In this document: in pieces, positions 1 to 64,000 of the stretch
How positions within the stretch are numbered: position 1 is the first letter of the stretch
Layout of the letters: every line of letters starts with the position of its first letter
IMG/VR virus record: IMGVR_UViG_3300036852_000300
Location: 22,417 to 86,416 of that record
Direction: 5' to 3' (one strand)
DNA from: a virus
DNA: 64,000 nt
Notes under the pieces: generated by a model
What the model saw: the letters and a program-made list of their open reading frames with translations, nothing else
Databases searched by the model: none
What the model was told of the DNA's origin: nothing
Program-made: the position numbers and the translations under genes

Positions 1-3000
1 CGGGCGGATGAAGCGGCGTACACGGCGGCGCTGCGGCTGGCCAGGGCCGTCGAGATCGAAGAGGAGCGGATCGCCGCCCGCCGGCTGCGCCGGATCGAAC
101 AGGCGGCCGCCGCCGAACTGCGCGCCTCTCGCCGGAACGCCCCGGGCAGCGACGCGGCGGAACGGGAGTACCGGCGGGCCGAACGCGGCGGGATTGGGGT
201 CGAGACCGAAGAATTCCGCAACGCCCAACGCGCCCAGCAGCAGATCCGCCAGGAAGCGGCGGCGACCAACCGGATCATCGCCGAAGGTGAACGGGCGGTC
301 GCGCGCGCCAGGGCCGAAGCGGCCCGCGAGGAAGCGTCCAGGGCACAGGATCGGCGGCGCCAGGTCGAAGAGGTCATGGCCGCCAACCGGCGGCTGTACG
401 CCGAAGAACAGGCCGGGATCCGGGCCAGCCAGCGGGCCGAAGCCGAAGCCGCTAGGGACCGTCGGCGATCGACCGAAGAGATCCTGCGCCACAACCAGCG
501 CCAGCACGACGAAGAGATCCGGGCGGCGGTCCGAAGAGAACAGCAGCGCCGCCGCGAGCAGCGCGAGATCGAACAGGAAGCCCGCCGCGAGGAACAGCGT
601 CGGCGCGCCGAAGAACGCGAGTCGGTCCCCCGGGCCGCCCTGTCCGGTGGGCTCCGGGGCGCGATCTCCGGGTCTGGTCTCGGCGGCGGCCTGCTGATCG
701 GTGGCGGGCTGGCCGGCGCCCAATTGGCGGCGACGGCGGCGGCGATCGCCATTCAGGCGGTCACCCGGGCGACGATCGACGGGATCGCCGCCAGCATCCG
801 CTACAACGCGGTGCTGGAACAGCAGACCCGCACCTTTGAGCACTACACCGGATCGGTCTCGGCCGGGCAGAAGGCGATCCAAGAGCTACGCCAGCAGGCC
901 GCGATCTCGCCGTTTGGCGACGAACAGGAGATCGCGGCCGGCGCCACCTTCCTGCGGGTCAGCGGCGGCGACGTCGAGCGGATGAAGGAGCTGACCCAGC
1001 TAACGGTCGCCCTGGCCTCCGCGCACCCGGAGCTGGGCTTCGAGGCGATGCAGGCCGCCATTCAACAGCTCATCTCCGGCGACTTCCGGGCCTTTGAAGA
1101 CCGCACCAACATCGCGATCGGGACGGTCCGTCAGCTTGCCCAGCAGGGCTTCAGTGGGATGGAGCTCTACCGCAAGGCGGTCGAAGCGGCCGGCGGGTCG
1201 ACCGAGCTGCTGGTCAAGTCGGCCCAGGGTTTCGACGCCCAGCTTGCCCAGCTTCAGTCGACCGCTGCCGGCATCCAGGGCGCCCTGGGGCGCGGCTTCT
1301 TTGAAGCGCTGCTGGGCGGCCTTCAGGAAGCGAACACCGTCCTGTCCGCCAACCGCCAGGGATGGGAGCTGCTGGCGGAAGGGATCGGGACCGCCGTCGT
1401 TGAAGGCCAGAAGTTCCTGGCCATCACGTCCGGGTTGGCCAGTAGCCTGGCGGGGCTGCGCGACCTGCTGGGGCTGACTGGTGGCGGCCTTCAGGGCCTA
1501 GCCCAAACCCGTCGCGAGCAGCGCCAGGCCCGCGAGGAAGCGGCCCCGACCCGCCCGCCGATCCCGTTCGCCCCGACGACGGCGTACACCCCGGAGCAGG
1601 AACAGCAGATCCGGGCGGCCCGCGCCCAGCGCCAGGAAGAACAGCGCCAGTTGCAGATCGATCTGGCCGCCCAGCAGGGCGCGCTGGGCCAGGTCAAGGC
1701 CGCCCACGCCGAGATCGGGCGCCAGATCAACGAAAACCAGGCCGCCGCTAAGCGGGTCACCAGTGAGTACGAAGCCCAGATCGTCGTCCTGAAGGCCCAG
1801 ATCGCGGCGATCGAAGCACCGACCCAGGCGATGAACGCCCGCGCGGCCGCGATCCTGGAGGCCCAGCGCGAGCAGGCCCGGATCGCCGATCGCGCCCAGC
1901 AAGCCCAGGGGCCGGTCAGCCAGCGGGCCGACATCGCCGAAGCCCAGGCCCTGCTGGACTTTGAAGAGGAAGCGCTGGCGATCCGCCACCGCCGGGCCGA
2001 GATCAACGAAGAGATCGCCCAGCGCGAGCAGGAGAACGGCCGCCGGGTCCGCCAGGCCGAACTGGACAACGAACAGGAACGCATCCGCGCCAGGCGCGAA
2101 GAGATCGAACAGATCCAGACGGCCCGCCAGGAACGGATCGAAGCGCTCCGGGCCGAGATCCAGGCCGCCCAGGAGGTGCGCCAGCAGCGCCTGGAAGCGC
2201 TGAGAGAGGAAGTCCGGGCCGCCCAGGAAGTCCGCCAGACCCGGATCGAAGCGATCCGCGAAGAGATCCAGGCCGCCCAGGCGAGCCGGCAGGCCCGCCT
2301 GGAAGCGCTGAGAGAGGAAGTCCGGGCCAGCCAGGAAGCCAGGCAGCAGCGGCTGGACGCGATCCGCGAAGAGATCCGGGCCAACCAGGCCGCCCGCCAG
2401 GCGTCGCTGGACGGCCTGCGTGAAGAGATCCGGGCGCGTCAGGAAGCCCGCCAGATCGCGCTGGAAGCGGCTCGCGAGATCATCCAGGCCCACCAGGAAG
2501 AACGCCGCGCGGCGATCGAAAACCTGAACGATCAGATCCGGGCCAGGCGGGAAGCGTACGACCTGGCCAGGGAAGCCGCCCGCGAGCTAGCCGACGAAGC
2601 CGAACGCCAGTACCGGCGCGAGCGCGACGCGGCCGACCGCGCCCACCAGGCCAGGCAGCAAGAGTACCGGGACCGGATCGACCAGCTTCGGGAAGCCGAC
2701 CGCCAGGAACGGAACCGAGAGCGCGGGCCGTCGGCGGCTGAACGGGAGCTGGAGGCCCTGGAACGGGTCAACCGCGAGCGTCAGCGGGCCAGGACCCTGG
2801 AAGACGCGCAGCTTGCGGTCGCCGAAGCCAGGACGTCGAGAGAATGGCGCGACGCCCGCCGCCGGCTGGCCGTCGTCCAGGAACAGCAAGCCTATGAACG
2901 CCAACGCGAAGCCCTTCAACAGCGGATCGAAGAGGAAAGGAACGCCCGTGAGGAACGGTCGTTCCAGCGCCAGGAAGAGATCGCCGAGCTTGAGCGACGG

Positions 3001-5514
3001 GCGGCCGCCGAAGACCGCGCCTACCGCGAGCAGCGCGACCGGCAAGAGCTTGCCCACCAGCAGGCCAGGCAAGCCCTTGAAGACGCCAACCGGGCCGAAG
3101 ACCGGGCCGAACGCGAGCGCCAGCGCGAAGAGGACCGCCAGGTCCGCGAGCTTGAACGGGCCGACCGGGAAGCCACCAAGCAAGAACAGGCCCAGATCCG
3201 CGAGCAAGAGAAACGCGAGCGCGAGCTACAGCGCGAAGAAGAACGCGCCATCCGCGAGGCCGAACGGTCCGCTGCTGCTGCTGATCGTGCCGATCAGGAA
3301 CGGCTCCGGCAGGAAGAACAGGCCGCCCGCGCCGCTGAGCGCGAAGAAGAACGGACCATCCGGGACGCTGAACAGGCCGCCCGCGCCGCAGAACAGGCCG
3401 ACCAGGCCCGGCTCCGGGCCGCCGAAGCCGAAGACCGCCGTCTCACCCGTGAGGAAGAGGCCCGCGTCCGGGCCGCCGAAACCGAAGACCGCCGGCTTCA
3501 ACGCGAGGAAGACCGCCGTCTCCGCGACGAAGAAGCGGCAGCAAAAGCCGCCCAGCGGGCCGAAGACGCCCAACTGCGCGCCGAAGAACGGGCCTACCAG
3601 CAGCGCCAGAAGGAAGAACGCGAACGTCAGCGCCGCGAGGAAGAGGAGCAGAACAACCGCCAGCTAGAACGACTTCGGGAAGCCCGCACACTGGAGATCC
3701 GGGCGCTGGAGCTGCGCCAGCGGACCCTGGATCTCCAGGACCGCACCGCCGCCGCCACGGCGGCCCGTGACCGGGTCATCGCCGACTACGTCCTGGCGAT
3801 TCTGGAGAACGCCCAGAAGATCGATCAACTGACCCAGCAGATCCGGGCGCTGCCCCTGCGTCAGGAGATCGCCGAGCTTGAAGCGCTGGCGGCGACCAGG
3901 ATGGCGCCGATCGAAGCGCGGCGGATTCAGCTTGACCTGGAGCTGTCGGAATCCCAGGCCCGGATCGACGCGATCACCCGAGAGATCGAGCGCATCCAGC
4001 GCGAGCTTCAGATCCGGAGCCGGCCCGGCCCCGACGAGACCCCGGTGCCGGAGGGCACCAGGTCGCCGTTCCAGCTACCATCGGGCGACGGCGGCTGGGT
4101 GCAGTGGCTGACCGACCTGACGGCCGCCATCCGCGACGGCTGGAATAATTTCTGGCGTACCGAGAACACCGGCCCGGAGGCGATCCGGGACTGGGGCGAG
4201 CGGGGCGCGGTCTACGTCGAGAAGGACGTCTGGCAGACCGACTCGCCGTCCCGCCGGACCGAAGCGCTGGCCTACGACGTCGCCCAGGGCTTCATTCTCC
4301 AGATCCAGTACCAGGGGCCGTTCATCCGGGCGGCGATGGAAGAGGCGTTCAGTCCGCCGGACCTGTCGGCCACCCTGCGCGCGCCGTTTGAAGAGTTTCT
4401 GTACACCTGGCTGCCGGGTGTCCCGCCGTTCTACGCCGCGACCGGCGCGGAAGCGGCCGCCCAGTGGCAGGCCGGCTACAGCAGCGTCGACCTGGGGGCG
4501 ATCCTCCGGGCGCCGTTTGAAGAGTTCCTGTACACCTGGCTGCCCGGCACCCCGGCCTTCTACACCCAGGCCGCCACCGACAGTACCGGCGCCTTCCGGG
4601 CCGCCTACGAAGCGGCCGACCTGTACGGGGTACTGAGGTTCCCGTACGAAGAGATGATCGGCTGGCTGCCGGGCCTGGCGGACCAGTACCGGACGGCCGC
4701 GTCTGACAGCGCGGCCGCGTTCACGACCGCCTACGACGCGGCCGACCTGTACGCGGTCCAGCGGCGGCCGTTTGAAGAGATGATCGACACCTGGCTGCCG
4801 GGCCTGCCTGCCCATTTTGAAGGGAGTGGGCAGGCCGCCGCTGCTGCCTGGGCCAACGGCTGGTCCAGCGGCCAGGCGGCGATCATCGCGGCGATCGACG
4901 CCACGATGTTCAGCGTTCAGGCGCGGCTGGCTGAGTACGACCCGGGCTTCACGACCCTGGGCAGCAACGCGGCCATCAACTGGCAGAACGGCTGGGTTGC
5001 GGCGATGAACGGCTGGACCCCGCCGATCCCGCAGGCCACGGCGCCAGGCGGCGGTGGTGAAGGCGGCGGTCGTCGTCGGGAAGGGCCGGACCCGGGCGGG
5101 ACCGGGCCTGCCCCGACCCCGACCCCCCAGCCGACCCCGCAGTGTCCGCCGGGCACCCGCTGGTCGACGGCGTTCGGCCAGTGCATGCCGTTCTCCCCGA
5201 CCCCGCCGATCGCGTTTGGCGGCGGCGACTGGATACCCCAGGCCCAGGCCGGGGCGGTCCTACCAGCAGCGGCCATGCAGGACGCCGTGGCACGAGCGGC
5301 GAGTCCGCGACCTTCAGATCCCCAGGCTGCCCAGTCGAGAGGTCCGGTCAACATCCACATCGAACAGCGGATCTCGGCCGACGGGATCACCGACCCCCAG
5401 GCGTTCGCCCAGATGGTCACCGACCAGACGGTCGACGCGATCGTGAACATCCTGGACGTCACCCAGCAGACGTCGCTGTCACCCGTCACACGCATCCTAC
5501 CGGGAGCCCTGTAG
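1..5514 (+). CDS. Tail tape measure protein (5' end outside the window)
   Basis: The frame is open from the first base, so the start lies upstream; at least 1837 residues are present. The product would set tail length and be ejected with the DNA. Nucleotides about 640-1200 encode a hydrophobic Gly/Ala stretch and a helical block typical of tape measure N-terminal cores (KELTQLTVALAS, then ISGDFRAFEDR). Nucleotides about 1500-4020 encode a very long Glu/Arg/Gln-rich coiled coil with repeats such as EALREEVRA. At about 4360-4830 lie four repeats of about 43 residues with the core PFEEF..TWLPG. At the usual 1.5 angstrom per residue the tail would exceed about 270 nm (inference). It ends directly against the next ATG. 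Confidence 0.93.
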   Translation, partial: RADEAAYTAALRLARAVEIEEERIAARRLRRIEQAAAAELRASRRNAPGSDAAEREYRRAERGGIGVETEEFRNAQRAQQQIRQEAAATNRIIAEGERAVARARAEAAREEASRAQDRRRQVEEVMAANRRLYAEEQAGIRASQRAEAEAARDRRRSTEEILRHNQRQHDEEIRAAVRREQQRRREQREIEQEARREEQRRRAEERESVPRAALSGGLRGAISGSGLGGGLLIGGGLAGAQLAATAAAIAIQAVTRATIDGIAASIRYNAVLEQQTRTFEHYTGSVSAGQKAIQELRQQAAISPFGDEQEIAAGATFLRVSGGDVERMKELTQLTVALASAHPELGFEAMQAAIQQLISGDFRAFEDRTNIAIGTVRQLAQQGFSGMELYRKAVEAAGGSTELLVKSAQGFDAQLAQLQSTAAGIQGALGRGFFEALLGGLQEANTVLSANRQGWELLAEGIGTAVVEGQKFLAITSGLASSLAGLRDLLGLTGGGLQGLAQTRREQRQAREEAAPTRPPIPFAPTTAYTPEQEQQIRAARAQRQEEQRQLQIDLAAQQGALGQVKAAHAEIGRQINENQAAAKRVTSEYEAQIVVLKAQIAAIEAPTQAMNARAAAILEAQREQARIADRAQQAQGPVSQRADIAEAQALLDFEEEALAIRHRRAEINEEIAQREQENGRRVRQAELDNEQERIRARREEIEQIQTARQERIEALRAEIQAAQEVRQQRLEALREEVRAAQEVRQTRIEAIREEIQAAQASRQARLEALREEVRASQEARQQRLDAIREEIRANQAARQASLDGLREEIRARQEARQIALEAAREIIQAHQEERRAAIENLNDQIRARREAYDLAREAARELADEAERQYRRERDAADRAHQARQQEYRDRIDQLREADRQERNRERGPSAAERELEALERVNRERQRARTLEDAQLAVAEARTSREWRDARRRLAVVQEQQAYERQREALQQRIEEERNAREERSFQRQEEIAELERRAAAEDRAYREQRDRQELAHQQARQALEDANRAEDRAERERQREEDRQVRELERADREATKQEQAQIREQEKRERELQREEERAIREAERSAAAADRADQERLRQEEQAARAAEREEERTIRDAEQAARAAEQADQARLRAAEAEDRRLTREEEARVRAAETEDRRLQREEDRRLRDEEAAAKAAQRAEDAQLRAEERAYQQRQKEERERQRREEEEQNNRQLERLREARTLEIRALELRQRTLDLQDRTAAATAARDRVIADYVLAILENAQKIDQLTQQIRALPLRQEIAELEALAATRMAPIEARRIQLDLELSESQARIDAITREIERIQRELQIRSRPGPDETPVPEGTRSPFQLPSGDGGWVQWLTDLTAAIRDGWNNFWRTENTGPEAIRDWGERGAVYVEKDVWQTDSPSRRTEALAYDVAQGFILQIQYQGPFIRAAMEEAFSPPDLSATLRAPFEEFLYTWLPGVPPFYAATGAEAAAQWQAGYSSVDLGAILRAPFEEFLYTWLPGTPAFYTQAATDSTGAFRAAYEAADLYGVLRFPYEEMIGWLPGLADQYRTAASDSAAAFTTAYDAADLYAVQRRPFEEMIDTWLPGLPAHFEGSGQAAAAAWANGWSSGQAAIIAAIDATMFSVQARLAEYDPGFTTLGSNAAINWQNGWVAAMNGWTPPIPQATAPGGGGEGGGRRREGPDPGGTGPAPTPTPQPTPQCPPGTRWSTAFGQCMPFSPTPPIAFGGGDWIPQAQAGAVLPAAAMQDAVARAASPRPSDPQAAQSRGPVNIHIEQRISADGITDPQAFAQMVTDQTVDAIVNILDVTQQTSLSPVTRILPGAL

Positions 5515-5883
5515 ATGGCCCTGCATGACTACTTCTGGGGCGGGGTCCCGTTTGGTCCGGCAGTCCAGGACAGTGTGTCGATGCCAGACCCTGGCGAGCT
5601 TCTCCAGGGCGAGCGACACGTCCCCTACAGCACCTTCAACGTCATCGACCTGGGCGGGACGACGACCCCGAGATACCGGGCGGCGATCCTGCTGCTGCCC
5701 CAGTACGCCGGCCGGTTCATGGCGTCGCTGGGTCAGACGTCGGCCCTGGTCATCGACGGCACCACCTACGAGACCGCCGTCCTGCTGGGCCTGACCGGTC
5801 ACACCATGACGCCCCGCCGCGAGTTTCATATGTTCCAGGCCGAATGGGCACTGCTGTCCGACGGCGATCCGGGGCCGGTCTGA
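5515..5883 (+). CDS. Small tail protein after the tape measure gene
   Basis: A 122-residue protein starting at the base after the tape measure stop and overlapping the next gene by one base (TGATG). It is mostly beta-strand in character with no signal peptide or membrane segment. Position between tape measure and hub genes suggests a distal tail or tail-tip adaptor. I do not recognise a specific family; the role comes from synteny. Confidence 0.85.
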   Translation: MALHDYFWGGVPFGPAVQDSVSMPDPGELLQGERHVPYSTFNVIDLGGTTTPRYRAAILLLPQYAGRFMASLGQTSALVIDGTTYETAVLLGLTGHTMTPRREFHMFQAEWALLSDGDPGPV

Positions 5884-8285
5884 TGTCGATTCCGACCTTT
5901 CCGCAGACCCCGTTCATCAACCCGCCGGCCCCGCTGCCGATCCCCCAGCCGACGCCGGCGTCGGGGACGATCGTCAGGCGGCCCCGCTTCCAGGTCTACG
6001 TCAACGGGATGCTGATGCCCCACTGCCTGGACATCACCGTCACCCGGGGCCTGGATCTGGACCTGGCGACGGCCCAGATCACCTACCCCTATCCGCTGCC
6101 GGCCTGGATTCCGAAGTGGGCGCGGGTCAGCATCCTGATGACGGCGACCGACCCCAACCCGGCCCTGCCGTATAGCGGGCTGATTGAGCGGTTCACGGGG
6201 TACGTGATGACGTTCACGAACGGGCTGTGGCCCGGCACCGTCACGATCAACTGCCTGGACGTCCTGGCCTTAGCGGCCTGGACCTACACCCCCGAAGAGA
6301 TGGACATCCGGGGGGACACCGACGTCCAGGCGATCGTCCGGATCCTGGGGCCGGGCGAAGGCGACAACCTGGGCGGCGTCGGCTACCAGTTGTCGCTGCT
6401 CCGGATCGACGGCCTGCACGAAGTGATCGGCGACATGCCGGACGCCAACCTGTTCTGGGAGTTGGGGCAGACCGCGCTGGAGAAGGTCAAAGACATCGAC
6501 AGCGTCTCCCTGGGCTTCCGGACCTACGCCACCGTCGGCGGGTTGATCGTCCGCGAGCAGATCCCGACCAACCCGAACACGGTCACCGAAGTCCACAGCT
6601 TCCGCGAGGGCGTCGACATCCTGGACGGGTCGATGTCGACCGAACAGATCGACCCGAAGAACGAGATCACGGTCTCAGGCTGGGATGGGGTCGAATACGG
6701 CGCCGAGATGCCCGAAGACATGGACCCCTTCTACTGGCGGCGGAATAGCTACTGGGTCCGCTTCATGATGTTGCAGGGGACCGCCGGCGGCGCGGGGTTG
6801 CTGAATCCGACCCTGGTTGCCGAATACATCCTGTCGCAACTGAACAAGAACATCCTGAAGGTGACCTTCAGCACCCACCTGGATCTGCTGATCGAAGGCG
6901 CTGAAGTGATCCACGTCCAGTCGCCCAGGATGGACATCAACCAGAAGTTCTGGGTCCAGTCCTGCCAGACCCAGATCGACGCCAACGGCCAGTTCACCCA
7001 GACGATCACGGCGGTCTCTGAACTGGGGCCGTACAACCGACGGGTCCAGGTGCCGCCGGTAGAGCCGCCAGATCCCGTCCCACCAGGCACGACGCTGCCG
7101 GTCCCACCGGCTGTGCCCGACCTGCCGCCGGCAGCGGACCAGATCCGGCCCCGGATGTCGATCCAGGCGATCGACGTCGAGAAGGCCGCCCCCGCGATCG
7201 ACCTGACGAACCGGGGCCAGGCGATCTTCTGCGTCCTGGCGACCGACCAGTCGACCAGCTTGCAGGGTCAGATCGTGTCCCGCGTCTGGCAAGCCTCCGG
7301 CCCCGGCTGCACCGTGGTCGGCCCCCAGGAAGGGATGACGTTCACGACGTTCTTTACCGACCTGACCCCGCTCTCTCTCATTACCCTGACCGTCACCGAC
7401 AACCACGGCTTCACGGCTGCGATCACCCAGCAAGCATCGACGGGAGCTGTGCCTGTGAGATCCCGCAAGCTGTACGCGGTCACCGATGCGAGCTACGAAG
7501 CGTTCGACGGCAACGTCTGGCGCACCTACGATCCCAGCCGCCCCTGCCAGGTGGTGGGTAACGGCCCCTGGTGGGGCAGCAGCAACGTCGTCGCCTATTC
7601 GGCCGACGACCTGCTGACGCCACCGACCGAATCGGCCGTCCTACCGCCGGGCGAGGACGTGACGGCGATCTGGGTCCACGAGACCAACCTGCGCGTGGTC
7701 GCGGTCGGCGGATCGTCCGGCACGGTCGCGGTCACCACCGACGGCGGTGCGGTCTGGACGATCAAGCCGTCGCCAGGGTCGCGGGTCAACTTCATCATCA
7801 TCTCGATTCATGACCAGCGCGAGATCCACGTGGTGACCCCGGAGGGGTGGCGCAAGTCCCAGGACCAGGGGCTGACCTGGGAGACCGTCAGGGCTGGGAA
7901 TTTCGACTACCTGGAGCTGAGCCACAGCCGCAACATCGTGATCGCAGCCGGTGGCCAGCTTCAGCAGGGCGAGACCGGCACCCCGTTCACTGGCAACAGC
8001 GCGCCGATCGCCGCCGCCACCGCCCATATCCGGGAAGACAAGTTCTACGCGATCGCCGAAGACGGCACGACCTGGTACACGCCCGTCTCCGGCAGCTTCA
8101 CGCTGGTCCAGGGGGTCGACATCCCGGCCGGCTTCCCCTACACGGCCGGCGCCTACCGCGACGGTCAGATGGTCGACCTGGTGTATTTCGCCGCGCAGGA
8201 AGCTGGCCTGTTCAAGACCGTTGATGGCTTCCGGACTGAGCAGGGGTATCTCCGGCTGCGCGAGGTTGGGAGGCTGACGCCATGA
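5883..8285 (+). CDS. Tail hub / tail-associated protein with beta-propeller repeats
   Basis: An 800-residue protein. Start chosen at ATG 5883, which overlaps the previous stop; an in-frame ATG at 5844 lies inside the upstream gene. The N-terminal 350 residues (FQVYVNGMLMPHCLDITVTR onward, with SGLIERFTGYV) resemble phage hub or tail-endopeptidase scaffolds. A proline-rich linker (near 7040-7130) leads to a beta-sandwich and then BNR/sialidase-type propeller repeats (TTDGGAVWTIKP, SQDQGLTWETV). This suggests a hub carrying a surface- or glycan-binding domain. No catalytic residues were identified. Confidence 0.8.
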   Translation: MSIPTFPQTPFINPPAPLPIPQPTPASGTIVRRPRFQVYVNGMLMPHCLDITVTRGLDLDLATAQITYPYPLPAWIPKWARVSILMTATDPNPALPYSGLIERFTGYVMTFTNGLWPGTVTINCLDVLALAAWTYTPEEMDIRGDTDVQAIVRILGPGEGDNLGGVGYQLSLLRIDGLHEVIGDMPDANLFWELGQTALEKVKDIDSVSLGFRTYATVGGLIVREQIPTNPNTVTEVHSFREGVDILDGSMSTEQIDPKNEITVSGWDGVEYGAEMPEDMDPFYWRRNSYWVRFMMLQGTAGGAGLLNPTLVAEYILSQLNKNILKVTFSTHLDLLIEGAEVIHVQSPRMDINQKFWVQSCQTQIDANGQFTQTITAVSELGPYNRRVQVPPVEPPDPVPPGTTLPVPPAVPDLPPAADQIRPRMSIQAIDVEKAAPAIDLTNRGQAIFCVLATDQSTSLQGQIVSRVWQASGPGCTVVGPQEGMTFTTFFTDLTPLSLITLTVTDNHGFTAAITQQASTGAVPVRSRKLYAVTDASYEAFDGNVWRTYDPSRPCQVVGNGPWWGSSNVVAYSADDLLTPPTESAVLPPGEDVTAIWVHETNLRVVAVGGSSGTVAVTTDGGAVWTIKPSPGSRVNFIIISIHDQREIHVVTPEGWRKSQDQGLTWETVRAGNFDYLELSHSRNIVIAAGGQLQQGETGTPFTGNSAPIAAATAHIREDKFYAIAEDGTTWYTPVSGSFTLVQGVDIPAGFPYTAGAYRDGQMVDLVYFAAQEAGLFKTVDGFRTEQGYLRLREVGRLTP

Positions 8286-8698
8286 CCGTTCCGCCAGTGC
8301 GCACGCGGATCTCCCCGGCGTCGAGACGTCGGCTGACCCAGATGTTCGGGCGGATGCTGGCCAAAAACCGCGAGGTCGCCGAAGCGATGGCGCTGCGTGT
8401 CCAAAGCGACATCGCGACCCCTGGCGGCGCGATCCGGGTCCACAGCGTCCCGCCGCTGCTGGGCGACGTCACCGGGCGGATCATCGAGACGATCGTCGCC
8501 GGGTTTCGGGGCCGCCCGCTGTCGGAAGCCGTGCCGACCCACGGCGACGTCTACACCTGGGACGCGGCCGATCAGCAGTGGCAGCCGAAGCGGGGGGCGA
8601 CGTCGACCCGCTGGGAACCGGTCGTCACCGGTGGGCCGGGCAATGAACAGATCGTCTTCTCAAATGGCGACATCGTGATGACTGAGGTGCCGATCTGA
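8282..8698 (+). CDS. Virion-associated protein of unknown function
   Basis: A 138-residue protein with an ATGA overlap to the hub gene and a one-base overlap to the next gene. The basic N-terminal half is helical (RRLTQMFGRMLAKN); the C-terminal half is short beta strands. No recognised domain. The tight coupling inside the tail-tip operon suggests a structural or assembly role. Confidence 0.8.
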   Translation: MTVPPVRTRISPASRRRLTQMFGRMLAKNREVAEAMALRVQSDIATPGGAIRVHSVPPLLGDVTGRIIETIVAGFRGRPLSEAVPTHGDVYTWDAADQQWQPKRGATSTRWEPVVTGGPGNEQIVFSNGDIVMTEVPI

Positions 8699-9048
8699 TG
8701 GCCGCCGGGGTGCTGAACATCTACGTCGAGCAGGGGGCGACCTGGCAGCGTCAGGTCGCCTGGACCCAGGAGAACGGCGATCCGATCAACATCGTCGGGT
8801 ACAGCGCCCGGATGATGATCCGCGAGCGGTACCGATCGGACGAACCGATCGTCTCGCTGGACAGCGACCCTGGCGGCGGGATCGTCATCACCGCCCCGAA
8901 CCTGCTGGACATCACCATGACGGCCGCCCAGACGGCGCTGATCGACTTCGGTGCCGGGGTCTACGACCTGGAGCTTGTCGCACCTGACGGCAGGGTCATC
9001 CGGCTGCTGCAAGGCACGGCTGAGATCGGCCCGGAGGCGACGAAATGA
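8698..9048 (+). CDS. Small beta-sandwich tail-tip protein (BppU-N-like)
   Basis: A 116-residue protein with the pattern [18 protein letters not shown] then GYSARMMIR, seen in small proteins next to fibre genes and in the N-terminal domain of baseplate upper proteins. It probably forms an attachment collar for the large fibre encoded next, whose ATG overlaps its stop. The family assignment is by remembered sequence style, so only moderate. Confidence 0.75.
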
Positions 9049-12000
9049 GCCCTGAGACCGACACGATCGTTATCATCTCGCCGCCGATCATCACCCAGGT
9101 CGTCGTGACCGAACCGGACGGCAGCACGGTCAGCGTCGAGGTCGTCAACGAAGGCCCGGTCACCGTCGCCCAGTTCGGGGTGATGGGGCCGCCCGGGTCG
9201 GTCGGACCCCCTGGCCCCCAGGGCATACCCGGTCCCGAAGGCCCCCAGGGCGAGATCGGGCCGCAAGGCGAGCCCGGCCTACCGTCGACGGTACCAGGTC
9301 CGCCAGGTCCCCAGGGCGCGCCGGGGCCGCAAGGTCCGCAGGGGCCGATGGGTCCGGAAGGTGAACCGGGGCCGCAGGGGGCGGCTGGCCCGGCCGGTGC
9401 CGACGGCGCACCTGGTGCCACGGGTCCCCAGGGACCGGCCGGGCCAGCCGGTCCCCAGGGTCCCCAGGGTGCCCCCGGGGCCACCGGCGCCACGGGTGCT
9501 ACGGGTGCGACCGGCCCCCAGGGCGCCGAAGGTGAGCCCGGTCCCCAGGGTCCCGCCGGTCTCCAGGGTGCCCAGGGTCCGAAGGGTGATACCGGCGATA
9601 CCGGCCCCCTGGGGTCAGCCGGGCCGGCCGGCGCGGACAGCACGGTCCCTGGTCCCCAGGGACCGGTCGGTCCCGCCGGTCCGGCCGGTCCCGCCGGCCC
9701 CCAGGGCGAGCAAGGCCCGGCCGGCCCGATCGGCGTTCAGGGGCCACAAGGTGTCCAGGGCGACCCCGGCCCGACCGGGGCAACCGGGGCGACTGGCGCG
9801 ACTGGCGCGACTGGCGCTGTCGGCCCCCAGGGGCTACAGGGTGTCCAGGGCGAGCAGGGGGACCAGGGGCCGCAGGGGGTAGCCGGGCCGGCCGGTCCGG
9901 TCGGTCCGGCCGGTCCCCAGGGTGCCCCTGGGGCGGACAGCACCGTGCCAGGACCAGCGGGACCGACCGGACCGGCTGGCGCGACCGGTGCAACGGGCGC
10001 AACGGGCGCAATGGGACCGGAGGGTCCCCAGGGCGCCCCTGGGGCGACAGGACCGGCCGGAGCCACTGGCCCGGCCGGTCCCCAGGGGGACCCTGGCCCA
10101 GCAGGTCCGCAAGGCCCAGCAGGCCCGGCGGGGGCACCCGGTGCCCAGGGTAGCGCAGGCCCGGCCGGCCCGCAAGGCCCCCAGGGGGTCGCCGGTCCCG
10201 AAGGTGATACCGGGCCGCAGGGGCCGGTTGGGCCGCAGGGGCCGGTTGGGCCGGAGGGTCCCCAGGGTGCGACCGGCCCAACCGGGCCGGCCGGCGCGAC
10301 CGGGGTAACCGGGCCACAGGGGCCGATCGGCCCAGCCGGCCCCCAGGGACCCCAGGGTGACACCGGCCCGATCGGACCGACCGGTCCCCAGGGTCCGGTT
10401 GGCGCCAACGGCGAGACCGGGCCGCCAGGCGCCGACAGCACGGTACCAGGTCCGATCGGCCCGCAGGGGCCGCCTGGGCTGGTCTGGCGCGGCGTCTGGG
10501 GTGTTGGGACCAGCTACATCCCGAACGACGTTGTCGAATACCAGGGATCGAGCTACGTGGCGATCCAGCCGACGACCGGCGACAACCCGGCCACCGACGG
10601 CGAGATCCACTGGCAGGTGCTGGCCCGCAAGGGCGTCGATGGCGGCGGCGGATCTGGGACCGGGCTGGTCTGGCGCGGCGCCTGGGACATCGCGACCGAA
10701 TACCTGGTTGACGACGCCGTTGAGCGGAACGGGTCCAGCTATATCGCGACCGGGTCCAGCACTGGGGTCGATCCGGAGCTGGGGCCACTGTTCTGGGATC
10801 TGTTGGCGGCGCAGGGCGACGCTGGTCCCCAGGGGCCAACTGGCGCTGCTGGCGCCCAGGGGCCGGAGGGCGATCCGGGGCCGGCCGGGGCTGACGGCGA
10901 GGACGGCCCGCGCTGGCGGGGCGCCTGGTTTGACAGCACCGCCTACCTGATTGACGACCTGGCCGAGTTTGAAGGGTCGACCTACATCGCGGTCGCCAAC
11001 AACACCAATCAAGAGCCGGAAGCCAACCCCGACTTCTGGCTGCCGTTCGCACTCCGGGGCAGCACTGGTGCGACCGGTGCCACTGGAGCTGTCGGGCCGC
11101 AGGGCGATCCCGGCCCCCAGGGTGACCCGGGACCGCAAGGTATCCAGGGTGTGCCGGGCATCCAGGGCGATCCCGGCCCGGCCGGTCCGGAGGGTCCGGA
11201 AGGGCCGCAGGGACCGATCGGCGAGCCGGGCCAGCCGATCCCGCTGCTGGACTACAACCCGGATGGGGTGGCCGAGGACGGCCTCGCAATGGCCGATTCG
11301 ACCTGGACCGATCTCTGCCCGGCCCAGACGTTCACGGTCGACGTCGCCGACCAGTGCACCGAGATCGCCGTCCGGGGCGCCGTCAAGGTCGGCTCGGCCG
11401 TCGATGTGCTGTCGATGGCAGCCCGGGTCATGATCGACAGCACTGAGACCTACCGGCTAGGCGGCGACGTCCTTCAGGTCGCTGGCATGCAGGCCAACCC
11501 GCTGGCCGGGGCCGGCCCGATCAAGCTGTACCACCTGGACGAAGGCAGCCACACCGTCAAGGTCCAGTTGTACGCCGACGAAGCGGCGACAGCCTACTGC
11601 CGGGCCAACGCGACCGAATTCCTGTCGGTCCAGGTGACCCGGCTGTCTGGTGGCGGCACCCAGGGCGATCCAGGGACGCCGGGTGCCCCGATCATGCGAC
11701 TGAACTACCAGGCCACCAGTGATGCGCTGGGCGGCGGCGCCGCTGATGGGGTCGCCTACGCCCTGCACGGTCAGCAGAATTTCACGGTGGCCGGCCCGGC
11801 CAACATCGTCGAGATCGCCATCTCGGGATCGATGCTGGTCGGCGGGGTCAATGCCGGGACCGGCGCCACGATCCATATTTTGATCGACAGCACGGTCTAC
11901 AACCTGGGTCAGGACGCCAACAATGCCACCAACCAGTACGGCAACCCGTTCGCCGGGGTCGGCCCGCTGCGCATCAGCGGGCTCTCAGCCGGTACCCACA

Positions 12001-13475
12001 CGGTGCTGGTCCGGGCCGTCGCCCACGGCAGCACGGCGATGTACTTCCGCCCCGGCACCCGCCCAGGCGAAGAGTTCCTGCGCATCCAGATCACGGAGTT
12101 CCTGACGTCAGCGTCGGACTGGACCTGGCGCGGCGCCTGGGGGTCGGGGACGGCCTACAACGCCAACGATGCCGTCACCGACGACGGGTCAACCTGGCTT
12201 GCGCTGCTAGCGGGGACCAACCAGCCGCCGGCGTCCAGCCCGTCCTACTGGCAGCAGGTGGCGGCCAGGGGATCGCCGGGGGCGCCGGTCCAGCGGTTGG
12301 CCTACAACCAGCCCACCGATCTCCATAACGGGACCCCGTTCGGGTCTGGCCCCCAGAACATCACATCTGACTTCAACTTTACCGTTAGTGGTCCACAAAG
12401 TCTCGTCAAGCTCGCGGTGGCGACCGGGATGCAGTGGGCGAACACGGGGGCGCTTCAGGGGGCCGCTGTCAACCTGCTGCTCGATGGAACGTCGCGGCAC
12501 CCGATCGAAGCGGCCTACACGTCGACAAATATGCAGACGATCAACCTGTCAGCCGCCGGCGACGTCTGGGTCAGTGGTCTCGCCGCCGGTACCCACACCG
12601 TTCGGGTCCAGGTCTACTTCACCGTCGGCAGCAACACGATCTACCTCCGGCCGACCACGATTGCGACCGAGTATCTCCGTCTCGACGTGATCGAGTACCA
12701 GACGTCGGTCTCGACCTGGACCTGGCGCGGGGCCTGGTCGGCCGCGACCGCCTACGTCACGAACGACACCGTCACCTACGATGGGTCGACCTACCTGGCC
12801 CTACAGAACGGCACCAATCAGAATCCAGCCACCCAGATCGCCTACTGGCAGGTGGTCGCGTCAAAGGGCGATCCGGGCGACATGACCAACCCGATGACGA
12901 CGCCCGACGACATCATCGTCGGTGGCGTGGCCGGGGCGCCGGGCCGGCTGGCGAAGGGGGCCAATTCGCGGGCCTTCGGGGTCAACAGCGCCGGCGTGCT
13001 GGGCTACCACCAGGTCGAACGGGCCGAGATCGCGCCGAATGCTGTCGTGCAGTCACGGCTGGGCTTCCAACTGCTGACCGACGTCTTCAGCGGTACGGTC
13101 ACCACCACCGGCAGTTTCTACAACATCATGGCCGATCAGGCGTTCACGGTTGAGTCGGCTAGCAGCGTCATCGGATTCGCCGTCACTGGCGCGATGGTCG
13201 TCCAGGGGTCGGTCAATCACGGTGCGATGGTTCAACTGCTGGTCGACAACGCCATCGCCGTGCAGGTCGGCGCCGATTACATCCAGACGGCCGGCAGCAA
13301 CGGCAACCCGTTCTCCGGCAGTGGGACGATCTACCTGAGCGGCCTGAGTGTCGGTGCCCATGTCGTCCGGCTGCGCGTCTTCATCATGAGCGGGACCCCG
13401 ACGATTTACCTCCGGGCGGTGTCGGTCGTCTCCGAGTTCTGCCGGCTGTACGTCGTTGAGCACAAGTCGAGCTAG
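9045..13475 (+). CDS. Giant collagen-like tail fibre / adhesin
   Basis: A 1476-residue fibre. After a short N-terminal beta domain, about 430 residues (nucleotides 9180-10480) are almost pure Gly-X-Y triplets such as GPQGPQG and GATGATGATG, which should form a trimeric collagen-like rod. The rest alternates two module types: at least five copies of a 50-residue module with pattern WRG.W...Y...D.V...GS.Y.A resembling carbohydrate-binding modules of the CBM5/12 kind (starting near 10486, 10670, 10910, 12123 and 12718), and four copies of a 120-residue beta-sandwich ending in motifs such as GTHTVLVRA and YLRPTT. Short collagen segments recur at 10815-10905 and 11060-11240. Likely receptor binding. 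Confidence 0.92.
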
Positions 13476-13483
13476 GAGGCGAG

Positions 13484-13765
13484 ATGCAAGCCCTGGTCAG
13501 ACTCTCCGACCGGCAGGTCGTCGCGCTGGGGGAATGGAGTGCCGACCCCGTCGATCCCGATCTGGTGCTGGTCACCCTGACGCCGGCGCAGGAAGCGGCG
13601 CTGGCAGCACCAGGGGTCAAGTACATCGCCGAGAATGGCGAGGTCACGGTCATCCCGGTCGTGCTGGTCCCGACGATCGGCGAGCGTGAGCAGGAGGAGA
13701 CGATCGCCCGGGTGCGCCGGTCCGACCCGGAGCTTGCGACCCTGTTGTACGGACCAGCGTCATGA
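13484..13765 (+). CDS. Small protein after the collagen fibre
   Basis: A 93-residue acidic protein preceded by a strong Shine-Dalgarno (GGAGGCG, 13475-13481) and overlapping the next gene by ATGA. It has no recognised domain. It may be a fibre chaperone or a capping subunit because of its position between two adhesins, but that is inference only. Confidence 0.78.
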   Translation: MQALVRLSDRQVVALGEWSADPVDPDLVLVTLTPAQEAALAAPGVKYIAENGEVTVIPVVLVPTIGEREQEETIARVRRSDPELATLLYGPAS

Positions 13766-14997
13766 GCGTCGACGTCCAGGTCCGCACGTCGGACCGCCGC
13801 ATCCTGGCCTACGGTCAGCCGCTGGCCACGGCCCCGGCCGGCGCCAGCATCGTGACACTGCCAGACGCGAAGCTGCCGGAGCTGCGGCTTGACGGGCTGA
13901 AGACCCTTGAGGTCGACAACACGACGATCTCGCTGACGCCACCAGGGGCGCCGGATGAGTTCTCGCTGTATCAGGGCGCACCAGTGGCGAACTACCTGGC
14001 GAACCCGTCGTTTGAGGATGGGGGCACGACCGGTGTGCTGGCGCTGACGACCACCGCCTACACGCCGGCCGTGCCCGGCTGGCTGGCGCTGAAGGGCCAT
14101 GCGTCGGACGCCGCCAACGTCCTGTTGCAGGGCACCACCGTCGACACGGCGTACGGCGGCGAGACCGCGCTGCGTCTGTCCAAAGTCGGCATGAACGGCG
14201 TGCAGCAACTGGCCCAGTGGCTGCCACCGCGCCTGGTCAAGCATCTGCGCAACAAGGCGTTTGCGACCCGGTTCCGGGTCAACGCGGCCGTCCCCAGCGC
14301 GGCCCGGCCGTTCTACTGGAACGGTGTCACGACGACCTACGGGCCATCGAACACCCTGACCAACCAGTGGGAGACCCTGATCCAGCAGTGCAGCGGCCCA
14401 CCCGGCGGCGTCATCGCGGTTGGGGTTGAGCTGTTCGTGAACGCCAGCGGCGTGAACGTGTTTGTCGACAACGCGGCGCTGGTTGAAGGCTCGTTCGTCC
14501 CGAAGATCCTGCCGCCGGCAATCCCGCCGATGTTCAGTGGCGCCAGTTCGACGAGCGTTCAGCGGGCGCCGAGATGCGTGAAGTGGGCGGGCACCAACTT
14601 CATGACGATCAGCAGCACGCCAGCGGCCCTGCCGCTCTCGCAGGTGATGGTCGACAACGACAACATGGCCAGCGGCAACGGTCTGTTGATCCAGACCCCG
14701 GGCCGCTACCGGGTCACCGGGCAGATTTACAGCCATCAAACGACCGGCGGGGTCGGCAACTTTACCGCCTACTTCTCGATCAGCGGCGGCTTCCTGATCA
14801 ACGGGGCCAATGGCGAGCCGGGGGTTGGTAGCTACCAGAACAACGGCGCCTATGTGGTGCCCCAGTTTTCTGAGACCGCCTACTTCGCCGGCGGCGAGAC
14901 GATCGTCATGAACGCCTACCTCACGCAAGGCCCGGCCACCGCTATCGGCATCCACTACAACGGCACCTACTTGAAAGCCGATCGGCTGGGAGACTGA
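13762..14997 (+). CDS. Fibre/receptor-binding protein with CBM-like and TNF/C1q-like domains
   Basis: A 411-residue protein. Residues about 75-240 (ANPSFEDGG ... FVDNAALVEG) match the style of CBM4/9-type jelly-roll domains. The C-terminal 140 residues (PGRYRVTGQIYSHQ, ETIVMNAYL) look like the C1q/TNF-like trimeric head common at the tips of phage fibres. Probably a second adhesin. Domain names rest on pattern recognition only. Confidence 0.75.
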   Translation: MSVDVQVRTSDRRILAYGQPLATAPAGASIVTLPDAKLPELRLDGLKTLEVDNTTISLTPPGAPDEFSLYQGAPVANYLANPSFEDGGTTGVLALTTTAYTPAVPGWLALKGHASDAANVLLQGTTVDTAYGGETALRLSKVGMNGVQQLAQWLPPRLVKHLRNKAFATRFRVNAAVPSAARPFYWNGVTTTYGPSNTLTNQWETLIQQCSGPPGGVIAVGVELFVNASGVNVFVDNAALVEGSFVPKILPPAIPPMFSGASSTSVQRAPRCVKWAGTNFMTISSTPAALPLSQVMVDNDNMASGNGLLIQTPGRYRVTGQIYSHQTTGGVGNFTAYFSISGGFLINGANGEPGVGSYQNNGAYVVPQFSETAYFAGGETIVMNAYLTQGPATAIGIHYNGTYLKADRLGD

Positions 14998-14998
14998 G

Positions 14999-15343
14999 AT
15001 GCAGATCACCATCACCGACCCGGTCAACCGTGACCGACTGCTGACCGATCTCCAGGCGCTGCCCGAAGCGGTCGGACCGCCAGCGCCGGATGGCCGGGCG
15101 TCCAGCCTGGTCTCGCTGTCCTGGAATCCTGATCTCGGCGAGACCTACATCCACCTGCCGGACGACGACCCGGCGCTGCTGGCAGCCGTCCAGGCCGTGA
15201 TCGGTGCCCACAGCCCGGCCCTGACGCCGGCCCAGACCTACCCTGATCGCGATCGGGAAGAACTGCTGACGGTCGTGCAACAGCGGGCGGCGACCGACCC
15301 GGCCTACGCCGCGCTCGCAAAGCTGACCCTGGGAGAGATCTGA
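14999..15343 (+). CDS. Small tail-region protein, unknown
   Basis: A 114-residue protein that starts one base after the preceding stop (TGA-G-ATG) and shares a base with the next start. Predicted alpha/beta, no Cys, no membrane segment. Its C-terminal third (YPDRDREELLTVVQQRAATD) is helical. Unrecognised; placed among fibre genes. Confidence 0.75.
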   Translation: MQITITDPVNRDRLLTDLQALPEAVGPPAPDGRASSLVSLSWNPDLGETYIHLPDDDPALLAAVQAVIGAHSPALTPAQTYPDRDREELLTVVQQRAATDPAYAALAKLTLGEI

Positions 15344-15645
15344 TGGCGTTCGCTGACCAGTACGCACTTGGGGTCGACCCGGCCTTCCGCGCCCGGGTCG
15401 AGATGGCGCTGATCAAGGCGTCAACGGCCGTGATGGCCGAAGTCCAGAATGTCGACGGGCACGACTTGCGCGCGACCTACGCGACCTACGCGCTGAACAA
15501 CCCGGCCAGCGCCTCCGGCCCGATGGCGATGGCGGTCGCCGGCAACCCGGCCATCACGGCCGAGAGCGTCGATGGCGATCTAGAGTTCACCGTCAACAGC
15601 CTCTTCAGTGCGATGGCGGGTCACAGCACAGGCCCAACGTCGTGA
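15343..15645 (+). CDS. Small conserved-type phage protein with recoded 3' end (HNH target gene)
   Basis: A 100-residue helical protein. Its last 17 residues plus stop (15592-15645) are duplicated at 16245-16298 after an HNH gene: 15 or more residues match but most differing codons are synonymous (CTC/CTG, AGT/TCG, GCG/GCA, GCG/GCC). The upstream copy is the one used by this gene. The downstream copy, not this one, keeps the tight junction with the following gene, so this 3' end was probably brought in with the endonuclease. Cellular function unknown. Confidence 0.85.
   Translation: MAFADQYALGVDPAFRARVEMALIKASTAVMAEVQNVDGHDLRATYATYALNNPASASGPMAMAVAGNPAITAESVDGDLEFTVNSLFSAMAGHSTGPTS
15592..15645 (+). 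repeat. 54-bp repeat, recoded copy of a gene 3' end
   Basis: Upstream member of a 54-bp imperfect direct repeat with 16245-16298. It encodes VNSLFSAMAGHSTGPTS and a TGA. About ten positions differ, all but those giving Thr/Ala being silent. It marks the left boundary of the HNH insertion. Confidence 0.88.
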
Positions 15646-15688
15646 ACATACAGTGCGAGGAGCACAACATGCCTAGTACACTGGCCGC

Positions 15689-16243
15689 ATGCCGATCAAG
15701 GTCTGTCGTGCCTGCGAGAAACCGAAAGATACCGACAACGACTTCCCCAGGAAGCCGGGCGGGCGCTTCGGCGTTGCTGCCGTCTGCAAGCAGTGTGACA
15801 GTGCGCGATCCAAACGCTACTATGCCGCCAACCGCGAGCAGAAACTGGCCGCCCGACGCGCCTATGTCGAGGCGAACAAGGACGCCGTCTACACCGACAA
15901 CGCAGCCCGCAACCGGCGCCGGTACGCCAGCGATCCCGACTGGCGAGATCAACGGAACCGTGAGACGCGCGCAGCCGCCATCGCAATCCGCCGACTCGTC
16001 CTATCCCACTACGCCGGCGGCGAGCCCCACTGCGCCTGCTGTGACGAGACCGCCGACGAGTTCTTGCAGCTTGACCACGTCAACGGCGGTGGAGGAGTTC
16101 AGCGCGCCCAGTCTGGGTCTCGCGGGTCGACCGGCGTCTTTTACTGGCTCCGGCGGAACGGTTTTCCGGAGGGCTACCGGGTGCTCTGCGCCAACTGTAA
16201 CTTCGCCCTCGGGCGCTACGGGTACTGCCCACACACCCGCTGA
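15689..16243 (+). CDS. HNH homing endonuclease
   Basis: A 184-residue HNH nuclease. Residues 6-36 hold two CxxC pairs (C6/C9, C33/C36) expected to bind zinc. The nuclease core is C115..C118, then LDHVNGGG (D129, H130, N132), then the family signature FYWLRRNGFPEGYRVLCANC with C167/C170 and a final C180/H182. It is a free-standing gene between a host gene and that gene's displaced 3' end; its stop is one base before the displaced copy. Probably cuts element-free alleles near the 3' end of the 15343 gene. No intron features were seen. Confidence 0.93.
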   Translation: MPIKVCRACEKPKDTDNDFPRKPGGRFGVAAVCKQCDSARSKRYYAANREQKLAARRAYVEANKDAVYTDNAARNRRRYASDPDWRDQRNRETRAAAIAIRRLVLSHYAGGEPHCACCDETADEFLQLDHVNGGGGVQRAQSGSRGSTGVFYWLRRNGFPEGYRVLCANCNFALGRYGYCPHTR

Positions 16244-16244
16244 C

Positions 16245-16298
16245 GTCAACAGCCTGTTCTCGGCAATGGCCGGTCACAGCACAGGTCCGGCGTCCTGA
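16245..16298 (+). pseudogene. Displaced original 3' end of the 15343 gene
   Basis: Encodes VNSLFSAMAGHSTGPAS and TGA but has no start and no reading frame joined to it. Its stop lies one base before the next ATG (TGA-G-ATG), the same spacing as at 14995-15001, so this is very likely the ancestral gene end left behind when the HNH cassette inserted. Confidence 0.85.
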
Positions 16299-16299
16299 G

Positions 16300-18495
16300 A
16301 TGGCCGATCACGCTGAGCTGAACGACATCCACCTGGCCGCGTTCGTCCAGTCCGAAGAACCGACCGACGAGGACGTCCGGGCGAAGATCTTCTGGGTCGA
16401 CACGTCGGGCGGCGTGCCGTACCGACTGAAGGTCCGATCGGAGAGCGACGACGAATGGCTGCCGGTCGGGCCGGTCAGCATCGGCGGCGGCGGCGGCGGG
16501 GGCACGCCCGGCGAGAACGTCGCCCTGGCGACCGCCGGCGCTGTCGCCACGGCCAGTTCACAGAATGCTAGTGGCCCGGAGCGCGTCCCCGGCTTGACGA
16601 TCGACGGTGACGACGGGACAAGCTGGGCTGGCGCCTTCCCCAACGACGCGTCCGACGAATGGGTCAGGATCGATCTCGGGACGGCCGAGACGATCGCCGA
16701 ATACCGGGTCTTGAACAGCCCGGAGTCGATCGCCAACCGGGCGACGTCGGCGAAGCTGCAAAGCAGCACCGATGACGTCATCTGGACCGACCAGGTCACG
16801 ATCACCGGACCGTTCACCGACACCGGCAAGGTCGCCCTGCCGGTCGCCGTCACCGCCCGCTACTGGCGCCTGTACGGACTCGCCGGCGCCGACGTCGGCC
16901 ACTTCTGGGTCGTGAACACGATCGAGCTGTGGACGGCCGCGACCGGTGGCGGTGGCAGCGGCGGCAGCATCGTCTGGCAGGGGGACTGGAACAGCGCCCA
17001 GACCTACGCCCTGTTCGACGCCGTCAGCCACGAAGGGTCCAGCTACCTGTGCATCCTGGCCCACGTCAACCAGGAACCGCCCGCAGCTCTCTACTGGGGC
17101 CTGCTGGCGGCGAAGGGTGACACCGGAGCTGTCGGAGCTACCGGCCCGGCCGGACCGACCGGACCCGCTGGCCCACCCGGTGAAGGTGGCAGCGGCGGTG
17201 GCCTGACCAACCCGATGATCGCCCCGTTCGACATGATCTACGGCGCTGTGCCTGGCGAGCCGTACAGCGCCGTCTCACACCTGGACCCAGCGACGGCGAC
17301 CGCGTCATCGACCGAAGCCGGGTCCAGCCCCGACAACGTTCATGACGCCGATTTCGACACCTTCTGGGACCAGGGTGCCGGCCCGGCGGACGGCGGCTGG
17401 GTCGAGATCGATCTGGGGTCCCCGATCGAGATCGTCGCCTTTGAGGTGGTGACCAACGAGACCGGGGCCGGCTTCCGGGCTGACGAGTACGACCTGGAGT
17501 ATTGGGACGGGGCCACCTGGCAGGTGGCCAACACCCAGACCGGTCAGGGGTCGTCGTTCGGGACCGGCCTGGTCATCCTGGACACCCCGGCCACGGCCCA
17601 GCGCTGGCGGCTGCTGGGGGTTAGCGGCGGCGCCAACGGCTGGCGGATCACAGAGTTTTACCTGTACGACGGCGCGGCCGCCGGCGCCCCAGTCCGTCTC
17701 CCCAGCAGTTTCACTGAGAGCGACGTGCTTCAGCTTGACGGCAGCGGGCGGCCGTTCTGGGGCGCGCCGGGGTCCGGGGGTGGCTTTGCCAACCCGATGA
17801 CCGACGCCGGCGACATCATCGTCGGCGGGGCCAGCGGCGCGCCGGAGCGGTTCTCGGTGACCGACGGCGGGGCCGGCACCGTCCTTGGGGTCGGCAGCGG
17901 CGGCGCGATCGAGATGCTGACCCTGGTGCCGGGCTACACCCGCCCGATCGTCTCGCCGGTCGGCACATCCGGCTGGTTCACCTTTGGCAGCACCGGTGGC
18001 TGGAACGCCGCGAACTTCGGCGCCTTCACCGCCCAGAAGGGCGGCACTGGCACCGAGATGGTCGGCTGGCGACGCAACGTTCCGAGCCCGACCTGGGACA
18101 TCGCGGCGTTCATCGTGCCGACGCTCTCGCCTGACACCGACGCGGCGGTCGGCGTCATGCTGACCGGATCTGGCGGCGGCTACGCCGGCGTCGAGATCGC
18201 CTACGACACCGATCATTTTGAAGCCAGGGTCGTCTCCTCGACCGGCACCGTGACCCTGCCAACCACGCTGTTCAGCCAGGATCTGTTCAGCCTGCACCCG
18301 ATCTGGTTCCGGCTCCGGACGACCGACAACGTCAACTTCCAGGTCTGGTGGAGCATGGACGGCCGGGTCTGGCAGTCGCTGTCGATCCACGACCTGTCCG
18401 GCATCCTGACAGCCGCGACCGAAGTCGGGCCGTACGCCCGGGGCCTCTCTACCGGCGGCGGGCAGTTCAGCCTGGTCTCCTGGAGCAACACCTGA
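16300..18495 (+). CDS. Tail fibre/adhesin with two F5/8-type domains and a collagen segment
   Basis: A 731-residue protein. It contains two discoidin (F5/8 type C)-like domains, at residues about 75-205 (SWAGAFPNDASDEWVRIDLG) and 325-465 (DGGWVEIDLGSPIEIVAFEV), a CBM5/12-like module (WQGDWNSAQTYALFDAVSH), a short Gly-X-Y segment (near 17120-17180) and a C-terminal concanavalin-like beta-sandwich. All are carbohydrate-binding folds, so it probably binds host surface glycans. It shares the WxGxW module with the collagen fibre at 9045. Confidence 0.82.
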   Translation: MADHAELNDIHLAAFVQSEEPTDEDVRAKIFWVDTSGGVPYRLKVRSESDDEWLPVGPVSIGGGGGGGTPGENVALATAGAVATASSQNASGPERVPGLTIDGDDGTSWAGAFPNDASDEWVRIDLGTAETIAEYRVLNSPESIANRATSAKLQSSTDDVIWTDQVTITGPFTDTGKVALPVAVTARYWRLYGLAGADVGHFWVVNTIELWTAATGGGGSGGSIVWQGDWNSAQTYALFDAVSHEGSSYLCILAHVNQEPPAALYWGLLAAKGDTGAVGATGPAGPTGPAGPPGEGGSGGGLTNPMIAPFDMIYGAVPGEPYSAVSHLDPATATASSTEAGSSPDNVHDADFDTFWDQGAGPADGGWVEIDLGSPIEIVAFEVVTNETGAGFRADEYDLEYWDGATWQVANTQTGQGSSFGTGLVILDTPATAQRWRLLGVSGGANGWRITEFYLYDGAAAGAPVRLPSSFTESDVLQLDGSGRPFWGAPGSGGGFANPMTDAGDIIVGGASGAPERFSVTDGGAGTVLGVGSGGAIEMLTLVPGYTRPIVSPVGTSGWFTFGSTGGWNAANFGAFTAQKGGTGTEMVGWRRNVPSPTWDIAAFIVPTLSPDTDAAVGVMLTGSGGGYAGVEIAYDTDHFEARVVSSTGTVTLPTTLFSQDLFSLHPIWFRLRTTDNVNFQVWWSMDGRVWQSLSIHDLSGILTAATEVGPYARGLSTGGGQFSLVSWSNT

Positions 18496-19016
18496 TGGCC
18501 GGCTTCCTGGGTGTGCGGCACGCCGAATGGGCCGTCCCGGCCTGGCCGGATATCGACGCTGAAGTCTATATGTTCATCGGCGACGGGCTGTACAAGGGCA
18601 TCGCCGGCAACGGGACCGGCGAGATCAAACAGATCGAGGCGACGCTGCCGCCGATCCCGACCGACGGCGGCTACACGTTCCTGTCCAGCCTGGAAGAACA
18701 GGGGCGGGTCGAGATCGTGGCCGAAGGCGGCGAGCCCTACCTGCACTTCCACTACCGGAGCGACGATGGCGGGCTGGCGTTCGGCGAGACCGACAACCAG
18801 TTCAGCGCGCTTGGGGTGCAGATCCAGACCGGTGCCGGCCGCCACTGGGCCGCGTCAGACACCGCGATCTTTGAAGCGATCAACTTCGGCGAGTACGTCG
18901 AACGGGTGGCGGCCCCGCCGGACCCGCCACCCGGCGACCCCGGGCCGCAGGCGATCGACACCTTCCTGGTCACCCCGACCGAGATCTACTTTGTGACGAT
19001 TCCACTGGAGGAGTGA
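18495..19016 (+). CDS. Tail-fibre region protein, unknown
   Basis: A 173-residue beta-rich protein. Start chosen at ATG 18495, overlapping the previous stop (TGATG); an in-frame upstream ATG lies inside the previous gene. The C-terminal proline stretch (PPDPPPGDPG) may be a linker. No recognised domain; likely a minor structural or fibre-associated protein from context. Confidence 0.75.
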   Translation: MAGFLGVRHAEWAVPAWPDIDAEVYMFIGDGLYKGIAGNGTGEIKQIEATLPPIPTDGGYTFLSSLEEQGRVEIVAEGGEPYLHFHYRSDDGGLAFGETDNQFSALGVQIQTGAGRHWAASDTAIFEAINFGEYVERVAAPPDPPPGDPGPQAIDTFLVTPTEIYFVTIPLEE

Positions 19017-19020
19017 GCCT

Positions 19021-19632
19021 GTGACCGGAGTGTGGGTGGCGCCGATCGCCGGCGGCGTCGGCACCAGGGTGTTGGAGTTCGGGCAGTTGATCGGGCCGTG
19101 TTCGGACGGGGTCCTGGCGGTCGATTCAACGGCATCGAACGGGACGCTGATCACGCCGGCGCCGGTCGTCAAGATCGTCGGCGGCAGCCCGACTGACGTC
19201 GCGTCACTGCCGGAGTCGTTCGTTGAAGGGACCCCGGAGCCCGGCGAGGTCGGGCCGTACCTGACCTACAGCGGGTCGGCAAGCAAGGGGCTGACCGTCA
19301 TCGTGGTCTGTATCGAGAACAGCGGCCCGGTCGACAGCGACGTCGCCCAGATCTGGCGGTCGATCGACGGCGGCGCGACCTTCGAGAAGGTGCATGAATG
19401 GCCGACCGACATCTCCGGCAAGCACGGCAGTATCCAGATCGCCTACTTCGGCCTGGGCAGCGGGATCTGGTGGGTCGGGCCGGGGGCCGAAGATCTCTTT
19501 CAGACCGGCATCTGGCGGTCCAGCAACAACGGGGCGACCTGGGGCCTGGTCCTGTTTCCGGAGTCGGTCGGGATCTTCGCGGATATCCAGGAGATGACGT
19601 CGGCGGGGCGGGCGGCCCCCAGCATGTCGTGA
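19021..19632 (+). CDS. Beta-propeller (BNR repeat) virion protein
   Basis: A 203-residue protein starting with GTG. It has two BNR/Asp-box motifs, IWRSIDGGATFEKV and IWRSSNNGATWGLV, of the S-x-D-G-G-x-T-W type found in sialidase-like propellers. It is too short for a full six-blade propeller, so it may be part of an oligomer or bind together with the hub propeller at 5883. Probably a surface-binding protein. Confidence 0.75.
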   Translation: MTGVWVAPIAGGVGTRVLEFGQLIGPCSDGVLAVDSTASNGTLITPAPVVKIVGGSPTDVASLPESFVEGTPEPGEVGPYLTYSGSASKGLTVIVVCIENSGPVDSDVAQIWRSIDGGATFEKVHEWPTDISGKHGSIQIAYFGLGSGIWWVGPGAEDLFQTGIWRSSNNGATWGLVLFPESVGIFADIQEMTSAGRAAPSMS

Positions 19633-19638
19633 CCGATC

Positions 19639-20238
19639 GTGATTGAGTTCGACGCGCGGCTGCCGGCGATCCGCCAGGTGAACGGCTGGTCATGTTTCGT
19701 CACCAGCCTGCGCTGGTGCGCGGCGTCGCTGGGCCAGCCGGTCGGGCGGCGGGCGGCTGAACGGCTGGTGCTACGCCAGCAGATCATCTCGCCGCACGGC
19801 AACCTGGTCGACAAGACCGGGGCCGAGTTGGCCCACTTCGCCAGCCAGGAGCTTGACATCTCAGCCAGCTACGTCGACGGCGTCAGCTTTGACGAGGTCG
19901 CGCTGGAAGCCGGCCGCTGGCCCCTGGTGCTGGGCGGCTTGGGATGGCAGCATTATGCTGCGGTCCGGGCCTACAGCCCGGAGCTACGCGCGCTGATTCT
20001 GGCGAACCCCCTGCGGTCTCCCTGGCTGGGGGTCGCCCGGGTCCTGACACGGGCACGCTTTGACGCACTCCGTCCCCTGGTGATGGTGCGCGTCCTCCCG
20101 AAAGGACTGGGTGATGCCGTCCACCCCCCACGACTCTGGCTCCCGGATCGCCCCGATGCCGGCGCGGTGCCCCGCCTTCGGGGAATGGGAACAGGTGCTG
20201 ATCGACATCAAGCCGGAGATCTTCTGGCCCACGCTTGA
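19639..20238 (+). CDS. C39-like cysteine peptidase domain protein
   Basis: A 199-residue protein starting with GTG. The N-terminal motif QVNGWSCFVTSLRWCAASLG gives a candidate catalytic Cys after an upstream Gln, and GGLGWQHYAAVRAY gives the candidate His, the order expected for papain-like C39 peptidases. It lies directly before the lysin gene, whose N-terminal region has a related domain. It may be a virion or lysis-associated peptidase, or a non-catalytic binding domain. The last 125 bases overlap the next gene in another frame, which is unusual here. Confidence 0.62.
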   Translation: MIEFDARLPAIRQVNGWSCFVTSLRWCAASLGQPVGRRAAERLVLRQQIISPHGNLVDKTGAELAHFASQELDISASYVDGVSFDEVALEAGRWPLVLGGLGWQHYAAVRAYSPELRALILANPLRSPWLGVARVLTRARFDALRPLVMVRVLPKGLGDAVHPPRLWLPDRPDAGAVPRLRGMGTGADRHQAGDLLAHA

Positions 20239-20338
20239 CCGGATCGACGCCGCTGACGCGGCCGCCGACGACGGCGATGACGACACCTACTTCTACTTCA
20301 CGAACTACGACGGGGGGTCACCGTGGACCCCCAGCTAA
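20114..20338 (+). CDS. Small protein ending in DDTYFYFTNYDG
   Basis: A 74-residue acidic protein with a Shine-Dalgarno (AAAGGA) seven bases before ATG 20114. Its C-terminus carries DDDTYFYFTNYDGGS, almost repeated by the next small gene. It overlaps the C39-like gene by 125 bases, so one of the two gene ends may be wrong. Function unknown. Confidence 0.6.
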   Translation: MPSTPHDSGSRIAPMPARCPAFGEWEQVLIDIKPEIFWPTLDRIDAADAAADDGDDDTYFYFTNYDGGSPWTPS

Positions 20339-20448
20339 TCACCCAGGGCCTGGCGGCGCCCCTGGCGGCGCTGGCGGCCGCCGGCGAGGACGACACCTAC
20401 TTCTGCTTCACGAACTACGACGGGAGCCAGCCATGTCCGTCGCGGTAG
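20323..20448 (+). CDS. 41-residue paralogue of the preceding small protein
   Basis: Short frame from GTG 20323 to TAG 20446-20448. It encodes an Ala/Leu-rich helix followed by EDDTYFCFTNYDGSQ, matching the C-terminus of the 20114 product at 11 or more positions. The DNA of both tails is nearly identical, indicating a recent tandem duplication. It overlaps the gene before and the lysin start. Function unknown. Confidence 0.5.
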   Translation: MDPQLITQGLAAPLAALAAAGEDDTYFCFTNYDGSQPCPSR

Positions 20449-21782
20449 CACCAGCCCCGACCGTGGCAAGCGTGACCTACAACCCGTGGGTACCACTGCA
20501 ACAGCAGGACGCTGACTACGACTGTAGCCAGGAGTCCGACGAGTACATGCTGCGCGGCTGGGGTCGCACGCCCAGCGATGCCTGGATGACCCGGAGCTGG
20601 ATCGATGAGGGGGTGATGACGCCCCAGTACGGCCTGATGGACGCCAGCGGGGCCGGCATGGCGGCCTGGAACAACGAGTATTACGGCATGGACGGGCTGT
20701 TCTCCGAGAACTTCCCGAGCGTGACGTTCAACGACTTGATCGACAAGGTCGGGTCGGCCGACCAGGGGGTCTGCGCCGGCGGCCGAAACTTCTACCACTG
20801 GGTCGGGATCCGGGCCTACGATCCCCCGACCGACGCACTGGTGCTGCACAACTCCGCCAACGGCTACATGGGGGTCTACCAGACGCTGTCTCGATCCCAG
20901 TTCGGCGCACTAGGACCGTGGAGCGCGGTCACGCTTCGCTGGGATCACGCGGCGCCGCCCCAGACGACCTGGCAGACCGGGATCGACGTCAGCAGCCACC
21001 AACCGGACGTCGACTGGGATCAGGTCGCAGCCGCCGGCCACCGGTTCGCGATCGTCAAGGCGACCGAATCGATCGACTACCTGAACCCGGAGTTTGCCCG
21101 TGACTGGGCCGAGATCCCCCGGGTCGGGATGAAGCGGGGGGCCTACCACTTCGCCCGGCCGGACCTGACCGATGGGGCGGACGCCGAAGCCAGCTACTTC
21201 TGTCAGCAAGTGCTGGCACAGGGGCCACTGGTCGCGGGCGACCTGCTGGTGCTGGATCTGGAGCGGGGGAATGGTGATCTGTCCGCCTGGTCCAGGGCGT
21301 TCGCTGACCGGGTGCAGCTTCTGACCGGACTGTTGCCGATGATCTACACCGGCGGTCCGTTCGCTACTGAGCACGGTCTGGCGAACGATCTGAGCCTGGG
21401 CAGTCTCGGGCTCTGGATCGCCAACTACCGTGAACCGCCGCCACCATCGGCACCGGCGCCCTGGTCGACCATCCAGATCTGGCAGGACAGCGCAACGGCG
21501 AGCGTGCCGGGAGTGGGGGGTGACTGCGACCACAACAACGCGCTGGTCGACATCGAGACGATCGTTGCCGAGTTCGGCTACGAAGGGAGCGGACCTGTGA
21601 CTGACACAGCACCGAGCTACGAAAGCCTTCAGACCTTGTGCGGCGTCGCCTACAACGCTGACGGGTCGGTCCGACTGGGCCTGGAAGGCGCGAAGGCCCA
21701 GACCGACGTTGAGTCGATGCGCCAGGAGATCCAGAACGTCATCAACTTCCTGGCCGCGAACAACCCGAACCCTGGCGGCTGA
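20433..21782 (+). CDS. Endolysin: C39-like domain plus GH25 lysozyme
   Basis: A 449-residue lysin; start chosen at ATG 20433. Residues about 20-165 resemble a C39-type peptidase or binding domain (DADYDCSQESDEYMLRG ... HWVGIRAYDPP). Residues 180-395 are a glycoside hydrolase 25 muramidase: GIDVSSHQ (catalytic Asp185), FAIVKATES, KRGAYHFARP, LLVLDLE (acidic pair Asp275/Glu277) and IQIWQDS. It should cleave the glycan strands of peptidoglycan at the end of infection. The last 55 residues are a helical tail that may mediate wall binding. A membrane protein gene follows. Confidence 0.92.
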   Translation: MSVAVAPAPTVASVTYNPWVPLQQQDADYDCSQESDEYMLRGWGRTPSDAWMTRSWIDEGVMTPQYGLMDASGAGMAAWNNEYYGMDGLFSENFPSVTFNDLIDKVGSADQGVCAGGRNFYHWVGIRAYDPPTDALVLHNSANGYMGVYQTLSRSQFGALGPWSAVTLRWDHAAPPQTTWQTGIDVSSHQPDVDWDQVAAAGHRFAIVKATESIDYLNPEFARDWAEIPRVGMKRGAYHFARPDLTDGADAEASYFCQQVLAQGPLVAGDLLVLDLERGNGDLSAWSRAFADRVQLLTGLLPMIYTGGPFATEHGLANDLSLGSLGLWIANYREPPPPSAPAPWSTIQIWQDSATASVPGVGGDCDHNNALVDIETIVAEFGYEGSGPVTDTAPSYESLQTLCGVAYNADGSVRLGLEGAKAQTDVESMRQEIQNVINFLAANNPNPGG

Positions 21783-21787
21783 TCGCG

Positions 21788-22093
21788 ATGGAGTGGCTGG
21801 ACGTGGCCGAGCGGGTCGGGCTGCCGGTCGCGTTTCTCGGGGCCGGTGTGATCGTCCTGTGGCGGTTCATGGGGGTGATACTGGCCAAGGTGTTCAGCCT
21901 GTACGACGCCCGGATCGAGTACCGTGACGAGCTGGCCACAGCCAGGGAAGCGATGTGGGCCGCTGAGCGTGAGCGGATGATGGGCAACATCGTCCATCTG
22001 ATTGAGCGGCAGGAGGCCGAGATCGACCGCAGTCACGCCAAAGTCGATGAGTTGACCCGGGCGCTGCTGTCGCGACCGGGTCAACCGGCCTGA
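21788..22093 (+). CDS. Holin-like or lysis-accessory membrane protein
   Basis: A 101-residue protein with one N-terminal membrane segment (LPVAFLGAGVIVLWRFMGVIL) and a charged coiled-coil tail. It directly follows the lysin gene with five bases between, so a holin or lysis-regulating role is likely. It is the last gene of the plus-strand late operon. Confidence 0.7.
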   Translation: MEWLDVAERVGLPVAFLGAGVIVLWRFMGVILAKVFSLYDARIEYRDELATAREAMWAAERERMMGNIVHLIERQEAEIDRSHAKVDELTRALLSRPGQPA

Positions 22094-22238
22094 TGAATCT
22101 ATCAAAGTTGTATAGATGTTTTCCGACATTTCGCAACGGTCAGGCGCCGTCCTGTAGGAAGGGTGGGCCTACGGTTTTCCGTGGGGTCCTATCTGGGGGG
22201 GTTGGTGTAGCCTATCGACTCGGGGGGAGCGCCGGCAT

Positions 22239-22274
22239 ACTGACCGAAATGTCAGTAACCGCGTCGTAGCGGTT
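22239..22274. repeat. Two adjacent 6-bp inverted repeats
   Basis: ACTGAC-CGAAAT-GTCAGT (22239-22256) is followed with no gap by AACCGC-GTCGTA-GCGGTT (22257-22274), then CGGCGGGGCTTTT. This could be a late terminator or operator cluster; the T-run is short and 10 bases from the last stem. Confidence 0.5.
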
Positions 22275-22469
22275 CGGCGGGGCTTTTCGTCAGGGTGCCG
22301 GTGCTATATTCCTCTCCAGCCCCCTGGTGTCTCGGCTCGTGACTGCATCTCGGAGCCAAAAGGGGTGGGCCGGCCGGGCTACCCCACGTGCGGAACCTCG
22401 CGCACTGCACCGCCGCGAGGTGGCCAGGCCCGGGACCGCGAACGACCCCGGACCTGGGGGTGGCGTGAC

Positions 22470-22505
22470 TGGTGGCCGATCCGGACCCCCCCCGGTCGGC
22501 CACCA
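22470..22505. repeat. Strong hairpin (TGGTGGCCGA / TCGGCCACCA)
   Basis: Perfect 10-bp arms (22470-22479 and 22496-22505) with an inner CCGG/CCGG pair after a one-base bulge. It is the strongest structure in the gene-free region and is flanked by other C/G-rich partial stems, suggesting a folded RNA or DNA site. Confidence 0.55.
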
Positions 22506-22831
22506 GCCAATGCCGGTGGATGCTATCGCATCCTACGGGCCGACGACAGCGCCGATCGGTGGTACCGGGTGGATTTTGGGTTGCGATCCTGGGTATCCTA
22601 GGCGCACCTTCTCTGTGATCCCCTTCACAAGTGGGTACCGCGTTCGGTGCGTCGCCTTGACGCCTGGCCAGCGTCAGGATCTCCCCCGCGACCGGACAGC
22701 CTGGTTCTCGACGTAACGTCGCATCGGACCCCGTCAATCCTCCCACGCCGGGTGATGGGCGCCCGTTACGCCGGGGATCGGGTGGTCGGGGACGTCCCAC
22801 GACCCGTTTGTGACGTCACGGGTCGTCCCGT

Positions 22832-22847
22832 TGTGAGGTAGCTCACA
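22832..22847. promoter_or_regulatory. CRP-like palindrome TGTGA-N6-TCACA, site 1
   Basis: TGTGAGGTAGCTCACA is a perfect match to the CRP/GlxR-type consensus. It is just upstream of the 22861 gene and abuts TAAAAT (22848-22853), a possible -10 box. Sites 2 and 3 are at 35900 and 46526. Confidence 0.7.
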
Positions 22848-22860
22848 TAAAATGGTGGTC

Positions 22861-23580
22861 ATGGATGATCCGAGACCACTTGTCAAGCTTTCGACCCCCG
22901 AGCTCGCCCGGCTGTTGGGGATATCGCGGTCGACTGTCAAGCGAAGATTCAACGACGCGACCGGTCAGTGGGTCCTGCCGCCGGGCTGGACCTGGGACAC
23001 GGAACAGCGGCCGCAGGGCGAGGTCTACGTGTTCTACCTGCCGGCCGACGACCCCCTTCTGACGAGGCCGACCGCCCAGCCCGGGACGTCCCCGGGCGCC
23101 GATACCCCCACGGGGGACGTCCCGGAGGCCGTCCCGGAGGCCGTCCAGGACGCACCGGAGCCGGTCCGGCACGTCGCAGTGGACGAAGGCCCGTCCAGCG
23201 AGCCCCGGCTGACGATTCCGGAGATTCGCGACGCCCTGATCGCGCCGCTGGTGGGGCGGCTGGCCGACGTCGACCGCCAGGCCAGCGCCCGGATGGAGCT
23301 GATCGGGGCGCTGCGCGAGCAGGTCGGCGGGCTGCGCGTCCAGGTCGAGATGGGTGAACGGCTGCTGGGCGTGAAGGACGCGGAAGTGGGGTCACTTCGG
23401 GTGGCGCTAGCGTCGCAGGAGCAGCTTACGGAGGAGCTACGCCAGCTACTGGCAGTCGAACGGGAGGCGCGTGGACGCGCCGAGAATCGGGTGTCTGCGC
23501 TTGAAATAGAATTGCAACGTCCGTCGTTCTGGCGACGACTTCTGGCAGTACTGTCCGGACATCGGGGGTCGACCGGCTAG
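22861..23580 (+). CDS. HTH regulator with coiled coil
   Basis: A protein of about 239 residues. The N-terminus has a helix-turn-helix (LARLLGISRSTVKRRFNDA), then a disordered Pro/Glu linker with DVPEAVPEAVQDAPEP, then a 110-residue coiled coil and a basic end. Likely a DNA-binding regulator or DNA-organising protein that oligomerises. Start 22861 is chosen because TAAAAT sits 8 bases upstream, as for a leaderless message; ATG 22852 is the alternative. Two GGGACGTCCC palindromes lie inside the linker (23083, 23114). Confidence 0.75.
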   Translation: MDDPRPLVKLSTPELARLLGISRSTVKRRFNDATGQWVLPPGWTWDTEQRPQGEVYVFYLPADDPLLTRPTAQPGTSPGADTPTGDVPEAVPEAVQDAPEPVRHVAVDEGPSSEPRLTIPEIRDALIAPLVGRLADVDRQASARMELIGALREQVGGLRVQVEMGERLLGVKDAEVGSLRVALASQEQLTEELRQLLAVEREARGRAENRVSALEIELQRPSFWRRLLAVLSGHRGSTG

Positions 23581-23834
23581 CCCGTCTGGGGGTCGTCAGT
23601 GGTCCAGGTGATGTGGATCAGGCAGTACTGGTCTGGCTGGATCTGGCTTTGGATGCGCAGGCCGGTCTCGACCCGGATGAACGTCAGGCTCCGGTACTTG
23701 CTGCGCAGGTAGGCCAGCGCCATCGCCATGAAGCTCTCGAATTCCGCCGGGGTGTTGCCGATGATGCTGACCTGGGGCGGCAGGCCCGGCGGGATCGGGA
23801 CCCCGTGCATCTCTGAACGCAGGTGGACGATCAC
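23577..23834 (-). CDS. Unknown small protein
   Basis: An 85-residue alpha/beta protein, last gene of the minus-strand early operon, converging with and overlapping the plus-strand regulator by four bases. Overlaps the upstream gene by ATGA. The pattern MIVHLRSE...QVSIIGNTPAEFESFM suggests a small soluble fold; no family recognised. Confidence 0.75.
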   Translation of the reverse strand: MIVHLRSEMHGVPIPPGLPPQVSIIGNTPAEFESFMAMALAYLRSKYRSLTFIRVETGLRIQSQIQPDQYCLIHITWTTDDPQTG

Positions 23835-24175
23835 GGGACCGCCCGTTCAAACAGCCGCATCGCCCAACGGCGGGCGTCGTCGCGTTCGGCGAGCGTTCGG
23901 TCTAGTAGTCGCAGGAACCGGGTGTGCAGGCGGTCGACGGCGGTCGACGCGAACGTGATCGTCTCCATCGCCATCGCGTCGGCCGCCTCGGCCCGCTCAT
24001 CGGCACGTCGCACGTCGGCGCGCAGGGCGTCGATCTCGGCCAGGGCGGCAGCCAGCCGGAAGTCGCAGCTAAGCCCGGACGGGTCGTGTTCACCGGCTTC
24101 CAGGTAGCCGCGCAGTTCGGCTTCGTCGGAAGGGTCCAGGCGGTCGGGGTCGGGGACCGGGATCGCGTTCGTCAT
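23831..24175 (-). CDS. Unknown helical protein
   Basis: A 114-residue protein, acidic N-terminus and a long Ala/Arg/Glu helix likely to form a coiled coil (LAAALAEIDALRADVRRADE). ATGA overlaps on both sides. Unrecognised. Confidence 0.75.
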   Translation of the reverse strand: MTNAIPVPDPDRLDPSDEAELRGYLEAGEHDPSGLSCDFRLAAALAEIDALRADVRRADERAEAADAMAMETITFASTAVDRLHTRFLRLLDRTLAERDDARRWAMRLFERAVP

Positions 24176-24414
24176 CGGGGGTCACCGTGGCGGGCGCGGA
24201 AGGCGTCGGCGGCCGTCAACAACAGCTTCAAGCTGGTCTCGCCCACGACGACCCGCCCATCACCGAGATCCATCCGGATCATGACGCTGGGCGCACCGGA
24301 CAGCATGCCGGCTGGCAGCGCGGCGATCGACAGCTTGACGGCGGACTCCGGCGGCTTGTCCGCCAGGTCGGGCCAGACGCCCTCGCCCTCGACGTGAATG
24401 TGTAGGACTGGCAT
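24172..24414 (-). CDS. Unknown small protein
   Basis: An 80-residue protein beginning MPVLHIHVEGEGVWPD with two beta strands, then a helix. It overlaps the following gene start by four bases. No family recognised. Confidence 0.72.
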   Translation of the reverse strand: MPVLHIHVEGEGVWPDLADKPPESAVKLSIAALPAGMLSGAPSVMIRMDLGDGRVVVGETSLKLLLTAADAFRARHGDPR

Positions 24415-24426
24415 CGGTCTCTCCCC

Positions 24427-24585
24427 TTAGCCCAGGTTGACCGGGCCAACCCGGCGCTCCTCCTGGTCCTCTAACCAGGGCAGCAGCGCGTCGGTGACGG
24501 CAGCATCGACGCTGATGTCGTTGATCGCCGTCACGGCGTTCAGGCGTTCAATGATCTCGTCAGGCAGGGTGACAGTGATCTCCAC
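24427..24585 (-). CDS. Ribbon-helix-helix DNA-binding protein
   Basis: A 52-residue protein with the RHH pattern: strand EITVTLPDE, helix IIERLNAVTAI, turn and helix VDAAVTDALLPWL. Start chosen at GTG 24585 because GGAAGGAAAG is correctly placed before it; another GTG at 24615 has no such site. Two palindromes (24634-24685) lie directly upstream and are probably its own operators. Confidence 0.7.
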   Translation of the reverse strand: MEITVTLPDEIIERLNAVTAINDISVDAAVTDALLPWLEDQEERRVGPVNLG

Positions 24586-24633
24586 GGTCTTTCCTTCCAG
24601 GTGCCCTGCTGGCACGGTCGGGATCTTCTTACC

Positions 24634-24650
24634 AACTAAGCGTCTTAGTT
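24634..24650. promoter_or_regulatory. Palindrome AACTAAG-CGT-CTTAGTT
   Basis: Perfect 7-bp arms, AT-rich against a GC-rich background, 49 bases upstream of the RHH gene start. Probable operator. Confidence 0.6.
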
Positions 24651-24653
24651 CGA

Positions 24654-24685
24654 CTGGTCGTGCTAATCAGTATTAGCACGACCAG
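24654..24685. promoter_or_regulatory. 14-bp-arm palindrome upstream of the RHH gene
   Basis: CTGGTCGTGCTAAT (24654-24667) and its exact complement (24672-24685) flank CAGT. No T-run follows on either strand, so operator is more likely than terminator. It lies between the stop of the 24699 gene and the RHH gene. Confidence 0.65.
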
Positions 24686-24698
24686 CATCTATACCTGG

Positions 24699-25499
24699 TC
24701 ACGTGTCGTCGGTTTCGCGCTGCTGCGCCGCCCTGGCTTCTTCGGCGCGTTCTCGCCCCGTAACGTGCGCTTGGACGGCATCCAGGATCGCCATGATCTC
24801 CGCCGGCAGCACCGGGTACTGCCACCAGTGCGGCTTGACCCGCTCGCCGTTGTCGTGGTCCAGGTAGATGCTGGTTGGCGCGAACCGGATGTCGATGTAC
24901 ATCAGCGCGTCGGGCGAGAGCCCCGACAGTGCGTCGGTGTCGTCCAGCGCTTCGTAGGTGTCATGGCGGGTGTACCCCTGGCCGCCCAGCAGTGCCGCTT
25001 TGATCTCATCCCCGACGTGGCCGCCGTCGAACGTCTCCAGGGCCGTCCGCAGCGCCGGAGCCAGGTGCGACGCCAGGTGGTCGCGCCAGGCCGACAGAGC
25101 CGGTCCGTCAGCGAACCGCCACGGCGCGCGCTCCGACTCGCCCTTGAACATCGGCGGGCGATCCAGCTTGAACGCCAGGCCGGTCGCCCGGTGTTCATCG
25201 GCCAGATCGTCGGCCATCTCGCGGGCAACGTCCTTCGGGTCCAGGACGGAGAACTCTTCATCAATGATGGCGTAGCGCGACGGCGGCACCCAGGGCGTGT
25301 TCAGCCAGCGCGCGACTTCATCATGAGCCGCTGGCATTAGCGCCATCAGACTGTCTCTGGCGCCCGCCATTGCGTCCTTGACCCGCTGGTAGCACGCCTT
25401 ACAGAGATGACGATCGTCCCAGGCCAATGTGACGATCGTCTCGCAGCCTGGTGCCAGGCAGGGGTAGCTGTAGGTCTTGGTTCGGGGGACGGCGTGCAT
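24699..25499 (-). CDS. Unknown protein with N-terminal zinc-binding cysteines
   Basis: A 266-residue protein. Residues 14-36 hold CLAPGC and CKAC, a likely four-Cys zinc site; the rest is a mixed alpha/beta domain with WRFADGPALSAWRDHLASHL. Preceded by GAGAGGGAAGG, a strong Shine-Dalgarno. No known family; probably an early-expressed accessory protein. Confidence 0.75.
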   Translation of the reverse strand: MHAVPRTKTYSYPCLAPGCETIVTLAWDDRHLCKACYQRVKDAMAGARDSLMALMPAAHDEVARWLNTPWVPPSRYAIIDEEFSVLDPKDVAREMADDLADEHRATGLAFKLDRPPMFKGESERAPWRFADGPALSAWRDHLASHLAPALRTALETFDGGHVGDEIKAALLGGQGYTRHDTYEALDDTDALSGLSPDALMYIDIRFAPTSIYLDHDNGERVKPHWWQYPVLPAEIMAILDAVQAHVTGRERAEEARAAQQRETDDT

Positions 25500-25511
25500 C
25501 GTCCTTCCCTC

Positions 25512-25838
25512 TCAGGCGTGCGGGGCTATGATCTCGACGTCGTCGCGGAAGATCTGGACCCGGCCGAACAGCAGCCTGGCGCAAACAGCCTTGCCGCAGT
25601 TCTCGCAGGGGTGCATGCCGCCCCCGCCCGGCCGGTCCTGGTGGTGGTAGATCCAGCCCTTCGGACCGGCGACTGCTTCCAGTACGTGCTTGACTTCGTT
25701 CCCGTCCAACAGGAACTGCCATCTGATCCCTTCGGTCAGGGGGTTGAATCGGATGCCGACGTGGTGGGGTCCGGTCCGTCCGCCACTGGGGGCGATCTCC
25801 GGGTAGCACGTCGTGCAGCGGGCGACGTGGTCAGGCAT
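25512..25838 (-). CDS. Unknown protein with paired Cys motifs
   Basis: A 108-residue protein with CTTC near the N-terminus and CENC plus a further Cys near the C-terminus, consistent with zinc binding. It overlaps the upstream gene by eight bases. No family recognised. Confidence 0.73.
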   Translation of the reverse strand: MPDHVARCTTCYPEIAPSGGRTGPHHVGIRFNPLTEGIRWQFLLDGNEVKHVLEAVAGPKGWIYHHQDRPGGGGMHPCENCGKAVCARLLFGRVQIFRDDVEIIAPHA

Positions 25839-26169
25839 GGCCGGGCCGACCCGGGCTGGCGACGATCGGCGGCCTGGCCGGCCGATCGATCAGGGTCTGG
25901 GTCAGTGATGCGACGTCGTAGGTGCAGCCGGTCAGGGTCTTCAGCTTCTCCAGGACCGCGACCATCTCCGGGTGCAGCGCCACCGTCAGCTCTTTCTCCC
26001 GACCCTTGAACTTGCCGGCCGGGTTGGTGTGGACTTCGATCGCCGCCCCCATCGTCTCGTCGCCCAGCATGATCTGGAACATGACCAGACCCCTGGCCAC
26101 GATCATCCTGGGTGGCCCGGTGGCCCCGTCGGTCTCCGCGACCACCTTCTGTCGAGACTTCTTTGCCAT
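25831..26169 (-). CDS. Unknown small basic protein
   Basis: A 112-residue protein with a lysine-rich start (MAKKSRQK) and a helical middle (LHPEMVAVLEKLKTLTG). The reading-frame overlap with neighbours suggests translational coupling. Unrecognised. Confidence 0.73.
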   Translation of the reverse strand: MAKKSRQKVVAETDGATGPPRMIVARGLVMFQIMLGDETMGAAIEVHTNPAGKFKGREKELTVALHPEMVAVLEKLKTLTGCTYDVASLTQTLIDRPARPPIVASPGRPGHA

Positions 26170-26354
26170 CAGGTCTCTTCCTCCACAGTCACGGCCACCA
26201 GGTGGACCGGTAGCCCCGATCGGTACGCCGCCAGCAGCGCCTGGATCGCCTCCGGGGCGTCCGCCCGCAGGCGCAGCACAACCTCGTACCGGTCGCCCGG
26301 GTGCAGCGTGATCACGTTCAGGCTGACGATCAGCGCGTCGATCTCGGCGGTCAT
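26169..26354 (-). CDS. 61-residue unknown protein
   Basis: Start chosen at ATG 26354, which overlaps the preceding stop as ATGA; the open frame extends upstream but only through the neighbour's shadow. Beta strand, helix, beta strand layout (YEVVLRLRADAPEAIQALLA). Unrecognised. Confidence 0.7.
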   Translation of the reverse strand: MTAEIDALIVSLNVITLHPGDRYEVVLRLRADAPEAIQALLAAYRSGLPVHLVAVTVEEET

Positions 26355-26629
26355 CAGGGGATGATGCCCGGGTCCTGGGGGATCGCCGGTTCCTGGTCGA
26401 CGTTCAAAAGTGTCGGGTCGACCCCCAGCAGCGCCGACAGGGCCTGGGTGTAGCGGTCCAGGTCGCACGGCCCGCCCCAGGGCGTCGGCGAGATCACGAC
26501 CAGATGGTCGGGCGACGGGAACGCCCGGAGGACGATCGTGACGCAGTTGTCGCACAGGTGCAGCCCGTTGGTGTCTCTGCCACCGTTGGCCCGCTTGATC
26601 GTGACGCGATGGGTCCCGGTGTTCAGCAT
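26354..26629 (-). CDS. Unknown protein with CDNC motif
   Basis: A 91-residue protein with LHLCDNCVTIVLRAFPSPDH; the single CxxC could be half of a metal site. ATGA overlap with the next gene. No family recognised. Confidence 0.72.
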   Translation of the reverse strand: MLNTGTHRVTIKRANGGRDTNGLHLCDNCVTIVLRAFPSPDHLVVISPTPWGGPCDLDRYTQALSALLGVDPTLLNVDQEPAIPQDPGIIP

Positions 26630-27018
26630 CAGTTCCGATCCTCCGCAGCCATCCCGTACGGCCGGCCGGGCAGCAGGTGGTTGTGGCGCTGGACCGCCTG
26701 CTGCTGGCGGCTCTCGATCGCCTCGCGGCAGGGCGCGCAGTCGTCGGCGTTCCCCCGGTGGTACTGGACGACGTCGTCGCAGGGGTCGTCCCGGGTCGGG
26801 CCGCAGAAATGCTCCGTGGTCAGGTGGAAGATCGGCAGGTCATGCGGCCCGGACAGCCGCAGCGCCCGATCTTCGGCCCCGTCCGACAACACCAGCTTGG
26901 CGATCAGGGTCCCCAGTCGCCGGTTGTTGTCGGTCATGATCGCGAGGCGGGCCGCCAGGTCGTCGTTCGCCGCCTGCTGGCGCGTCAGCTCATGTCGCAG
27001 TCGTTCTGCTGGGGTCAC
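26629..27018 (-). CDS. Unknown protein, coiled coil plus Cys-rich end
   Basis: A 129-residue protein starting with GTG after GGGAGAG. The first 45 residues form a likely coiled coil (RLRHELTRQQAANDDLAARL); the C-terminal half has CGPTRDDPC and CAPC, a possible zinc site. Unrecognised. Confidence 0.73.
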   Translation of the reverse strand: MTPAERLRHELTRQQAANDDLAARLAIMTDNNRRLGTLIAKLVLSDGAEDRALRLSGPHDLPIFHLTTEHFCGPTRDDPCDDVVQYHRGNADDCAPCREAIESRQQQAVQRHNHLLPGRPYGMAAEDRN

Positions 27019-27019
27019 G

Positions 27020-27427
27020 TCATCTCTCCCAGGTGGTGTCGGGCGGGACCGTCAGCGCGACGTCCAGGGCGTCCAGGGCGGCCACGACCTGGCGCCTGAC
27101 CGATCCGATGTAGGCGTCCCAGCCGCCGGCCAGCAGGATCGTCTCCGGGCAGTGGCCGGCCGCCACCAGCAGCCGTTCACGATCTTCCACAGCCGCCTCC
27201 AGTGCTTCCCACAGCGCCGTCACGACCTTCCGGCTGGGCAGCGAGACCGACGCCTGCCCGGTCGCGGCCACCGCCCGTTCCAGGCGATTGACGTAGGCCG
27301 GATCGACCCCTGACCGCCTCGCCAGTTGGTTCTGGGACAGCCCGGACCTGGTCCGCAGCCGCCGCAGCATCGGCCCGAAGGCGACACCATCGGTCTGGAC
27401 CGGGCGCAGCGGCACGCGGGCCACCAT
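27020..27427 (-). CDS. XRE-family (Cro/CI-like) HTH protein
   Basis: A 135-residue regulator. The HTH is clear: MLRRLRTRSGLSQNQLARRS then VDPAYVNRLERA. The C-terminal half is helical and may dimerise. It carries the conserved leader CTGAGAGGAG just before its start, shared with genes at the right end of the window. Likely regulates early genes. Confidence 0.82.
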   Translation of the reverse strand: MVARVPLRPVQTDGVAFGPMLRRLRTRSGLSQNQLARRSGVDPAYVNRLERAVAATGQASVSLPSRKVVTALWEALEAAVEDRERLLVAAGHCPETILLAGGWDAYIGSVRRQVVAALDALDVALTVPPDTTWER

Positions 27428-27438
27428 CGGCTCTCCTC

Positions 27439-27831
27439 TCAGGTCGATGCAGGTGGAACGGCGTCAAATTCCAGGACCCGGCGGGCCTGCCGGATCCGGC
27501 CGGCCAGGCTGGCCTTGCCGGCACAGATCAGGTCATCGACGCCCATCAGCGCCAGGCACCCTTCTTCAAAACAGTCGTGTCCTTCGAGATGGTTCAGCAG
27601 GTCGGTCAGCAGCCGGTCCAGCGCCTTGCGGTTCGGGTGGGTCCGCTTCTGGAGATCCTGGACGTGGTCGATGACGTCCTGGGCCGCCATCTGCAATTCG
27701 GCGTAGATCAGGCAGTTCAGGTGGCCCTGGAACACGCTGAACGGCGCCCCGCAGTGGCGCGCCCAGGTCTCCAGGAACTGCTGGTATTCCGTCGACCGCC
27801 CGTTGATCTCGGAGGCGTGCTGGTCGGTCAT
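27439..27831 (-). CDS. Unknown helical protein
   Basis: A 130-residue protein; start chosen at ATG 27831, which overlaps the stop of the tiny upstream gene. All-helical, with HCGAPF, HDCFEEGC and LICAGK cysteines that could bind metal. Unrecognised. Confidence 0.72.
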   Translation of the reverse strand: MTDQHASEINGRSTEYQQFLETWARHCGAPFSVFQGHLNCLIYAELQMAAQDVIDHVQDLQKRTHPNRKALDRLLTDLLNHLEGHDCFEEGCLALMGVDDLICAGKASLAGRIRQARRVLEFDAVPPAST

Positions 27832-27911
27832 TGGGCTACGGTGGATGTCACCAGCCAGGCCAGGGCGGCCAGCAGGGCGGCCAGTGAGATGATCGCGAGG
27901 CAGACGTCCAT
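27828..27911 (-). CDS. 27-residue membrane peptide
   Basis: Tiny gene from ATG 27911 to TGA 27828, coupled by ATGA to both neighbours. MDVCLAIISLAALLAALAWL is a single membrane span. The exact fit between two genes supports translation. Role unknown; such peptides can alter host membranes. Confidence 0.6.
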   Translation of the reverse strand: MDVCLAIISLAALLAALAWLVTSTVAQ

Positions 27912-28492
27912 CAGGCGGCCACCCCCAGCAGCATCCGGGCTGGCTGGGGCTCACTGTCGTGCTGGTAGCGGCCCCGGTACGGCGGGTCGGCGCGAGCGTC
28001 CAGCAGGGTGAACGTCACCTGGCCGATCCGCTGGCCGGTGTAGATCACGGTATGCGGATTCTTCACGCTGATCTCCAGGGTCGCCCGTCCTTCCCAGCCG
28101 GCGTCCAGCAGGCCGGCCTGCTGGTGGATCATCACCCCGTCTCGGGCACGCGACGAGACCCCACCCAACTGGGCGCAGCAGTCCTCCGGGACGACGATCC
28201 GTTCCTTCAGCACCGACAGGTACAGCCGATCGGGCTGGAGCACCCACAGCCGTGGCCCATCGGGACCGTCGGGGTGGGCTTCGGGCTCGAGCTTTTTCCA
28301 CCAGGGGCTGTTGTCACGTTGGGTGTCGGTGACGGCGCCGGTGTAGAGCAGGATCGTGTCGCCCAGGTGGACGTCGATACTGTGCGGCTGGATCGCGGCC
28401 GGGTCGACCGGGTCGACTTCGATCCGCTGCCACGGCTCCCAGATGTCGGCGTCGTGCAGCCGCGAGAGCAGCGTCCGGTTCGACAGCATCAT
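27911..28492 (-). CDS. dcd: dCTP deaminase / dUTPase-family protein
   Basis: A protein of about 193 residues of the DCD trimeric family, which makes dUMP or dUTP from dCTP. Motifs are IQPHSIDVHLG, GVSSRARDGV, QQAGLLDAGWEGRATLEI (with the catalytic-type Glu) and GQRIGQVTFTLL, in the usual order. It would supply pyrimidine nucleotides for phage DNA synthesis. Starts ATG 28492 or 28489, overlapping the upstream stop. Whether it deaminates dCTP, hydrolyses dUTP, or both cannot be told. Confidence 0.83.
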   Translation of the reverse strand: MMLSNRTLLSRLHDADIWEPWQRIEVDPVDPAAIQPHSIDVHLGDTILLYTGAVTDTQRDNSPWWKKLEPEAHPDGPDGPRLWVLQPDRLYLSVLKERIVVPEDCCAQLGGVSSRARDGVMIHQQAGLLDAGWEGRATLEISVKNPHTVIYTGQRIGQVTFTLLDARADPPYRGRYQHDSEPQPARMLLGVAA

Positions 28493-28698
28493 GGGCGCCC
28501 CCAGCGAGCCTGGCTGGCGGTCCGGTCCAGCGTGCGGTCGAGCAGCAGCACGACCAGGATTGCCAGGGCGGCGACCCCGATCAGGTACGGCGCCCACGCG
28601 GCGTTGGCGAACGACCCGAAGGCGCCCAGCAGCATGGCCACGGCCGCCGCGTACCGGGTGACCATCAGCCAACGCCGGGCGATCTTCATGAGCCGCAT
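28489..28698 (-). CDS. Small membrane protein with two spans
   Basis: About 69 residues, two predicted membrane segments (AAAVAMLLGAFGSFA and YLIGVAALAILVVLLL) with basic ends. ATG 28698 or 28689 are both possible. Function unknown; not next to the lysin, so an early membrane role is more likely than a holin. Confidence 0.65.
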   Translation of the reverse strand: MRLMKIARRWLMVTRYAAAVAMLLGAFGSFANAAWAPYLIGVAALAILVVLLLDRTLDRTASQARWGRP

Positions 28699-28715
28699 CA
28701 CCTTCTCGGCAGCGA

Positions 28716-29093
28716 CTACTTGAGGATTCTCTCGATCTCCGGCCAATCCTCCGGGCGCCATTCGTACACTTCGATCGAGAGGTGCGGGCCGGCGAGCATC
28801 GACAGGATCTCCCAATTCACCCTCCAGACGTTCTGCCAGTCGGTCAGCGTGTTGTCGCCGACCTTCAGTTCAGCGACCACCAGGCGTGGGACCCGGATCA
28901 GGGTCAGGTCCAGAAAGCCGGGGTCGGACTTCTCGGACCGGTACGGGTGGAACGGCAGCCAGCCGCCCCGGCGGGCGTACCGTTTGATCCGGTCGGTCAG
29001 GTGGCGTTCGGGCTGCTGCCGCCGACGCCGGGGCTGAGCGGTCCCCTTCAGCTTCGCGAGATCGTCGGGGGTCGCCCAGTTCGTCGCGGCCAT
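28716..29093 (-). CDS. VRR-NUC domain nuclease
   Basis: A 125-residue single-domain nuclease. The basic N-terminus leads to KSDPGFLDLTLIRVPRLVVA then ELKVG and a late Gln/Trp, matching the PD-(D/E)xK core of virus-type replication-repair nucleases. Such phage enzymes cut branched DNA such as Holliday junctions. It fits with the Rad52-like protein at 36005. Confidence 0.82.
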   Translation of the reverse strand: MAATNWATPDDLAKLKGTAQPRRRRQQPERHLTDRIKRYARRGGWLPFHPYRSEKSDPGFLDLTLIRVPRLVVAELKVGDNTLTDWQNVWRVNWEILSMLAGPHLSIEVYEWRPEDWPEIERILK

Positions 29094-29094
29094 G

Positions 29095-29334
29095 CTATCC
29101 CAGTTTCTCCTCCTCTCCGTTCAGGGTGACGCTGCCGATCGTGCAGTCGCAGCCGTGGCGCAGCGTGTGCGGCAGCGACAGGTCGCGGGCGTTTTGCTTG
29201 ACGACGTCGGGTGTCCCGAACACGATGTAGCTGGCGGTCCCGTGGGGGCAGGAAGCGCCGGCGTCCCAGGCCGTCTTGCCCCAGGCCGGCTTCCGGACCA
29301 GGACCCAGGTGACCCGGCTAGCTTCGGTGGTCAT
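29095..29334 (-). CDS. Unknown small protein with Cys/His residues
   Basis: A 79-residue protein; C29/H31 and RHGCDC near the end could make a metal site. It overlaps the upstream gene by 17 bases. Unrecognised. Confidence 0.7.
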   Translation of the reverse strand: MTTEASRVTWVLVRKPAWGKTAWDAGASCPHGTASYIVFGTPDVVKQNARDLSLPHTLRHGCDCTIGSVTLNGEEEKLG

Positions 29335-29596
29335 CGTGTGGCCCTTCAGCTACCGTCAACGGGAGGCCCGGCATCGCGACCTGGCGGCCGATCAGGCTGA
29401 CCTGGCGACTGTCGATCTGGGCTTTCGTCACCTGCTTGCGCTTCCCTTCTTCCCGCTTGACCCGCTGGAGATGCAGGCGAACCGGCTGGTAGCCGTCCCG
29501 CTCGCGGGGCAGCATCAGGTCTTCGCCGACGACGTCCCAACTGTGGCCGTCGTGCTGGACGATGTCCCCTACCCGGACGGCGTCCTGGGTCGTCAT
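29318..29596 (-). CDS. Unknown 92-residue protein
   Basis: Start chosen at ATG 29596, coupled to the upstream stop; the longer open frame is a shadow. The first half (VRVGDIVQHDGHSWDVVGED) resembles a small beta-barrel, the second half is basic. Unrecognised. Confidence 0.68.
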   Translation of the reverse strand: MTTQDAVRVGDIVQHDGHSWDVVGEDLMLPRERDGYQPVRLHLQRVKREEGKRKQVTKAQIDSRQVSLIGRQVAMPGLPLTVAEGPHDDHRS

Positions 29597-29745
29597 GTGC
29601 CCCCTTTCTCCCAGGTGAAGCGGATCGGCAGGTACGGGATAACGCAGACGTACAGCCGCGTCCGTTCGGGCTGGGGATCGAAGAAGTAGCCGAACCACCC
29701 GTCGCGCCACTCCCAGTACAGGCGGATCTCGTCGGGCCGGCGCAT
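29593..29745 (-). CDS. 50-residue aromatic-rich protein
   Basis: Short gene with ATG 29745 overlapping the upstream stop and an ATGA overlap with the next gene. Rich in Trp, Tyr and Phe (YWEWRDGWFGYFFDP). Unrecognised. Confidence 0.62.
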   Translation of the reverse strand: MRRPDEIRLYWEWRDGWFGYFFDPQPERTRLYVCVIPYLPIRFTWEKGGT

Positions 29746-30248
29746 CAGGAGACGCCAACCTCGCGGAACTGGTCGGCCAGGTACAGCTTCGCCGCCCCGA
29801 CCTTCCGGTCGTGCTGGTCGTCCAGCGCCTGCCGGGCCAGGCAGGGCGGACAGTCGCCGCAGTCCAGCGGGAACCACAGCAAAGGGTCTCTGGGGTCCAG
29901 GCTGTGCCGGACCGGCTGGTGGCAGGGCTTCGTGGTCTCCCAGCCCGGTTCGGTCTCGCGCAGGATCTCCACCGGTCCCCCGGCCAGGTCGACGGCCGGA
30001 TCGGTATGAAAGTAGCTGGGCAGGATGCTGATCTCGTCGGCGGTCAGCGCCCGGTGCAGGCACAAAGTGATCTGCATCCTGAACAGCCGTTCGTAGCGGG
30101 TATCGCCGGCCCCAGCCAAAACCCGCAGCAGCGTCGCTTCCGCCTCGGCCAGGGTCCGGGGCGTCCAGACCTGGGTCGAGAGCGACTTGCCCCGCACCAA
30201 CGGGCTCCGGCGCCCGATGCTCGCCAACCAGACCGGTCGGCCCTTCAT
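29745..30248 (-). CDS. Unknown protein with CGDCPPC motif
   Basis: A 167-residue protein. The C-terminal region holds LDCGDCPPCLARQALDD, a CxxCxxC cluster seen in redox or zinc-binding proteins. The middle contains LPSYFHTDPAVDLAGG. No family recognised. Confidence 0.72.
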   Translation of the reverse strand: MKGRPVWLASIGRRSPLVRGKSLSTQVWTPRTLAEAEATLLRVLAGAGDTRYERLFRMQITLCLHRALTADEISILPSYFHTDPAVDLAGGPVEILRETEPGWETTKPCHQPVRHSLDPRDPLLWFPLDCGDCPPCLARQALDDQHDRKVGAAKLYLADQFREVGVS

Positions 30249-30257
30249 TGCGTCCGA

Positions 30258-30392
30258 TCATTTGTTGACCGACAGCGCCACCGTGACGCCACCCCCCAGC
30301 TCCACCGGATCCGGCCGGGTGTTGGCCCGGGTGACCGGGCGTCGCAGCGCCTGTTGGCGTAGGCGGGCAAACGTTCTGTCAATACTGGCCAT
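30258..30392 (-). CDS. 44-residue basic protein
   Basis: Small frame from ATG 30392 to TGA 30258, exactly filling the gap between two genes. N-terminus ASIDRTFARLRQQALRRP is a basic helix; the rest has beta character. Supported by position and absence of any other gene; unknown role. Confidence 0.55.
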   Translation of the reverse strand: MASIDRTFARLRQQALRRPVTRANTRPDPVELGGGVTVALSVNK

Positions 30393-30821
30393 CTACAGCA
30401 TCTCCCATCGTTGGGGGGTCTGGGACAGGTGGAAGACGTGGCTGTCCATCCCGCCCGGTGCGCCCTCTACCCCCGACACGTACAGCTCATCCCGGGGGAG
30501 AACACACATCACGTCGATATCGCGCGGGAAGATCGCGTACCGGACCGCCTTCAGGTCGGCCCAGGTTGGGTCTCGCTTCTGGTAGCTGACCGACGCGTGC
30601 AGCAACGGCCCCAGGTGGGTCAGGTCCAGGGTGCACAGCACGATCAACTGCTGGGGGCCGTCCCAGCCCTCGAAGTCGGCGAACGGGGCCAACGGGTTGC
30701 CGCGCATCCGGAAGCGGCGCGGATCGCCTGGCCCCCACAGCTTCAGCCGGCGCCCGTCGGCCAGGCGCAGGTCGCTGTGCGGGACCGGCAGCACCGGTCG
30801 GTTCTCCAGTGGTACCGTCAT
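30393..30821 (-). CDS. DUF7694-like phage protein
   Basis: A 142-residue protein. The segment RDPTWADLKAVRYAIFPRDI, then LPRDELYVSG and HVFHLSQTP, follows the pattern of a common phage domain of unknown function (recalled as DUF7694). A second copy of this kind of domain is at 50810. Function unknown. Confidence 0.68.
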   Translation of the reverse strand: MTVPLENRPVLPVPHSDLRLADGRRLKLWGPGDPRRFRMRGNPLAPFADFEGWDGPQQLIVLCTLDLTHLGPLLHASVSYQKRDPTWADLKAVRYAIFPRDIDVMCVLPRDELYVSGVEGAPGGMDSHVFHLSQTPQRWEML

Positions 30822-31093
30822 CGCCAGGCACTTTCCGATCGCGCGAACTCAAGCCAGCTATCCCCCATCTGGGCCGCCGTCTCGGAGACTTCCGGCATCG
30901 CCCGTCCGACGCAGGCTGGCGAGCAGTAGATCCCCACCCGCTGGCCCCGGTAGCCGATCCCCACCTGGCGCATCACGCTGTACCAGCCGACCGGCATCGA
31001 CACACTGCTGCCCTGGACTTCGGCTGGCGCTTCTACCCCGCAGCCCCGGCAGCGATAGTCGCGCCGGTTGCGGGGGTCGGTCCGTTCGGTCAA
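30818..31093 (-). CDS. Zinc-ribbon-like unknown protein
   Basis: A 91-residue protein starting with TTG 31093. CRGCG near the N-terminus and CSPAC later suggest a four-Cys zinc ribbon. Overlaps its downstream neighbour by four bases. Start is uncertain because the Shine-Dalgarno is weak. Confidence 0.66.
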   Translation of the reverse strand: MTERTDPRNRRDYRCRGCGVEAPAEVQGSSVSMPVGWYSVMRQVGIGYRGQRVGIYCSPACVGRAMPEVSETAAQMGDSWLEFARSESAWR

Positions 31094-31098
31094 AGGCC

Positions 31099-31233
31099 CT
31101 ACTTTCTGTCGAGACTGGCGGCCTTGCGCCAGTGCTGACGATTCAGCGTCCGCGCACCCCGCACCTGGCTGCTGGGCTTATGGGGTCGCTTCGGCGGGTC
31201 GCGCTGCCAGGCGCGCTTACGGGGCCGGTCCAT
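31099..31233 (-). CDS. 44-residue highly basic protein
   Basis: Small frame from ATG 31233 to TAG 31099. Rich in Arg, Lys and Gln (MDRPRKRAWQRDPPKRPHKP), suggesting nucleic-acid contact. It fits between two genes with a 17-base overlap upstream. Unknown. Confidence 0.55.
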   Translation of the reverse strand: MDRPRKRAWQRDPPKRPHKPSSQVRGARTLNRQHWRKAASLDRK

Positions 31234-31567
31234 CGAGCTTCTCCCGCAGGGCCACCACCACCCCGGCCAGCTCGTCTTTCTTCAGCGGGCTGCCGTCGTA
31301 GTCGGTGATGACCGCTTCGCAGGCCCTGGCCAGGCCGGGCGGCACCGTGCCGCCCGGTTCGACGCACAGCACCAGCGGCTTGCCCAGCAGCAGCATGATC
31401 CCCACCTGGGTCGCGAACATCAGTCGGGCGGTGTCCCAGTCGCTGTCGTCCCAGACTCCGACCATCACGGCCGACCCGACCAGCTTATCGATCTCCCTGG
31501 CCGAGATCTCCTTGACGTACTCGCGCAGCCAGGCGTCGCCCTGGCCAAACCGTTGCCGTCGTGTCAC
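31217..31567 (-). CDS. Unknown protein, possible deoxyribosyltransferase-like fold
   Basis: A 116-residue protein. AREIDKLVGSAVMVGVWDDS and GIMLLLGKPLVLCVEPG, followed by AVITDYD, recall the Rossmann-like nucleoside 2-deoxyribosyltransferase or TIR-like scaffold (a body that lists who is near and a helix after a glycine-rich turn). This is a weak resemblance; catalytic residues cannot be assigned. Confidence 0.6.
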   Translation of the reverse strand: MTRRQRFGQGDAWLREYVKEISAREIDKLVGSAVMVGVWDDSDWDTARLMFATQVGIMLLLGKPLVLCVEPGGTVPPGLARACEAVITDYDGSPLKKDELAGVVVALREKLDGPAP

Positions 31568-31719
31568 TTCCGTCCTCGCTTCTTGTTCTGTCGCTCCGTC
31601 TTCCTACGTGCCCGGATCGTCTTGGTGCCCGTCTGGGCCGCCGCCCTGTCCTTCGTGTCGTTGAACATGGTTTTGGCCACGTACGACGCGCTGGTGGCCC
31701 GTGGGGCGCGGAACTTCAT
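31564..31719 (-). CDS. 51-residue basic protein
   Basis: Start chosen at ATG 31719, overlapping the upstream stop by ATGA. Lys/Arg-rich C-terminus (RARRKTERQNKKRGRK) suggests nucleic-acid binding. Unrecognised. Confidence 0.58.
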   Translation of the reverse strand: MKFRAPRATSASYVAKTMFNDTKDRAAAQTGTKTIRARRKTERQNKKRGRK

Positions 31720-31913
31720 GCCGCCGATCCCCTTCCGCTGGCCCATCGCCTGTCTGCCGACGCGGTAGCTGTCCGGGGACGGTCCGCGTCGGCGACGTGC
31801 TGCTGACACTTCGACGTCCTCCGGTCCTTCGTGTGGCGCCCGCATGGGTAAAGCGCACCACCTGGCAATTCGATGATGAAGTCGCAGCGCCTCACCTGCT
31901 TACGGCCCTTCAT
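31716..31913 (-). CDS. 65-residue basic protein with Cys/His
   Basis: Start chosen at ATG 31913, ATGA-coupled to the upstream gene. CDFIIELPGGALYPCGRHTK and SKCQQH give C/C/H/C/H spacing that could bind zinc. Unrecognised. Confidence 0.58.
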   Translation of the reverse strand: MKGRKQVRRCDFIIELPGGALYPCGRHTKDRRTSKCQQHVADADRPRTATASADRRWASGRGSAA

Positions 31914-32131
31914 CGGACGGTGCGGACCACACTGGCCGGGTCGACCCCGGCCGGCAGGTTGGCGTGGACGGTCACCAGGCCGTTGTCTCTCAGCGCCGCC
32001 AGGTAGCCGTCGGCGTAGTCTTCGAGACTGCACCGCTGCCGGGGCCGCTGGCGGTAGGCCCGCAACAGCCGCAGCTCATGCTGCCCCGGCAGCACGCCGC
32101 GCAGGTGGTCGGGGATCTTGACGTCGGTCAT
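31910..32131 (-). CDS. 73-residue unknown protein
   Basis: ATGA overlaps on both sides. Helical with a possible HTH-like stretch (QRCSLEDYADGYLAALRDNG). Encoded directly after the methyltransferase. Unrecognised. Confidence 0.68.
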   Translation of the reverse strand: MTDVKIPDHLRGVLPGQHELRLLRAYRQRPRQRCSLEDYADGYLAALRDNGLVTVHANLPAGVDPASVVRTVR

Positions 32132-33429
32132 GCAGCGATCCTTTCCGCCACGCGCCGCCTGGCTGACAGCACGTAGCTCTCTTCGGTGTCGGTGCCGTAG
32201 AAGCGGCGGCCGGCGACGGCCGCCGCTTCGGCGGTGGTCCCCGATCCGACGAACGGGTCCACCACCAGGTCACCCGGGAACGACAGCAGGTAGATCAGCC
32301 GGCGCGGGATCTCGATCGGGAACGGGGCCGGGTGGCCGTCGACCGCGTTGGTCTCGCCTCGGACCGGCCAGTAGCCGTTGGTCCAGATCAGCCACCCTTC
32401 GTGGGAGAGGTCGGACGAGACGTCGGTCCGGGTCTGCCCCCATTCGTCACCCTTGAACAGCAGGATGATCACTTCGCCGGGGAAGTAGATGAACGGGCTG
32501 GCCGCGCTGTCTCGGGACCCCCGGGCGGTCGACTTGCCCAACTGGTCGTCGTGCCAGACGATCGTGTTGCGGTAGGTCCAGCCGGCCCGCTGGGCGTCGG
32601 TCAGGGCCTGGGCGTAGGTCGGCCGGGCCGGCACGTAGGGCTGGCCGGTGGCCGGGTCTTCGGCGATCGGGGCGGTGTCCAGCGGCACGTTCAGCGCCAG
32701 CCGGCCGCCTGGCTTGGTGTACCGGTACGCTTCGGTCAACCAGTCCTGCATCAACGCGCGCCACTGATCGACCGCGATGTCGCCCTTCAGGTACCGCTTC
32801 CCCAGCGCGTACGGCGGCGAGGTCACGATCAGGTCGACCATGTCGTCGCCCAGATCCATGCGGCGGGCGTCGCCGACGGCGATCTGGCAACTGGGGACGA
32901 TCGTCGGCGGCGGAAGCTGCGCCCGTTCATTCGCCTTGATCTGGGCGCGGGCCTCGCCGGCCGCCCGGCGAACGTCCTCGCGCTTCCAGCCCTTCTCTTC
33001 GGCGATGTCCAGGATCGCGTCCTGCATCACCGGCGGCAGGGCCGCGACTTCGCGGTGGTGGGCAAATGAGATATCCTCGCGCCGGCGCGAGGGCTCGATC
33101 CGGCGGCCGACCCAGGCGATGTCATGCAGGGTCTGGACCGACAGCCCGGATTCGTGGACCCACTGGGCGTACTTCTCGCCGTAGTCGCGCCCGAAGTTGA
33201 TCGCGTCGGCCAGCGCGAATTCCAGGCGCTTGTGGGCGCGGATCAGCCGCGAGGTCAGGCCGGCCCAGACCGCAAGCGGGGTGTCAGGGCGGAACCGCAG
33301 GCCGGTCGCGGTCTCGGTGACGTAGTACCGCTCATCGGCGGTCACCAGCAGGGTCGGGTTGTCGTCCGTCCCAGCGAACGCAGCAGTCGGAACGTCCTGG
33401 GGCAGCAGAAGCCGGCGATCGATCGTCAT
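32128..33429 (-). CDS. DNA methyltransferase (N4-C or N6-A, beta class)
   Basis: A 433-residue enzyme. The catalytic motif TSPPY is at residues 203-207 and the AdoMet-binding motif DPFVGSGT at about 391-398, so motif order is that of beta-class N4-cytosine/N6-adenine methylases; TSPPY favours N4-cytosine. Residues 1-150 form a helical region that may recognise DNA. No restriction partner is nearby, so it is probably an orphan methylase protecting phage DNA or controlling replication. It overlaps the helicase loader gene by ATGA. Confidence 0.9.
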   Translation of the reverse strand: MTIDRRLLLPQDVPTAAFAGTDDNPTLLVTADERYYVTETATGLRFRPDTPLAVWAGLTSRLIRAHKRLEFALADAINFGRDYGEKYAQWVHESGLSVQTLHDIAWVGRRIEPSRRREDISFAHHREVAALPPVMQDAILDIAEEKGWKREDVRRAAGEARAQIKANERAQLPPPTIVPSCQIAVGDARRMDLGDDMVDLIVTSPPYALGKRYLKGDIAVDQWRALMQDWLTEAYRYTKPGGRLALNVPLDTAPIAEDPATGQPYVPARPTYAQALTDAQRAGWTYRNTIVWHDDQLGKSTARGSRDSAASPFIYFPGEVIILLFKGDEWGQTRTDVSSDLSHEGWLIWTNGYWPVRGETNAVDGHPAPFPIEIPRRLIYLLSFPGDLVVDPFVGSGTTAEAAAVAGRRFYGTDTEESYVLSARRRVAERIAA

Positions 33430-34574
33430 GTACCCTCAGCCAGGTCTTCGAGATCTTGGAGTCCCCGTTCGGCCGGCCCCAGCGCGTCGCCTTCAAAGAC
33501 GACCCGGTCGCACAGGTGGCTGATCCGCGAGTAGATCCGTGGCCCGTAGTGGCCCAGCAACGCTTCCTTGCGCAGGTTCGTGGTGATGACGGTCCACAGC
33601 TTGATCCGCCCGTCGTGGGGGTCGCGGGCGTTGTCGGCGCGGCCGTTCAAGATCTGCCACAGGGCCGTCTCGACGTACTCGGTCATCTTCTCGGCGCCGA
33701 GATCGTCCAGCAGCAGGAACTGGACTTCCTGGAGCGACTTGATCAGGGTCTGGTGGGTGACCTGGACCGGCTGCTCCGGGTCTGATTTCAGCCGCTGGTC
33801 GTGGTTGAACGTCTCGCGCAGCCGGTCCAGCAGGTCGGGCACCGTCATCGCGATACAACCCCGCTGACGAAGGATCGCCTCGCGGGCCAGCAGGTACGCC
33901 GTGACCGACTTGCCGACCTGATTCTCGCCGGCGATCACCAGCCCCGGCTTGAACTGACCGTCCCACCAGCGCCGCACCAGGCCGATCTTGACCCGGTCCG
34001 GGTGACTGTCCAGGCTGACCCAGTCCGGTAGCTCCGGCATCTTCAGGTCGCGCCACAGCTTGTCCAGCCGGCGGGCGCGATCGTCAGCCAGCAGGGCCGT
34101 CCTGGCGGCCTCAATCCGGGCGCGAGCGTCGTCGCCCAGCGGGCAGGGGCAGATGTCGCGGAACGTCGTGACGGTCGGGTCGGCCAGGATCCGGCCGTCG
34201 GGGGTCCTGAACGAGAGCCCTTCCTTCGGCCAGCGGCCACCGAAACCCAGGCAGACGCAGCCCGGCCAGGCGTCCTGGCGCGCCATCGCCAGCTCGGCCG
34301 CCCGCTGGGCGATCGCCAGCTTCTTAGCAGCGGCGTCACGGTCTCTAAGCAGCTCTTTCGGCGGCTTCTTGTCGGCGTCAACGTAGCCAGCGATCGCCCG
34401 ATCGACCCGATTGAGCATCTGCTGGCAGTGCAGCGGCGGGCCGGCTGAGAACAGGTCGAACGGCGAGACCGCGTCTGATGCCCCGGCCTTCAGCGCGTCC
34501 AGGTCGAACGTCACGCCGGCCGTGTAGTCGGCCGCGTGCGCCCCGATGTGGCGTAGCTCGCGCTCGACGGCCAT
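33426..34574 (-). CDS. DnaC-like helicase loader (AAA+ ATPase)
   Basis: A 382-residue protein; start chosen at ATG 34574. It has a CxC pair at 106/108 and another at 142/144 (possible zinc site), then a DnaC/IstB-type AAA+ domain: Walker A GENQVGKS (216-223), Walker B LLLDD (287-291) and sensor TTNL (331-334). It would load the host DnaB helicase. The gene follows the initiator gene at once, the same order as lambda O and P. No phage helicase is seen in the window. Confidence 0.88.
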   Translation of the reverse strand: MAVERELRHIGAHAADYTAGVTFDLDALKAGASDAVSPFDLFSAGPPLHCQQMLNRVDRAIAGYVDADKKPPKELLRDRDAAAKKLAIAQRAAELAMARQDAWPGCVCLGFGGRWPKEGLSFRTPDGRILADPTVTTFRDICPCPLGDDARARIEAARTALLADDRARRLDKLWRDLKMPELPDWVSLDSHPDRVKIGLVRRWWDGQFKPGLVIAGENQVGKSVTAYLLAREAILRQRGCIAMTVPDLLDRLRETFNHDQRLKSDPEQPVQVTHQTLIKSLQEVQFLLLDDLGAEKMTEYVETALWQILNGRADNARDPHDGRIKLWTVITTNLRKEALLGHYGPRIYSRISHLCDRVVFEGDALGPAERGLQDLEDLAEGT

Positions 34575-34575
34575 C

Positions 34576-35613
34576 CTAGAACCTCTTGTTCTCGCGGATG
34601 TTCTGCTTCTGGGCGCGGGTCCCCCCACCGTGGCGGGTGCCGTCGTACGGGCGTTCGACCGGCGAGGCCCCGTAGAAGCGGCCGCGTCCAGCCTGACGGT
34701 CCCGGGTCTCCAGGAAGCGAGACGGCGGACGATCGTCGCCCCGGGTGGCGGCGGCAAGCTGGCCAGCCCTGATCGGATTCTTGCCCAGCCGATTCAGGGC
34801 ACCGCGCCTGGCCTTGTCGATCCCGCGCACCCCGTCGCCGGCCAGGTAGGTCACCGACGCCATGATCTCGTCGGCGCCGATCTCGGCGACCGCTTCCTCC
34901 AGCAGCCGGACCTGGGTCGGATTCAGGGTCGGGTGCGCCGCCCCCCACTCCACGGCGTAGTGGTCCATGACGGCCTGGGCACCCGGCGACAGGGCGATCG
35001 CCGACGGAGACGGCCGTGGCTTCGGCGGCTTTGATGTCGAAACTTCTTGCGAAGAAAATTCACCTTCTGTCGCGCCGCCGGGACCGGCCGGTTGCGAAGC
35101 AACCGCCGGTCTTTTTATCTCCGGAGTCTCCGGATCCGGTCTCCGGTTAAGATAACCGTCATTTTTTGGCCGGTGTGACCGTCCATTTTCTGACGGTGTC
35201 GCGTCATTTTTTGGCCGGTGTCCACCGTCCCGATCCGAGACACCGTCATTTTTTGGCCGGTGTCCAACCTGTTCGCCCGGATCGATCGGCCAGTACGCCT
35301 TCGCCTGGGTCGGACCGGTCCGCTTCTGGCCCAGTAACCCGCAGTCGACCAGGGGCTTGACCAGCGCCCGGACGGTCCGGGTCTCGCGGCCGACTAGCTG
35401 GGCTAGCTCGCCGTGGGACAGGCGGCAGGTCCCGGTCTCATCGCGCCACGCCTGGTCGGCGATGACCAGGTACAGGATCTTGAGCTGGGGGGTCAGCGTC
35501 AGGTCGTACAGCATCGCCTTGCGCAGGATCACGAACGGCTCAACCATGCGCAGTCCCGGCTGTCCGGTCTCGCGGGGGGTGTATTCGATCGGCAGCTCAT
35601 GTGCGACCACCAT
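34576..35613 (-). CDS. Replication initiator with iterons in its gene (lambda O-like)
   Basis: A 345-residue protein. Residues about 30-100 form a winged HTH (LSHGELAQLVGRETRTVRAL). The middle is a linker in which HRPKND recurs three times because the DNA carries 20-bp iterons (35157-35263). The C-terminal third is helical, DnaD-like in style (MDHYAVEWGAAHPTLNPTQV), and probably binds the helicase loader encoded next. This is the lambda O plan: origin inside the initiator gene. Sequence identity to lambda O is not claimed. Confidence 0.82.
   Translation of the reverse strand: MVVAHELPIEYTPRETGQPGLRMVEPFVILRKAMLYDLTLTPQLKILYLVIADQAWRDETGTCRLSHGELAQLVGRETRTVRALVKPLVDCGLLGQKRTGPTQAKAYWPIDPGEQVGHRPKNDGVSDRDGGHRPKNDATPSENGRSHRPKNDGYLNRRPDPETPEIKRPAVASQPAGPGGATEGEFSSQEVSTSKPPKPRPSPSAIALSPGAQAVMDHYAVEWGAAHPTLNPTQVRLLEEAVAEIGADEIMASVTYLAGDGVRGIDKARRGALNRLGKNPIRAGQLAAATRGDDRPPSRFLETRDRQAGRGRFYGASPVERPYDGTRHGGGTRAQKQNIRENKRF
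35157..35263. repeat. Origin iterons (three exact 20-bp copies, one degenerate)
   Basis: CGTCATTTTTTGGCCGGTGT occurs exactly at 35157-35176, 35202-35221 and 35244-35263; a 15/20 match sits at 35180-35199. Start spacing is 23, 22 and 42 bp, about two or four helical turns, so an initiator would bind one face. They lie inside the initiator gene, with AT-richer DNA at about 35040-35070. Probable replication origin. Confidence 0.85.
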
Positions 35614-35843
35614 CAGATCCCCCTACGGGCGGCGAGCGCGGCGTCTTTGGCACGGTCGTTGACGATCAAGTCCGGGCGATCGGGGGACGGGAGGTAGACG
35701 GTCTCGCCGAGATACGCTGACGGCGCACCCACGACGGGTACGACCATGTCCAGATGACGCCTGACGACCATGCTGACGGGTGGGGCCAGATTACTGGCGT
35801 GCCGACGGCCCTTGTCGATCGCCTTCCGGTGTCGCTTCTTCAC
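35613..35843 (-). CDS. 76-residue unknown protein
   Basis: Start chosen at GTG 35843, which has AAGGGA six bases upstream; ATG 35771 is the alternative. The N-terminus is basic (KKRHRKAIDKGRRHASN). It is the first gene after the operator region at 35860-35946 and overlaps the initiator start. Unrecognised. Confidence 0.6.
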   Translation of the reverse strand: MKKRHRKAIDKGRRHASNLAPPVSMVVRRHLDMVVPVVGAPSAYLGETVYLPSPDRPDLIVNDRAKDAALAARRGI

Positions 35844-35859
35844 GGGAATCCCTTCCGGC

Positions 35860-35946
35860 CGGGACGTCCCACGTGCTACACTGGACCCTGAGTCGGGCTT
35901 GTGAGATGTCTCACAGTGCTGCTTGTGTAGCACGTGGGACGTCCCG
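35860..35946. promoter_or_regulatory. 22-bp inverted repeats flanking a CRP-like palindrome
   Basis: Positions 35860-35881 and 35925-35946 are perfect 22-bp complements, each containing GGGACGTCCC then ACGTGCTACAC. Between them lies TGTGAGATGTCTCACA (35900-35915), site 2 of the CRP-like family. The element stands directly before the 35843 gene and 58 bases beyond the Rad52-like gene's stop. It looks like a complex operator; TGCTACACT may be an extended -10. Confidence 0.72.
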
Positions 35947-36004
35947 AGCCGCGAAGAGACCGGCCTGCCAGGGCCGGTCTCTCTGCGTCCAGGACTGGAC
36001 GGGG

Positions 36005-36802
36005 TCAAGAGGCGAGCGCCTGACGCTTCGTGATGTGGCTTTCCAGTAGCCGCTGGTAGCCGGCAAGCTGGGGTAACGTCCAGCGTCGGGGGTCCTCGTC
36101 GATCCACGGCGACTTGAAGCCCAGCGTCACGGCTTCGGCGCGGATCACTTCGTACTTGCCGACGGTCTCGTCGTCCGGGTACTCGCGGCTGGCCGGCTGG
36201 GGTGCCGGTGCCGTCGCCGATCGCCGTGGCGGTAGCTGGCGCGGACGGCCGCCCTGCCCGACCTGCTGGGCGGTCTCCGGGACCCCGTCGTCCAGGGCGG
36301 CCGGGATACCGCCCTCCTTGCGCCACAGGTAGGTCCCGACCCCGATCTGGCTGGCGCACTTCTTCAGGGCATCGGTCGCCGCGCCCTTCAGGTCGAACCC
36401 GATGTCCAGGATGTTGCCGGTTGACCGCGCCCTTTTCAGTTTTTGCGACCCGAACTGCATTTTGACGACGGGCTGGATCATCAGCTCGCCCGGCAGGTTC
36501 GGGTCGGCCTGGATCACCCGGCAGGTCAGCTTGGCCAGGACCCAGCATTCGTCGGCGTCGGACGAGACCCCGTGTTCGATGATCTCGAAGTCCCAGAAGC
36601 CCGGCCCCTGTTCGTTCAGGCGCGAGATCGCCTGTTCGCCGGTGAAGTAGTCGAACTCGACGCCGCCCCGGTTGTCGCGGAACACGACGTCGAACGGGCG
36701 CGCAAGCTGGCGGTAGTCGGTCGGCTGGACGGTCCAGGTGCCGGTCTGGTCGTCCTGGGTCGCGTCCAAGATCTCGGATGGCTGGTCGTCGTCGGTCTGC
36801 AT
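36005..36802 (-). CDS. Rad52-like single-strand annealing protein
   Basis: A 265-residue protein. RPFDVVFRDNRGGVEFDYFT, AISRLNEQGPGFWDFEII and especially IGFDLKGAATDALKKCASQI follow the Rad52/Sak-type annealing fold. The C-terminal 90 residues are a linker and helical tail. It would anneal single strands in phage recombination. It is transcribed away from the Arc-like repressor gene across the GTAC operator array. Confidence 0.78.
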   Translation of the reverse strand: MQTDDDQPSEILDATQDDQTGTWTVQPTDYRQLARPFDVVFRDNRGGVEFDYFTGEQAISRLNEQGPGFWDFEIIEHGVSSDADECWVLAKLTCRVIQADPNLPGELMIQPVVKMQFGSQKLKRARSTGNILDIGFDLKGAATDALKKCASQIGVGTYLWRKEGGIPAALDDGVPETAQQVGQGGRPRQLPPRRSATAPAPQPASREYPDDETVGKYEVIRAEAVTLGFKSPWIDEDPRRWTLPQLAGYQRLLESHITKRQALAS

Positions 36803-36806
36803 GGCA

Positions 36807-36872
36807 GTACCATCCCTTTGGGATAATCGGTACCGAAAGGATACACCATCTGGTACTATCGTCGGTACCGAC
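36807..36872. promoter_or_regulatory. Phased GTAC operator array between divergent genes
   Basis: GTAC cores at 36807, 36830, 36853 and 36865 lie at 23, 23 and 12 bp. Two sit in palindromes TCGGTACCGA (36827-36836) and GTCGGTACCGAC (36861-36872). Placed between the Rad52-like and Arc-like genes, they are the likely binding sites of the Arc-like repressor. Confidence 0.65.
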
Positions 36873-36921
36873 TGTAGACCTGGGGCATGATGGATGCGAT
36901 ATATTGATGGGGGAGGACCCG

Positions 36922-37119
36922 ATGGCCAGGGACAAGGACAAGCAGTTCATCAACCTGCCGCTGGAGCGAGACCTGCTTGCCCTGGTGGACGACTTCCGGT
37001 TCACGTACCGCTTTCCGTCGAGGATCGCGGCGATGAAGTACCTGATGGCCAGTCGTCTCCAGGACAAGACCGAGCCGAAGCCGGAGGAAGTGGCCCAGTA
37101 CAGCCGCATGGCATCCTGA
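36922..37119 (+). CDS. Arc/MetJ-type ribbon-helix-helix repressor
   Basis: A 65-residue protein; start chosen at ATG 36922 after GGGGGAGGA. The strand QFINLPLER, helix LLALVDDFRFTYR and helix SRIAAMKYLMASRL make an RHH fold. TATATT (36900-36905) may be its -10. The GTAC array upstream suggests control of itself and of the Rad52-like operon. Confidence 0.75.
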   Translation: MARDKDKQFINLPLERDLLALVDDFRFTYRFPSRIAAMKYLMASRLQDKTEPKPEEVAQYSRMAS

Positions 37120-37505
37120 CCGGACTGCCGTCGGTCGCACTGAATCGGCGCCGGGACCTGCCACGGGTCGCCGGTGTCTACGTCGTGCTGTCCGGCGACG
37201 GGACGCCCTTGTACATCGGGCAGTCGCTGAACCTGCGCCAGCGCTGGCAGTCCCACAGCTTGATCGCGCGATTGTCGCGGACTGGCGCGGAACGGATCGC
37301 CTGGCGTGCTGAAGACCCGCTGACGTGCCGTGACGTTGAGTCGGAATTGATCCACCAGTTTCACCCACCGTTCAACCGTTGTCGGTGTCCGGCCTGGCTG
37401 GTCGCCCTGTACGGCCCTAGATCTCATGGCAGCGCCAGCGCCGACCGGACGACGGCGAACGGTCTGACCTGGGCGCTGGAAAACCACCCTGACCGCCAGC
37501 GCTGA
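37116..37505 (+). CDS. GIY-YIG endonuclease without a normal start codon
   Basis: The frame contains GVYVVLSGDGTPLYIGQSLN, LRQRWQSHSL and a late Glu (ESELIHQF), matching the GIY-YIG fold. No ATG, GTG or TTG exists between the end of the Arc-like gene and the domain; I place the start at CTG 37116, which overlaps the Arc stop. Alternatives are a -1 frameshift from the Arc-like gene or a decayed gene. Its 3' end contains one copy of a 37-bp repeat found again at 39010. Confidence 0.65.
   Translation: MTGLPSVALNRRRDLPRVAGVYVVLSGDGTPLYIGQSLNLRQRWQSHSLIARLSRTGAERIAWRAEDPLTCRDVESELIHQFHPPFNRCRCPAWLVALYGPRSHGSASADRTTANGLTWALENHPDRQR
37422..37458. repeat. 37-bp direct repeat, copy 1
   Basis: Matches 39010-39046 at 35 of 37 bases. 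On the minus strand it spells AVVRSALALP and a stop, the same as the 3' end of the 39012 gene with two silent changes. The two copies bracket the ParB-like gene and its neighbour. Confidence 0.8.
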
Positions 37506-37507
37506 TC

Positions 37508-38035
37508 TCATGCGGAGTCCTGGTTCAGTTCGCGGAAGACGGCGACTTTGACGTCGCCGAACGTGGCGTCCGGCCCCAACGCGATCATCCGCTGACGCCC
37601 GGCCACCAGGTAGTCCAGCAGTCGGCCGATCTTCTCGATCAGGACGTGGCGGTCTCGGGTCAGGTAGTCCAGGGTGTTCAGGGTCAGGTTGTCGACCTTC
37701 AGCCAGTGGCGTCGCCGCTGGCCTTCGATCCGGTAGCAGATGAACTTGCGCAGGCCCAGGTCGTCCCTGGTCTTGCGCAGGCGGACCAGTACCCATTCGC
37801 GCATCGGGAACCGCAGGAAGACGTCCAGGTGCTCCTTGTGCCTGTGGCCGGGCGACAGGATCTCCTGGAACTTGATCTCGTCGCCGACCCGCATGAAGCC
37901 GCGCGTCAGCCCGACCACATCGTCCGTCGAGAACTCGCCCGGCCAGGTCTCGACTTCCTGCACGGCGGCGGCGGTCGCCGCCTTGATCGTCAGTGCCCGC
38001 CGTCGGGGTCGCGCGGGGGTCGCGGGGGCGGTCAT
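37508..38035 (-). CDS. Unknown protein next to ParB-like gene
   Basis: A 175-residue basic, mixed alpha/beta protein; start at ATG 38035, ATGA-coupled to the ParB-like gene. The C-terminus ATFGDVKVAVFREL resembles PTFGDVKHDIVREV in the ParB-like protein, including a 17-base identity. Probably works with it; unrecognised. Confidence 0.72.
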   Translation of the reverse strand: MTAPATPARPRRRALTIKAATAAAVQEVETWPGEFSTDDVVGLTRGFMRVGDEIKFQEILSPGHRHKEHLDVFLRFPMREWVLVRLRKTRDDLGLRKFICYRIEGQRRRHWLKVDNLTLNTLDYLTRDRHVLIEKIGRLLDYLVAGRQRMIALGPDATFGDVKVAVFRELNQDSA

Positions 38036-39015
38036 CACACCATCTCCAGGGGCTTCAAGTCGCGGTCGATCGCGTCGCGCAGGGACGTCAGCCAGGCGAT
38101 CCGACCCGGCAGGTCATCCAGGATCTGTCGGCGTTCCGTCGCGTCCAGGCCCCGCACCAGGTCAGGTAGCGGCCAGCGACCGGCCGACTCGATCGAATAC
38201 AGCAGGTTGCGCAGCATCCGGCCTTCGGCGCCCGTCGCTTCAACCTCGCGCACGATGTCGTGCTTGACGTCGCCGAACGTCGGCGGGGGTGGCACCGGCA
38301 GCGCCGTCGGGTCGGGCGGCATCCGGCGACGGTCCGTGCCGAATTCGGACAGGTCGGCGTCCCCGTTCAACAGGGCCTGCTTGTCCGCCTCCGGGACCGT
38401 GGGGTCCTTGACGATCGCGACCGCCGCGCTGGTCTCGACACTGTCCCAGTCTTCTTCGACCGCCGCGTCGACCAGCGGCTGCCAGGTCTCGCGTGGCGCG
38501 CGGCTGATCTCGGCGTAGTGGCTGTCGGTCAGGCGGTCGTCAGCTTCGCTACTAGTAGCGAAGTCGTTCAGTCGCGTTGGTTCGACAACCTCCGCGCGCA
38601 CCCGGTCGGCCGCGAATAACTTACTGATGACCGGGCGCGAGACCCCAAACCGCTGGGCCAGCCGCTGGTGGGACCAGGCGTCGCCCGGCAGCCCGGCCAG
38701 GCGGCGGATCGCGGCGTTCCGTTCTTCCCGATCCAGCGGCTTGCCGTGGGCCAGGTTGGCCAGCGCCGCGAATTCGATGGCGTCTTGCCGACTGCCCCGG
38801 TGGACCACCGCCTCGATCTCGGTCCGGCCTTCCAGGACGGCCGCTTCGACGCGGTGGAAGCCGTCGACCAGCAGGTAGGCGCCGTCGACCAGGAACACGT
38901 CGACCGGTGGCAGCGCGTCGAGCGCTTCGGCGTAGCGCTGCACGGTGTCGGGGTCGTTCGCCGCCCTGATCTGGACGGTCGGGTCGACCACGATGGCGTC
39001 GATCGACAGTCTCAC
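38035..39015 (-). CDS. ParB-like protein
   Basis: A 326-residue protein starting with GTG 39015. Residues 1-100 are a ParB/Srx N-terminal domain with LLVDGFHRVEAAVLEG; residues 110-150 hold an HTH (HQRLAQRFGVSRPVISKLF). The acidic linker contains the TFGDVK motif. No ParA partner is present, so it may be a regulator rather than a true partition protein. The gene pair is bracketed by 37-bp direct repeats. Confidence 0.8.
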   Translation of the reverse strand: MRLSIDAIVVDPTVQIRAANDPDTVQRYAEALDALPPVDVFLVDGAYLLVDGFHRVEAAVLEGRTEIEAVVHRGSRQDAIEFAALANLAHGKPLDREERNAAIRRLAGLPGDAWSHQRLAQRFGVSRPVISKLFAADRVRAEVVEPTRLNDFATSSEADDRLTDSHYAEISRAPRETWQPLVDAAVEEDWDSVETSAAVAIVKDPTVPEADKQALLNGDADLSEFGTDRRRMPPDPTALPVPPPPTFGDVKHDIVREVEATGAEGRMLRNLLYSIESAGRWPLPDLVRGLDATERRQILDDLPGRIAWLTSLRDAIDRDLKPLEMV

Positions 39016-39046
39016 GGCAGGGCCAGCGCCGACCGGACGACGGCGA
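39010..39046. repeat. 37-bp direct repeat, copy 2
   Basis: Partner of 37422-37458. It covers the last codons and stop of the 39012 membrane protein gene. Two mismatches, both silent in that reading frame. Confidence 0.8.
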
Positions 39047-39230
39047 TCAACAGGCGGACCAGGTTCCCCGACAGGACGAACCAGGTCAGCCCCGCTGCGC
39101 CCAGGCCCCAGCAGAATCCCTGGATCAGGCCGTCCAGGCGTGCGTCGGCGACGGCCCGCCCGTGACGATCGCTGCTGTAGCTGTGCAGGACCAGCGTCGG
39201 CGGCAGCGTCTGGTCTCCGTTTCTACGCAT
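39012..39230 (-). CDS. 72-residue membrane protein
   Basis: One membrane span (IQGFCWGLGAAGLTWFVLSG) and a basic tail ending VVRSALALP. The stop overlaps the ParB-like start (GTGA). Its 3' end exists again at 37422-37458. Function unknown. Confidence 0.68.
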   Translation of the reverse strand: MRRNGDQTLPPTLVLHSYSSDRHGRAVADARLDGLIQGFCWGLGAAGLTWFVLSGNLVRLLIAVVRSALALP

Positions 39231-39510
39231 CAGCAGCCTCCCCGTTGAAGCTCGCGCGGCTGTGGGCGCTGGCCACCAGGCGGCCCAGATCGGTCGGTAG
39301 GGCGTCCTTCTCAGCCAGGAAGGCGGCCGCGTCCAGGCAGACCAGGCAGCGGCCGTCGCAGACGGTGACGGCGTGCCACAGCAGGTACTGCCCGATCAGG
39401 GCGACCGGCCCCAGCGGCCGGGCTTCCAGTACGATCGTGGGGTCAGGGGGTGGGCAGGTGTGGATCGCGCCGCGACCGCGCCCGCACCGTCTACAAAACC
39501 CCCTCGGCAT
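39223..39510 (-). CDS. Unknown protein with N-terminal Cys motif
   Basis: A 95-residue protein; start chosen at ATG 39510 after AAGGGGGG. CRRCGRGRGAIHTC gives C/C/H/C, and CDGRCLVC adds a second cluster, so zinc binding is likely. It is downstream of a terminator, so needs read-through or its own promoter. Unrecognised. Confidence 0.66.
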   Translation of the reverse strand: MPRGFCRRCGRGRGAIHTCPPPDPTIVLEARPLGPVALIGQYLLWHAVTVCDGRCLVCLDAAAFLAEKDALPTDLGRLVASAHSRASFNGEAADA

Positions 39511-39544
39511 GGAACCCCCCTTTCCACCTGGTTCGGTCGGACAC

Positions 39545-39590
39545 AAAAGGGCGGCGCCCGGTGCGCCGCCCGGCCGCGCCGAAGCGCGGC
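39545..39590 (-). terminator. Rho-independent terminator with two hairpins
   Basis: On the minus strand a GCCGCGC-TTCG-GCGCGGC hairpin (39573-39590) is followed by a 9-bp stem GGGCGGCGC/GCGCCGCCC (39549-39571) and TTTT. It lies 37 bases after the Cro-like gene, in the position of lambda tR1. Confidence 0.82.
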
Positions 39591-39626
39591 GTCAGAAGCT
39601 GTAGATCAGGGTCAGCCGCGCCCCGA

Positions 39627-40025
39627 TCACTGGTCCACCTGCGGTGCGCCATCATCGGCTGCGCCGACGTCCTCGACCGCTTCGGCTGCCTGGCCCAGCA
39701 CGGCCAGGGCGCGGATGATCGGCCAGCCGAAGCCGTCGGCCAGATAGTTGGCGGCGGCGTCCGATAGCTCCGGGTACGCCGTGACGATCTTGGCGCAGGT
39801 GACGATCCCCAGCCGCTCCTTACGGGTGTCCGATCGACTGGCCCGCGAGAGCATCGCGTGATCGATCCCGATCTTCTCGCACAGGGCGTAGCGCGGGATG
39901 CCCTCGCGCAGGGCGATCGCCATCAGGCCGGCGATCAGGTCGTGCTGGGGACGCGCCGAGATCAGGTCGCGGCCGTCGTCGGGCGCGGCGGGTGCCCGCA
40001 GCGCAGCGCTGCTGGACGTGCGCAT
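39627..40025 (-). CDS. Cro-like XRE-family regulator
   Basis: A 132-residue protein; start chosen at ATG 40025 after AGGAG. HTH-type region IPRYALCEKIGIDHAMLSRA, then a helical C-terminus. It is read away from the CI-like gene, from the TTGACA promoter at 40085-40113, and is followed by a terminator. The layout matches an early switch; the HTH assignment is moderate. Confidence 0.7.
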   Translation of the reverse strand: MRTSSSAALRAPAAPDDGRDLISARPQHDLIAGLMAIALREGIPRYALCEKIGIDHAMLSRASRSDTRKERLGIVTCAKIVTAYPELSDAAANYLADGFGWPIIRALAVLGQAAEAVEDVGAADDGAPQVDQ

Positions 40026-40084
40026 ATGGGGATGCTCCTGCCGCCCGGTCCGGTGACCCCCCAGTCGGTTCCGCGCGTCCTCCA

Positions 40085-40113
40085 AATGTACCTCCGGTTG
40101 TGAACCATGTCAA
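40085..40113 (-). promoter_or_regulatory. Strong early promoter TTGACA-N17-TACATT
   Basis: On the minus strand -35 TTGACA (40108-40113) and -10 TACATT (40085-40090) are 17 bases apart. Start of transcription would be near 40078, before the Cro-like gene. The -35 is overlapped by TGTGAACCATGTCAAA (40099-40114), a one-mismatch CRP-like site. Confidence 0.82.
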
Positions 40114-40141
40114 ACCCGTCGCCGAAAACCACCCAAATTGG

Positions 40142-40167
40142 GGAGGTCTACACACGGTGTCGTCTCC
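40142..40167. promoter_or_regulatory. Imperfect dyad, candidate CI operator
   Basis: GGAGG-N3-ACAC-ACG-GTGT-N3-CTCC is a rough palindrome between the divergent Cro-like and CI-like genes. Candidate operator for either repressor; binding cannot be shown. Confidence 0.45.
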
Positions 40168-40203
40168 TACGGGGTGGTATCCTCCTCTTTGTGAGGAGGC
40201 TCA

Positions 40204-40878
40204 ATGGTCGTTTCCGTTCCGACCGAAACAACGTCGATACCGACGCATTCCAGCGTTGGGGCGCGGGTGAAGTGGCTGATGGAGCAGCGGGGGTGGTCGC
40301 TGTCCAAGGCGGCCGACGAATCCGGCGTCTCGCATTCCACGCTGTCCCTGCTGGTCAGGGGTATCGTGGACTTTCCGAAGATCCGTACCATCGAGCTGTT
40401 GGCGCGGGCCTTCAAGGTCCCCAGGTCTTTTCTGATGCCGTACGTCCTACCGGGCGGGCCGGCCGGCGACCTGGTTGCCGAAGGAGTCCTGTTGGTACCG
40501 GTCGTCCGGCTGTTCGCGACGGCTACCGGGGCCGGACACCTTGAAACGGGGGAGTTGATCCCGGTGCCGCTGTCGATCAACGGGCAGCACCAGGGCATCA
40601 TGGCCACGCTGGTCACCGGCGGCGGCCTGCCGCCGTACGTGGCTGTGGGCGCCCTGGCGATCTTCGATCCTGACCGGGACCCGCTTCACCGTGACCCGGT
40701 CGTCATCGACTACCAGGGCTCGACCCATGTCGCCTGGTATCTCGAAGTCCCGGAGACAGGCGGCGTTGAGTCACGCTACCGCCTGGGCGACGGGACCTAC
40801 CTTGATGCACGCCTGGCCCGCCTGGCGGGCGTTCTCCTGGGCACCTACAGCTCCCCACCCCGGTTCGGTGGTGCCTAA
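40204..40878 (+). CDS. CI-like repressor (XRE HTH plus S24-like fold)
   Basis: A 224-residue protein with GAGGAGG four bases before ATG 40204. Residues 20-78 form an XRE HTH (VKWLMEQRGWSLSKAADESG, SHSTLSLLVRG). The C-terminal half (VPLSINGQHQGIMATLVTGG, GALAIFDPDRDPL, PVVIDYQG) resembles the S24/LexA peptidase fold. I see no clear Ser-Lys catalytic pair, so cleavage on DNA damage is uncertain. It would repress the early promoter at 40085. Confidence 0.8.
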   Translation: MVVSVPTETTSIPTHSSVGARVKWLMEQRGWSLSKAADESGVSHSTLSLLVRGIVDFPKIRTIELLARAFKVPRSFLMPYVLPGGPAGDLVAEGVLLVPVVRLFATATGAGHLETGELIPVPLSINGQHQGIMATLVTGGGLPPYVAVGALAIFDPDRDPLHRDPVVIDYQGSTHVAWYLEVPETGGVESRYRLGDGTYLDARLARLAGVLLGTYSSPPRFGGA

Positions 40879-40948
40879 TCCGTCTTTGGGTCGGCTGCTA
40901 CCACCGTGGCCTCCTCTGCCATGACCCCCAGCGTCAGTCGACCCGCCG

Positions 40949-41290
40949 CTACTCGCCGATCGGCTCGCCTTCGAGATCCGGCACCCGGATCTCGGCAGGC
41001 GGGCGGACTGGCGGGGCCAGGTCGTCGCCCCGGGGCTGATTGGCCTGCCACCTGACGTAGTGGACCCAGGCCGTCAGAAACTTCGCCATCGAGATCGTGA
41101 TGGTCGGTTGCAGTGTTGGCGCCCCCGCCGCCAACACCTGGATATGCAGGTCCGACCCCCGAACCATCTCCAGGAAGGCATCCCCGAAGTCGATCGCCAG
41201 CGCGAACTGTTCGAGGATGCGCTCCCGAGAGCGGTTATCTGGGACGCATCGCCCCGCGTCGTGGTGGTCGCAGCTTTGCATGATCGTCAT
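40949..41290 (-). CDS. Unknown 113-residue protein
   Basis: Last gene of the long right-hand minus-strand run, facing the CI-like gene end-to-end. Helical N-terminal half (RERILEQFALAIDFGDAFLE), then a proline-rich end. Unrecognised. Confidence 0.68.
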   Translation of the reverse strand: MTIMQSCDHHDAGRCVPDNRSRERILEQFALAIDFGDAFLEMVRGSDLHIQVLAAGAPTLQPTITISMAKFLTAWVHYVRWQANQPRGDDLAPPVRPPAEIRVPDLEGEPIGE

Positions 41291-41296
41291 CGTTCC

Positions 41297-41650
41297 CTAC
41301 CCCTGAGAGTCCGGATCGCCCACACCAGCGCCCTGGCGCCGTTGGGCCATCGCCCGGAGATCCCGGACCCAGTTGGATCTCGACTGCCCTTCCCGATTGG
41401 CCGCCGGCGCGGCCGCCGCTTCGTAGGCGTCGCGGATCTCGCCCCAGGTCACCTTCAGGCCGTCCTCAGCGAGTCCACGCCTGATCCCTTCAAACAGGTA
41501 GTCCAGCGGCTGCCAGTTGTCGCGGTCCATCGGTGGTCCGTACGTCACTGGGTGTTCCCCCTGCTGCTGTCGTGCCCGCGCGGCGATCGCCCGACTCAAG
41601 GCGTAACACTGCCGAAACGCTTCCAGACGCTCCTCTTCCGTGAACTTCAC
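41297..41650 (-). CDS. Unknown 117-residue protein
   Basis: GTG start coupled to the upstream stop. Helical and charged, KFTEEERLEAFRQCYALSRA at the start; a Gln/Arg-rich middle. Unrecognised. Confidence 0.68.
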   Translation of the reverse strand: MKFTEEERLEAFRQCYALSRAIAARARQQQGEHPVTYGPPMDRDNWQPLDYLFEGIRRGLAEDGLKVTWGEIRDAYEAAAAPAANREGQSRSNWVRDLRAMAQRRQGAGVGDPDSQG

Positions 41651-42012
41651 GACGCGGCGCCTTCTGTCGACGTCGGGACGTCACACGAATCGGCGGCGTT
41701 CGGACACAGCGAAGTGGCGCGGTCGGCCTCGATTCGGTCGCGGGCTTCCAGGATGGCTATCGCCTGCTGGGCGTTCGCCAACCCCAGCTCCACGGTCTCC
41801 AGCCGCCGCTGGTGCTCGCTGCTGTACGCGACCGCCAGGTCCCCCAGCAGCCGCTCAATCTCCTCGCGGACCAGCCGGGCAGAGAAGATGTCGTCGGTGA
41901 TCTCGCGGATCGCGGCGCCCCAGCCCGGTCGCTGCCGGGCCAGCTCGACCAGCGCTAGCAGGATGATCTGGCGCTGTTCTTCGGTCAGGGTGTAGACGAC
42001 CATCGGCATCAT
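41647..42012 (-). CDS. Unknown helical protein
   Basis: A 121-residue protein; start chosen at ATG 42012, overlapping the upstream stop. Helical and coiled-coil in the middle (REEIERLLGDLAVAYSSEHQ); C-terminus has CPNAADSCDVPTSTEG. Unrecognised. Confidence 0.68.
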   Translation of the reverse strand: MMPMVVYTLTEEQRQIILLALVELARQRPGWGAAIREITDDIFSARLVREEIERLLGDLAVAYSSEHQRRLETVELGLANAQQAIAILEARDRIEADRATSLCPNAADSCDVPTSTEGAAS

Positions 42013-42515
42013 GTCTCCGGCTTCTCCAGCCAGACCCGGCCCCGGGGGTCGATGTAGGTTCCGAACCTTCGCTGATCGACCGTCGGCCCGGTGTACGCTT
42101 CCCAGCCACCCCGGGGTAGCTGCCACAGTGGTGTTTCCCGGGCGGCCATCGCCACGTCGTCGGGGACGTCGCTTGCGATGGTCGCGGTCGGCACGACCCC
42201 GTCCCATTCCAGCGGGCTGTGAATCCAGGCGAACGGCCCCATGAAGCCGGCGACGTCCAACAGCTCAAGGTAGTTGCCGTCGGCCCAGGGGTCGCGCCTG
42301 ACATACCGGACGCCCTCACCGAACAGATCCAGCAAGGTCGACCCGGTCCGGTGCTCGCAGGTCTTCGGCAGGGTCCGGTCGTCGGTTCCGCAGCAGGGGC
42401 AGTAGCGGTTGATGATGTCGACGGGATGGTGACTCTCGCGCAGGCACCAGGCGCAGCGGTAGTACGGGCTGTCCCCTCCGGGGCGGGAATATCGACGCTG
42501 TCGACATCGTCCCAT
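42009..42515 (-). CDS. Unknown protein with zinc-finger-like start
   Basis: A 168-residue protein. CAWC then CPCCG 20 residues later, plus a further CEH, indicate a zinc site. Later TIASDVPDDVAMAARET contains the recurring DVP motif also seen in the 49918 product. Unrecognised. Confidence 0.7.
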   Translation of the reverse strand: MGRCRQRRYSRPGGDSPYYRCAWCLRESHHPVDIINRYCPCCGTDDRTLPKTCEHRTGSTLLDLFGEGVRYVRRDPWADGNYLELLDVAGFMGPFAWIHSPLEWDGVVPTATIASDVPDDVAMAARETPLWQLPRGGWEAYTGPTVDQRRFGTYIDPRGRVWLEKPET

Positions 42516-43141
42516 CAGTTCACCCGTCCGGTCCGCAGGTCGACCAGGTCAGCCTGGGCCAGGATGACCTGGCACAGCCCGACGGCGCCGCCCAGGTTAC
42601 CCAGGAGCCGACGCGCCGCGGCTGGGTCGGGGATCAACGGTCGCCAGGGGTTGTAGTTGGGGTCGACGGTGTGGATCACCGCCCCCTGCTCCTCCCAGTT
42701 CTCGTAGTCCTGCAAGGTCCGGGAGAGGCCGGGCGCGGCTTCGGGGTGGATGATCCAGCGGCGATCCAGGCGCTGGCCCCAGTTCGATTCGGCCATCACC
42801 CACAGCATGTCCATCCGCTGGCTGGGCGGTAGCTGGCTGGCCCGCAACTCGCCGCGCCGGAACTTGTCCTGGATCTCCTGGTCCTGTTCGACGTCGGCGT
42901 CCAGGTGCCCGACCCAGGCTTCAACGGCCAGCGCCACGTGGGTCGCCTTGGTGGCGATCGCCACTAGCTTCGCCGCCGTCGTGACGTTGACGTTCGGTAT
43001 GTTCAGGACGTGGGCGGCAACCCGCCCGTCCTTGCCCATCGTCCACATGAACGGGTAGATCAGCTCGTGCTCTTTGGCGATCCCCTGGGCCATCGTGGTG
43101 CAGGCGTCAAACAGGTTCGTCAGCTTCTGATTCATCGACAT
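42515..43141 (-). CDS. Unknown 208-residue protein
   Basis: Start chosen at ATG 43141. The first half is helical (AKLVAIATKATHVALAVEAW), the second contains an acidic helix (DADVEQDQEIQDKFRRG) and NYNPWRPLIPD. No family recognised. It overlaps the next upstream gene by 35 bases. Confidence 0.7.
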   Translation of the reverse strand: MSMNQKLTNLFDACTTMAQGIAKEHELIYPFMWTMGKDGRVAAHVLNIPNVNVTTAAKLVAIATKATHVALAVEAWVGHLDADVEQDQEIQDKFRRGELRASQLPPSQRMDMLWVMAESNWGQRLDRRWIIHPEAAPGLSRTLQDYENWEEQGAVIHTVDPNYNPWRPLIPDPAAARRLLGNLGGAVGLCQVILAQADLVDLRTGRVN

Positions 43142-43769
43142 GGTGACCCTCTTGCGTGACCCGCTGGGGACGTCCCACGAACGCCCAGCGGTAGAACAGG
43201 ACGGTTGGGACGTCCCAACCGACCAGCGCCAGCGGCCAGTAGACGTCCCAGCGGGGGTGCCGGGGGTCGCCCCAGGCTCGCAGGCCCCGGGGTGTGACTT
43301 CAAAGCCGTCGTAGCCGTCGGCTGCCGCCGCTTCGTGGTCGATCTCCGGCATCTTCGGGACCGACCAGGACGCCCGATCGGACAGCAGCGACCTGACCCC
43401 GCGCCCGGCCAGGAAGTCAGACGGGTAGCGGTCATAGGCGTCGGCCAGGTCGTCGCTGCTGTCGATCGTCAGCAGGCGGACGCCAGGCGCCCGCAGGCGC
43501 CAGATCGCGGCCCGGGGGTCCCGAGAGCCGATCTCGCGCACGTACGGCCCATGAGAGGCCCAGGGGCTGTGTCCGGGCCATCTGGGGTCCTCGCGGCAGG
43601 TGTAGATGCCGCCGATCGTCTTGCCGACCGCCCGAGAGGGCCGCCCGATCAGGCCGTCCGGGATGCCGTCGCGGATCTCGCTGACCGTCGGCTGGGTCGC
43701 CCGGTAGAAGCGGCGCTTCTCCGGACGCAGGCCCTGGAACAGGACGGTGATATCCTGGCGGTCAGTCAT
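43107..43769 (-). CDS. Unknown 220-residue protein
   Basis: Start chosen at ATG 43769. Mixed alpha/beta with WDVYWPLALVGWDVPTVLFY near the end, and GGGACGTCCC palindromes (43167, 43207) inside the gene. Pattern TIGGIYTCREDPRWPG is notable but unrecognised. Confidence 0.7.
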   Translation of the reverse strand: MTDRQDITVLFQGLRPEKRRFYRATQPTVSEIRDGIPDGLIGRPSRAVGKTIGGIYTCREDPRWPGHSPWASHGPYVREIGSRDPRAAIWRLRAPGVRLLTIDSSDDLADAYDRYPSDFLAGRGVRSLLSDRASWSVPKMPEIDHEAAAADGYDGFEVTPRGLRAWGDPRHPRWDVYWPLALVGWDVPTVLFYRWAFVGRPQRVTQEGHHVDESEADEPV

Positions 43770-43956
43770 GGGGCCGCCCGGCCGCCGGCACAGGACCTGG
43801 TCGCGGGTCAGTTCGACGGTACACCTCAAGTGCCTCAACGGTCGTCGTCCAGATCGGGCCGATCCGTTTACCGGCTAGCTTGCCGGTCCGGATCAGGCGG
43901 GCCAGGTGGGTGATCGAGTAGCCGGTCAAGCCGGCAGCCTCTTTGATCGTGATCAC
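43762..43956 (-). CDS. Excisionase-like HTH protein (MerR/HTH_17 type)
   Basis: A 64-residue protein. MITIKEAAGLTGYSITHLAR LIRTGKLAG is the typical HTH_17 layout of excisionases and small phage regulators, with a basic wing (KRIGPIWTTTVEALEVYRR). No integrase is present nearby, so it may regulate transcription. Confidence 0.75.
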   Translation of the reverse strand: MITIKEAAGLTGYSITHLARLIRTGKLAGKRIGPIWTTTVEALEVYRRTDPRPGPVPAAGRPHD

Positions 43957-44192
43957 GACGTCGATCTCGGCGGGATGCAGGCGACGACCGTCCCCCGGCT
44001 GACCCGCCGGGTGTCGCCGCTGTCCAACCGGATGTCCAGGCTCCGTTCGTTCGGGACGACGACGGTCGCCCAGGTGTGGTCCAGCCGCCTCGGGATGCCG
44101 ACGCCGCGCCGGTACGCCAGCAGAACCCGGTCACCCGGGGCGATGATCCAGTCTTCGGCAACCGCCCGCTGGCGCGCGGGCCTACCGGTCAT
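43953..44192 (-). CDS. Unknown 79-residue protein
   Basis: ATGA overlap with the HTH_17 gene. GDRVLLAYRRGVGIPRR and DIRLDSGDTRRVSRGTVVAC suggest a small SH3-like barrel. Unrecognised. Confidence 0.65.
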   Translation of the reverse strand: MTGRPARQRAVAEDWIIAPGDRVLLAYRRGVGIPRRLDHTWATVVVPNERSLDIRLDSGDTRRVSRGTVVACIPPRSTS

Positions 44193-44547
44193 CGGCCTGA
44201 TGGTCGTGCTGCCGGCGAAGATCGGCCAGCTTCGCCCGCTCGCGGTCGGTCAGCCCGACCGGTCCATCCCCGTCAACCTGAATCGCCGGTGACCCGGTCG
44301 CGATCAGCCAGCGCGAGACCAGGTCGGAGATCACCAGCTCTTGCGGCGGGTAGCCGTCTCGCAGCAGTAGTAGCCGGGTGCCACCGGGTCCCAGCGCCAG
44401 GTGGAACGGCATCCGGGGGCCATCCCCCGGCCAGTCGGCCGGGGCCTTCGCCTCGCCGTAGCAGATGATCCGGTGGCCGTCGATCAGGTGGGTCAGGTGC
44501 GGATCGAGCTCCCGGATCGGGACCGGTAGGTCGCGGTACTCTCCCAT
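44182..44547 (-). CDS. Unknown 121-residue protein
   Basis: Start chosen at ATG 44547 with AAAGG seven bases upstream; a longer frame starts at 44562. Mixed fold, LALGPGGTRLLLLRDGYPPQ in the middle. Unrecognised. Confidence 0.66.
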   Translation of the reverse strand: MGEYRDLPVPIRELDPHLTHLIDGHRIICYGEAKAPADWPGDGPRMPFHLALGPGGTRLLLLRDGYPPQELVISDLVSRWLIATGSPAIQVDGDGPVGLTDRERAKLADLRRQHDHQADDR

Positions 44548-44548
44548 G

Positions 44549-45178
44549 CTATGGCCTTTCATCAGGGGGGTTGAGAACGGCCCTAGGGGTTGTTCCATCA
44601 TCGTCCACGATCGCCAGGTGACGGGTCCTGGCGTAGGTCGCGTTGTCGTGCGCCAACTGCTGGCGCAGCCCGTCGTCGTCCATGCTGGACGCGAACATCG
44701 CAAGCGACGTCGTCCCGGGGGTGTCCCACTCCAGCGGCTGGGACGTCCCGATCTCGAACTGGGCCAGCAGGCTGTCGGCGATCGCCGACAGCACCAGGTC
44801 CTGGGCTTCAAAATGCTCGCGGTCGCCCGGCCGCAGCTTGCGGTGGGGCTCGCCAGGGTCGTCGGTCAGCTTGTGGTCTCTAAAGGCGGCGTACCACAGG
44901 CGGACCGCCATGATGTGGGTGCACGCCTGCTCCGGCGAGCGCCGCAGGAACTGCCAGCGCTCGCAGCTACAGGCCAGCAGGTCGGTGTAGTGGGACCCGG
45001 AGTCGCCGGGCACGATCCAGAATGGGGCGCCGGTGTCTCTGCGCTGGCCCCGGACCCAGGACTGGCGATACGACAGCAGCCGGCGGGGCTTGCTCCGGGT
45101 GTCGGTCGGCCAGCGCCGTCGGTTCGCCTTGACGCCCGACCCGCCGCTGCTCGACACTGTGGTTGCCTGATCAGCCAT
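44549..45178 (-). CDS. SWIM-type zinc finger protein
   Basis: A 209-residue protein. CSCERWQFLRRSPEQACTHI fits the CxC...CxH SWIM finger, used for nucleic-acid or protein contacts. Start chosen at ATG 45178, preceded by CTGAGAGGAG. The C-terminal 100 residues are helical. Function unknown. Confidence 0.76.
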   Translation of the reverse strand: MADQATTVSSSGGSGVKANRRRWPTDTRSKPRRLLSYRQSWVRGQRRDTGAPFWIVPGDSGSHYTDLLACSCERWQFLRRSPEQACTHIMAVRLWYAAFRDHKLTDDPGEPHRKLRPGDREHFEAQDLVLSAIADSLLAQFEIGTSQPLEWDTPGTTSLAMFASSMDDDGLRQQLAHDNATYARTRHLAIVDDDGTTPRAVLNPPDERP

Positions 45179-45249
45179 GAAGACTCCTCTCAGGGTTTTG
45201 CAGGGTGACGGCACGGCTGCCTGGGGTGATGTCCCGGGCAGCCATTTTG

Positions 45250-45693
45250 TTACCCGGTGGCCGCCTGGTGGCGGTAGCGGGGGACCTTCGGTGGGCGGCC
45301 CATCCTGGGGCGCGGCCCCGGGGCCGGCAGGACGGCCGGGTCCCCGGCTTCGCGGTCGATCGCCTCCTGGGCCAGCTCCAGGTCGCGGTAGATCGTCCGC
45401 GCTGAGACCCCAAACTTGTCGGCCAGCACCTGGGCGTGGGCCTTGCTCTCTGGGTGCCCGTGCTGTTTGATGTGGGCGACCAGGCTGACCTGGCGGGCCA
45501 GGCGATCGGCGCCTCTCCGTTTGTACTGGGGGGTGCTCCGTTCAAGCGATCGCCGCTGGCCGGCCGGCACGCGGAAGATGTCGCGGCGGATCACGTACAG
45601 GATCGCGCCGATCGGGTCCTGGTTGCGGGACGCAGCCACCCGCTCTAGTTGGGCCATCTCGTCGTCGGTGAGGGTCAGGGTGATCTCCGGCAT
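45250..45693 (-). CDS. RHH plus HTH DNA-binding protein
   Basis: A 147-residue protein. The N-terminus EITLTLTDDEMAQLERVAAS is Arc-like; residues 87-112 (AQVLADKFGVSARTIYRDLE) are a DeoR-like HTH, followed by a basic tail. A double DNA-binding protein, probably a regulator. Preceded by CTGAGAGGAG. Confidence 0.74.
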   Translation of the reverse strand: MPEITLTLTDDEMAQLERVAASRNQDPIGAILYVIRRDIFRVPAGQRRSLERSTPQYKRRGADRLARQVSLVAHIKQHGHPESKAHAQVLADKFGVSARTIYRDLELAQEAIDREAGDPAVLPAPGPRPRMGRPPKVPRYRHQAATG

Positions 45694-45701
45694 GGCTCCT
45701 C

Positions 45702-46442
45702 TCAGGGATCGTGTCTGACCGATCGCCGTTCCGTGACGTCCGCTTCGTAGGCGGGGTGGTTCGGACCCAGCATCGGCCCCGATCGGGGGCGTTCAAGGAC
45801 CCGCACATCGTCCTCAACGCTGTATCCGAAGTCATAGCGCACCTGGGCGCGCATGGTCTCAGATTCGGCCAGGCGCTTCTGGTAGTTCTCGCCGTCGTCC
45901 AGACTTGGGGGATCGTTGTACCAGCGGTAGCCAACTCCTCTTATTGTTGCAAGATGTTGTGGCCTTAGTGGATCGATCTCCAGCTTTTGGCGGATGCTGC
46001 TGACCAGGACCCAGATGTGGCGGATGTACGGGCTGGCGTACCCCATCTGGGACCGCAGCATGTAGGCCGTGATCGGCCGGGCCGACGTCCCCCACAGGTG
46101 GTGGGCCATCTGCTGGTAGGTCAGGGTGCGCCGTTCGTTGCGCTGGAAGTAGCGCAGCAGCTTGAACTCCAGGTCCGTCAGCTCAGCACCTTCGCGGATC
46201 GTCTGTAAGGTGCGCTGCCGTCCGCGCTCAAGGCGGACGATCTCCACTGGGTCCAGGTAGTCGTCGGGCGCCAGGCCCCCAGTCCAGCGGGCGACGACGT
46301 CGGGCGTCAGCAGCGCCCGGTCTCGCTCGGGTAGCCGGGCCAGCGCCTGCTGGTCGCTCGGGACCAGCGCCCGCTCCGGGGTTCTGTCGAGATCGTCGTC
46401 TCGCCCCATCACTGCACCGTTCTGTCTGCTGGTCTGTTGCAC
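45702..46442 (-). CDS. OmpR/PhoB-type winged-helix regulator
   Basis: A 246-residue protein; start chosen at GTG 46442 because AAGGAG lies five bases upstream. The middle holds an OmpR-type DNA-binding domain: LTDLEFKLLRYFQRNERRTL, then PYIRHIWVLVSSIRQKL and TIRGVGYRWY. There is no receiver domain, so it is an orphan regulator. A CRP-like site overlaps its probable promoter. Part of the conserved wing (45930-45970) uses unusually AT-rich codons. Confidence 0.8.
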   Translation of the reverse strand: MQQTSRQNGAVMGRDDDLDRTPERALVPSDQQALARLPERDRALLTPDVVARWTGGLAPDDYLDPVEIVRLERGRQRTLQTIREGAELTDLEFKLLRYFQRNERRTLTYQQMAHHLWGTSARPITAYMLRSQMGYASPYIRHIWVLVSSIRQKLEIDPLRPQHLATIRGVGYRWYNDPPSLDDGENYQKRLAESETMRAQVRYDFGYSVEDDVRVLERPRSGPMLGPNHPAYEADVTERRSVRHDP

Positions 46443-46571
46443 AGTCGCTCCTTCGTGCCCGTTCGTCGGCGCTACGCGCAGATCACTCCAACCCTCCGCG
46501 CATAGTACCGCGTTTCGGCTCGCGATGTGAGCTAGTTCACAATTATCGACCAGCATAACGGCCTGAACGGG
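46443..46571 (-). promoter_or_regulatory. Promoter region with CRP-like site 3
   Basis: On the minus strand TGTGAACTAGCTCACA (46526-46541) is followed 18 bases later by TACTAT (46502-46507), a fair -10. The palindrome centre is about 38 bases upstream of the expected start, close to the class II CRP activation spacing. Drives the OmpR-type gene. Confidence 0.65.
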
Positions 46572-46964
46572 CTATCGGCGGGCGGTGGGCGGGGTGGTCC
46601 CGGGCAGGTAGGCGACCGCCGGCCCGGTCTTGTACCGGAAGAAGTTCTCGAAGATCGTCCGGGTGACCCCCAGCAACACCCCGTGGTCGGTCGGGTGCAG
46701 GCGGGACCAGCGGTTCAGCAGGCCCTTGACGTCGTGGGCGGTGACCATCGGCGCGCACATGGCGCAGGTGGCCCAGCCGTCGTCGGCGAACTCCTGGACC
46801 CGCGTGCCCAAGCCCGGCACGACGATCGCCATCGTGAACTCGCGGGCCGGGAACACGAAACAGGGGTACGGCTCGTTACAGAAGTCACAGCAGGGGTGGG
46901 CGCGATCGTCGGCCGTCTGTTCGGCGTAGATCCAGCCTTCAGGCAGGTAGTCGGGTCGCGGCAT
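46572..46964 (-). CDS. Unknown protein with Cys clusters
   Basis: A 130-residue protein. CCDFCNEPYPC and CAMC are four-Cys type zinc ligands, and FPAREFTMAIV is conserved-looking. Probably a small zinc protein of phages; unrecognised. Confidence 0.72.
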   Translation of the reverse strand: MPRPDYLPEGWIYAEQTADDRAHPCCDFCNEPYPCFVFPAREFTMAIVVPGLGTRVQEFADDGWATCAMCAPMVTAHDVKGLLNRWSRLHPTDHGVLLGVTRTIFENFFRYKTGPAVAYLPGTTPPTARR

Positions 46965-47161
46965 CAGGCGGTCCTCCGCATCGGGTGCAGGGTCGCGATC
47001 ATCTCCTGGAGACGGGCGACGTCGCCGGCGTAGGCCGGCCCCAGGCGCCGGGCCTGGTCGTAGGCGGCGGCCAGTTCGTTCTCGGCCCGGGTCAGCGTTT
47101 CGTGGTACAGCGCCCGATCGTCGGTGGGCGGCATGTCGCGGTAGTGGTCAGGGTGTGGCAT
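46964..47161 (-). CDS. Unknown 65-residue helical protein
   Basis: Start chosen at ATG 47161, six bases after the conserved leader CTGAGAGGAG; GTG 47164 is the alternative. All helical (LTRAENELAAAYDQARRLG). Unrecognised. Confidence 0.68.
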   Translation of the reverse strand: MPHPDHYRDMPPTDDRALYHETLTRAENELAAAYDQARRLGPAYAGDVARLQEMIATLHPMRRTA

Positions 47162-47211
47162 CACGGGCTCCTCTCAGGGTGCGTGACAGAAAGCGTGCAG
47201 CGGTCGGGCTC

Positions 47212-47589
47212 TCAACGCCACGCCTTGCGAGCCTTGCGCTTCTGGCGCTGGTCGTTACGCTTGTGACGCTTATGGCGAGTCCAGAATGGATGCTCCGGCG
47301 GCATGACGATGTAGTCTCGGTTCTGGTGTCCCGCCCGCCCTGCCACTCTCAGTGGTGGCTCAGGCTTGATCCGGGTGCGGTAGGGAACATGGGGCGGCCA
47401 CAGGCAGATGTGCCGCCAGGTTACGGGAGTGTGAACGGTGCCGCCGGCCCTGGGTCGAAACTCGTATGACCCGTGGAACCAGAGCCAGCAGGACGGGCAA
47501 CGACGCTGCCCCCACCACTTGCTCCACCAGACCCGGTAGTCCCATCGCGGATTGCCGCTGGATCGTAGATTGTTCTGATGGCGGTTCAT
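47212..47589 (-). CDS. Unknown basic, Trp-rich protein
   Basis: A 125-residue protein, N-terminus aromatic with WWSKWWGQRRCPSCW, C-terminus very basic (RHKRHKRNDQRQKRKARKA). Likely nucleic-acid contacts. Start has CCGGAGCAAGG upstream. Unrecognised. Confidence 0.65.
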   Translation of the reverse strand: MNRHQNNLRSSGNPRWDYRVWWSKWWGQRRCPSCWLWFHGSYEFRPRAGGTVHTPVTWRHICLWPPHVPYRTRIKPEPPLRVAGRAGHQNRDYIVMPPEHPFWTRHKRHKRNDQRQKRKARKAWR

Positions 47590-47631
47590 CCTTGCTCCGG
47601 GTTACGGCCGTCTTCTCGGTGCATAAGTCGA

Positions 47632-48084
47632 TCACTCGGCGGGCGCCTGCTGCTCGTCTATGGCCTCGGTGGTGATTCGCACGGATGGAGACGCCAGCGC
47701 TCGCTCAATCTCCAGCAAGATGTCCGTGTGGTCGGCGGTATGGTTCAGCAGGGCCTCGTACTGGCGGCGCGAGATCTGGCAGGATGGGGTGAACCGGACG
47801 CCATAGTCGCCACTAGGGGTCGACGCGCGCCGATCCGTGCGGTAGTAGTAGCGGTTGTCGGTTTCGATCTCATCGACCGGGCACTGGCTGAGGGCGGCGG
47901 CGATGACGCCGGCGTCGTTCCTGGCGCCGTGATAGCTGACGACGGTCGCCTTCAGATCGACGCTGTACCCCAACGGTCCGTAGACCTGGATCGTGTGATC
48001 GGCTGCGTAGCCGTTGCTGGGTGTCAGTGGGTAGACCACGTTGGTGACCCGAATGAAGTGATGCCCACGATCATTGAACGCCAT
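47632..48084 (-). CDS. Unknown 150-residue protein
   Basis: Beta-rich N-terminal half (DHTIQVYGPLGYSVDLKATV) and helical end. Preceded by the conserved leader CTGAGAGGAG. Unrecognised. Confidence 0.7.
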   Translation of the reverse strand: MAFNDRGHHFIRVTNVVYPLTPSNGYAADHTIQVYGPLGYSVDLKATVVSYHGARNDAGVIAAALSQCPVDEIETDNRYYYRTDRRASTPSGDYGVRFTPSCQISRRQYEALLNHTADHTDILLEIERALASPSVRITTEAIDEQQAPAE

Positions 48085-48111
48085 CTCGACTGCTCCTCTC
48101 AGGTGTGGGGG

Positions 48112-48615
48112 TCAGCCCTGTTCGTCGCCGGACAGGGCGCTTGAGACCATCCCGGCGACCGCGTCGGCGATCGCTTCGATCTCGGTCAGGTAGACCCGCC
48201 CGTCGTCGGTGTTCAGTGTGGTGTCCCAGGGCCGCTGGATCGCCCAGCGGGGGCCGTCGGCGGTCTCGAACCGGTTGACCAGCCAGGACCCGGCCGGATT
48301 CATGTCGCTGTCGATCTCGCAGCCGTCCTCCTCCCGGAACACGTTCCAGGACAGCATGTGGCCGACCGGGCCGACCGCCATGTGCTCAGCCGTCGTTTCG
48401 GTCAGCGCCTTCTGGCGGGCCTGGCACAGCAGGATGGTCTGATCGGGGTCGACGTGGGTCTGGTAAACCAGGTGGCCGCCGTCGATCCCGATCCGGCCCC
48501 GGACCCAGAACAGCAGATCGGCCTTGTAGCCGCCGGTCGATCGCGATCGGCGGATGCAGGGGGAACAGGTGACAGAAGACGTGCGGGTGTAGAAGCTCCG
48601 GTAGGGGGCGGTCAC
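48112..48615 (-). CDS. Unknown 167-residue protein
   Basis: Start chosen at GTG 48615, close after CTGAGAGGAG; the longer frame upstream is a shadow. CSPCIRR at the N-terminus and QTILLCQARQKALTETTAEH in the middle. Unrecognised. Confidence 0.68.
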   Translation of the reverse strand: MTAPYRSFYTRTSSVTCSPCIRRSRSTGGYKADLLFWVRGRIGIDGGHLVYQTHVDPDQTILLCQARQKALTETTAEHMAVGPVGHMLSWNVFREEDGCEIDSDMNPAGSWLVNRFETADGPRWAIQRPWDTTLNTDDGRVYLTEIEAIADAVAGMVSSALSGDEQG

Positions 48616-48625
48616 ATCGCTCCTC

Positions 48626-48961
48626 TCAGGGCCGCCGCCGTCGGCGGGGCGGGTACACGATCGGCGCGTCCGGTTCGTGCCCGTAGTTCGTTGCCCACCA
48701 GTCCCGCAGGGTCCTGGTGACCATCCCCAGGGCGCCAACGTCGCCGGTCGGAAACTCGGTCCACTTGTACAGGTACACCCCCTGGACGCAGCCGTACTGG
48801 CCGAAGGTGACCTGGGCTTGCTGGGCCTGGTGCTCGGTGTTCACGCTGAACACCGGCAGGCCCGGGAAGCCTTTGATCAGGGTCTGACCCGGCGACCGCC
48901 AGGTTATGACGCCCGACGCTCAAATGAGAAGCTGTACCGGGCGGTTCATGTCGTCGGTCAT
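48626..48961 (-). pseudogene. Gene interrupted by an in-frame TGA at codon 14
   Basis: ATG 48961 is coupled by ATGA to the HNH stop and starts MTDDMNRPVQLLI, then TGA (48920-48922), then the same frame runs on for 97 codons to 48626 with normal composition. The only later start is GTG 48853 with no ribosome binding site. Either a recently broken gene or read-through. The inactivation lies next to an HNH insertion. Product unrecognised. Confidence 0.65.
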
Positions 48962-49416
48962 GCGTGCGTGATCTCCTCCGTGATTGGTGGGAATAGCTGG
49001 CCAGTCCGCAGCAGCGATCGTTTCCGGGCGCGGTATCGCTGCTGCTTGTCGGTCATGCACTGTCGACAGCGGCGATAGCCATCGCCGGTACGAGTGTTCC
49101 CAGTATCGAACGGGTGGTCGTTGGGACAGTGGGTGTTCTGCTGCTTGAAATGCCGCCCCTTCGCGGCCATGTCACGGTTGTTGCCCGCTTTCGTCGTCTT
49201 GAACAGGTGTAGTGGCTGACGGCAGGGGCGGTTATCGCAGTGGTGGGCGATGACCAGGCCGTCCTCGATAGGGCCGAAGCACTCCTCCCACGTGTAGGAA
49301 TGGGCGGTGCGGTCCCCCAGGCGCGTGCGGACCCGGCCGTAGCCGGTGTCCTGGAAGACCGGGCCGACCCACTCCTCGCACGGCATGGATCGCCAGTCAG
49401 CAGCCGGGCTATCCAT
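48958..49416 (-). CDS. HNH endonuclease (second homing element)
   Basis: A 152-residue protein; start chosen at ATG 49416, which overlaps the host gene end. The nuclease core is TGYGRVRTRL, SYTWEECFG and LVIAHHCDNRPCRQPLHLFK, an HNH_3-type layout, with CRQCMTDKQQRYRARKR at the end. Its last 18 residues, LLRTGQLFPPITEEITHA, repeat the C-terminus of the host gene at 49409 and then keep the original junction (ATGA) to the next gene. It is fused in frame to this displaced tail. Confidence 0.88.
   Translation of the reverse strand: MDSPAADWRSMPCEEWVGPVFQDTGYGRVRTRLGDRTAHSYTWEECFGPIEDGLVIAHHCDNRPCRQPLHLFKTTKAGNNRDMAAKGRHFKQQNTHCPNDHPFDTGNTRTGDGYRRCRQCMTDKQQRYRARKRSLLRTGQLFPPITEEITHA
48988..49014 (-). 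repeat. Displaced 27-bp copy of the 49409 gene's 3' end
   Basis: Encodes LLRTGQLFP at the end of the HNH gene. It matches 49418-49444 (LLRTGKLFP) at 20 of 27 bases; six of seven changes are silent. Original gene end, now fused to the endonuclease. Confidence 0.78.
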
Positions 49417-49921
49417 CTGGGAACAGCTTTCCTGTGCGGAGCAATGGGAACGAAAGCAGGTATTCACTGGCCAGGATGCCCAGGTAGTCGGGACCCAGGT
49501 AGTCGAACCGCTCGACCTCGTCCCTGTCGAACACGATGCCCCAGTACGCCGACCGCTCCGGCTCCGGCCAGGTCCGGTCCCAGATCTGGCCGGCCGGGTC
49601 GATCAGCCAGGCGTGCTGGCAGGGGATACCCTGGAAGTCGCCGATCGCCGCGATCGCGTACCCCTCAACGTAGCGTAGGGGCAGATCAGACGTTTCGCGC
49701 ACCTGGCGCAGCAAATCCAGGGTGTTCTGATAGCAGTAGCGCATCGGGCCGGGGACCACGAACGGGGGCAGCGGGGCGGACACCCAGGGCTGCCCCAGGT
49801 CGTAGACCAGGTGCTCATACGATCGGTAGCGCTGGGGTCGCGGCGTGGGACCCATCAGGGCCGGGATCGCCTCGACCATCGCTTCCAGGTAGTGGCGTAG
49901 CGTCTGGTGGATGTCCATCAT
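49409..49921 (-). CDS. Unknown protein, possible transglutaminase/papain-like fold (HNH target gene)
   Basis: A 170-residue protein. YCYQNTLDLLRQVRET gives a Cys, IPCQHAWLIDPAGQIWDRTW a His and Asp, an order expected for papain or transglutaminase-like enzymes. Its final codons (LLRTGKLFPDG) are a recoded copy of the displaced tail at 48988-49014; the product has lost the original last nine or so residues. Confidence 0.72.
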   Translation of the reverse strand: MMDIHQTLRHYLEAMVEAIPALMGPTPRPQRYRSYEHLVYDLGQPWVSAPLPPFVVPGPMRYCYQNTLDLLRQVRETSDLPLRYVEGYAIAAIGDFQGIPCQHAWLIDPAGQIWDRTWPEPERSAYWGIVFDRDEVERFDYLGPDYLGILASEYLLSFPLLRTGKLFPDG

Positions 49922-50490
49922 GTCGCGGTCAGCGGCAGCATCCGGGACGCGTGGACGTCGCCGGCCAGTTGGGCCGCCTCCTTGTTGGGCAGGCCGAACT
50001 GGCGCCAGCCGCAGCTACAGGTCCCGGTCCACTTCCCGCCCGTAGATACGACCGGCAGGGTCTGGTGGCCCGGGACGTCGCGGGGGGCGGGACCGCCCGA
50101 CGCCGGCGTCGGGCGGGGGACGTCCCGGACCGTGTCCGGGACGTCGCTTGCGATGGTCGCGCCCCGCAGGGGGTCCTGCGACTGCTCCGGGGCCTGCCGG
50201 AGCCGTTCGACTTCAGCTTGAAGCTGGGCCAGCCGCCGGCTGATCCTGGACAGGTCGACCTGGAGACGGTGGGCCAGGTGGACCTGGAGGATCTCGACCA
50301 GTGGCATGGTGTCGGGCCAGTCGTTGTCGCCGTACTGGCCGCACAGCAGCCGCAGATAGGCGATCGCGTCGACGCGCTCCTGTCGCATCTCGCGCTGCCG
50401 CTTCTCCAGCGTCAGCGCCTCGCCTCTCAGGCGTAGCCGCTCGCGCTCCAGGCTCTCCTTGACGCGCTTGAACTGGGCTTTCGTGGTCAT
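49918..50490 (-). CDS. Coiled-coil protein with C-terminal Cys motif
   Basis: A 190-residue protein: a basic coiled coil (residues 1-100), a linker with repeated DVP motifs (SDVPDTVRDVPRP, RDVPGHQ) and a CSCGW end. A GGGACGTCCC palindrome (50117) encodes one DVP. Unrecognised. Confidence 0.72.
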   Translation of the reverse strand: MTTKAQFKRVKESLERERLRLRGEALTLEKRQREMRQERVDAIAYLRLLCGQYGDNDWPDTMPLVEILQVHLAHRLQVDLSRISRRLAQLQAEVERLRQAPEQSQDPLRGATIASDVPDTVRDVPRPTPASGGPAPRDVPGHQTLPVVSTGGKWTGTCSCGWRQFGLPNKEAAQLAGDVHASRMLPLTAT

Positions 50491-50807
50491 CAGGTCTCGC
50501 GTCGCCTCCTTCCCTGGCCGATCCGCCCGGTGCCCCCACGATAGATGGGCAGGCCGGGCGCCCGTCGGTTATGGATCGGGGCGTCGGGGCGCCCCAGGGA
50601 TCGCCAGCGGTCGACCAGCTCGTCCACCGACTGGACCACCCGGCGGATGGTGATCGTTCCACCGATCAGGTCCAGCGATTCTCGCTGGATTGACCTACGG
50701 CCGATGTCCTGACCGTCCGCCATGCGCGGGATGAACTGCGTGCGCGACCGCGCCCAGGCAATGAAGACCGGCCGTTCGTCGTCGGTCAGTTCGGGCACTA
50801 TCGCCAC
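50490..50807 (-). CDS. Unknown 105-residue protein
   Basis: GTG start coupled to the upstream gene. Basic, IPRMADGQDIGRRSIQRESL in the middle and a very basic tail. Unrecognised. Confidence 0.66.
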   Translation of the reverse strand: MAIVPELTDDERPVFIAWARSRTQFIPRMADGQDIGRRSIQRESLDLIGGTITIRRVVQSVDELVDRWRSLGRPDAPIHNRRAPGLPIYRGGTGRIGQGRRRRET

Positions 50808-50809
50808 GG

Positions 50810-51457
50810 TCAGCCCCCCTCAAACGGCTGCTGGACGCTGTCCAGGATCTGGATGTCGGTCACCAGCCGCGACCCGAAGCCCCACGGGATCCGGAAGGTG
50901 GGGTCATCGAAGACCCAGAGGTGGAACTGGTTACTGGTGTCTACGAGCCGAGACTCCGCGGGGTAGACTTCAGTCGCCTCGCACTCCGGCCCGACCAGCT
51001 CATTTTTGATCCGTTGGAAGTCCCGGAACCGCTCCGGGCCGGGGGGCCGCTTGCCGTTCCAGATGCACTTGATCGACAGGTGCACCAGCGGCGGCGCGCC
51101 CGACCCTTCAGCCGGGTCCTGCCGCCTGACGTTGACCTGGTACCGGCTGTTGACGTAGATCGTCTCGGCCGCCAGGTCGGCAATCGCCTGCTCGCAGTGC
51201 TCGCGCGACAAGCCGGTCTTCTCGACCAGCTCATCGATCGCCTGCTCCCGGGTCCGCCCTCCCGCGTACCGGTTTTCAACGCTAATCTCAAAAGTCGTCC
51301 AGGGCGGTGGTGTCGGGCTGGGGTCGAACCACTGGCGCATCGACTGGGCCAGTGTCTGCCTGACGTGGGGCGGGACGTCCCGGACGATGTCAGCCGGCGG
51401 CCCGGGGACGTCCTGGGCCGCCCGCCGCTGGCGCTTTATGCGTGCGTCACGTCCCAC
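50810..51457 (-). CDS. DUF7694-like protein with DVP-rich start
   Basis: A 215-residue protein starting with GTG. DVPGPPADIVRDVPPHV near the N-terminus, then helices and IYVNSRYQVNVR; the C-terminal half VHLSIKCIWNGKRPPGPERF and FHLWVFDDPTFRIPWGFG resembles the 30393 domain. Probably a related phage family of unknown role. Confidence 0.68.
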   Translation of the reverse strand: MGRDARIKRQRRAAQDVPGPPADIVRDVPPHVRQTLAQSMRQWFDPSPTPPPWTTFEISVENRYAGGRTREQAIDELVEKTGLSREHCEQAIADLAAETIYVNSRYQVNVRRQDPAEGSGAPPLVHLSIKCIWNGKRPPGPERFRDFQRIKNELVGPECEATEVYPAESRLVDTSNQFHLWVFDDPTFRIPWGFGSRLVTDIQILDSVQQPFEGG

Positions 51458-51812
51458 GGTTCGTCGCCTCCTGGATCGCCTTCAGCTCCAGCTTGCCGAC
51501 CCCGGCCCGGCTGTTGGCGTCTGCCCGGGTTGTCTCGTACGCCAGTCGGGCGTCGCGCATGGCCTGTTCAGCCAGCGCCCAGGTCGCCTGGCGCTCAATC
51601 AGCTTCAACAGGTTGTCGTCGCTGTAGGGGAAGATGGTGTCGGAGACCTGGAAGTAGGTCTGATTGGTGTAGACCGGCTTGGGTTTGTCGCTGTGCCAGA
51701 CCTTGCCGATCGGCCCCTGGCCGTCGGCCCAGCGGATGCGGTTGGTCGGGGTCAGCCGTTCGATCTCGCAGATCTGGGGCGGCTGGGTGCCGACGCAGAC
51801 GATGACTTTCAT
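51447..51812 (-). CDS. Unknown 121-residue protein
   Basis: Start chosen at ATG 51812, overlapping the upstream stop. VIVCVGTQPPQICEIERL begins the protein; the C-terminus is a charged helix (LAEQAMRDARLAYETTRAD). Unrecognised. Confidence 0.68.
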   Translation of the reverse strand: MKVIVCVGTQPPQICEIERLTPTNRIRWADGQGPIGKVWHSDKPKPVYTNQTYFQVSDTIFPYSDDNLLKLIERQATWALAEQAMRDARLAYETTRADANSRAGVGKLELKAIQEATNRGT

Positions 51813-52162
51813 CAGGCAGGGTCCTCCAGGGCGGCGTCGTCGGCGTGTCGTCCGATCGCCAGTAGCCGGTTGTCCTGGGCCAGCATCGCGATCAGGTCGT
51901 CTAGGCCGGTGTCGGCAGCCAGCGCGACCAGGATCATCGCGTGGGCAGTACTGGTCGCCGGGTCCTGCACCAGGGCGCCCCGTTGTTCCGGGGTCGGGCC
52001 GTCCGCGTCGCTGGCGTGGAACATCCACTCCCAGCCACAGCAGCAGCGCAGGTCGGGTCGATCAGGGCCGGCGACACCGACAATTGCCGGGTCGACCAGG
52101 GGGTCGAACTGGCCACAAGGGCCGTCCTGGAGGGTGTCGTTACCGTCGTATGGGCGCACCAT
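51812..52162 (-). CDS. Unknown 116-residue protein with Cys cluster
   Basis: CCCGWEW in the middle may bind metal; acidic, helical C-terminus (HAMILVALAADTGLDDLIAM). Coupled to the 22-residue gene upstream. Unrecognised. Confidence 0.68.
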   Translation of the reverse strand: MVRPYDGNDTLQDGPCGQFDPLVDPAIVGVAGPDRPDLRCCCGWEWMFHASDADGPTPEQRGALVQDPATSTAHAMILVALAADTGLDDLIAMLAQDNRLLAIGRHADDAALEDPA

Positions 52163-52230
52163 CAGACCGGGCCTACTGTCAACAGCAGGACCCGGCCCCG
52201 GGCGCCGGTGACAGGGGGGTTGTCACACAT
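52162..52230 (-). CDS. 22-residue peptide gene
   Basis: ATG 52230 to TGA 52162 with CTGAGAGGAA upstream, and ATGA-coupled to the next gene. MCDNPPVTGARGRVLLLTVG may be a leader peptide rather than a functional protein. Supported by its ribosome binding site only. Confidence 0.45.
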   Translation of the reverse strand: MCDNPPVTGARGRVLLLTVGPV

Positions 52231-52278
52231 GCCGGGGTTCCTCTCAGGGTATGTGGAAAAACGCGCAGGTGTGCGTGC

Positions 52279-52836
52279 CTAGGTTGGTTGGGCTGCACCT
52301 CCATCCCGTGGTGGGGCGTCGTACGGCCAGGGCCAGCCGGCGCGCTTCCGTTCGGCCCGGATACCCATCACCTGGGTGACAAGATCGGGGGTCGACGGAC
52401 GCAGCCGCACAGCCTGCTCCTCGGCCTCGTTCAACAGGAACAGGACCAGCTCCGGGATCTGTTCATGCTGGGCGCGGTAGACCCGGTGCCAGCCGTCGAT
52501 CAAGACGTGCTGGCGCCGGCCGTCCGGTAGCTTCGGGAACGGTAGCGGGACCGCGATCAGCGGCAGGGTCAGGTTGATCTCCGGGGACAGCGCGTACGCC
52601 GGGTCGACTTCAGCGGCCCCGTCCAGCAGCATCGCGTACAACTGCGACGTATCCTCAACCGAGAACCGACCCCAGCTCTGCGCGCGTATCGCCTGATTGG
52701 CCAGCTTCTGGGCGGCGGTCACGTCCCAGTGGTACTGGATGCCGTCCCAGTCCCATACGCTGTAGCTGAAGTATTCGATGGCGACGTCGGGCCGGTCTCG
52801 GAACAGGCCCATCGTGCCGACGCCGTTGCCGAGCAT
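52279..52836 (-). CDS. ParB/Srx-fold protein
   Basis: A 185-residue protein. LPLIAVPLPFPKLPDGRRQH then VLIDGWHRVYRAQHE matches the ParB-type (V/I)DGxHR loop. There is no HTH, so likely a Srx/ParB-like enzyme or nucleotide-binding domain. Unknown role; a related domain is in the 38035 protein. Confidence 0.68.
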   Translation of the reverse strand: MLGNGVGTMGLFRDRPDVAIEYFSYSVWDWDGIQYHWDVTAAQKLANQAIRAQSWGRFSVEDTSQLYAMLLDGAAEVDPAYALSPEINLTLPLIAVPLPFPKLPDGRRQHVLIDGWHRVYRAQHEQIPELVLFLLNEAEEQAVRLRPSTPDLVTQVMGIRAERKRAGWPWPYDAPPRDGGAAQPT

Positions 52837-53087
52837 CAGTTGCTCCGGTCAGATCTGCCGGCCTGGTCCAGGATCATCAGGTTGACGGCTGCATCGTACG
52901 CGGCGCGGGTCTCGGCAACGTGTCGCAACGCCATCTCGAACCGCTCTTGATCGCCCCGGCCAACCGGGGACCCGAAGCTCTCGGCAAGCTTGCGGGAGAA
53001 GCCGGCCAGCGCCATCAGCGCCGTCCGGTGGTCGTGCAGGGTGGCAGCCGGACTGACCGGCGCCCCGCTGGGGGGTGTCGTCGCCAT
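52836..53087 (-). CDS. Unknown 83-residue protein
   Basis: Helical, with a low-complexity start and RKLAESFGSPVGRGDQERFE. Start ATG 53087 is close to a CTGAGAGGAG leader. Unrecognised. Confidence 0.68.
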   Translation of the reverse strand: MATTPPSGAPVSPAATLHDHRTALMALAGFSRKLAESFGSPVGRGDQERFEMALRHVAETRAAYDAAVNLMILDQAGRSDRSN

Positions 53088-53130
53088 CGTGTCTTGCTCC
53101 TCTCAGCGACTCACGGTCGAACTGGTGATG

Positions 53131-53532
53131 TCAGCCCTGCCACCAGCGTACCCGGGTGTCAGGTTTGGTGTCAACGGCGAGCAGTCGGGCCGGCTGTGGG
53201 GGGTCCCCGGAATTGCCCGGAATTGCCCGGGTTTCCCCGGGATTCATCGCCGTTAGCGAATTTTCGGCGGTTTTCGGCGGTTGACGTTTGGGCCGGTCCT
53301 TGATCCAGAACGTCGGCGGCGTCCACGGCTGCTCCAGGCCCGCCGCGATCCGTTCACGGCGCCGCTGGCCCCGGGTGCGGGCCAGTTCAGTCATCTGCCG
53401 TAGGTGGACGCGGCCACGCTCGCGCATCTCTTCCCAGGTCGGCGCCCGGTCCTCCGGGCGTAGCGCAATCGGGGTTGGATCGGCCGCGAACAGGTCAAGC
53501 TGTTCGGCGCCAGTCTTAGCTTTCCGGGCCAC
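53131..53532 (-). CDS. Unknown 133-residue basic protein
   Basis: GTG start after GGAGGGG. N-terminus MARKAKTGAEQLDLFAADP, an early QLDLF motif reminiscent of sliding-clamp binding peptides (Q-x-x-L-F). The DNA near 53206-53245 has tandem CCCGGAATT repeats. Unrecognised. Confidence 0.68.
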   Translation of the reverse strand: MARKAKTGAEQLDLFAADPTPIALRPEDRAPTWEEMRERGRVHLRQMTELARTRGQRRRERIAAGLEQPWTPPTFWIKDRPKRQPPKTAENSLTAMNPGETRAIPGNSGDPPQPARLLAVDTKPDTRVRWWQG

Positions 53533-53695
53533 GCTGCCCCTCCAGGCTGTACAGCGTCGTCGTCACTGCACAGAAGGTACAACGGAAGGTGACTCCGGCG
53601 ACGGTGTCAATCAGGGTGTGGGGGCGCGCCCCCTCGCAGTGGGCGCAGTGGACGGTGACCACCGGCTCCAGGTGACGCACGGCAGCGTCTTCCAC
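53516..53695 (-). CDS. Zinc-binding unknown protein
   Basis: Start chosen at GTG 53695, seven bases after GAGGAG; ATG 53701 is too close. HCAHCEG and RCTFC make a CxxC/CxxC zinc ribbon. Overlaps the next gene by 17 bases. Unrecognised. Confidence 0.66.
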   Translation of the reverse strand: MEDAAVRHLEPVVTVHCAHCEGARPHTLIDTVAGVTFRCTFCAVTTTLYSLEGQRGPES

Positions 53696-53701
53696 GGGCA
53701 T

Positions 53702-53777
53702 GCTCCTCTCAGGTCGACCAGCGGGGTCCGGTGGCCCAGGCTGTCCGGTGATGTCGGGCGGCCAGGGCCGGGTCTGA
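53702..53777 (-). promoter_or_regulatory. Intergenic leader element E12 (degenerate)
   Basis: Shows the conserved GACCCGGCC flank, loop GACATCACC and the CTGAGAGGAG block, but the stem is weakened. Member of the hairpin family at 55072-63866. Confidence 0.55.
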
Positions 53778-54077
53778 CTACCGCGCCAGCATGGCGCAGG
53801 TGCAGGTCGGGCAGTGGTGGAGGGTGGTGTCCAGCAGCCGGATCACGATCTCCGGGGCCAGCGGGTCCTCGCGAGAGATCCCGATCTGGCGGGCGCCGGG
53901 CCGGGCCATGAACGTTGGGACCGACGGGTGCGCTTCAAGCCCGTCGTCCTTGTCCAGCAGGTCGTCAGCGATCCGGCCCACCTGGGCGCGGGCCGACTCC
54001 AGGTCGTCGCCGGCGTCGGCTATCTCCCAGGTCTCGTCGGCGACCCGGAGGATGTGGATGCGGTAGCGGTCGGCCAT
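53778..54077 (-). CDS. Unknown 99-residue protein
   Basis: MADRYRIHILRVADETWEIA begins as a small alpha/beta domain; the C-terminus has HHCPTCTC, a zinc site. Preceded by CTGAGAGGAG. Unrecognised. Confidence 0.7.
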   Translation of the reverse strand: MADRYRIHILRVADETWEIADAGDDLESARAQVGRIADDLLDKDDGLEAHPSVPTFMARPGARQIGISREDPLAPEIVIRLLDTTLHHCPTCTCAMLAR

Positions 54078-54089
54078 CAGGTGCTCCTC

Positions 54090-54293
54090 TCAGGTGACGG
54101 TGGCGGCTTGTTCCTGGGCGCGGCGGATCTGGTCGCGCCGTTCGATCATCGCCCCCAGGCCCGGCACGTTGTTCGGCATCGCGTCCAGGTACCGCTCCCG
54201 ATCCTGGCGCTGGACGTTGGCCAGCCAGGCCAGGGCGATCGTCAGCAGGTCGTCGGTATCCATCTGGTCGACGGTCTTGCCCAGGCCGGTCAC
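54090..54293 (-). CDS. 67-residue unknown protein
   Basis: Start chosen at GTG 54293 after GGAGGAG; the longer frame upstream is a shadow. Helical (DLLTIALAWLANVQRQDRER). Unrecognised. Confidence 0.66.
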   Translation of the reverse strand: MTGLGKTVDQMDTDDLLTIALAWLANVQRQDRERYLDAMPNNVPGLGAMIERRDQIRRAQEQAATVT

Positions 54294-54463
54294 GATCGCT
54301 CCTCCTGTTCGCCCCGCTGGGCGTCGTAGGCTTCCTGGATGGCGACCTGCTGCGCCCGATCGCGTCGCCGCTTCGTCAGGCAGTCGTCTGGCGGCAGGTG
54401 CCACAAGGGCAGGCGGTGGGTCCAGTGGCCGCACGGCAGGGTCTGCCGGGTCTGGTCGTCCAT
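54290..54463 (-). CDS. 57-residue unknown protein
   Basis: Frame from ATG 54463 to TGA 54290, coupled by GTGA to the next gene and by ATGA to the one before. CGHWTHRLPLWHLPPDDC has C/H/H/H/C residues that could bind metal; basic helical end. Unrecognised. Confidence 0.6.
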   Translation of the reverse strand: MDDQTRQTLPCGHWTHRLPLWHLPPDDCLTKRRRDRAQQVAIQEAYDAQRGEQEERS

Positions 54464-55071
54464 CAGAACCCCTCGATATGACAGCCCATCCCGCAGGCGC
54501 CGTGATCGCCGCCCTGGCAGGACAGACAGGTCCGGTCACAGTCGGGCGCCGTGGTGGTCGGGACCGGGAAGCCGTCCCGGTCCTCCCAGCCCCCGTCTCG
54601 ATAGACGTCACCGTCCTCCATCGGGTCGGGCGGGGTCAGGTCATCGATCGCCTGCTCCAGCATCGCCGCTTCGGTGTCGTACGGCCGTGACCAGGTGCCG
54701 GTATTTATCTTGAATTTGAAGGCATCCGGCTCGGCGCCGCCGGCGTTGTCGTTTTCCAGCCAGACGGTGACCCCGGCGTCCATGCACAACTGGTGCAGCT
54801 TCTCCTTTAGCAGTTGGCGGCGGGAGTCGTCCGGGATCGTGACCCGGAGCGCCGCGATTTGGGCCGGGGTCGGGGTCGGGCCGTTCTTGGATGCCTCCTC
54901 GAAGTAGTCGCGCAGCCCGGACAGCTTCGCGACGGCGTACAGGGCGGCGTAGCGGTCCCTGGACAGCTTCGCGCGGGTCGCCTTGATCCTCTCGGATCGT
55001 AGCTCGCGATCGATCGCCTCGATCGCGCCCTCCAGGGTCTCACGGTCGTTGGCGCCGATGAATGTGACCAT
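54463..55071 (-). CDS. Unknown 202-residue protein with Cys-rich end
   Basis: Coiled-coil-like N-terminal half (RELRSERIKATRAKLSRDRY) and a C-terminal CDRTCLSCQGGDHGACGMGC, probably a zinc finger. Preceded by CTGAGAGGAG and element E11. Unrecognised. Confidence 0.72.
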   Translation of the reverse strand: MVTFIGANDRETLEGAIEAIDRELRSERIKATRAKLSRDRYAALYAVAKLSGLRDYFEEASKNGPTPTPAQIAALRVTIPDDSRRQLLKEKLHQLCMDAGVTVWLENDNAGGAEPDAFKFKINTGTWSRPYDTEAAMLEQAIDDLTPPDPMEDGDVYRDGGWEDRDGFPVPTTTAPDCDRTCLSCQGGDHGACGMGCHIEGF

Positions 55072-55225
55072 CGTGGCTCCTCTCAGGATGTCGCTGCGCA
55101 GCGGCGATATTTGCGCCGCGCAGCGGGCGGGTTGGCCCGCTCCCAGGATGATCGGGTGATGTCCGATCAGCTAGGGGCCGGGTCGTGCCGACCGTGAACA
55201 TCGTCACTGCGTGACGACGTCAGGA
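55072..55225 (-). promoter_or_regulatory. Intergenic leader element E11
   Basis: Stem GATCGG-ACATCA-CCGATC with flanks GACCCGGCC-CCTAGC and CCTGGGAGCGGGCC, then extra hairpins (near 55091-55120) and CTGAGAGGAG before the 55071 gene. Member of the family described in the findings. Confidence 0.72.
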
Positions 55226-55609
55226 TTAGGGCAGGCTACTACAGACGCGCGCCCGCTCAGCCGACGTCAGCGGCAGCGCGCTGGACGCGGTCACCCAGGT
55301 GTTCTCAAACTTTTTGGTGCAGGCGACGTAGCCGTCCTGGATCGGCGAGTGCGTCGCCCGGCTGGTCCGCCGGAACCGCGCGCAGATGCCGGCCGCGTCG
55401 GTCCCATCGGCCAGGATACTGACCGATGGGTAGTCGCTGATCGATACCTCGCAGCGGGTCAGTGACTCAGTGGTCACGGACCCAGCCCTGACGGGGGCCG
55501 GGCGGATCGCGATGCCGATCAAGGCGACGATCAGCAGCAGGATTGGCCCGACCGCCAGGGTCAGCCAGGCCCAGCGGGGAAAGCGGTCACCAGGGAACGG
55601 GTGTGCCAT
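55226..55609 (-). CDS. Membrane-anchored unknown protein
   Basis: A 127-residue protein; start chosen at ATG 55609 after AGGAGG. WLTLAVGPILLLIVALIGIA is a membrane anchor or signal, and four Cys in the exported part (C79, C102, C124 and others) could form disulfides. Secreted or periplasmic-side protein; unknown. Confidence 0.7.
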   Translation of the reverse strand: MAHPFPGDRFPRWAWLTLAVGPILLLIVALIGIAIRPAPVRAGSVTTESLTRCEVSISDYPSVSILADGTDAAGICARFRRTSRATHSPIQDGYVACTKKFENTWVTASSALPLTSAERARVCSSLP

Positions 55610-55658
55610 GACAGATGTCCTCCTGATGACCACAACGACAGCGGGACCCGGCCAGGCG

Positions 55659-55889
55659 TCAGTCGCAGCCCCGGTCGCCGAACGCGAACAGGAAATGCGG
55701 CTCCCCGTCCGGGTCCTCAACGGTGGTGCCCGGTTCGGCGTCGTGGGCCAGGCGGTAGTCGCGGACCTCGATCACGACCCCGTACGGCAGGTGGCCGTCC
55801 AGGGTGATGTCGAAGTCCCGGCACTGAAGCTGGACCCGGAAGTTGTTCGGCTCGCGGTTGGGGTCGGCGTCAGTCAGTGGGCCATGCAC
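55659..55889 (-). CDS. Unknown 76-residue protein
   Basis: GTG start; the ribosome site is weak. Beta-rich (NNFRVQLQCRDFDITLDGHL). Overlaps the upstream gene by 20 bases. Unrecognised. Confidence 0.62.
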   Translation of the reverse strand: MHGPLTDADPNREPNNFRVQLQCRDFDITLDGHLPYGVVIEVRDYRLAHDAEPGTTVEDPDGEPHFLFAFGDRGCD

Positions 55890-56208
55890 GGGGCAACGTC
55901 TCCGTTTCCGGGTCCCAGAACCCGCTGTAGAAAAAAAGCTCGAGGCCGATCATGCGGGCCAGCAGCGCCGCGATCTGGTCGCGGTCCTTGGTGTGCTCCC
56001 AGCCCTCCGAGAACGACAGTTCAGGCCCGACGGTCCAGGCGCCCGGCTGGCCGGTCCGGCACCGGGTGATCAGGTAGTCCGGGTGCCCGGACGGGTTGCC
56101 GCCCAGGACCAGGGTCGTGGTGTTGCCGGGCATCTCGATCGTGATCCTGGTCCCGTAGGGCGGGACCGGCATCGGCCCTTTCGGTGGCAGCTTGACGCCG
56201 TCAGCCAT
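55870..56208 (-). CDS. Unknown 112-residue protein
   Basis: Start chosen at ATG 56208. GTRITIEMPGNTTTLVLGGN and a helical end (DQIAALLARMIGLELFFYSG). Unrecognised; overlaps upstream gene. Confidence 0.68.
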   Translation of the reverse strand: MADGVKLPPKGPMPVPPYGTRITIEMPGNTTTLVLGGNPSGHPDYLITRCRTGQPGAWTVGPELSFSEGWEHTKDRDQIAALLARMIGLELFFYSGFWDPETETLPRAWPTD

Positions 56209-56431
56209 CAGCAGCCTCCTCGCCCCACAGGGCCTCCTCGTACTTCGCCTGGATCGTCTGTTCGATGATCGCGCGGCAGGACGCCCAGCCCAGGTTGCCC
56301 CAGCGCTCGACTTCGTCGCCGTTCTCGTCCAGGGCCGACAGGGTGTGCAGGCCGTTCTCGTCTTCGTCGGCGGTCGCCACGTAGGTGATGTGACTCTCGC
56401 CGTCGTCAATCCTGATCGTCAGTGGCCTCAT
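56201..56431 (-). CDS. Unknown 76-residue protein
   Basis: Start chosen at ATG 56431, five bases after GAGAGGAG. RPLTIRIDDGESHITYVATA then a helix with WASCRAIIEQTIQAKYEEAL. Unrecognised. Confidence 0.68.
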   Translation of the reverse strand: MRPLTIRIDDGESHITYVATADEDENGLHTLSALDENGDEVERWGNLGWASCRAIIEQTIQAKYEEALWGEEAADG

Positions 56432-56690
56432 GGGCACTCCTCTCGGGTGATGGCAGGAAGGCGGCGAGCGCGCCTTCGTAGCTGCACTGCGTCAGGTTGG
56501 TCGCGCAATACAGGACGTCGGCATCAGCCGGGCCGCGCAGGTCGTACTGGGTGTGGCCGCCCAGCACTTCAGCCGGTTCGTCAATCTCGATCCCGAGCTT
56601 CGGGTCGTAGGTGACCACGTACTCCACCAGCGCGTCCATCGTCTGGCAGATCCGGGTACCCCCGCACCGGGGGCAGGTCAACGCGGACAT
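56406..56690 (-). CDS. Zinc-ribbon protein
   Basis: A 94-residue protein beginning MSALTCPRCGGTRICQ; with CATNLTQC later this makes a CxxC/C.....C ribbon. Acidic C-terminus. Preceded by CTGAGAGGAG. Confidence 0.72.
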   Translation of the reverse strand: MSALTCPRCGGTRICQTMDALVEYVVTYDPKLGIEIDEPAEVLGGHTQYDLRGPADADVLYCATNLTQCSYEGALAAFLPSPERSAHEATDDQD

Positions 56691-56703
56691 CGGTGGGCTC
56701 CTC

Positions 56704-57069
56704 TCAGGCCGGTCGTGGGGGCCATTCGTCCGGCCCCAGCCGCCGCAGGCCGATCGGCTCCACGGCGTAGGCGTTGCGCGGCGACAGGTAGCTGTAGCCG
56801 GTCGTCACGACGACGTCGCCGACCGAGATCGACCGCTCATGGTTGCCGTTCGGGCGGTCGTCGGCGTTGCCCCGGGCGAACACCCATTCGGCGATCGCCC
56901 GCTCGATCGGCTCGCGGCCTTCGGTCTCCGGGTCGGTGATGTCGGCCAGGACGTCCAGGTCGCGGAAGTAGACGCTCGGGACCATCAGGCTCGACGGTCG
57001 GTACTGGGTGAACCGGTCGCCGTGGGTCTCGTTGAAATAGACCGTCACAATGGCGGATCGCAGGGTCAT
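56704..57069 (-). CDS. Unknown 121-residue protein
   Basis: MTLRSAIVTVYFNETHGDRF at the start and beta-rich middle. Preceded by CTGAGAGGAG and element E10. Unrecognised. Confidence 0.7.
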   Translation of the reverse strand: MTLRSAIVTVYFNETHGDRFTQYRPSSLMVPSVYFRDLDVLADITDPETEGREPIERAIAEWVFARGNADDRPNGNHERSISVGDVVVTTGYSYLSPRNAYAVEPIGLRRLGPDEWPPRPA

Positions 57070-57205
57070 GGCGCTCCTCTCAGATCAAATTCTCACCGGA
57101 CGAAACTTTCAGCGTAGCAGGCAGCATGGCCCGCTCCGAGACCGCGCAGATTTCTGCGCGGCTACGGGCCGGGTCAGGACTTAACCTGGGGTTACCTGGG
57201 GGTCG
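57070..57205 (-). promoter_or_regulatory. Intergenic leader element E10
   Basis: Nine-bp stem CCGCGCAGA-AA-TCTGCGCGG, flanked by GACCCGGCC and TCTCGGAGCGGGCC, then CTGAGAGGAG. Same family as E1-E9, with the stem sequence entirely changed but still paired. Confidence 0.76.
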
Positions 57206-57862
57206 TCAGGCCGACCGGGCGACGACGCGTAGCCCCGGCTTGTGGGTCTCTTCCCAGGCGGCCAGCGCCCGGCTGTGCATCGGCATCAGGACGCCGTACG
57301 GGGCGATCGGCTCGCCCCGCTCAAAGATCTCGTTGTTGCCGACCGGGGTGGCGATCATCGGGCCGGTGGGGTGCGGGTTGGGCCACAGGACCAGCCCGTA
57401 CCCGCCCAGCGCCTTGCCCAGCTTCGACAGGAGCTCATGGTCGAACGCGAACGGGCGAGACTGGCCGGACATAACCGTCCCGTCGAGACCCCGGGGGACG
57501 ATCCGCCGATAGTCGGGATACGTGTCGGTCACCCCCAGCGCCAACGTCCCCAGGCGGGGGAAGCTGGCGCCGGTCGCGCCGGTGACCATCTCCGCGCCCA
57601 GGGTCACCAGGACGTCGCTGCTGCGCTTCGTGGTGCCCTTCGCGGCCTGTCGCAGGGCGTCGGCGATGACCAGCCCCGGCAGGTCATCCGGGGCAAGCTG
57701 GCAAGGGACGACCACCAGACAGAAGCCGTCGGCCCCGATGATCCGTCCGGCCCCGTCGTGGTCCGTCCGCTCGATCAGCAGGCAGGACAGCACCTGCCGA
57801 TTCTCGGTCCCCTCCTTGGGTGGGACGTCGACGATGCCCAGGTGGTCACGTGCTATTCGCAT
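57206..57862 (-). CDS. DNA polymerase sliding-clamp-like protein
   Basis: A 218-residue protein. GRIIGADGFCLVVVPCQL and TYPDYRRIVPRGLDG match the beta-clamp patterns of a beta-strand pair with a D..R segment and the YPDYxRVIP motif, though it is short for a three-domain DnaN (about 365 residues). Likely a phage clamp-like or clamp-derived protein. Preceded by CTGAGAGGAG. Confidence is moderate. Confidence 0.6.
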   Translation of the reverse strand: MRIARDHLGIVDVPPKEGTENRQVLSCLLIERTDHDGAGRIIGADGFCLVVVPCQLAPDDLPGLVIADALRQAAKGTTKRSSDVLVTLGAEMVTGATGASFPRLGTLALGVTDTYPDYRRIVPRGLDGTVMSGQSRPFAFDHELLSKLGKALGGYGLVLWPNPHPTGPMIATPVGNNEIFERGEPIAPYGVLMPMHSRALAAWEETHKPGLRVVARSA

Positions 57863-58026
57863 GGTGGGTGCTCCTCTCAGGTAGGGGGTAGCGGGCTGGG
57901 TGATGACGCAGCTTCGGCACGCGTGATGTTCGCGCCGTGCAACGGCAGGCCCACTCCCAGGCCGTCAGGGGGCTGACGGCTAGGGGCTGGGTCGGCATAG
58001 CGGAAAAACCCGTACAGGTTTTCTGG
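57863..58026 (-). promoter_or_regulatory. Intergenic leader element E9
   Basis: Seven-bp stem CCGTCAG-CCCC-CTGACGG with flanks GACCCAGCC-CCTAGC and CCTGGGAGTGGGCC; longer than average with extra partly paired sequence before CTGAGAGGAG. Confidence 0.74.
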
Positions 58027-59916
58027 CTACAGCTTCAGGTCGCGTCGACCACGCGGCCCGCTGGCGCGAACGGCCGCCGCTTCCTTCTCGGCGGGCTTCT
58101 CAGCGACGGCATCTCGGAACTTCGGCGGCACCATCTTGACGTTGTCACAGATCGACAGCGCCAGCAGGGTCATCGCCTCGACGTCCCTGGTCGCGGCGCG
58201 CAGGCTGTCCCGGGCGTCGACCAGCGCCTCCGGCACGCTGATCTCCTCCAGCATCGACGTCAGGGCCGCTTCGTTGACCAGGTTCTCCAGCTCAGCAGGC
58301 GTCCAGCCGTCGGTCTTGTCCGCGACCGTCAGCACCTGGGGACTGTCCCACCCGGCCAACCCGGCCCGCTTCATCAGCTTGACCAGCATCTCTCGCCGCT
58401 CTTGCGCGTCCTGGGGGACCAGTAGGGGCAGCTTGATATCGAACCGTCCGGGGCGCAGGAACGCCGCGTCCAGCTCATCGGGCCGGTTCGTCGCGGCGAC
58501 GACGATCCGCCGACCACGCATGCTGGTGTCCGACGTCCACTCCAGGATCCGGCCGAACATATTGGAATCGACCGACGACGACCCGGCCCCACCCCGTTGG
58601 ATCGTCTGGTCGACCTCGTCAAAGAACGCCAGGCAGGGGGCGTTGGCGTTGACCCCGTTCAGGGCCTTCGCCAGCTTCTGCTCGCTCTCGCCCATGAACT
58701 TGCCCTTGACGTTCTCGGGGCGGACGTAGAACATCCTCCAGCCCAGCGCATTGGCCAGTGCACGGGCCAGGAAGGTTTTCCCGGTCCCCGATGGCCCAGC
58801 CAGCAGGATGCCCATCGCCAACCGTCGCAGTAGCTCCTGGTCCCCTGACTTGACGACGCCGATGACGCGTTTCATCAGGTACTCAATCGCGTAGGTGTGA
58901 CCGCCGACCATGTCCAGCGTGACGCTGGTGTCGACCGCCTCCAGGATGCCGTCGTATTCGATCTGCATCAGCTCCTCCCGCCGCTGATTGACCAGATCGG
59001 ACGTCATGGCACCCCCGGTCTGGGTGACCGCTCGCAGCGCGACGTCCTCAATGTGACGCCGACCCAGCGCCGCCATCCCGTCGGCGATGATCGCCAGCGG
59101 GACGTCCGGGAACGACAGGTCCCGATCGGCAGCGACCCGCTCCAGGTACGCGATCCGCTGCTCTCGGTTCGGCGGGGAGATCTCGACAGAACGCAGCCCG
59201 GTCGACGTCGCTTTCAGCTCACCGTGCACGCTGGCCAGGCTCGGGGCCAGCATGACCAGCATGCCGCCATTCCCCTGGATGGTACCGGTGGTCCCGACCC
59301 GGTGGAACGCTGCCAGGGTCGCCCGGTCAGGCGCCGCCATCGCGCCAGTGTCGGCCGGCGGGGCGATCAGGTCCAGCCGTTCGATGATGACCAGGGCGCG
59401 CATGCCCGTCCCATCGCCAGCATCGCCCGGATCGGTCCCCATGATGACCCCATCTTCCAGGATCGGGTCGCCGCCGTACGCGTTTGCGAGGAAGTCGATC
59501 AGGGCCGGTATGGCCCGGTTCGGCTCCTTCGGCAGCCCCGGGGCCTGCCCCAGACTGCCGGCCCCGCTCGCCTCCAGGGCCAGCCGCTCCATATCCGACA
59601 GCTCACCTTGACCCAACCCGGTCGCGGCCTCAAAGCGCTCTCGCGCCGCTTTGGCCAGGGCCTGGGTCGTGGTCAGGTCTGACGTCTCACCTGGGAACGT
59701 GATCCCCTGGTCGGGGCTGTAGGCCACGACAGAGAACCGGGACCCCAGCCGCAACATCAGGTAGTCGGTGACGGACAGATCCTGGGTCGGGTCCTCCACG
59801 TAGTCGTGAATCGCGCCGTGGACCAGGAACCCGTGCGCGACGCCAGCCTGATAGTCGGCCAGGATGGCGTCATACCAGTCCGCGACGCCAGGGCGTCCGT
59901 TGTTCGTGGTGCTCAT
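58027..59916 (-). CDS. Ycf46-like AAA+ ATPase
   Basis: A 629-residue protein. Residues 1-300 are a degenerate AAA-like domain (ALVIIERLDLIAPP without a Walker A). Residues 330-590 form an active AAA domain: Walker A GPSGTGKT (374-381), Walker B FFDEVD (431-436), ATNRPD sensor (475-480) and arginine finger RPGRFD (488-493). This two-domain plan is that of Ycf46/FtsH-related ATPases. Its role in phage is unknown; possibly a chaperone remodelling complexes with the small proteins encoded next. Confidence 0.86.
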   Translation of the reverse strand: MSTTNNGRPGVADWYDAILADYQAGVAHGFLVHGAIHDYVEDPTQDLSVTDYLMLRLGSRFSVVAYSPDQGITFPGETSDLTTTQALAKAARERFEAATGLGQGELSDMERLALEASGAGSLGQAPGLPKEPNRAIPALIDFLANAYGGDPILEDGVIMGTDPGDAGDGTGMRALVIIERLDLIAPPADTGAMAAPDRATLAAFHRVGTTGTIQGNGGMLVMLAPSLASVHGELKATSTGLRSVEISPPNREQRIAYLERVAADRDLSFPDVPLAIIADGMAALGRRHIEDVALRAVTQTGGAMTSDLVNQRREELMQIEYDGILEAVDTSVTLDMVGGHTYAIEYLMKRVIGVVKSGDQELLRRLAMGILLAGPSGTGKTFLARALANALGWRMFYVRPENVKGKFMGESEQKLAKALNGVNANAPCLAFFDEVDQTIQRGGAGSSSVDSNMFGRILEWTSDTSMRGRRIVVAATNRPDELDAAFLRPGRFDIKLPLLVPQDAQERREMLVKLMKRAGLAGWDSPQVLTVADKTDGWTPAELENLVNEAALTSMLEEISVPEALVDARDSLRAATRDVEAMTLLALSICDNVKMVPPKFRDAVAEKPAEKEAAAVRASGPRGRRDLKL

Positions 59917-60048
59917 TGCGTGTTGCTCCTCTCAGGTGCCTGATCATGTCAGGTTGTCACGGGTGCGGTGATGTAGCGGCCCGCGCGCAGGCCGTGGAGC
60001 TGGTGACTCCGCGGCTAGCGGCCGGGTCGGCAACGCCTACCGGGTCGG
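59917..60048 (-). promoter_or_regulatory. Intergenic leader element E8
   Basis: Stem CCGCGGAG-TCACCAG-CTCCACGG (one mismatch) with flanks GACCCGGCC-GCTAGC and CCTGCGCGCGGGCC, then CTGAGAGGAG before the AAA gene. Confidence 0.72.
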
Positions 60049-60294
60049 CTAGTGGGCGTGCTGGCGGGCAGCTTTCGAGACCCGCTCGCCGACCCCCTGC
60101 TCCGGGTGGGTGTGGCGCTCCGGGTCGCCATCAATGACGACCGGTAGCTCCAGCTCCACGGTCAGGATCTGTGCGAGCTCGCGCAGCTTCGGCAGCGCCG
60201 CCTCAAATGACAGTCCCTTCTGTTGGGGGACCACCATCCGGACTTCGTCGTCGCTGTACAGTAGCTGGACCTGGATACCCAGGGGCTCTGGCAT
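60049..60294 (-). CDS. Unknown 81-residue protein next to AAA ATPase
   Basis: Alpha/beta protein, MPEPLGIQVQLLYSDDEVRM first, with HTHPEQG at the end. Bacterial Ycf46 genes are often followed by small DUF2997/DUF1257-type genes; this may be such a partner, but similarity is not clear. Confidence 0.66.
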   Translation of the reverse strand: MPEPLGIQVQLLYSDDEVRMVVPQQKGLSFEAALPKLRELAQILTVELELPVVIDGDPERHTHPEQGVGERVSKAARQHAH

Positions 60295-60307
60295 CGTCTG
60301 GCTCCTC

Positions 60308-60742
60308 TCAGATCGTGATCGTCTGGCGGTAGGTGCCAGCCGATAGCCGCTCGGTTTTGGTCCCCGGGAATCGCTTCTCGACGCCGGCCCGGATCCGGAG
60401 GCCGGCGAACGTCTTGGCCAGGCTGGGTAGCTGCGCCTCCAGGTACGCTTGCAGACGGGCGACGGTGGCCGGGTTGGACCCGGACACCGTCAGCTTGTCC
60501 TCATTGACCCAGACGCGCAGCTCCGGGCCGTTCATGTTGAACACGCCGACCCAGGTAGCGGTGACCCTTTGTCCGGTATGGGTCCGGGCGTACTCCGGCA
60601 TGCTGACCCGGAACGCGATGCCCGGGGCGGCCTTTTCGACCAGCTTGCGCAAGACCTCGCGGGCCGCTTCACTGGCCCGAAGCTCCTGTAGGATCTTCGG
60701 GACCAGTTGCGCGCGCTGGACGGCCAGATTGTTGCATGGCAT
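60308..60742 (-). CDS. Unknown 144-residue protein
   Basis: Start chosen at ATG 60742. KILQELRASEAAREVLRKLV helix, then beta strands (AFRVSMPEYARTHTGQRVTA). Possible AAA-associated partner. Unrecognised. Confidence 0.68.
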   Translation of the reverse strand: MPCNNLAVQRAQLVPKILQELRASEAAREVLRKLVEKAAPGIAFRVSMPEYARTHTGQRVTATWVGVFNMNGPELRVWVNEDKLTVSGSNPATVARLQAYLEAQLPSLAKTFAGLRIRAGVEKRFPGTKTERLSAGTYRQTITI

Positions 60743-60832
60743 GTTGGACGCTCCTCTCAGAATCTCGCGGGGATGGCCCGCTCGCAGGCCCTGGTGATGT
60801 CCTCCAGGGCTAGCGGCCGGGTCAGTCACGGG
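60743..60832 (-). promoter_or_regulatory. Intergenic leader element E7
   Basis: Stem CCCTGG-AGGACATCA-CCAGGG with flanks GACCCGGCC-GCTAG and CCTGCGAGCGGGCC, then CTGAGAGGAG. Typical example of the family. Confidence 0.8.
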
Positions 60833-61039
60833 TCACGGCTTCGGGACCGATACCGGGCTCTTGCACCCGCTACAGTGGGTCAGGATCGACGCTGGCCCGG
60901 GTCCAAAGTCGCCCCGTTTCCAGGATGCATTCCCCTTCGGGGAGAGCGCGTAGCCGGTGCAGTCCCCGACCGGGCAGGGGACGGTCCATCGGCACGCCCG
61001 GGGTGTCGCTAGCGTCGGCTGCTGTTGTGTCGCGACCAT
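60833..61039 (-). CDS. Unknown 68-residue protein with Cys residues
   Basis: CPVGDCTGY then HCSGCK gives a four-Cys zinc-ribbon spacing. Proline-rich start. Unrecognised. Confidence 0.66.
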   Translation of the reverse strand: MVATQQQPTLATPRACRWTVPCPVGDCTGYALSPKGNASWKRGDFGPGPASILTHCSGCKSPVSVPKP

Positions 61040-61153
61040 GTTGACTCCTCTCAGGTAGCGGCCCTGTGCGGCCCGCTCACAGGCCGTCAGGACCCCCTGA
61101 CGGCTAGTGGCCGGGTCGTGCCGACCGCGAATATCGGCTGCGCCGACATCGGT
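61040..61153 (-). promoter_or_regulatory. Intergenic leader element E6
   Basis: Eight-bp stem CCGTCAGG-GGGT-CCTGACGG with flanks GACCCGGCC-ACTAG and CCTGTGAGCGGGCC, then CTGAGAGGAG. The stem differs from E7 at most positions yet pairs fully. Confidence 0.8.
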
Positions 61154-62533
61154 TCAGCTTGCGATCGCCTGCCGGACCAGCTCGGTTGTCAGGTCCTCAA
61201 CGGCGACCAGATTGGCCACAGCGCCACCCCCATCCTCCGGGGACGGCGACACCGGGCCGACGAACGCCTCCACCTCGGTCACCGGGCGGGCCTTGCGGGC
61301 ACGCTTGACGGGGGCCGGGGTCTCGACTATCGGGGCGCTGGACAGATCCAGCCGGTGCTCCTTCCGCCGCTTCATGGCACCCAGATCCTTACGGGAATCG
61401 GGGATGCCCAGCCCGGCGGCCGATCGCTTCGGCGGGCGGTTGATCTCCAGCAGATAGCTGCGCATCTCGACGCCCAGGGCAGTCAGCGCCGTCGTGATCT
61501 GCTCCCCTGATCGGGATTCGGCCGGCACGTCCACCAGCCCGCGAATCTGGTCAAGCCGTTCCTCAAGCTCACTGTCCGGCCAGAACATCATCTCCTGGAC
61601 GGTCTCGATCAGCTTGCGAACCTGACCCGTACTCGCCGGTGGCATCTTGCCGCCGTTCTTGCGCAGCGCGGTCAAACAATCCACCACCACGTCGTAGACT
61701 TTCCCCCTGACCTGCTCCGTCAGGTCCGCGACCAGGGAAGCAAGGCCGCCCCCGTCCTTTTCCATCCGGGTTTTGTTCAGGTCCGCGTTCAGGACGTCGC
61801 CACTGGCCAGCGCCGACCGGTACGCCTTTTCAGCGCCCGCCTCAAACGGCAGTCCCGTGGTCCGCCACTCCCAGCGGAACGCGGCCAGCGCCGCCTCCTT
61901 GCTCTGGGTGCGCCGCTTCGATCGCTCCAGCGCCAGCCGGGCGTAGTCCTCCGCCGTCCCCTCAAGCTGGACGCCCTGCCCGATCAGCAGCCGATAGTTT
62001 CGGCGGGCAATCGACAGGTAGTCCTCATCCATCTGGGCGACGTAGGTATCCCAATTCGCCTCCAGATCATCCCGGAGGGTCATGAATTCGTCGCGCAGCT
62101 TGTCATTCTCCGCACGCCACCGGGCGTACAGTCGGATCGGCATGAACCGGGCAGCAGCCGCCCCCGGCTCCTTGCCGATGCCGGTCGGGAACGAGAACCG
62201 CTCCACAAGCGCGCGACCCCGGCCAGCGATGGCGACCAGGGGATCAATCACCCCTTCCCGGGGCAGGGTATTGCGGTAGCCGAATGAACACGTTCGCTCA
62301 TACGCCTTCCGCTCCTCCTCAGTGTCAGTGACGATCCCCCAGTCCTCCAGCCTCATTTTGGTTGCCCAATTGCAGAGACCGATGCTGACCCGGACCAGGA
62401 CCCCCTGCTCAGCGTAGATTGACCAGTCAACCTCACGCAGGGAGACCCGACGCCGGTCCTCGCCCAGCGTTTCGGCCAGGCTATCGCGGGTCATGGGTTG
62501 CGTGGTGGTGGTGGTGGCGATAGTGCTTTCCAT
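61154..62533 (-). CDS. Large unknown protein, DUF3150-like
   Basis: A 459-residue protein. The middle is helical and charged (QAGVLVRVSIGLCNWATKMR-like start, YLSIARRNYRLLIGQGVQLE, AEDYARLALERSKRRTQSKE). It recalls DUF3150 proteins found beside AAA ATPases in phages and plasmids. This fits the neighbouring AAA gene at 58027, but the assignment is by memory only. Preceded by CTGAGAGGAG and element E5. Confidence 0.62.
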   Translation of the reverse strand: MESTIATTTTTQPMTRDSLAETLGEDRRRVSLREVDWSIYAEQGVLVRVSIGLCNWATKMRLEDWGIVTDTEEERKAYERTCSFGYRNTLPREGVIDPLVAIAGRGRALVERFSFPTGIGKEPGAAAARFMPIRLYARWRAENDKLRDEFMTLRDDLEANWDTYVAQMDEDYLSIARRNYRLLIGQGVQLEGTAEDYARLALERSKRRTQSKEAALAAFRWEWRTTGLPFEAGAEKAYRSALASGDVLNADLNKTRMEKDGGGLASLVADLTEQVRGKVYDVVVDCLTALRKNGGKMPPASTGQVRKLIETVQEMMFWPDSELEERLDQIRGLVDVPAESRSGEQITTALTALGVEMRSYLLEINRPPKRSAAGLGIPDSRKDLGAMKRRKEHRLDLSSAPIVETPAPVKRARKARPVTEVEAFVGPVSPSPEDGGGAVANLVAVEDLTTELVRQAIAS

Positions 62534-62610
62534 CGGAAAGCCTCCTCTCAGGTCAGCGGGTTTGGCCCGCTCACAGCCCCCTCAGTCAGGCTCAGGGGGT
62601 AGTGGCCAGG
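62534..62610 (-). promoter_or_regulatory. Intergenic leader element E5
   Basis: Stem CCCCCT-N11-AGGGGG with flanks GACCTGGCC-ACTAC and GCTGTGAGCGGGCC, then CTGAGAGGAG. Confidence 0.74.
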
Positions 62611-62817
62611 TCAGATCCCCAGGTACTGCCGCTGAAGCTCTACCAGCCGTCCTCTAAGATCGGCGAGATCCGCGCGCAGCCGGCAGGCTTGCGCTTCGTT
62701 GGTTTCGGCGCACCCCTGGTAGGTACTGGACGCGGTCAGCGACCGCGAGACCTCCAGCGCTTCACAGATCTTTTCGTCGGCGGCTTGTAGCGCGTCGTAG
62801 ATGGCCGGTACGTGCAT
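62611..62817 (-). CDS. Unknown 68-residue protein
   Basis: Helical, MHVPAIYDALQAADEKICEA then RLRADLADLRGRLVELQ coiled coil. Preceded by CTGAGAGGAG. Unrecognised. Confidence 0.7.
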   Translation of the reverse strand: MHVPAIYDALQAADEKICEALEVSRSLTASSTYQGCAETNEAQACRLRADLADLRGRLVELQRQYLGI

Positions 62818-62895
62818 GGTGTGACTCCTCTCAGATAGCGGGTAGCGGCCCGCTCACAGGCCCTGGTGATGGCTCAGGGCTAGTGGCCGGGTCGG
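62818..62895 (-). promoter_or_regulatory. Intergenic leader element E4
   Basis: Stem CCCTG-AGCCATCAC-CAGGG with flanks GACCCGGCC-ACTAG and CCTGTGAGCGGGCC, then CTGAGAGGAG. Confidence 0.78.
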
Positions 62896-63132
62896 CTAGT
62901 AGGCGGCCCGCATCCACCGGGCAAGCTCATCACACCTTCGGCGGGTGTACGCCCGGTTGCGCATGACCCGGGCTTCCCGGTCCCGGCAGTCGGGACAGAT
63001 CCCATCGACCAGCTCGGGCAGCGCGACCAGGGCCGGGCAGCACGCACACCGGACCATGTGGGCGACGTCGTCATAGGTCGGGAGAACGACGGCCCGGGTG
63101 GTCCCGGGGTGGGCGCGATCGTAGTGCAGCAT
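62896..63132 (-). CDS. Unknown 78-residue zinc protein
   Basis: CACC and CPDC make a CxxC/CxxC zinc site (VRCACCPALVALPELVDGIC). Basic helical C-terminus. Preceded by CTGAGAGGAG. Unrecognised. Confidence 0.7.
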   Translation of the reverse strand: MLHYDRAHPGTTRAVVLPTYDDVAHMVRCACCPALVALPELVDGICPDCRDREARVMRNRAYTRRRCDELARWMRAAY

Positions 63133-63205
63133 CGTGGTAGCTCCTCTCAGGTGGCGGCTCAGGTCCGCTCGCAGACCCTGGGGTCCCCAGGGCTAGCGGC
63201 CGGAT
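63133..63205 (-). promoter_or_regulatory. Intergenic leader element E3
   Basis: Stem CCCTGGGG-A-CCCCAGGG with flanks ATCCGGCC-GCTAG and TCTGCGAGCGGACC, then CTGAGAGGAG. Confidence 0.78.
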
Positions 63206-63481
63206 CTAGCGGGCCAGGATGGCGGCCTCACGGGCCTCATAGGCGGCTTGACGCTCGCGCATATCGCGCAGGGTCTGGCGCATCACCACCGCGCGGGCGA
63301 TAACGGCGGCCGGTCCCCCGTAGTGGGTGACCGCTTCACCACCGCCCCACCTCAACAGGTCGGAATTTTGGGTATCCCGGGCGGCCCGGTAGTCCCGAAT
63401 GCAGGCCAACGCTTCCCCTTCAGAAAGACAGGCGACCCACTGGACGTTGCGGAGCAACCGGGCGGTCTTCGCGTCGGGCAT
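63206..63481 (-). CDS. Unknown 91-residue protein
   Basis: Start chosen at ATG 63481, eight bases after GAGAGGAG. KTARLLRNVQWVACLSEGEA and a helical C-terminus. Unrecognised. Confidence 0.68.
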   Translation of the reverse strand: MPDAKTARLLRNVQWVACLSEGEALACIRDYRAARDTQNSDLLRWGGGEAVTHYGGPAAVIARAVVMRQTLRDMRERQAAYEAREAAILAR

Positions 63482-63559
63482 GATCTGATCTCCTCTCAGG
63501 TAGCGGGTCAGGTGCTGGCCCACTGGCAGACCCCGGGGACTCCGGGGCTAGCCGCTAGG
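63482..63559 (-). promoter_or_regulatory. Intergenic leader element E2
   Basis: Stem CCCCGG-AGTCC-CCGGGG with flanks GACCTAGCG-GCTAG and TCTGCCAGTGGGCC, then CTGAGAGGAG. Confidence 0.78.
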
Positions 63560-63793
63560 TCAGACGGGGCGACGGGGCGGGGCACTGGGGATACCGCCCG
63601 ATTCGATCAGTAGCGCCGTCCACTGGTCGTCAGAACAGACGACGACGACGTGACGCCACCCGTCCGTCAATTGCGACGACCAGGACGTCGTATCTAGGCC
63701 GTTCAGCGTCGCCCATTCGACCAGGGATTCCACGACGTCGGCCGGGCCATCAAACGTATGCGGGGACGTCGGGGCGAAACGCGGATCTGACAT
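63560..63793 (-). CDS. Unknown 77-residue protein
   Basis: Alpha/beta, MSDPRFAPTSPHTFDGPADV then WRHVVVVCSDDQWTALLIES. Preceded by AGGAGAAAAG. Unrecognised. Confidence 0.68.
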   Translation of the reverse strand: MSDPRFAPTSPHTFDGPADVVESLVEWATLNGLDTTSWSSQLTDGWRHVVVVCSDDQWTALLIESGGIPSAPPRRPV

Positions 63794-63866
63794 CTTTTCT
63801 CCTGTAGCAGGTCATGTGCTGGCCCACTGCCAGACCCCGGTGTCACTACCGGGGCTAGGCGCTAGG
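63794..63866 (-). promoter_or_regulatory. Intergenic leader element E1
   Basis: Stem CCCCGGT-AGTGAC-ACCGGGG, flanks GACCTAGCG-CCTAG and TCTGGCAGTGGGCC; here the Shine-Dalgarno block is changed to CAGGAGAAAAG. Confidence 0.76.
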
Positions 63867-64000
63867 TCAGACCGGGCGACGCTTGCCGCGCCATTCTTCG
63901 GTTGCCGACAGGGCCGGCCGGTCATCCTGACCGCGTCCGAATCTGTCACCACGTGCAAATTTCGTCACGGGCAGCCGGACCGGTTCGGGCGCCGGGTCGT
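63867..64000 (-). CDS. Unknown protein, 5' end outside the window
   Basis: The frame is open to the window edge; the last 44 residues end TEEWRGKRRPV. Basic C-terminus, VRLPVTKFARGDRFGRGQDD before it. Unrecognised; partial. Confidence 0.6.
   Translation of the reverse strand, partial: DPAPEPVRLPVTKFARGDRFGRGQDDRPALSATEEWRGKRRPV

Follow-up and report, generated by a model that had tools for sequence, protein, structure and literature searches.

A phage HNH endonuclease gene that probably brought a substitute end for its target gene

In the 64,000-nt stretch of viral DNA analysed here (the window, part of the 86-kb IMG/VR virus record IMGVR_UViG_3300036852_000300), a small tail-region gene is directly succeeded by an HNH endonuclease ORF, beyond which lies an orphan second copy of the gene's end. 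With a probability of roughly three in four, we interpret the insertion as a homing-type element that delivers an HNH gene together with a foreign but functional gene end, replacing the end of its target gene. Roughly a dozen other phage or prophage genes, unrelated to one another, showed the same layout, which looks like a recurrent natural "cut-and-rescue" mobile element.

A homing endonuclease with neither intron nor intein breaks a conserved gene when it inserts into it, and leaves its cut site exposed when it sits beside it. Gene-end substitution would solve both problems, and an HNH element working in this manner would be nature's equivalent of engineered recoded-rescue drives. Such elements would also offer a route by which terminase, methylase, RNase H and tail genes of phages acquire foreign ends. 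Moreover, the orphan scar would point to the likely target of an HNH enzyme that could not otherwise be assigned one; if the interpretation is true, such scars let past invasions and probable cut sites be read directly from sequence.

Organization of the HNH locus in the window

The original prediction had placed two 54-nt copies of the gene's end on either side of the HNH gene, with about ten, nearly all silent, differences; the copies were recovered at those positions (Table 1; blastn of the region against the window, E = 1.8e-6), and the differences amounted to 10 of 54 bases. Eight of the 18 codons were changed, seven of them synonymously (including AGT/TCG for serine), the single amino-acid change being Thr-to-Ala, while the first 11 bases of the two copies were identical. 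The downstream copy does begin one base past the HNH stop, and its TGA-G-ATG junction with the next gene is identical to that at 14995-15001, as had been described. The further claim that no gene is attached to this copy stood in part: a long stop-to-stop open frame is present there, but an open +1 frame, found across the HNH gene in the window and in locus L039, is a ~35% chance event at the base composition of the window and hence no evidence of a gene.

Operon junctions near the locus are tight (at 13762, 14999 and 15343), and the remaining junctions in the operon measure at most 9 nt, versus 43 nt before the HNH ORF; therefore the HNH gene and its spacer are the intruders. The HNH assignment was upheld by matches to phrog_2255 (E = 3.4e-12) and phrog_1035 endonuclease VII (E = 5e-10), the Pfam HNH_5 match being weak (E = 0.045), and by these profiles the protein is a predicted member of the endonuclease VII-like/HNH phage families. 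The product of the host gene had no match in Pfam or PHROG.

Table 1. Features of the two HNH loci in the window and the curated cases of putative gene-end replacement
Feature	Position or locus	Strand	Remarks
Host gene body	15343..15591	+	100-aa tail-region protein
Attached, putative substitute gene end	15592..15645	+	VNSLFSAMAGHSTGPTS-stop; in frame with host gene
Spacer upstream of HNH ORF	15646..15688	+	43 nt
HNH endonuclease	15689..16243	+	184 aa; LDHVNGGG...VLCANCN...CPH; stop at 16241-16243
Orphan, putatively displaced gene end	16245..16298	+	VNSLFSAMAGHSTGPAS-stop; 10/54 bases differ from 15592..15645
Next operon gene	16300..18495	+	F5/8 type C / tail-fibre-like, 731 aa; TGA-G-ATG junction with orphan end
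Second host gene	49409..49921	-	Ends LLRTGKLFPDG; attached copy LLRTGKLFP at 49418-49444
Second HNH gene, HNH_3 (PF13392)	48958..49416	-	Unrelated to first HNH; overlaps end of 49409-49921 gene
3' gene end, putatively replaced	window		
3' gene end, putatively replaced	L257		N6/N4 methylase
3' gene end, putatively replaced	L146		Terminase large subunit
3' gene end, putatively replaced	L039		
3' gene end, putatively replaced	L093		RNase H
3' gene end, putatively replaced	L184		HNH on opposite strand
5' gene end, putatively replaced	L049		
5' gene end, putatively replaced	L047/48		DUF6527
5' gene end, putatively replaced	L084		phrog_6186
5' gene end, putatively replaced	L238		
5' gene end, putatively replaced	L024		
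5' gene end, putatively replaced	L019		Pth2-like; HNH on opposite strand

Recurrence of the layout among HNH loci

Related HNH loci were gathered from IMG/VR and GTDB genomes, 205 usable non-redundant ones were kept, and the translated sequence immediately before each HNH ORF was compared with that immediately after it. Peptide copies scoring at least 48 were found at both borders of 12 of the 205 loci, versus 0.00 expected from mismatched flanks (N = 1631). Ten of these were convincing, one (L082) was doubtful and one (L086) of low complexity; with L024 added by inspection and L238 from a wider scan, 12 curated cases were obtained including the window (Table 1). The layout occurs in ~6% of these HNH loci. 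As a control, the non-HNH ORFs of the same loci were scored: at a score of at least 65 there were six hits among 931 ORFs, versus 10 among the 205 HNH genes, and by inspection the six were low-complexity runs, a repeated domain and tandem paralogues.

In all curated cases one copy was part of a gene that is complete in other respects, and its counterpart across the HNH gene was an orphan; both gene starts and gene ends were affected, with the HNH gene in either orientation. One border was close to the HNH 3' end in every case, and in most cases this HNH-side border fell 9 to 52 nt past the conserved CPH codons; therefore the C-terminal codons of the HNH gene are often written in target sequence. 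The gene frame equalled the HNH frame plus one in nine of ten same-strand cases (window, L039, L049, L024, L146, L093, L084, L238 and L257). At L238:3886-4480 the orphan gene start was joined in frame to the HNH ORF, so that translation of the HNH protein may begin at the start of the invaded gene itself.

Several other matches were left uncounted: L035, L264 and L265 resemble tRNA-like sequence in translation, L270 consists of coiled repeats, L064 and L086 are of low complexity, L082 is doubtful, and L132 (a Dam methylase) has a partial plus a full copy that are too diverged. No good case was found among named phages with this HNH family, so the layout is uncommon; S-SRM01, Munch, AnClar, ANB28, Keanu, two Manatee Spring phages and LR756511 carried HNH genes without convincing duplicated ends. 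The single high score among them (98, in AnClar) came from low-complexity, out-of-frame sequence, and Galactica genes 102/104, which resembled a case, were set aside as old tandem paralogues, both present in Keanu without HNH.

Divergence and composition of the two copies

Attached and orphan ends were diverged in DNA and alike in protein: pS and pN were 0.52 and 0.09 in the window and 0.91 and 0.22 when pooled (11 curated cases), the cases having been detected by protein similarity, which favours conserved pairs. In a neutral simulation at the observed number of differences, run on the cases so picked and uncorrected for this choice, amino-acid changes as few as these had P <= 0.0002 in the window and P <= 0.004 in each of the other pooled cases. 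Because nearly every silent site differs while the protein is conserved, the copies are, to judge from the sequences, diverged homologues rather than a decayed duplication.

On the question of which copy is native, GC3 of the attached end, orphan end and gene body was 0.33, 0.94 and 0.88 at L084 (attached versus body, p = 8e-7), 0.22, 0.53 and 0.54 at L093 (p = 7e-4) and 0.35, 0.65 and 0.62 at L238 (p = 0.04). Composition thus supports a foreign attached end and a native-like orphan at these three loci alone; at L184 and L039 it does not favour the orphan as native, and in the window it is non-discriminating (0.76 in both copies). At all other loci, the window included, we infer the same polarity. 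The downstream copy of the window is probably the native one by analogy and operon spacing, the grounds on which its polarity is argued because no close uninvaded allele was found.

Proposed mechanism

The mobile unit would consist of a diverged but functional gene end, a short leader and the HNH ORF. The HNH enzyme is predicted to cut uninvaded alleles inside the segment that becomes displaced, and repair of the break, templated by the invaded phage, would insert the unit. The left junction would form by homology within the host gene, such that the gene runs on into the incoming end and stays whole, while the right junction would fall at or just past the final codons of the HNH ORF; the original gene end of the recipient would then remain as an orphan, joined to the operon downstream. 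The co-delivered end would thereby keep the target gene intact, and its altered bases would, by the logic of homing, spare the invaded allele from re-cutting; any such protection would need to reside in bases further in, because the window copies do not differ in their first 11 bases. Most simply, the incoming end would be the donor's natural gene end, with no need of special recoding.

The original prediction centred on an HNH element that carries a replacement gene end and pushes the old one aside. This idea is supported by the anatomy of the locus, by the dozen or so unrelated genes in which the layout recurs, by silent sites saturated with differences while the protein is conserved, by the non-HNH control, and, at three other loci, by an attached end of foreign codon composition. 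A broader proposal, to which we lean only slightly, is that such "home-and-rescue" HNH elements form a widespread natural class in phages, comprising at least two unrelated HNH families, present twice in this genome, and swapping either end of a conserved gene for a functional, cleavage-resistant version with the old end left as a scar.

Alternative explanations

Mosaicism is common in phages, and ordinary illegitimate recombination between two of them may have coupled the recipient's end to a diverged end with an HNH gene as passenger; the anatomy would be identical although the nuclease took no part. Galactica indeed has an HNH gene between the tandem paralogues shared with Keanu. We regard such an exchange as unlikely but a serious contender: flanking gene-end copies are much commoner at HNH genes than at the other ORFs of these loci, and every case has one border close to the HNH 3' end. 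Quite improbable is the reverse polarity, with a native attached end and an orphan piece that arrived with the HNH gene. The equal GC3 of the two window ends and the composition at L184 and L039 agree with it, but the foreign attached end and native-like orphan at L084, L093 and L238 speak against it, as does the tight TGA-G-ATG operon junction kept by the window orphan.

The HNH gene might also be skipped by splicing, frameshifting or bypass, in the manner of an intron or of ShiLan, the downstream copy being the working end, and for this speak the +1 frame open through the HNH gene in the window and in L039 and the same HNH family hidden within intact methylase-like ORFs. It is nevertheless very improbable, since the gene is already completed by the upstream copy, the distance of 653 nt between the copies is not divisible by 3, the open frame is a frequent chance event, and no intron was detected. 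A group I intron with an HNH ORF was rejected accordingly (no Rfam intron family up to E = 5; just 43 nt from host gene to HNH), as was an intein, the host gene stopping at 15645 and the HNH gene being a separate, stand-alone ORF between copies at that spacing. Hardly credible is a duplication of the target at insertion followed by drift of the unused copy: the insert is flanked by a direct repeat, as this would require, but drift would break the protein sequence of the orphan and could not lead to silent sites near saturation beside a conserved protein, and the neutral simulation made so few amino-acid changes improbable in the window and in the other pooled cases.

Relatives of the host gene

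If a gene-end-substituting element had entered the operon, relatives lacking it were expected to have the host gene directly abutting its neighbour. Relatives without HNH at this locus were found, and in L012, Rizwana and Tank the host gene overlaps or abuts its neighbour, which fits insertion into a once continuous operon; for a comparison of the gene ends themselves at the DNA level, these three are too distant from the window. All homologues of the host gene were distant (L012, 44% amino-acid identity; Streptomyces phage Gilgamesh gp73; Arthrobacter phages Rizwana gp34 and Tank gp36), and all lacked the HNH gene there. Relatives without HNH that still carried both copies would have spoken against the idea; searches with the tails of these relatives gave no second gene-end copy among the matches listed. 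Scans of IMG/VR with the host gene, the neighbour gene and the tail pattern, and blastn of the region against phages at a distant setting, returned distant kin alone, and a close uninvaded allele was found neither for the window nor for any other case (for the L257 methylase, the 291 genomes searched from its order yielded no relative at E <= 1e-40).

A second HNH element in the window

The window holds a second HNH gene of a different family beside another host gene, with a layout like that of the first (Table 1). The C-terminus of this HNH_3 protein contains LLRTGQLFP (48988-49014), fused in frame, with seven of nine codons changed relative to the attached copy, six of them silently, and the stop of the HNH_3 gene overlaps the next ATG, as in the operon. 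The LLRTG match is short, yet it is present at both borders. A further HNH gene (PF01844) lies in the same virus record outside the window (G000:C1:17756-17887, minus strand).

Comparison with known systems

The parallel originally drawn with Allomyces atp6 holds and is wider: endonuclease ORFs of fungal mitochondria also substitute the C-termini of Glomus atp6, atp9, cox2 and nad3, Rhizopus atp9 and Mortierella cox2, where the native end matches that of relatives and silent differences dominate (PMC3630166). The likeness includes a foreign C-terminus attached to the gene, then the endonuclease ORF, then the native C-terminus displaced downstream, with DNA diverged and protein nearly identical (PMC3630166). 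On the other hand, the fungal elements are mitochondrial and of LAGLIDADG or GIY-YIG type, whereas those described here are HNH elements of phages and prophages; and unlike the fungal C-termini, they involve both 5' and 3' gene ends and both HNH orientations. Gene-end substitution, known in fungal mitochondria, seems, provisionally, to be undescribed in phages, as had been supposed: no such description was found in the open-access papers covered.

Among phage enzymes, T4 SegF, SegG and MobE (intronless homing) are likewise free-standing beside a conserved gene and not intron-borne (PMC2988022). That review puts their cut sites hundreds to thousands of bp away from the gene of the enzyme, unlike the gene-end layout here, and a search of it for duplicated or displaced ends gave no gene-end case (PMC2988022). 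HNH-encoding group I introns (I-HmuI type) also place an HNH gene in a conserved phage gene, by means of an intron, which was not detected here. An HNH-like gene between the ribonucleotide reductase alpha and beta genes of Stenotrophomonas phage ANB28 (L283; 10-bp overlap) resembles T4 mobE in placement.

The ShiLan domain is an HNH hidden inside a mycobacteriophage methylase and, like the present element, has no detectable intron or intein (PMC11855218). Its first 11 residues mimic the 11 residues after the insertion site and resemble uninvaded genes more than invaded ones (75.9% versus 69.5%), a mimic that the authors weighed as an intron signature and not as a substitute end (PMC11855218). 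The gene-end-substitution model would explain this mimic; unlike the window element, the ShiLan insertion is internal and in frame and does not end the gene (PMC11855218). The HNH family of the window also occurred out of frame within long uninterrupted methylase-like ORFs, as in ShiLan, at L022, L228, L182, L068, L067, L087 and L252, and fully open +1 and +2 frames across HNH ORFs numbered 8 and 4, versus 1.9 and 0.2 expected. In a 595-kb phage (L279, LR756511), an HNH ORF is fused in frame to a protein that, by its sequence, resembles a nicotinamide/nicotinate phosphoribosyltransferase.
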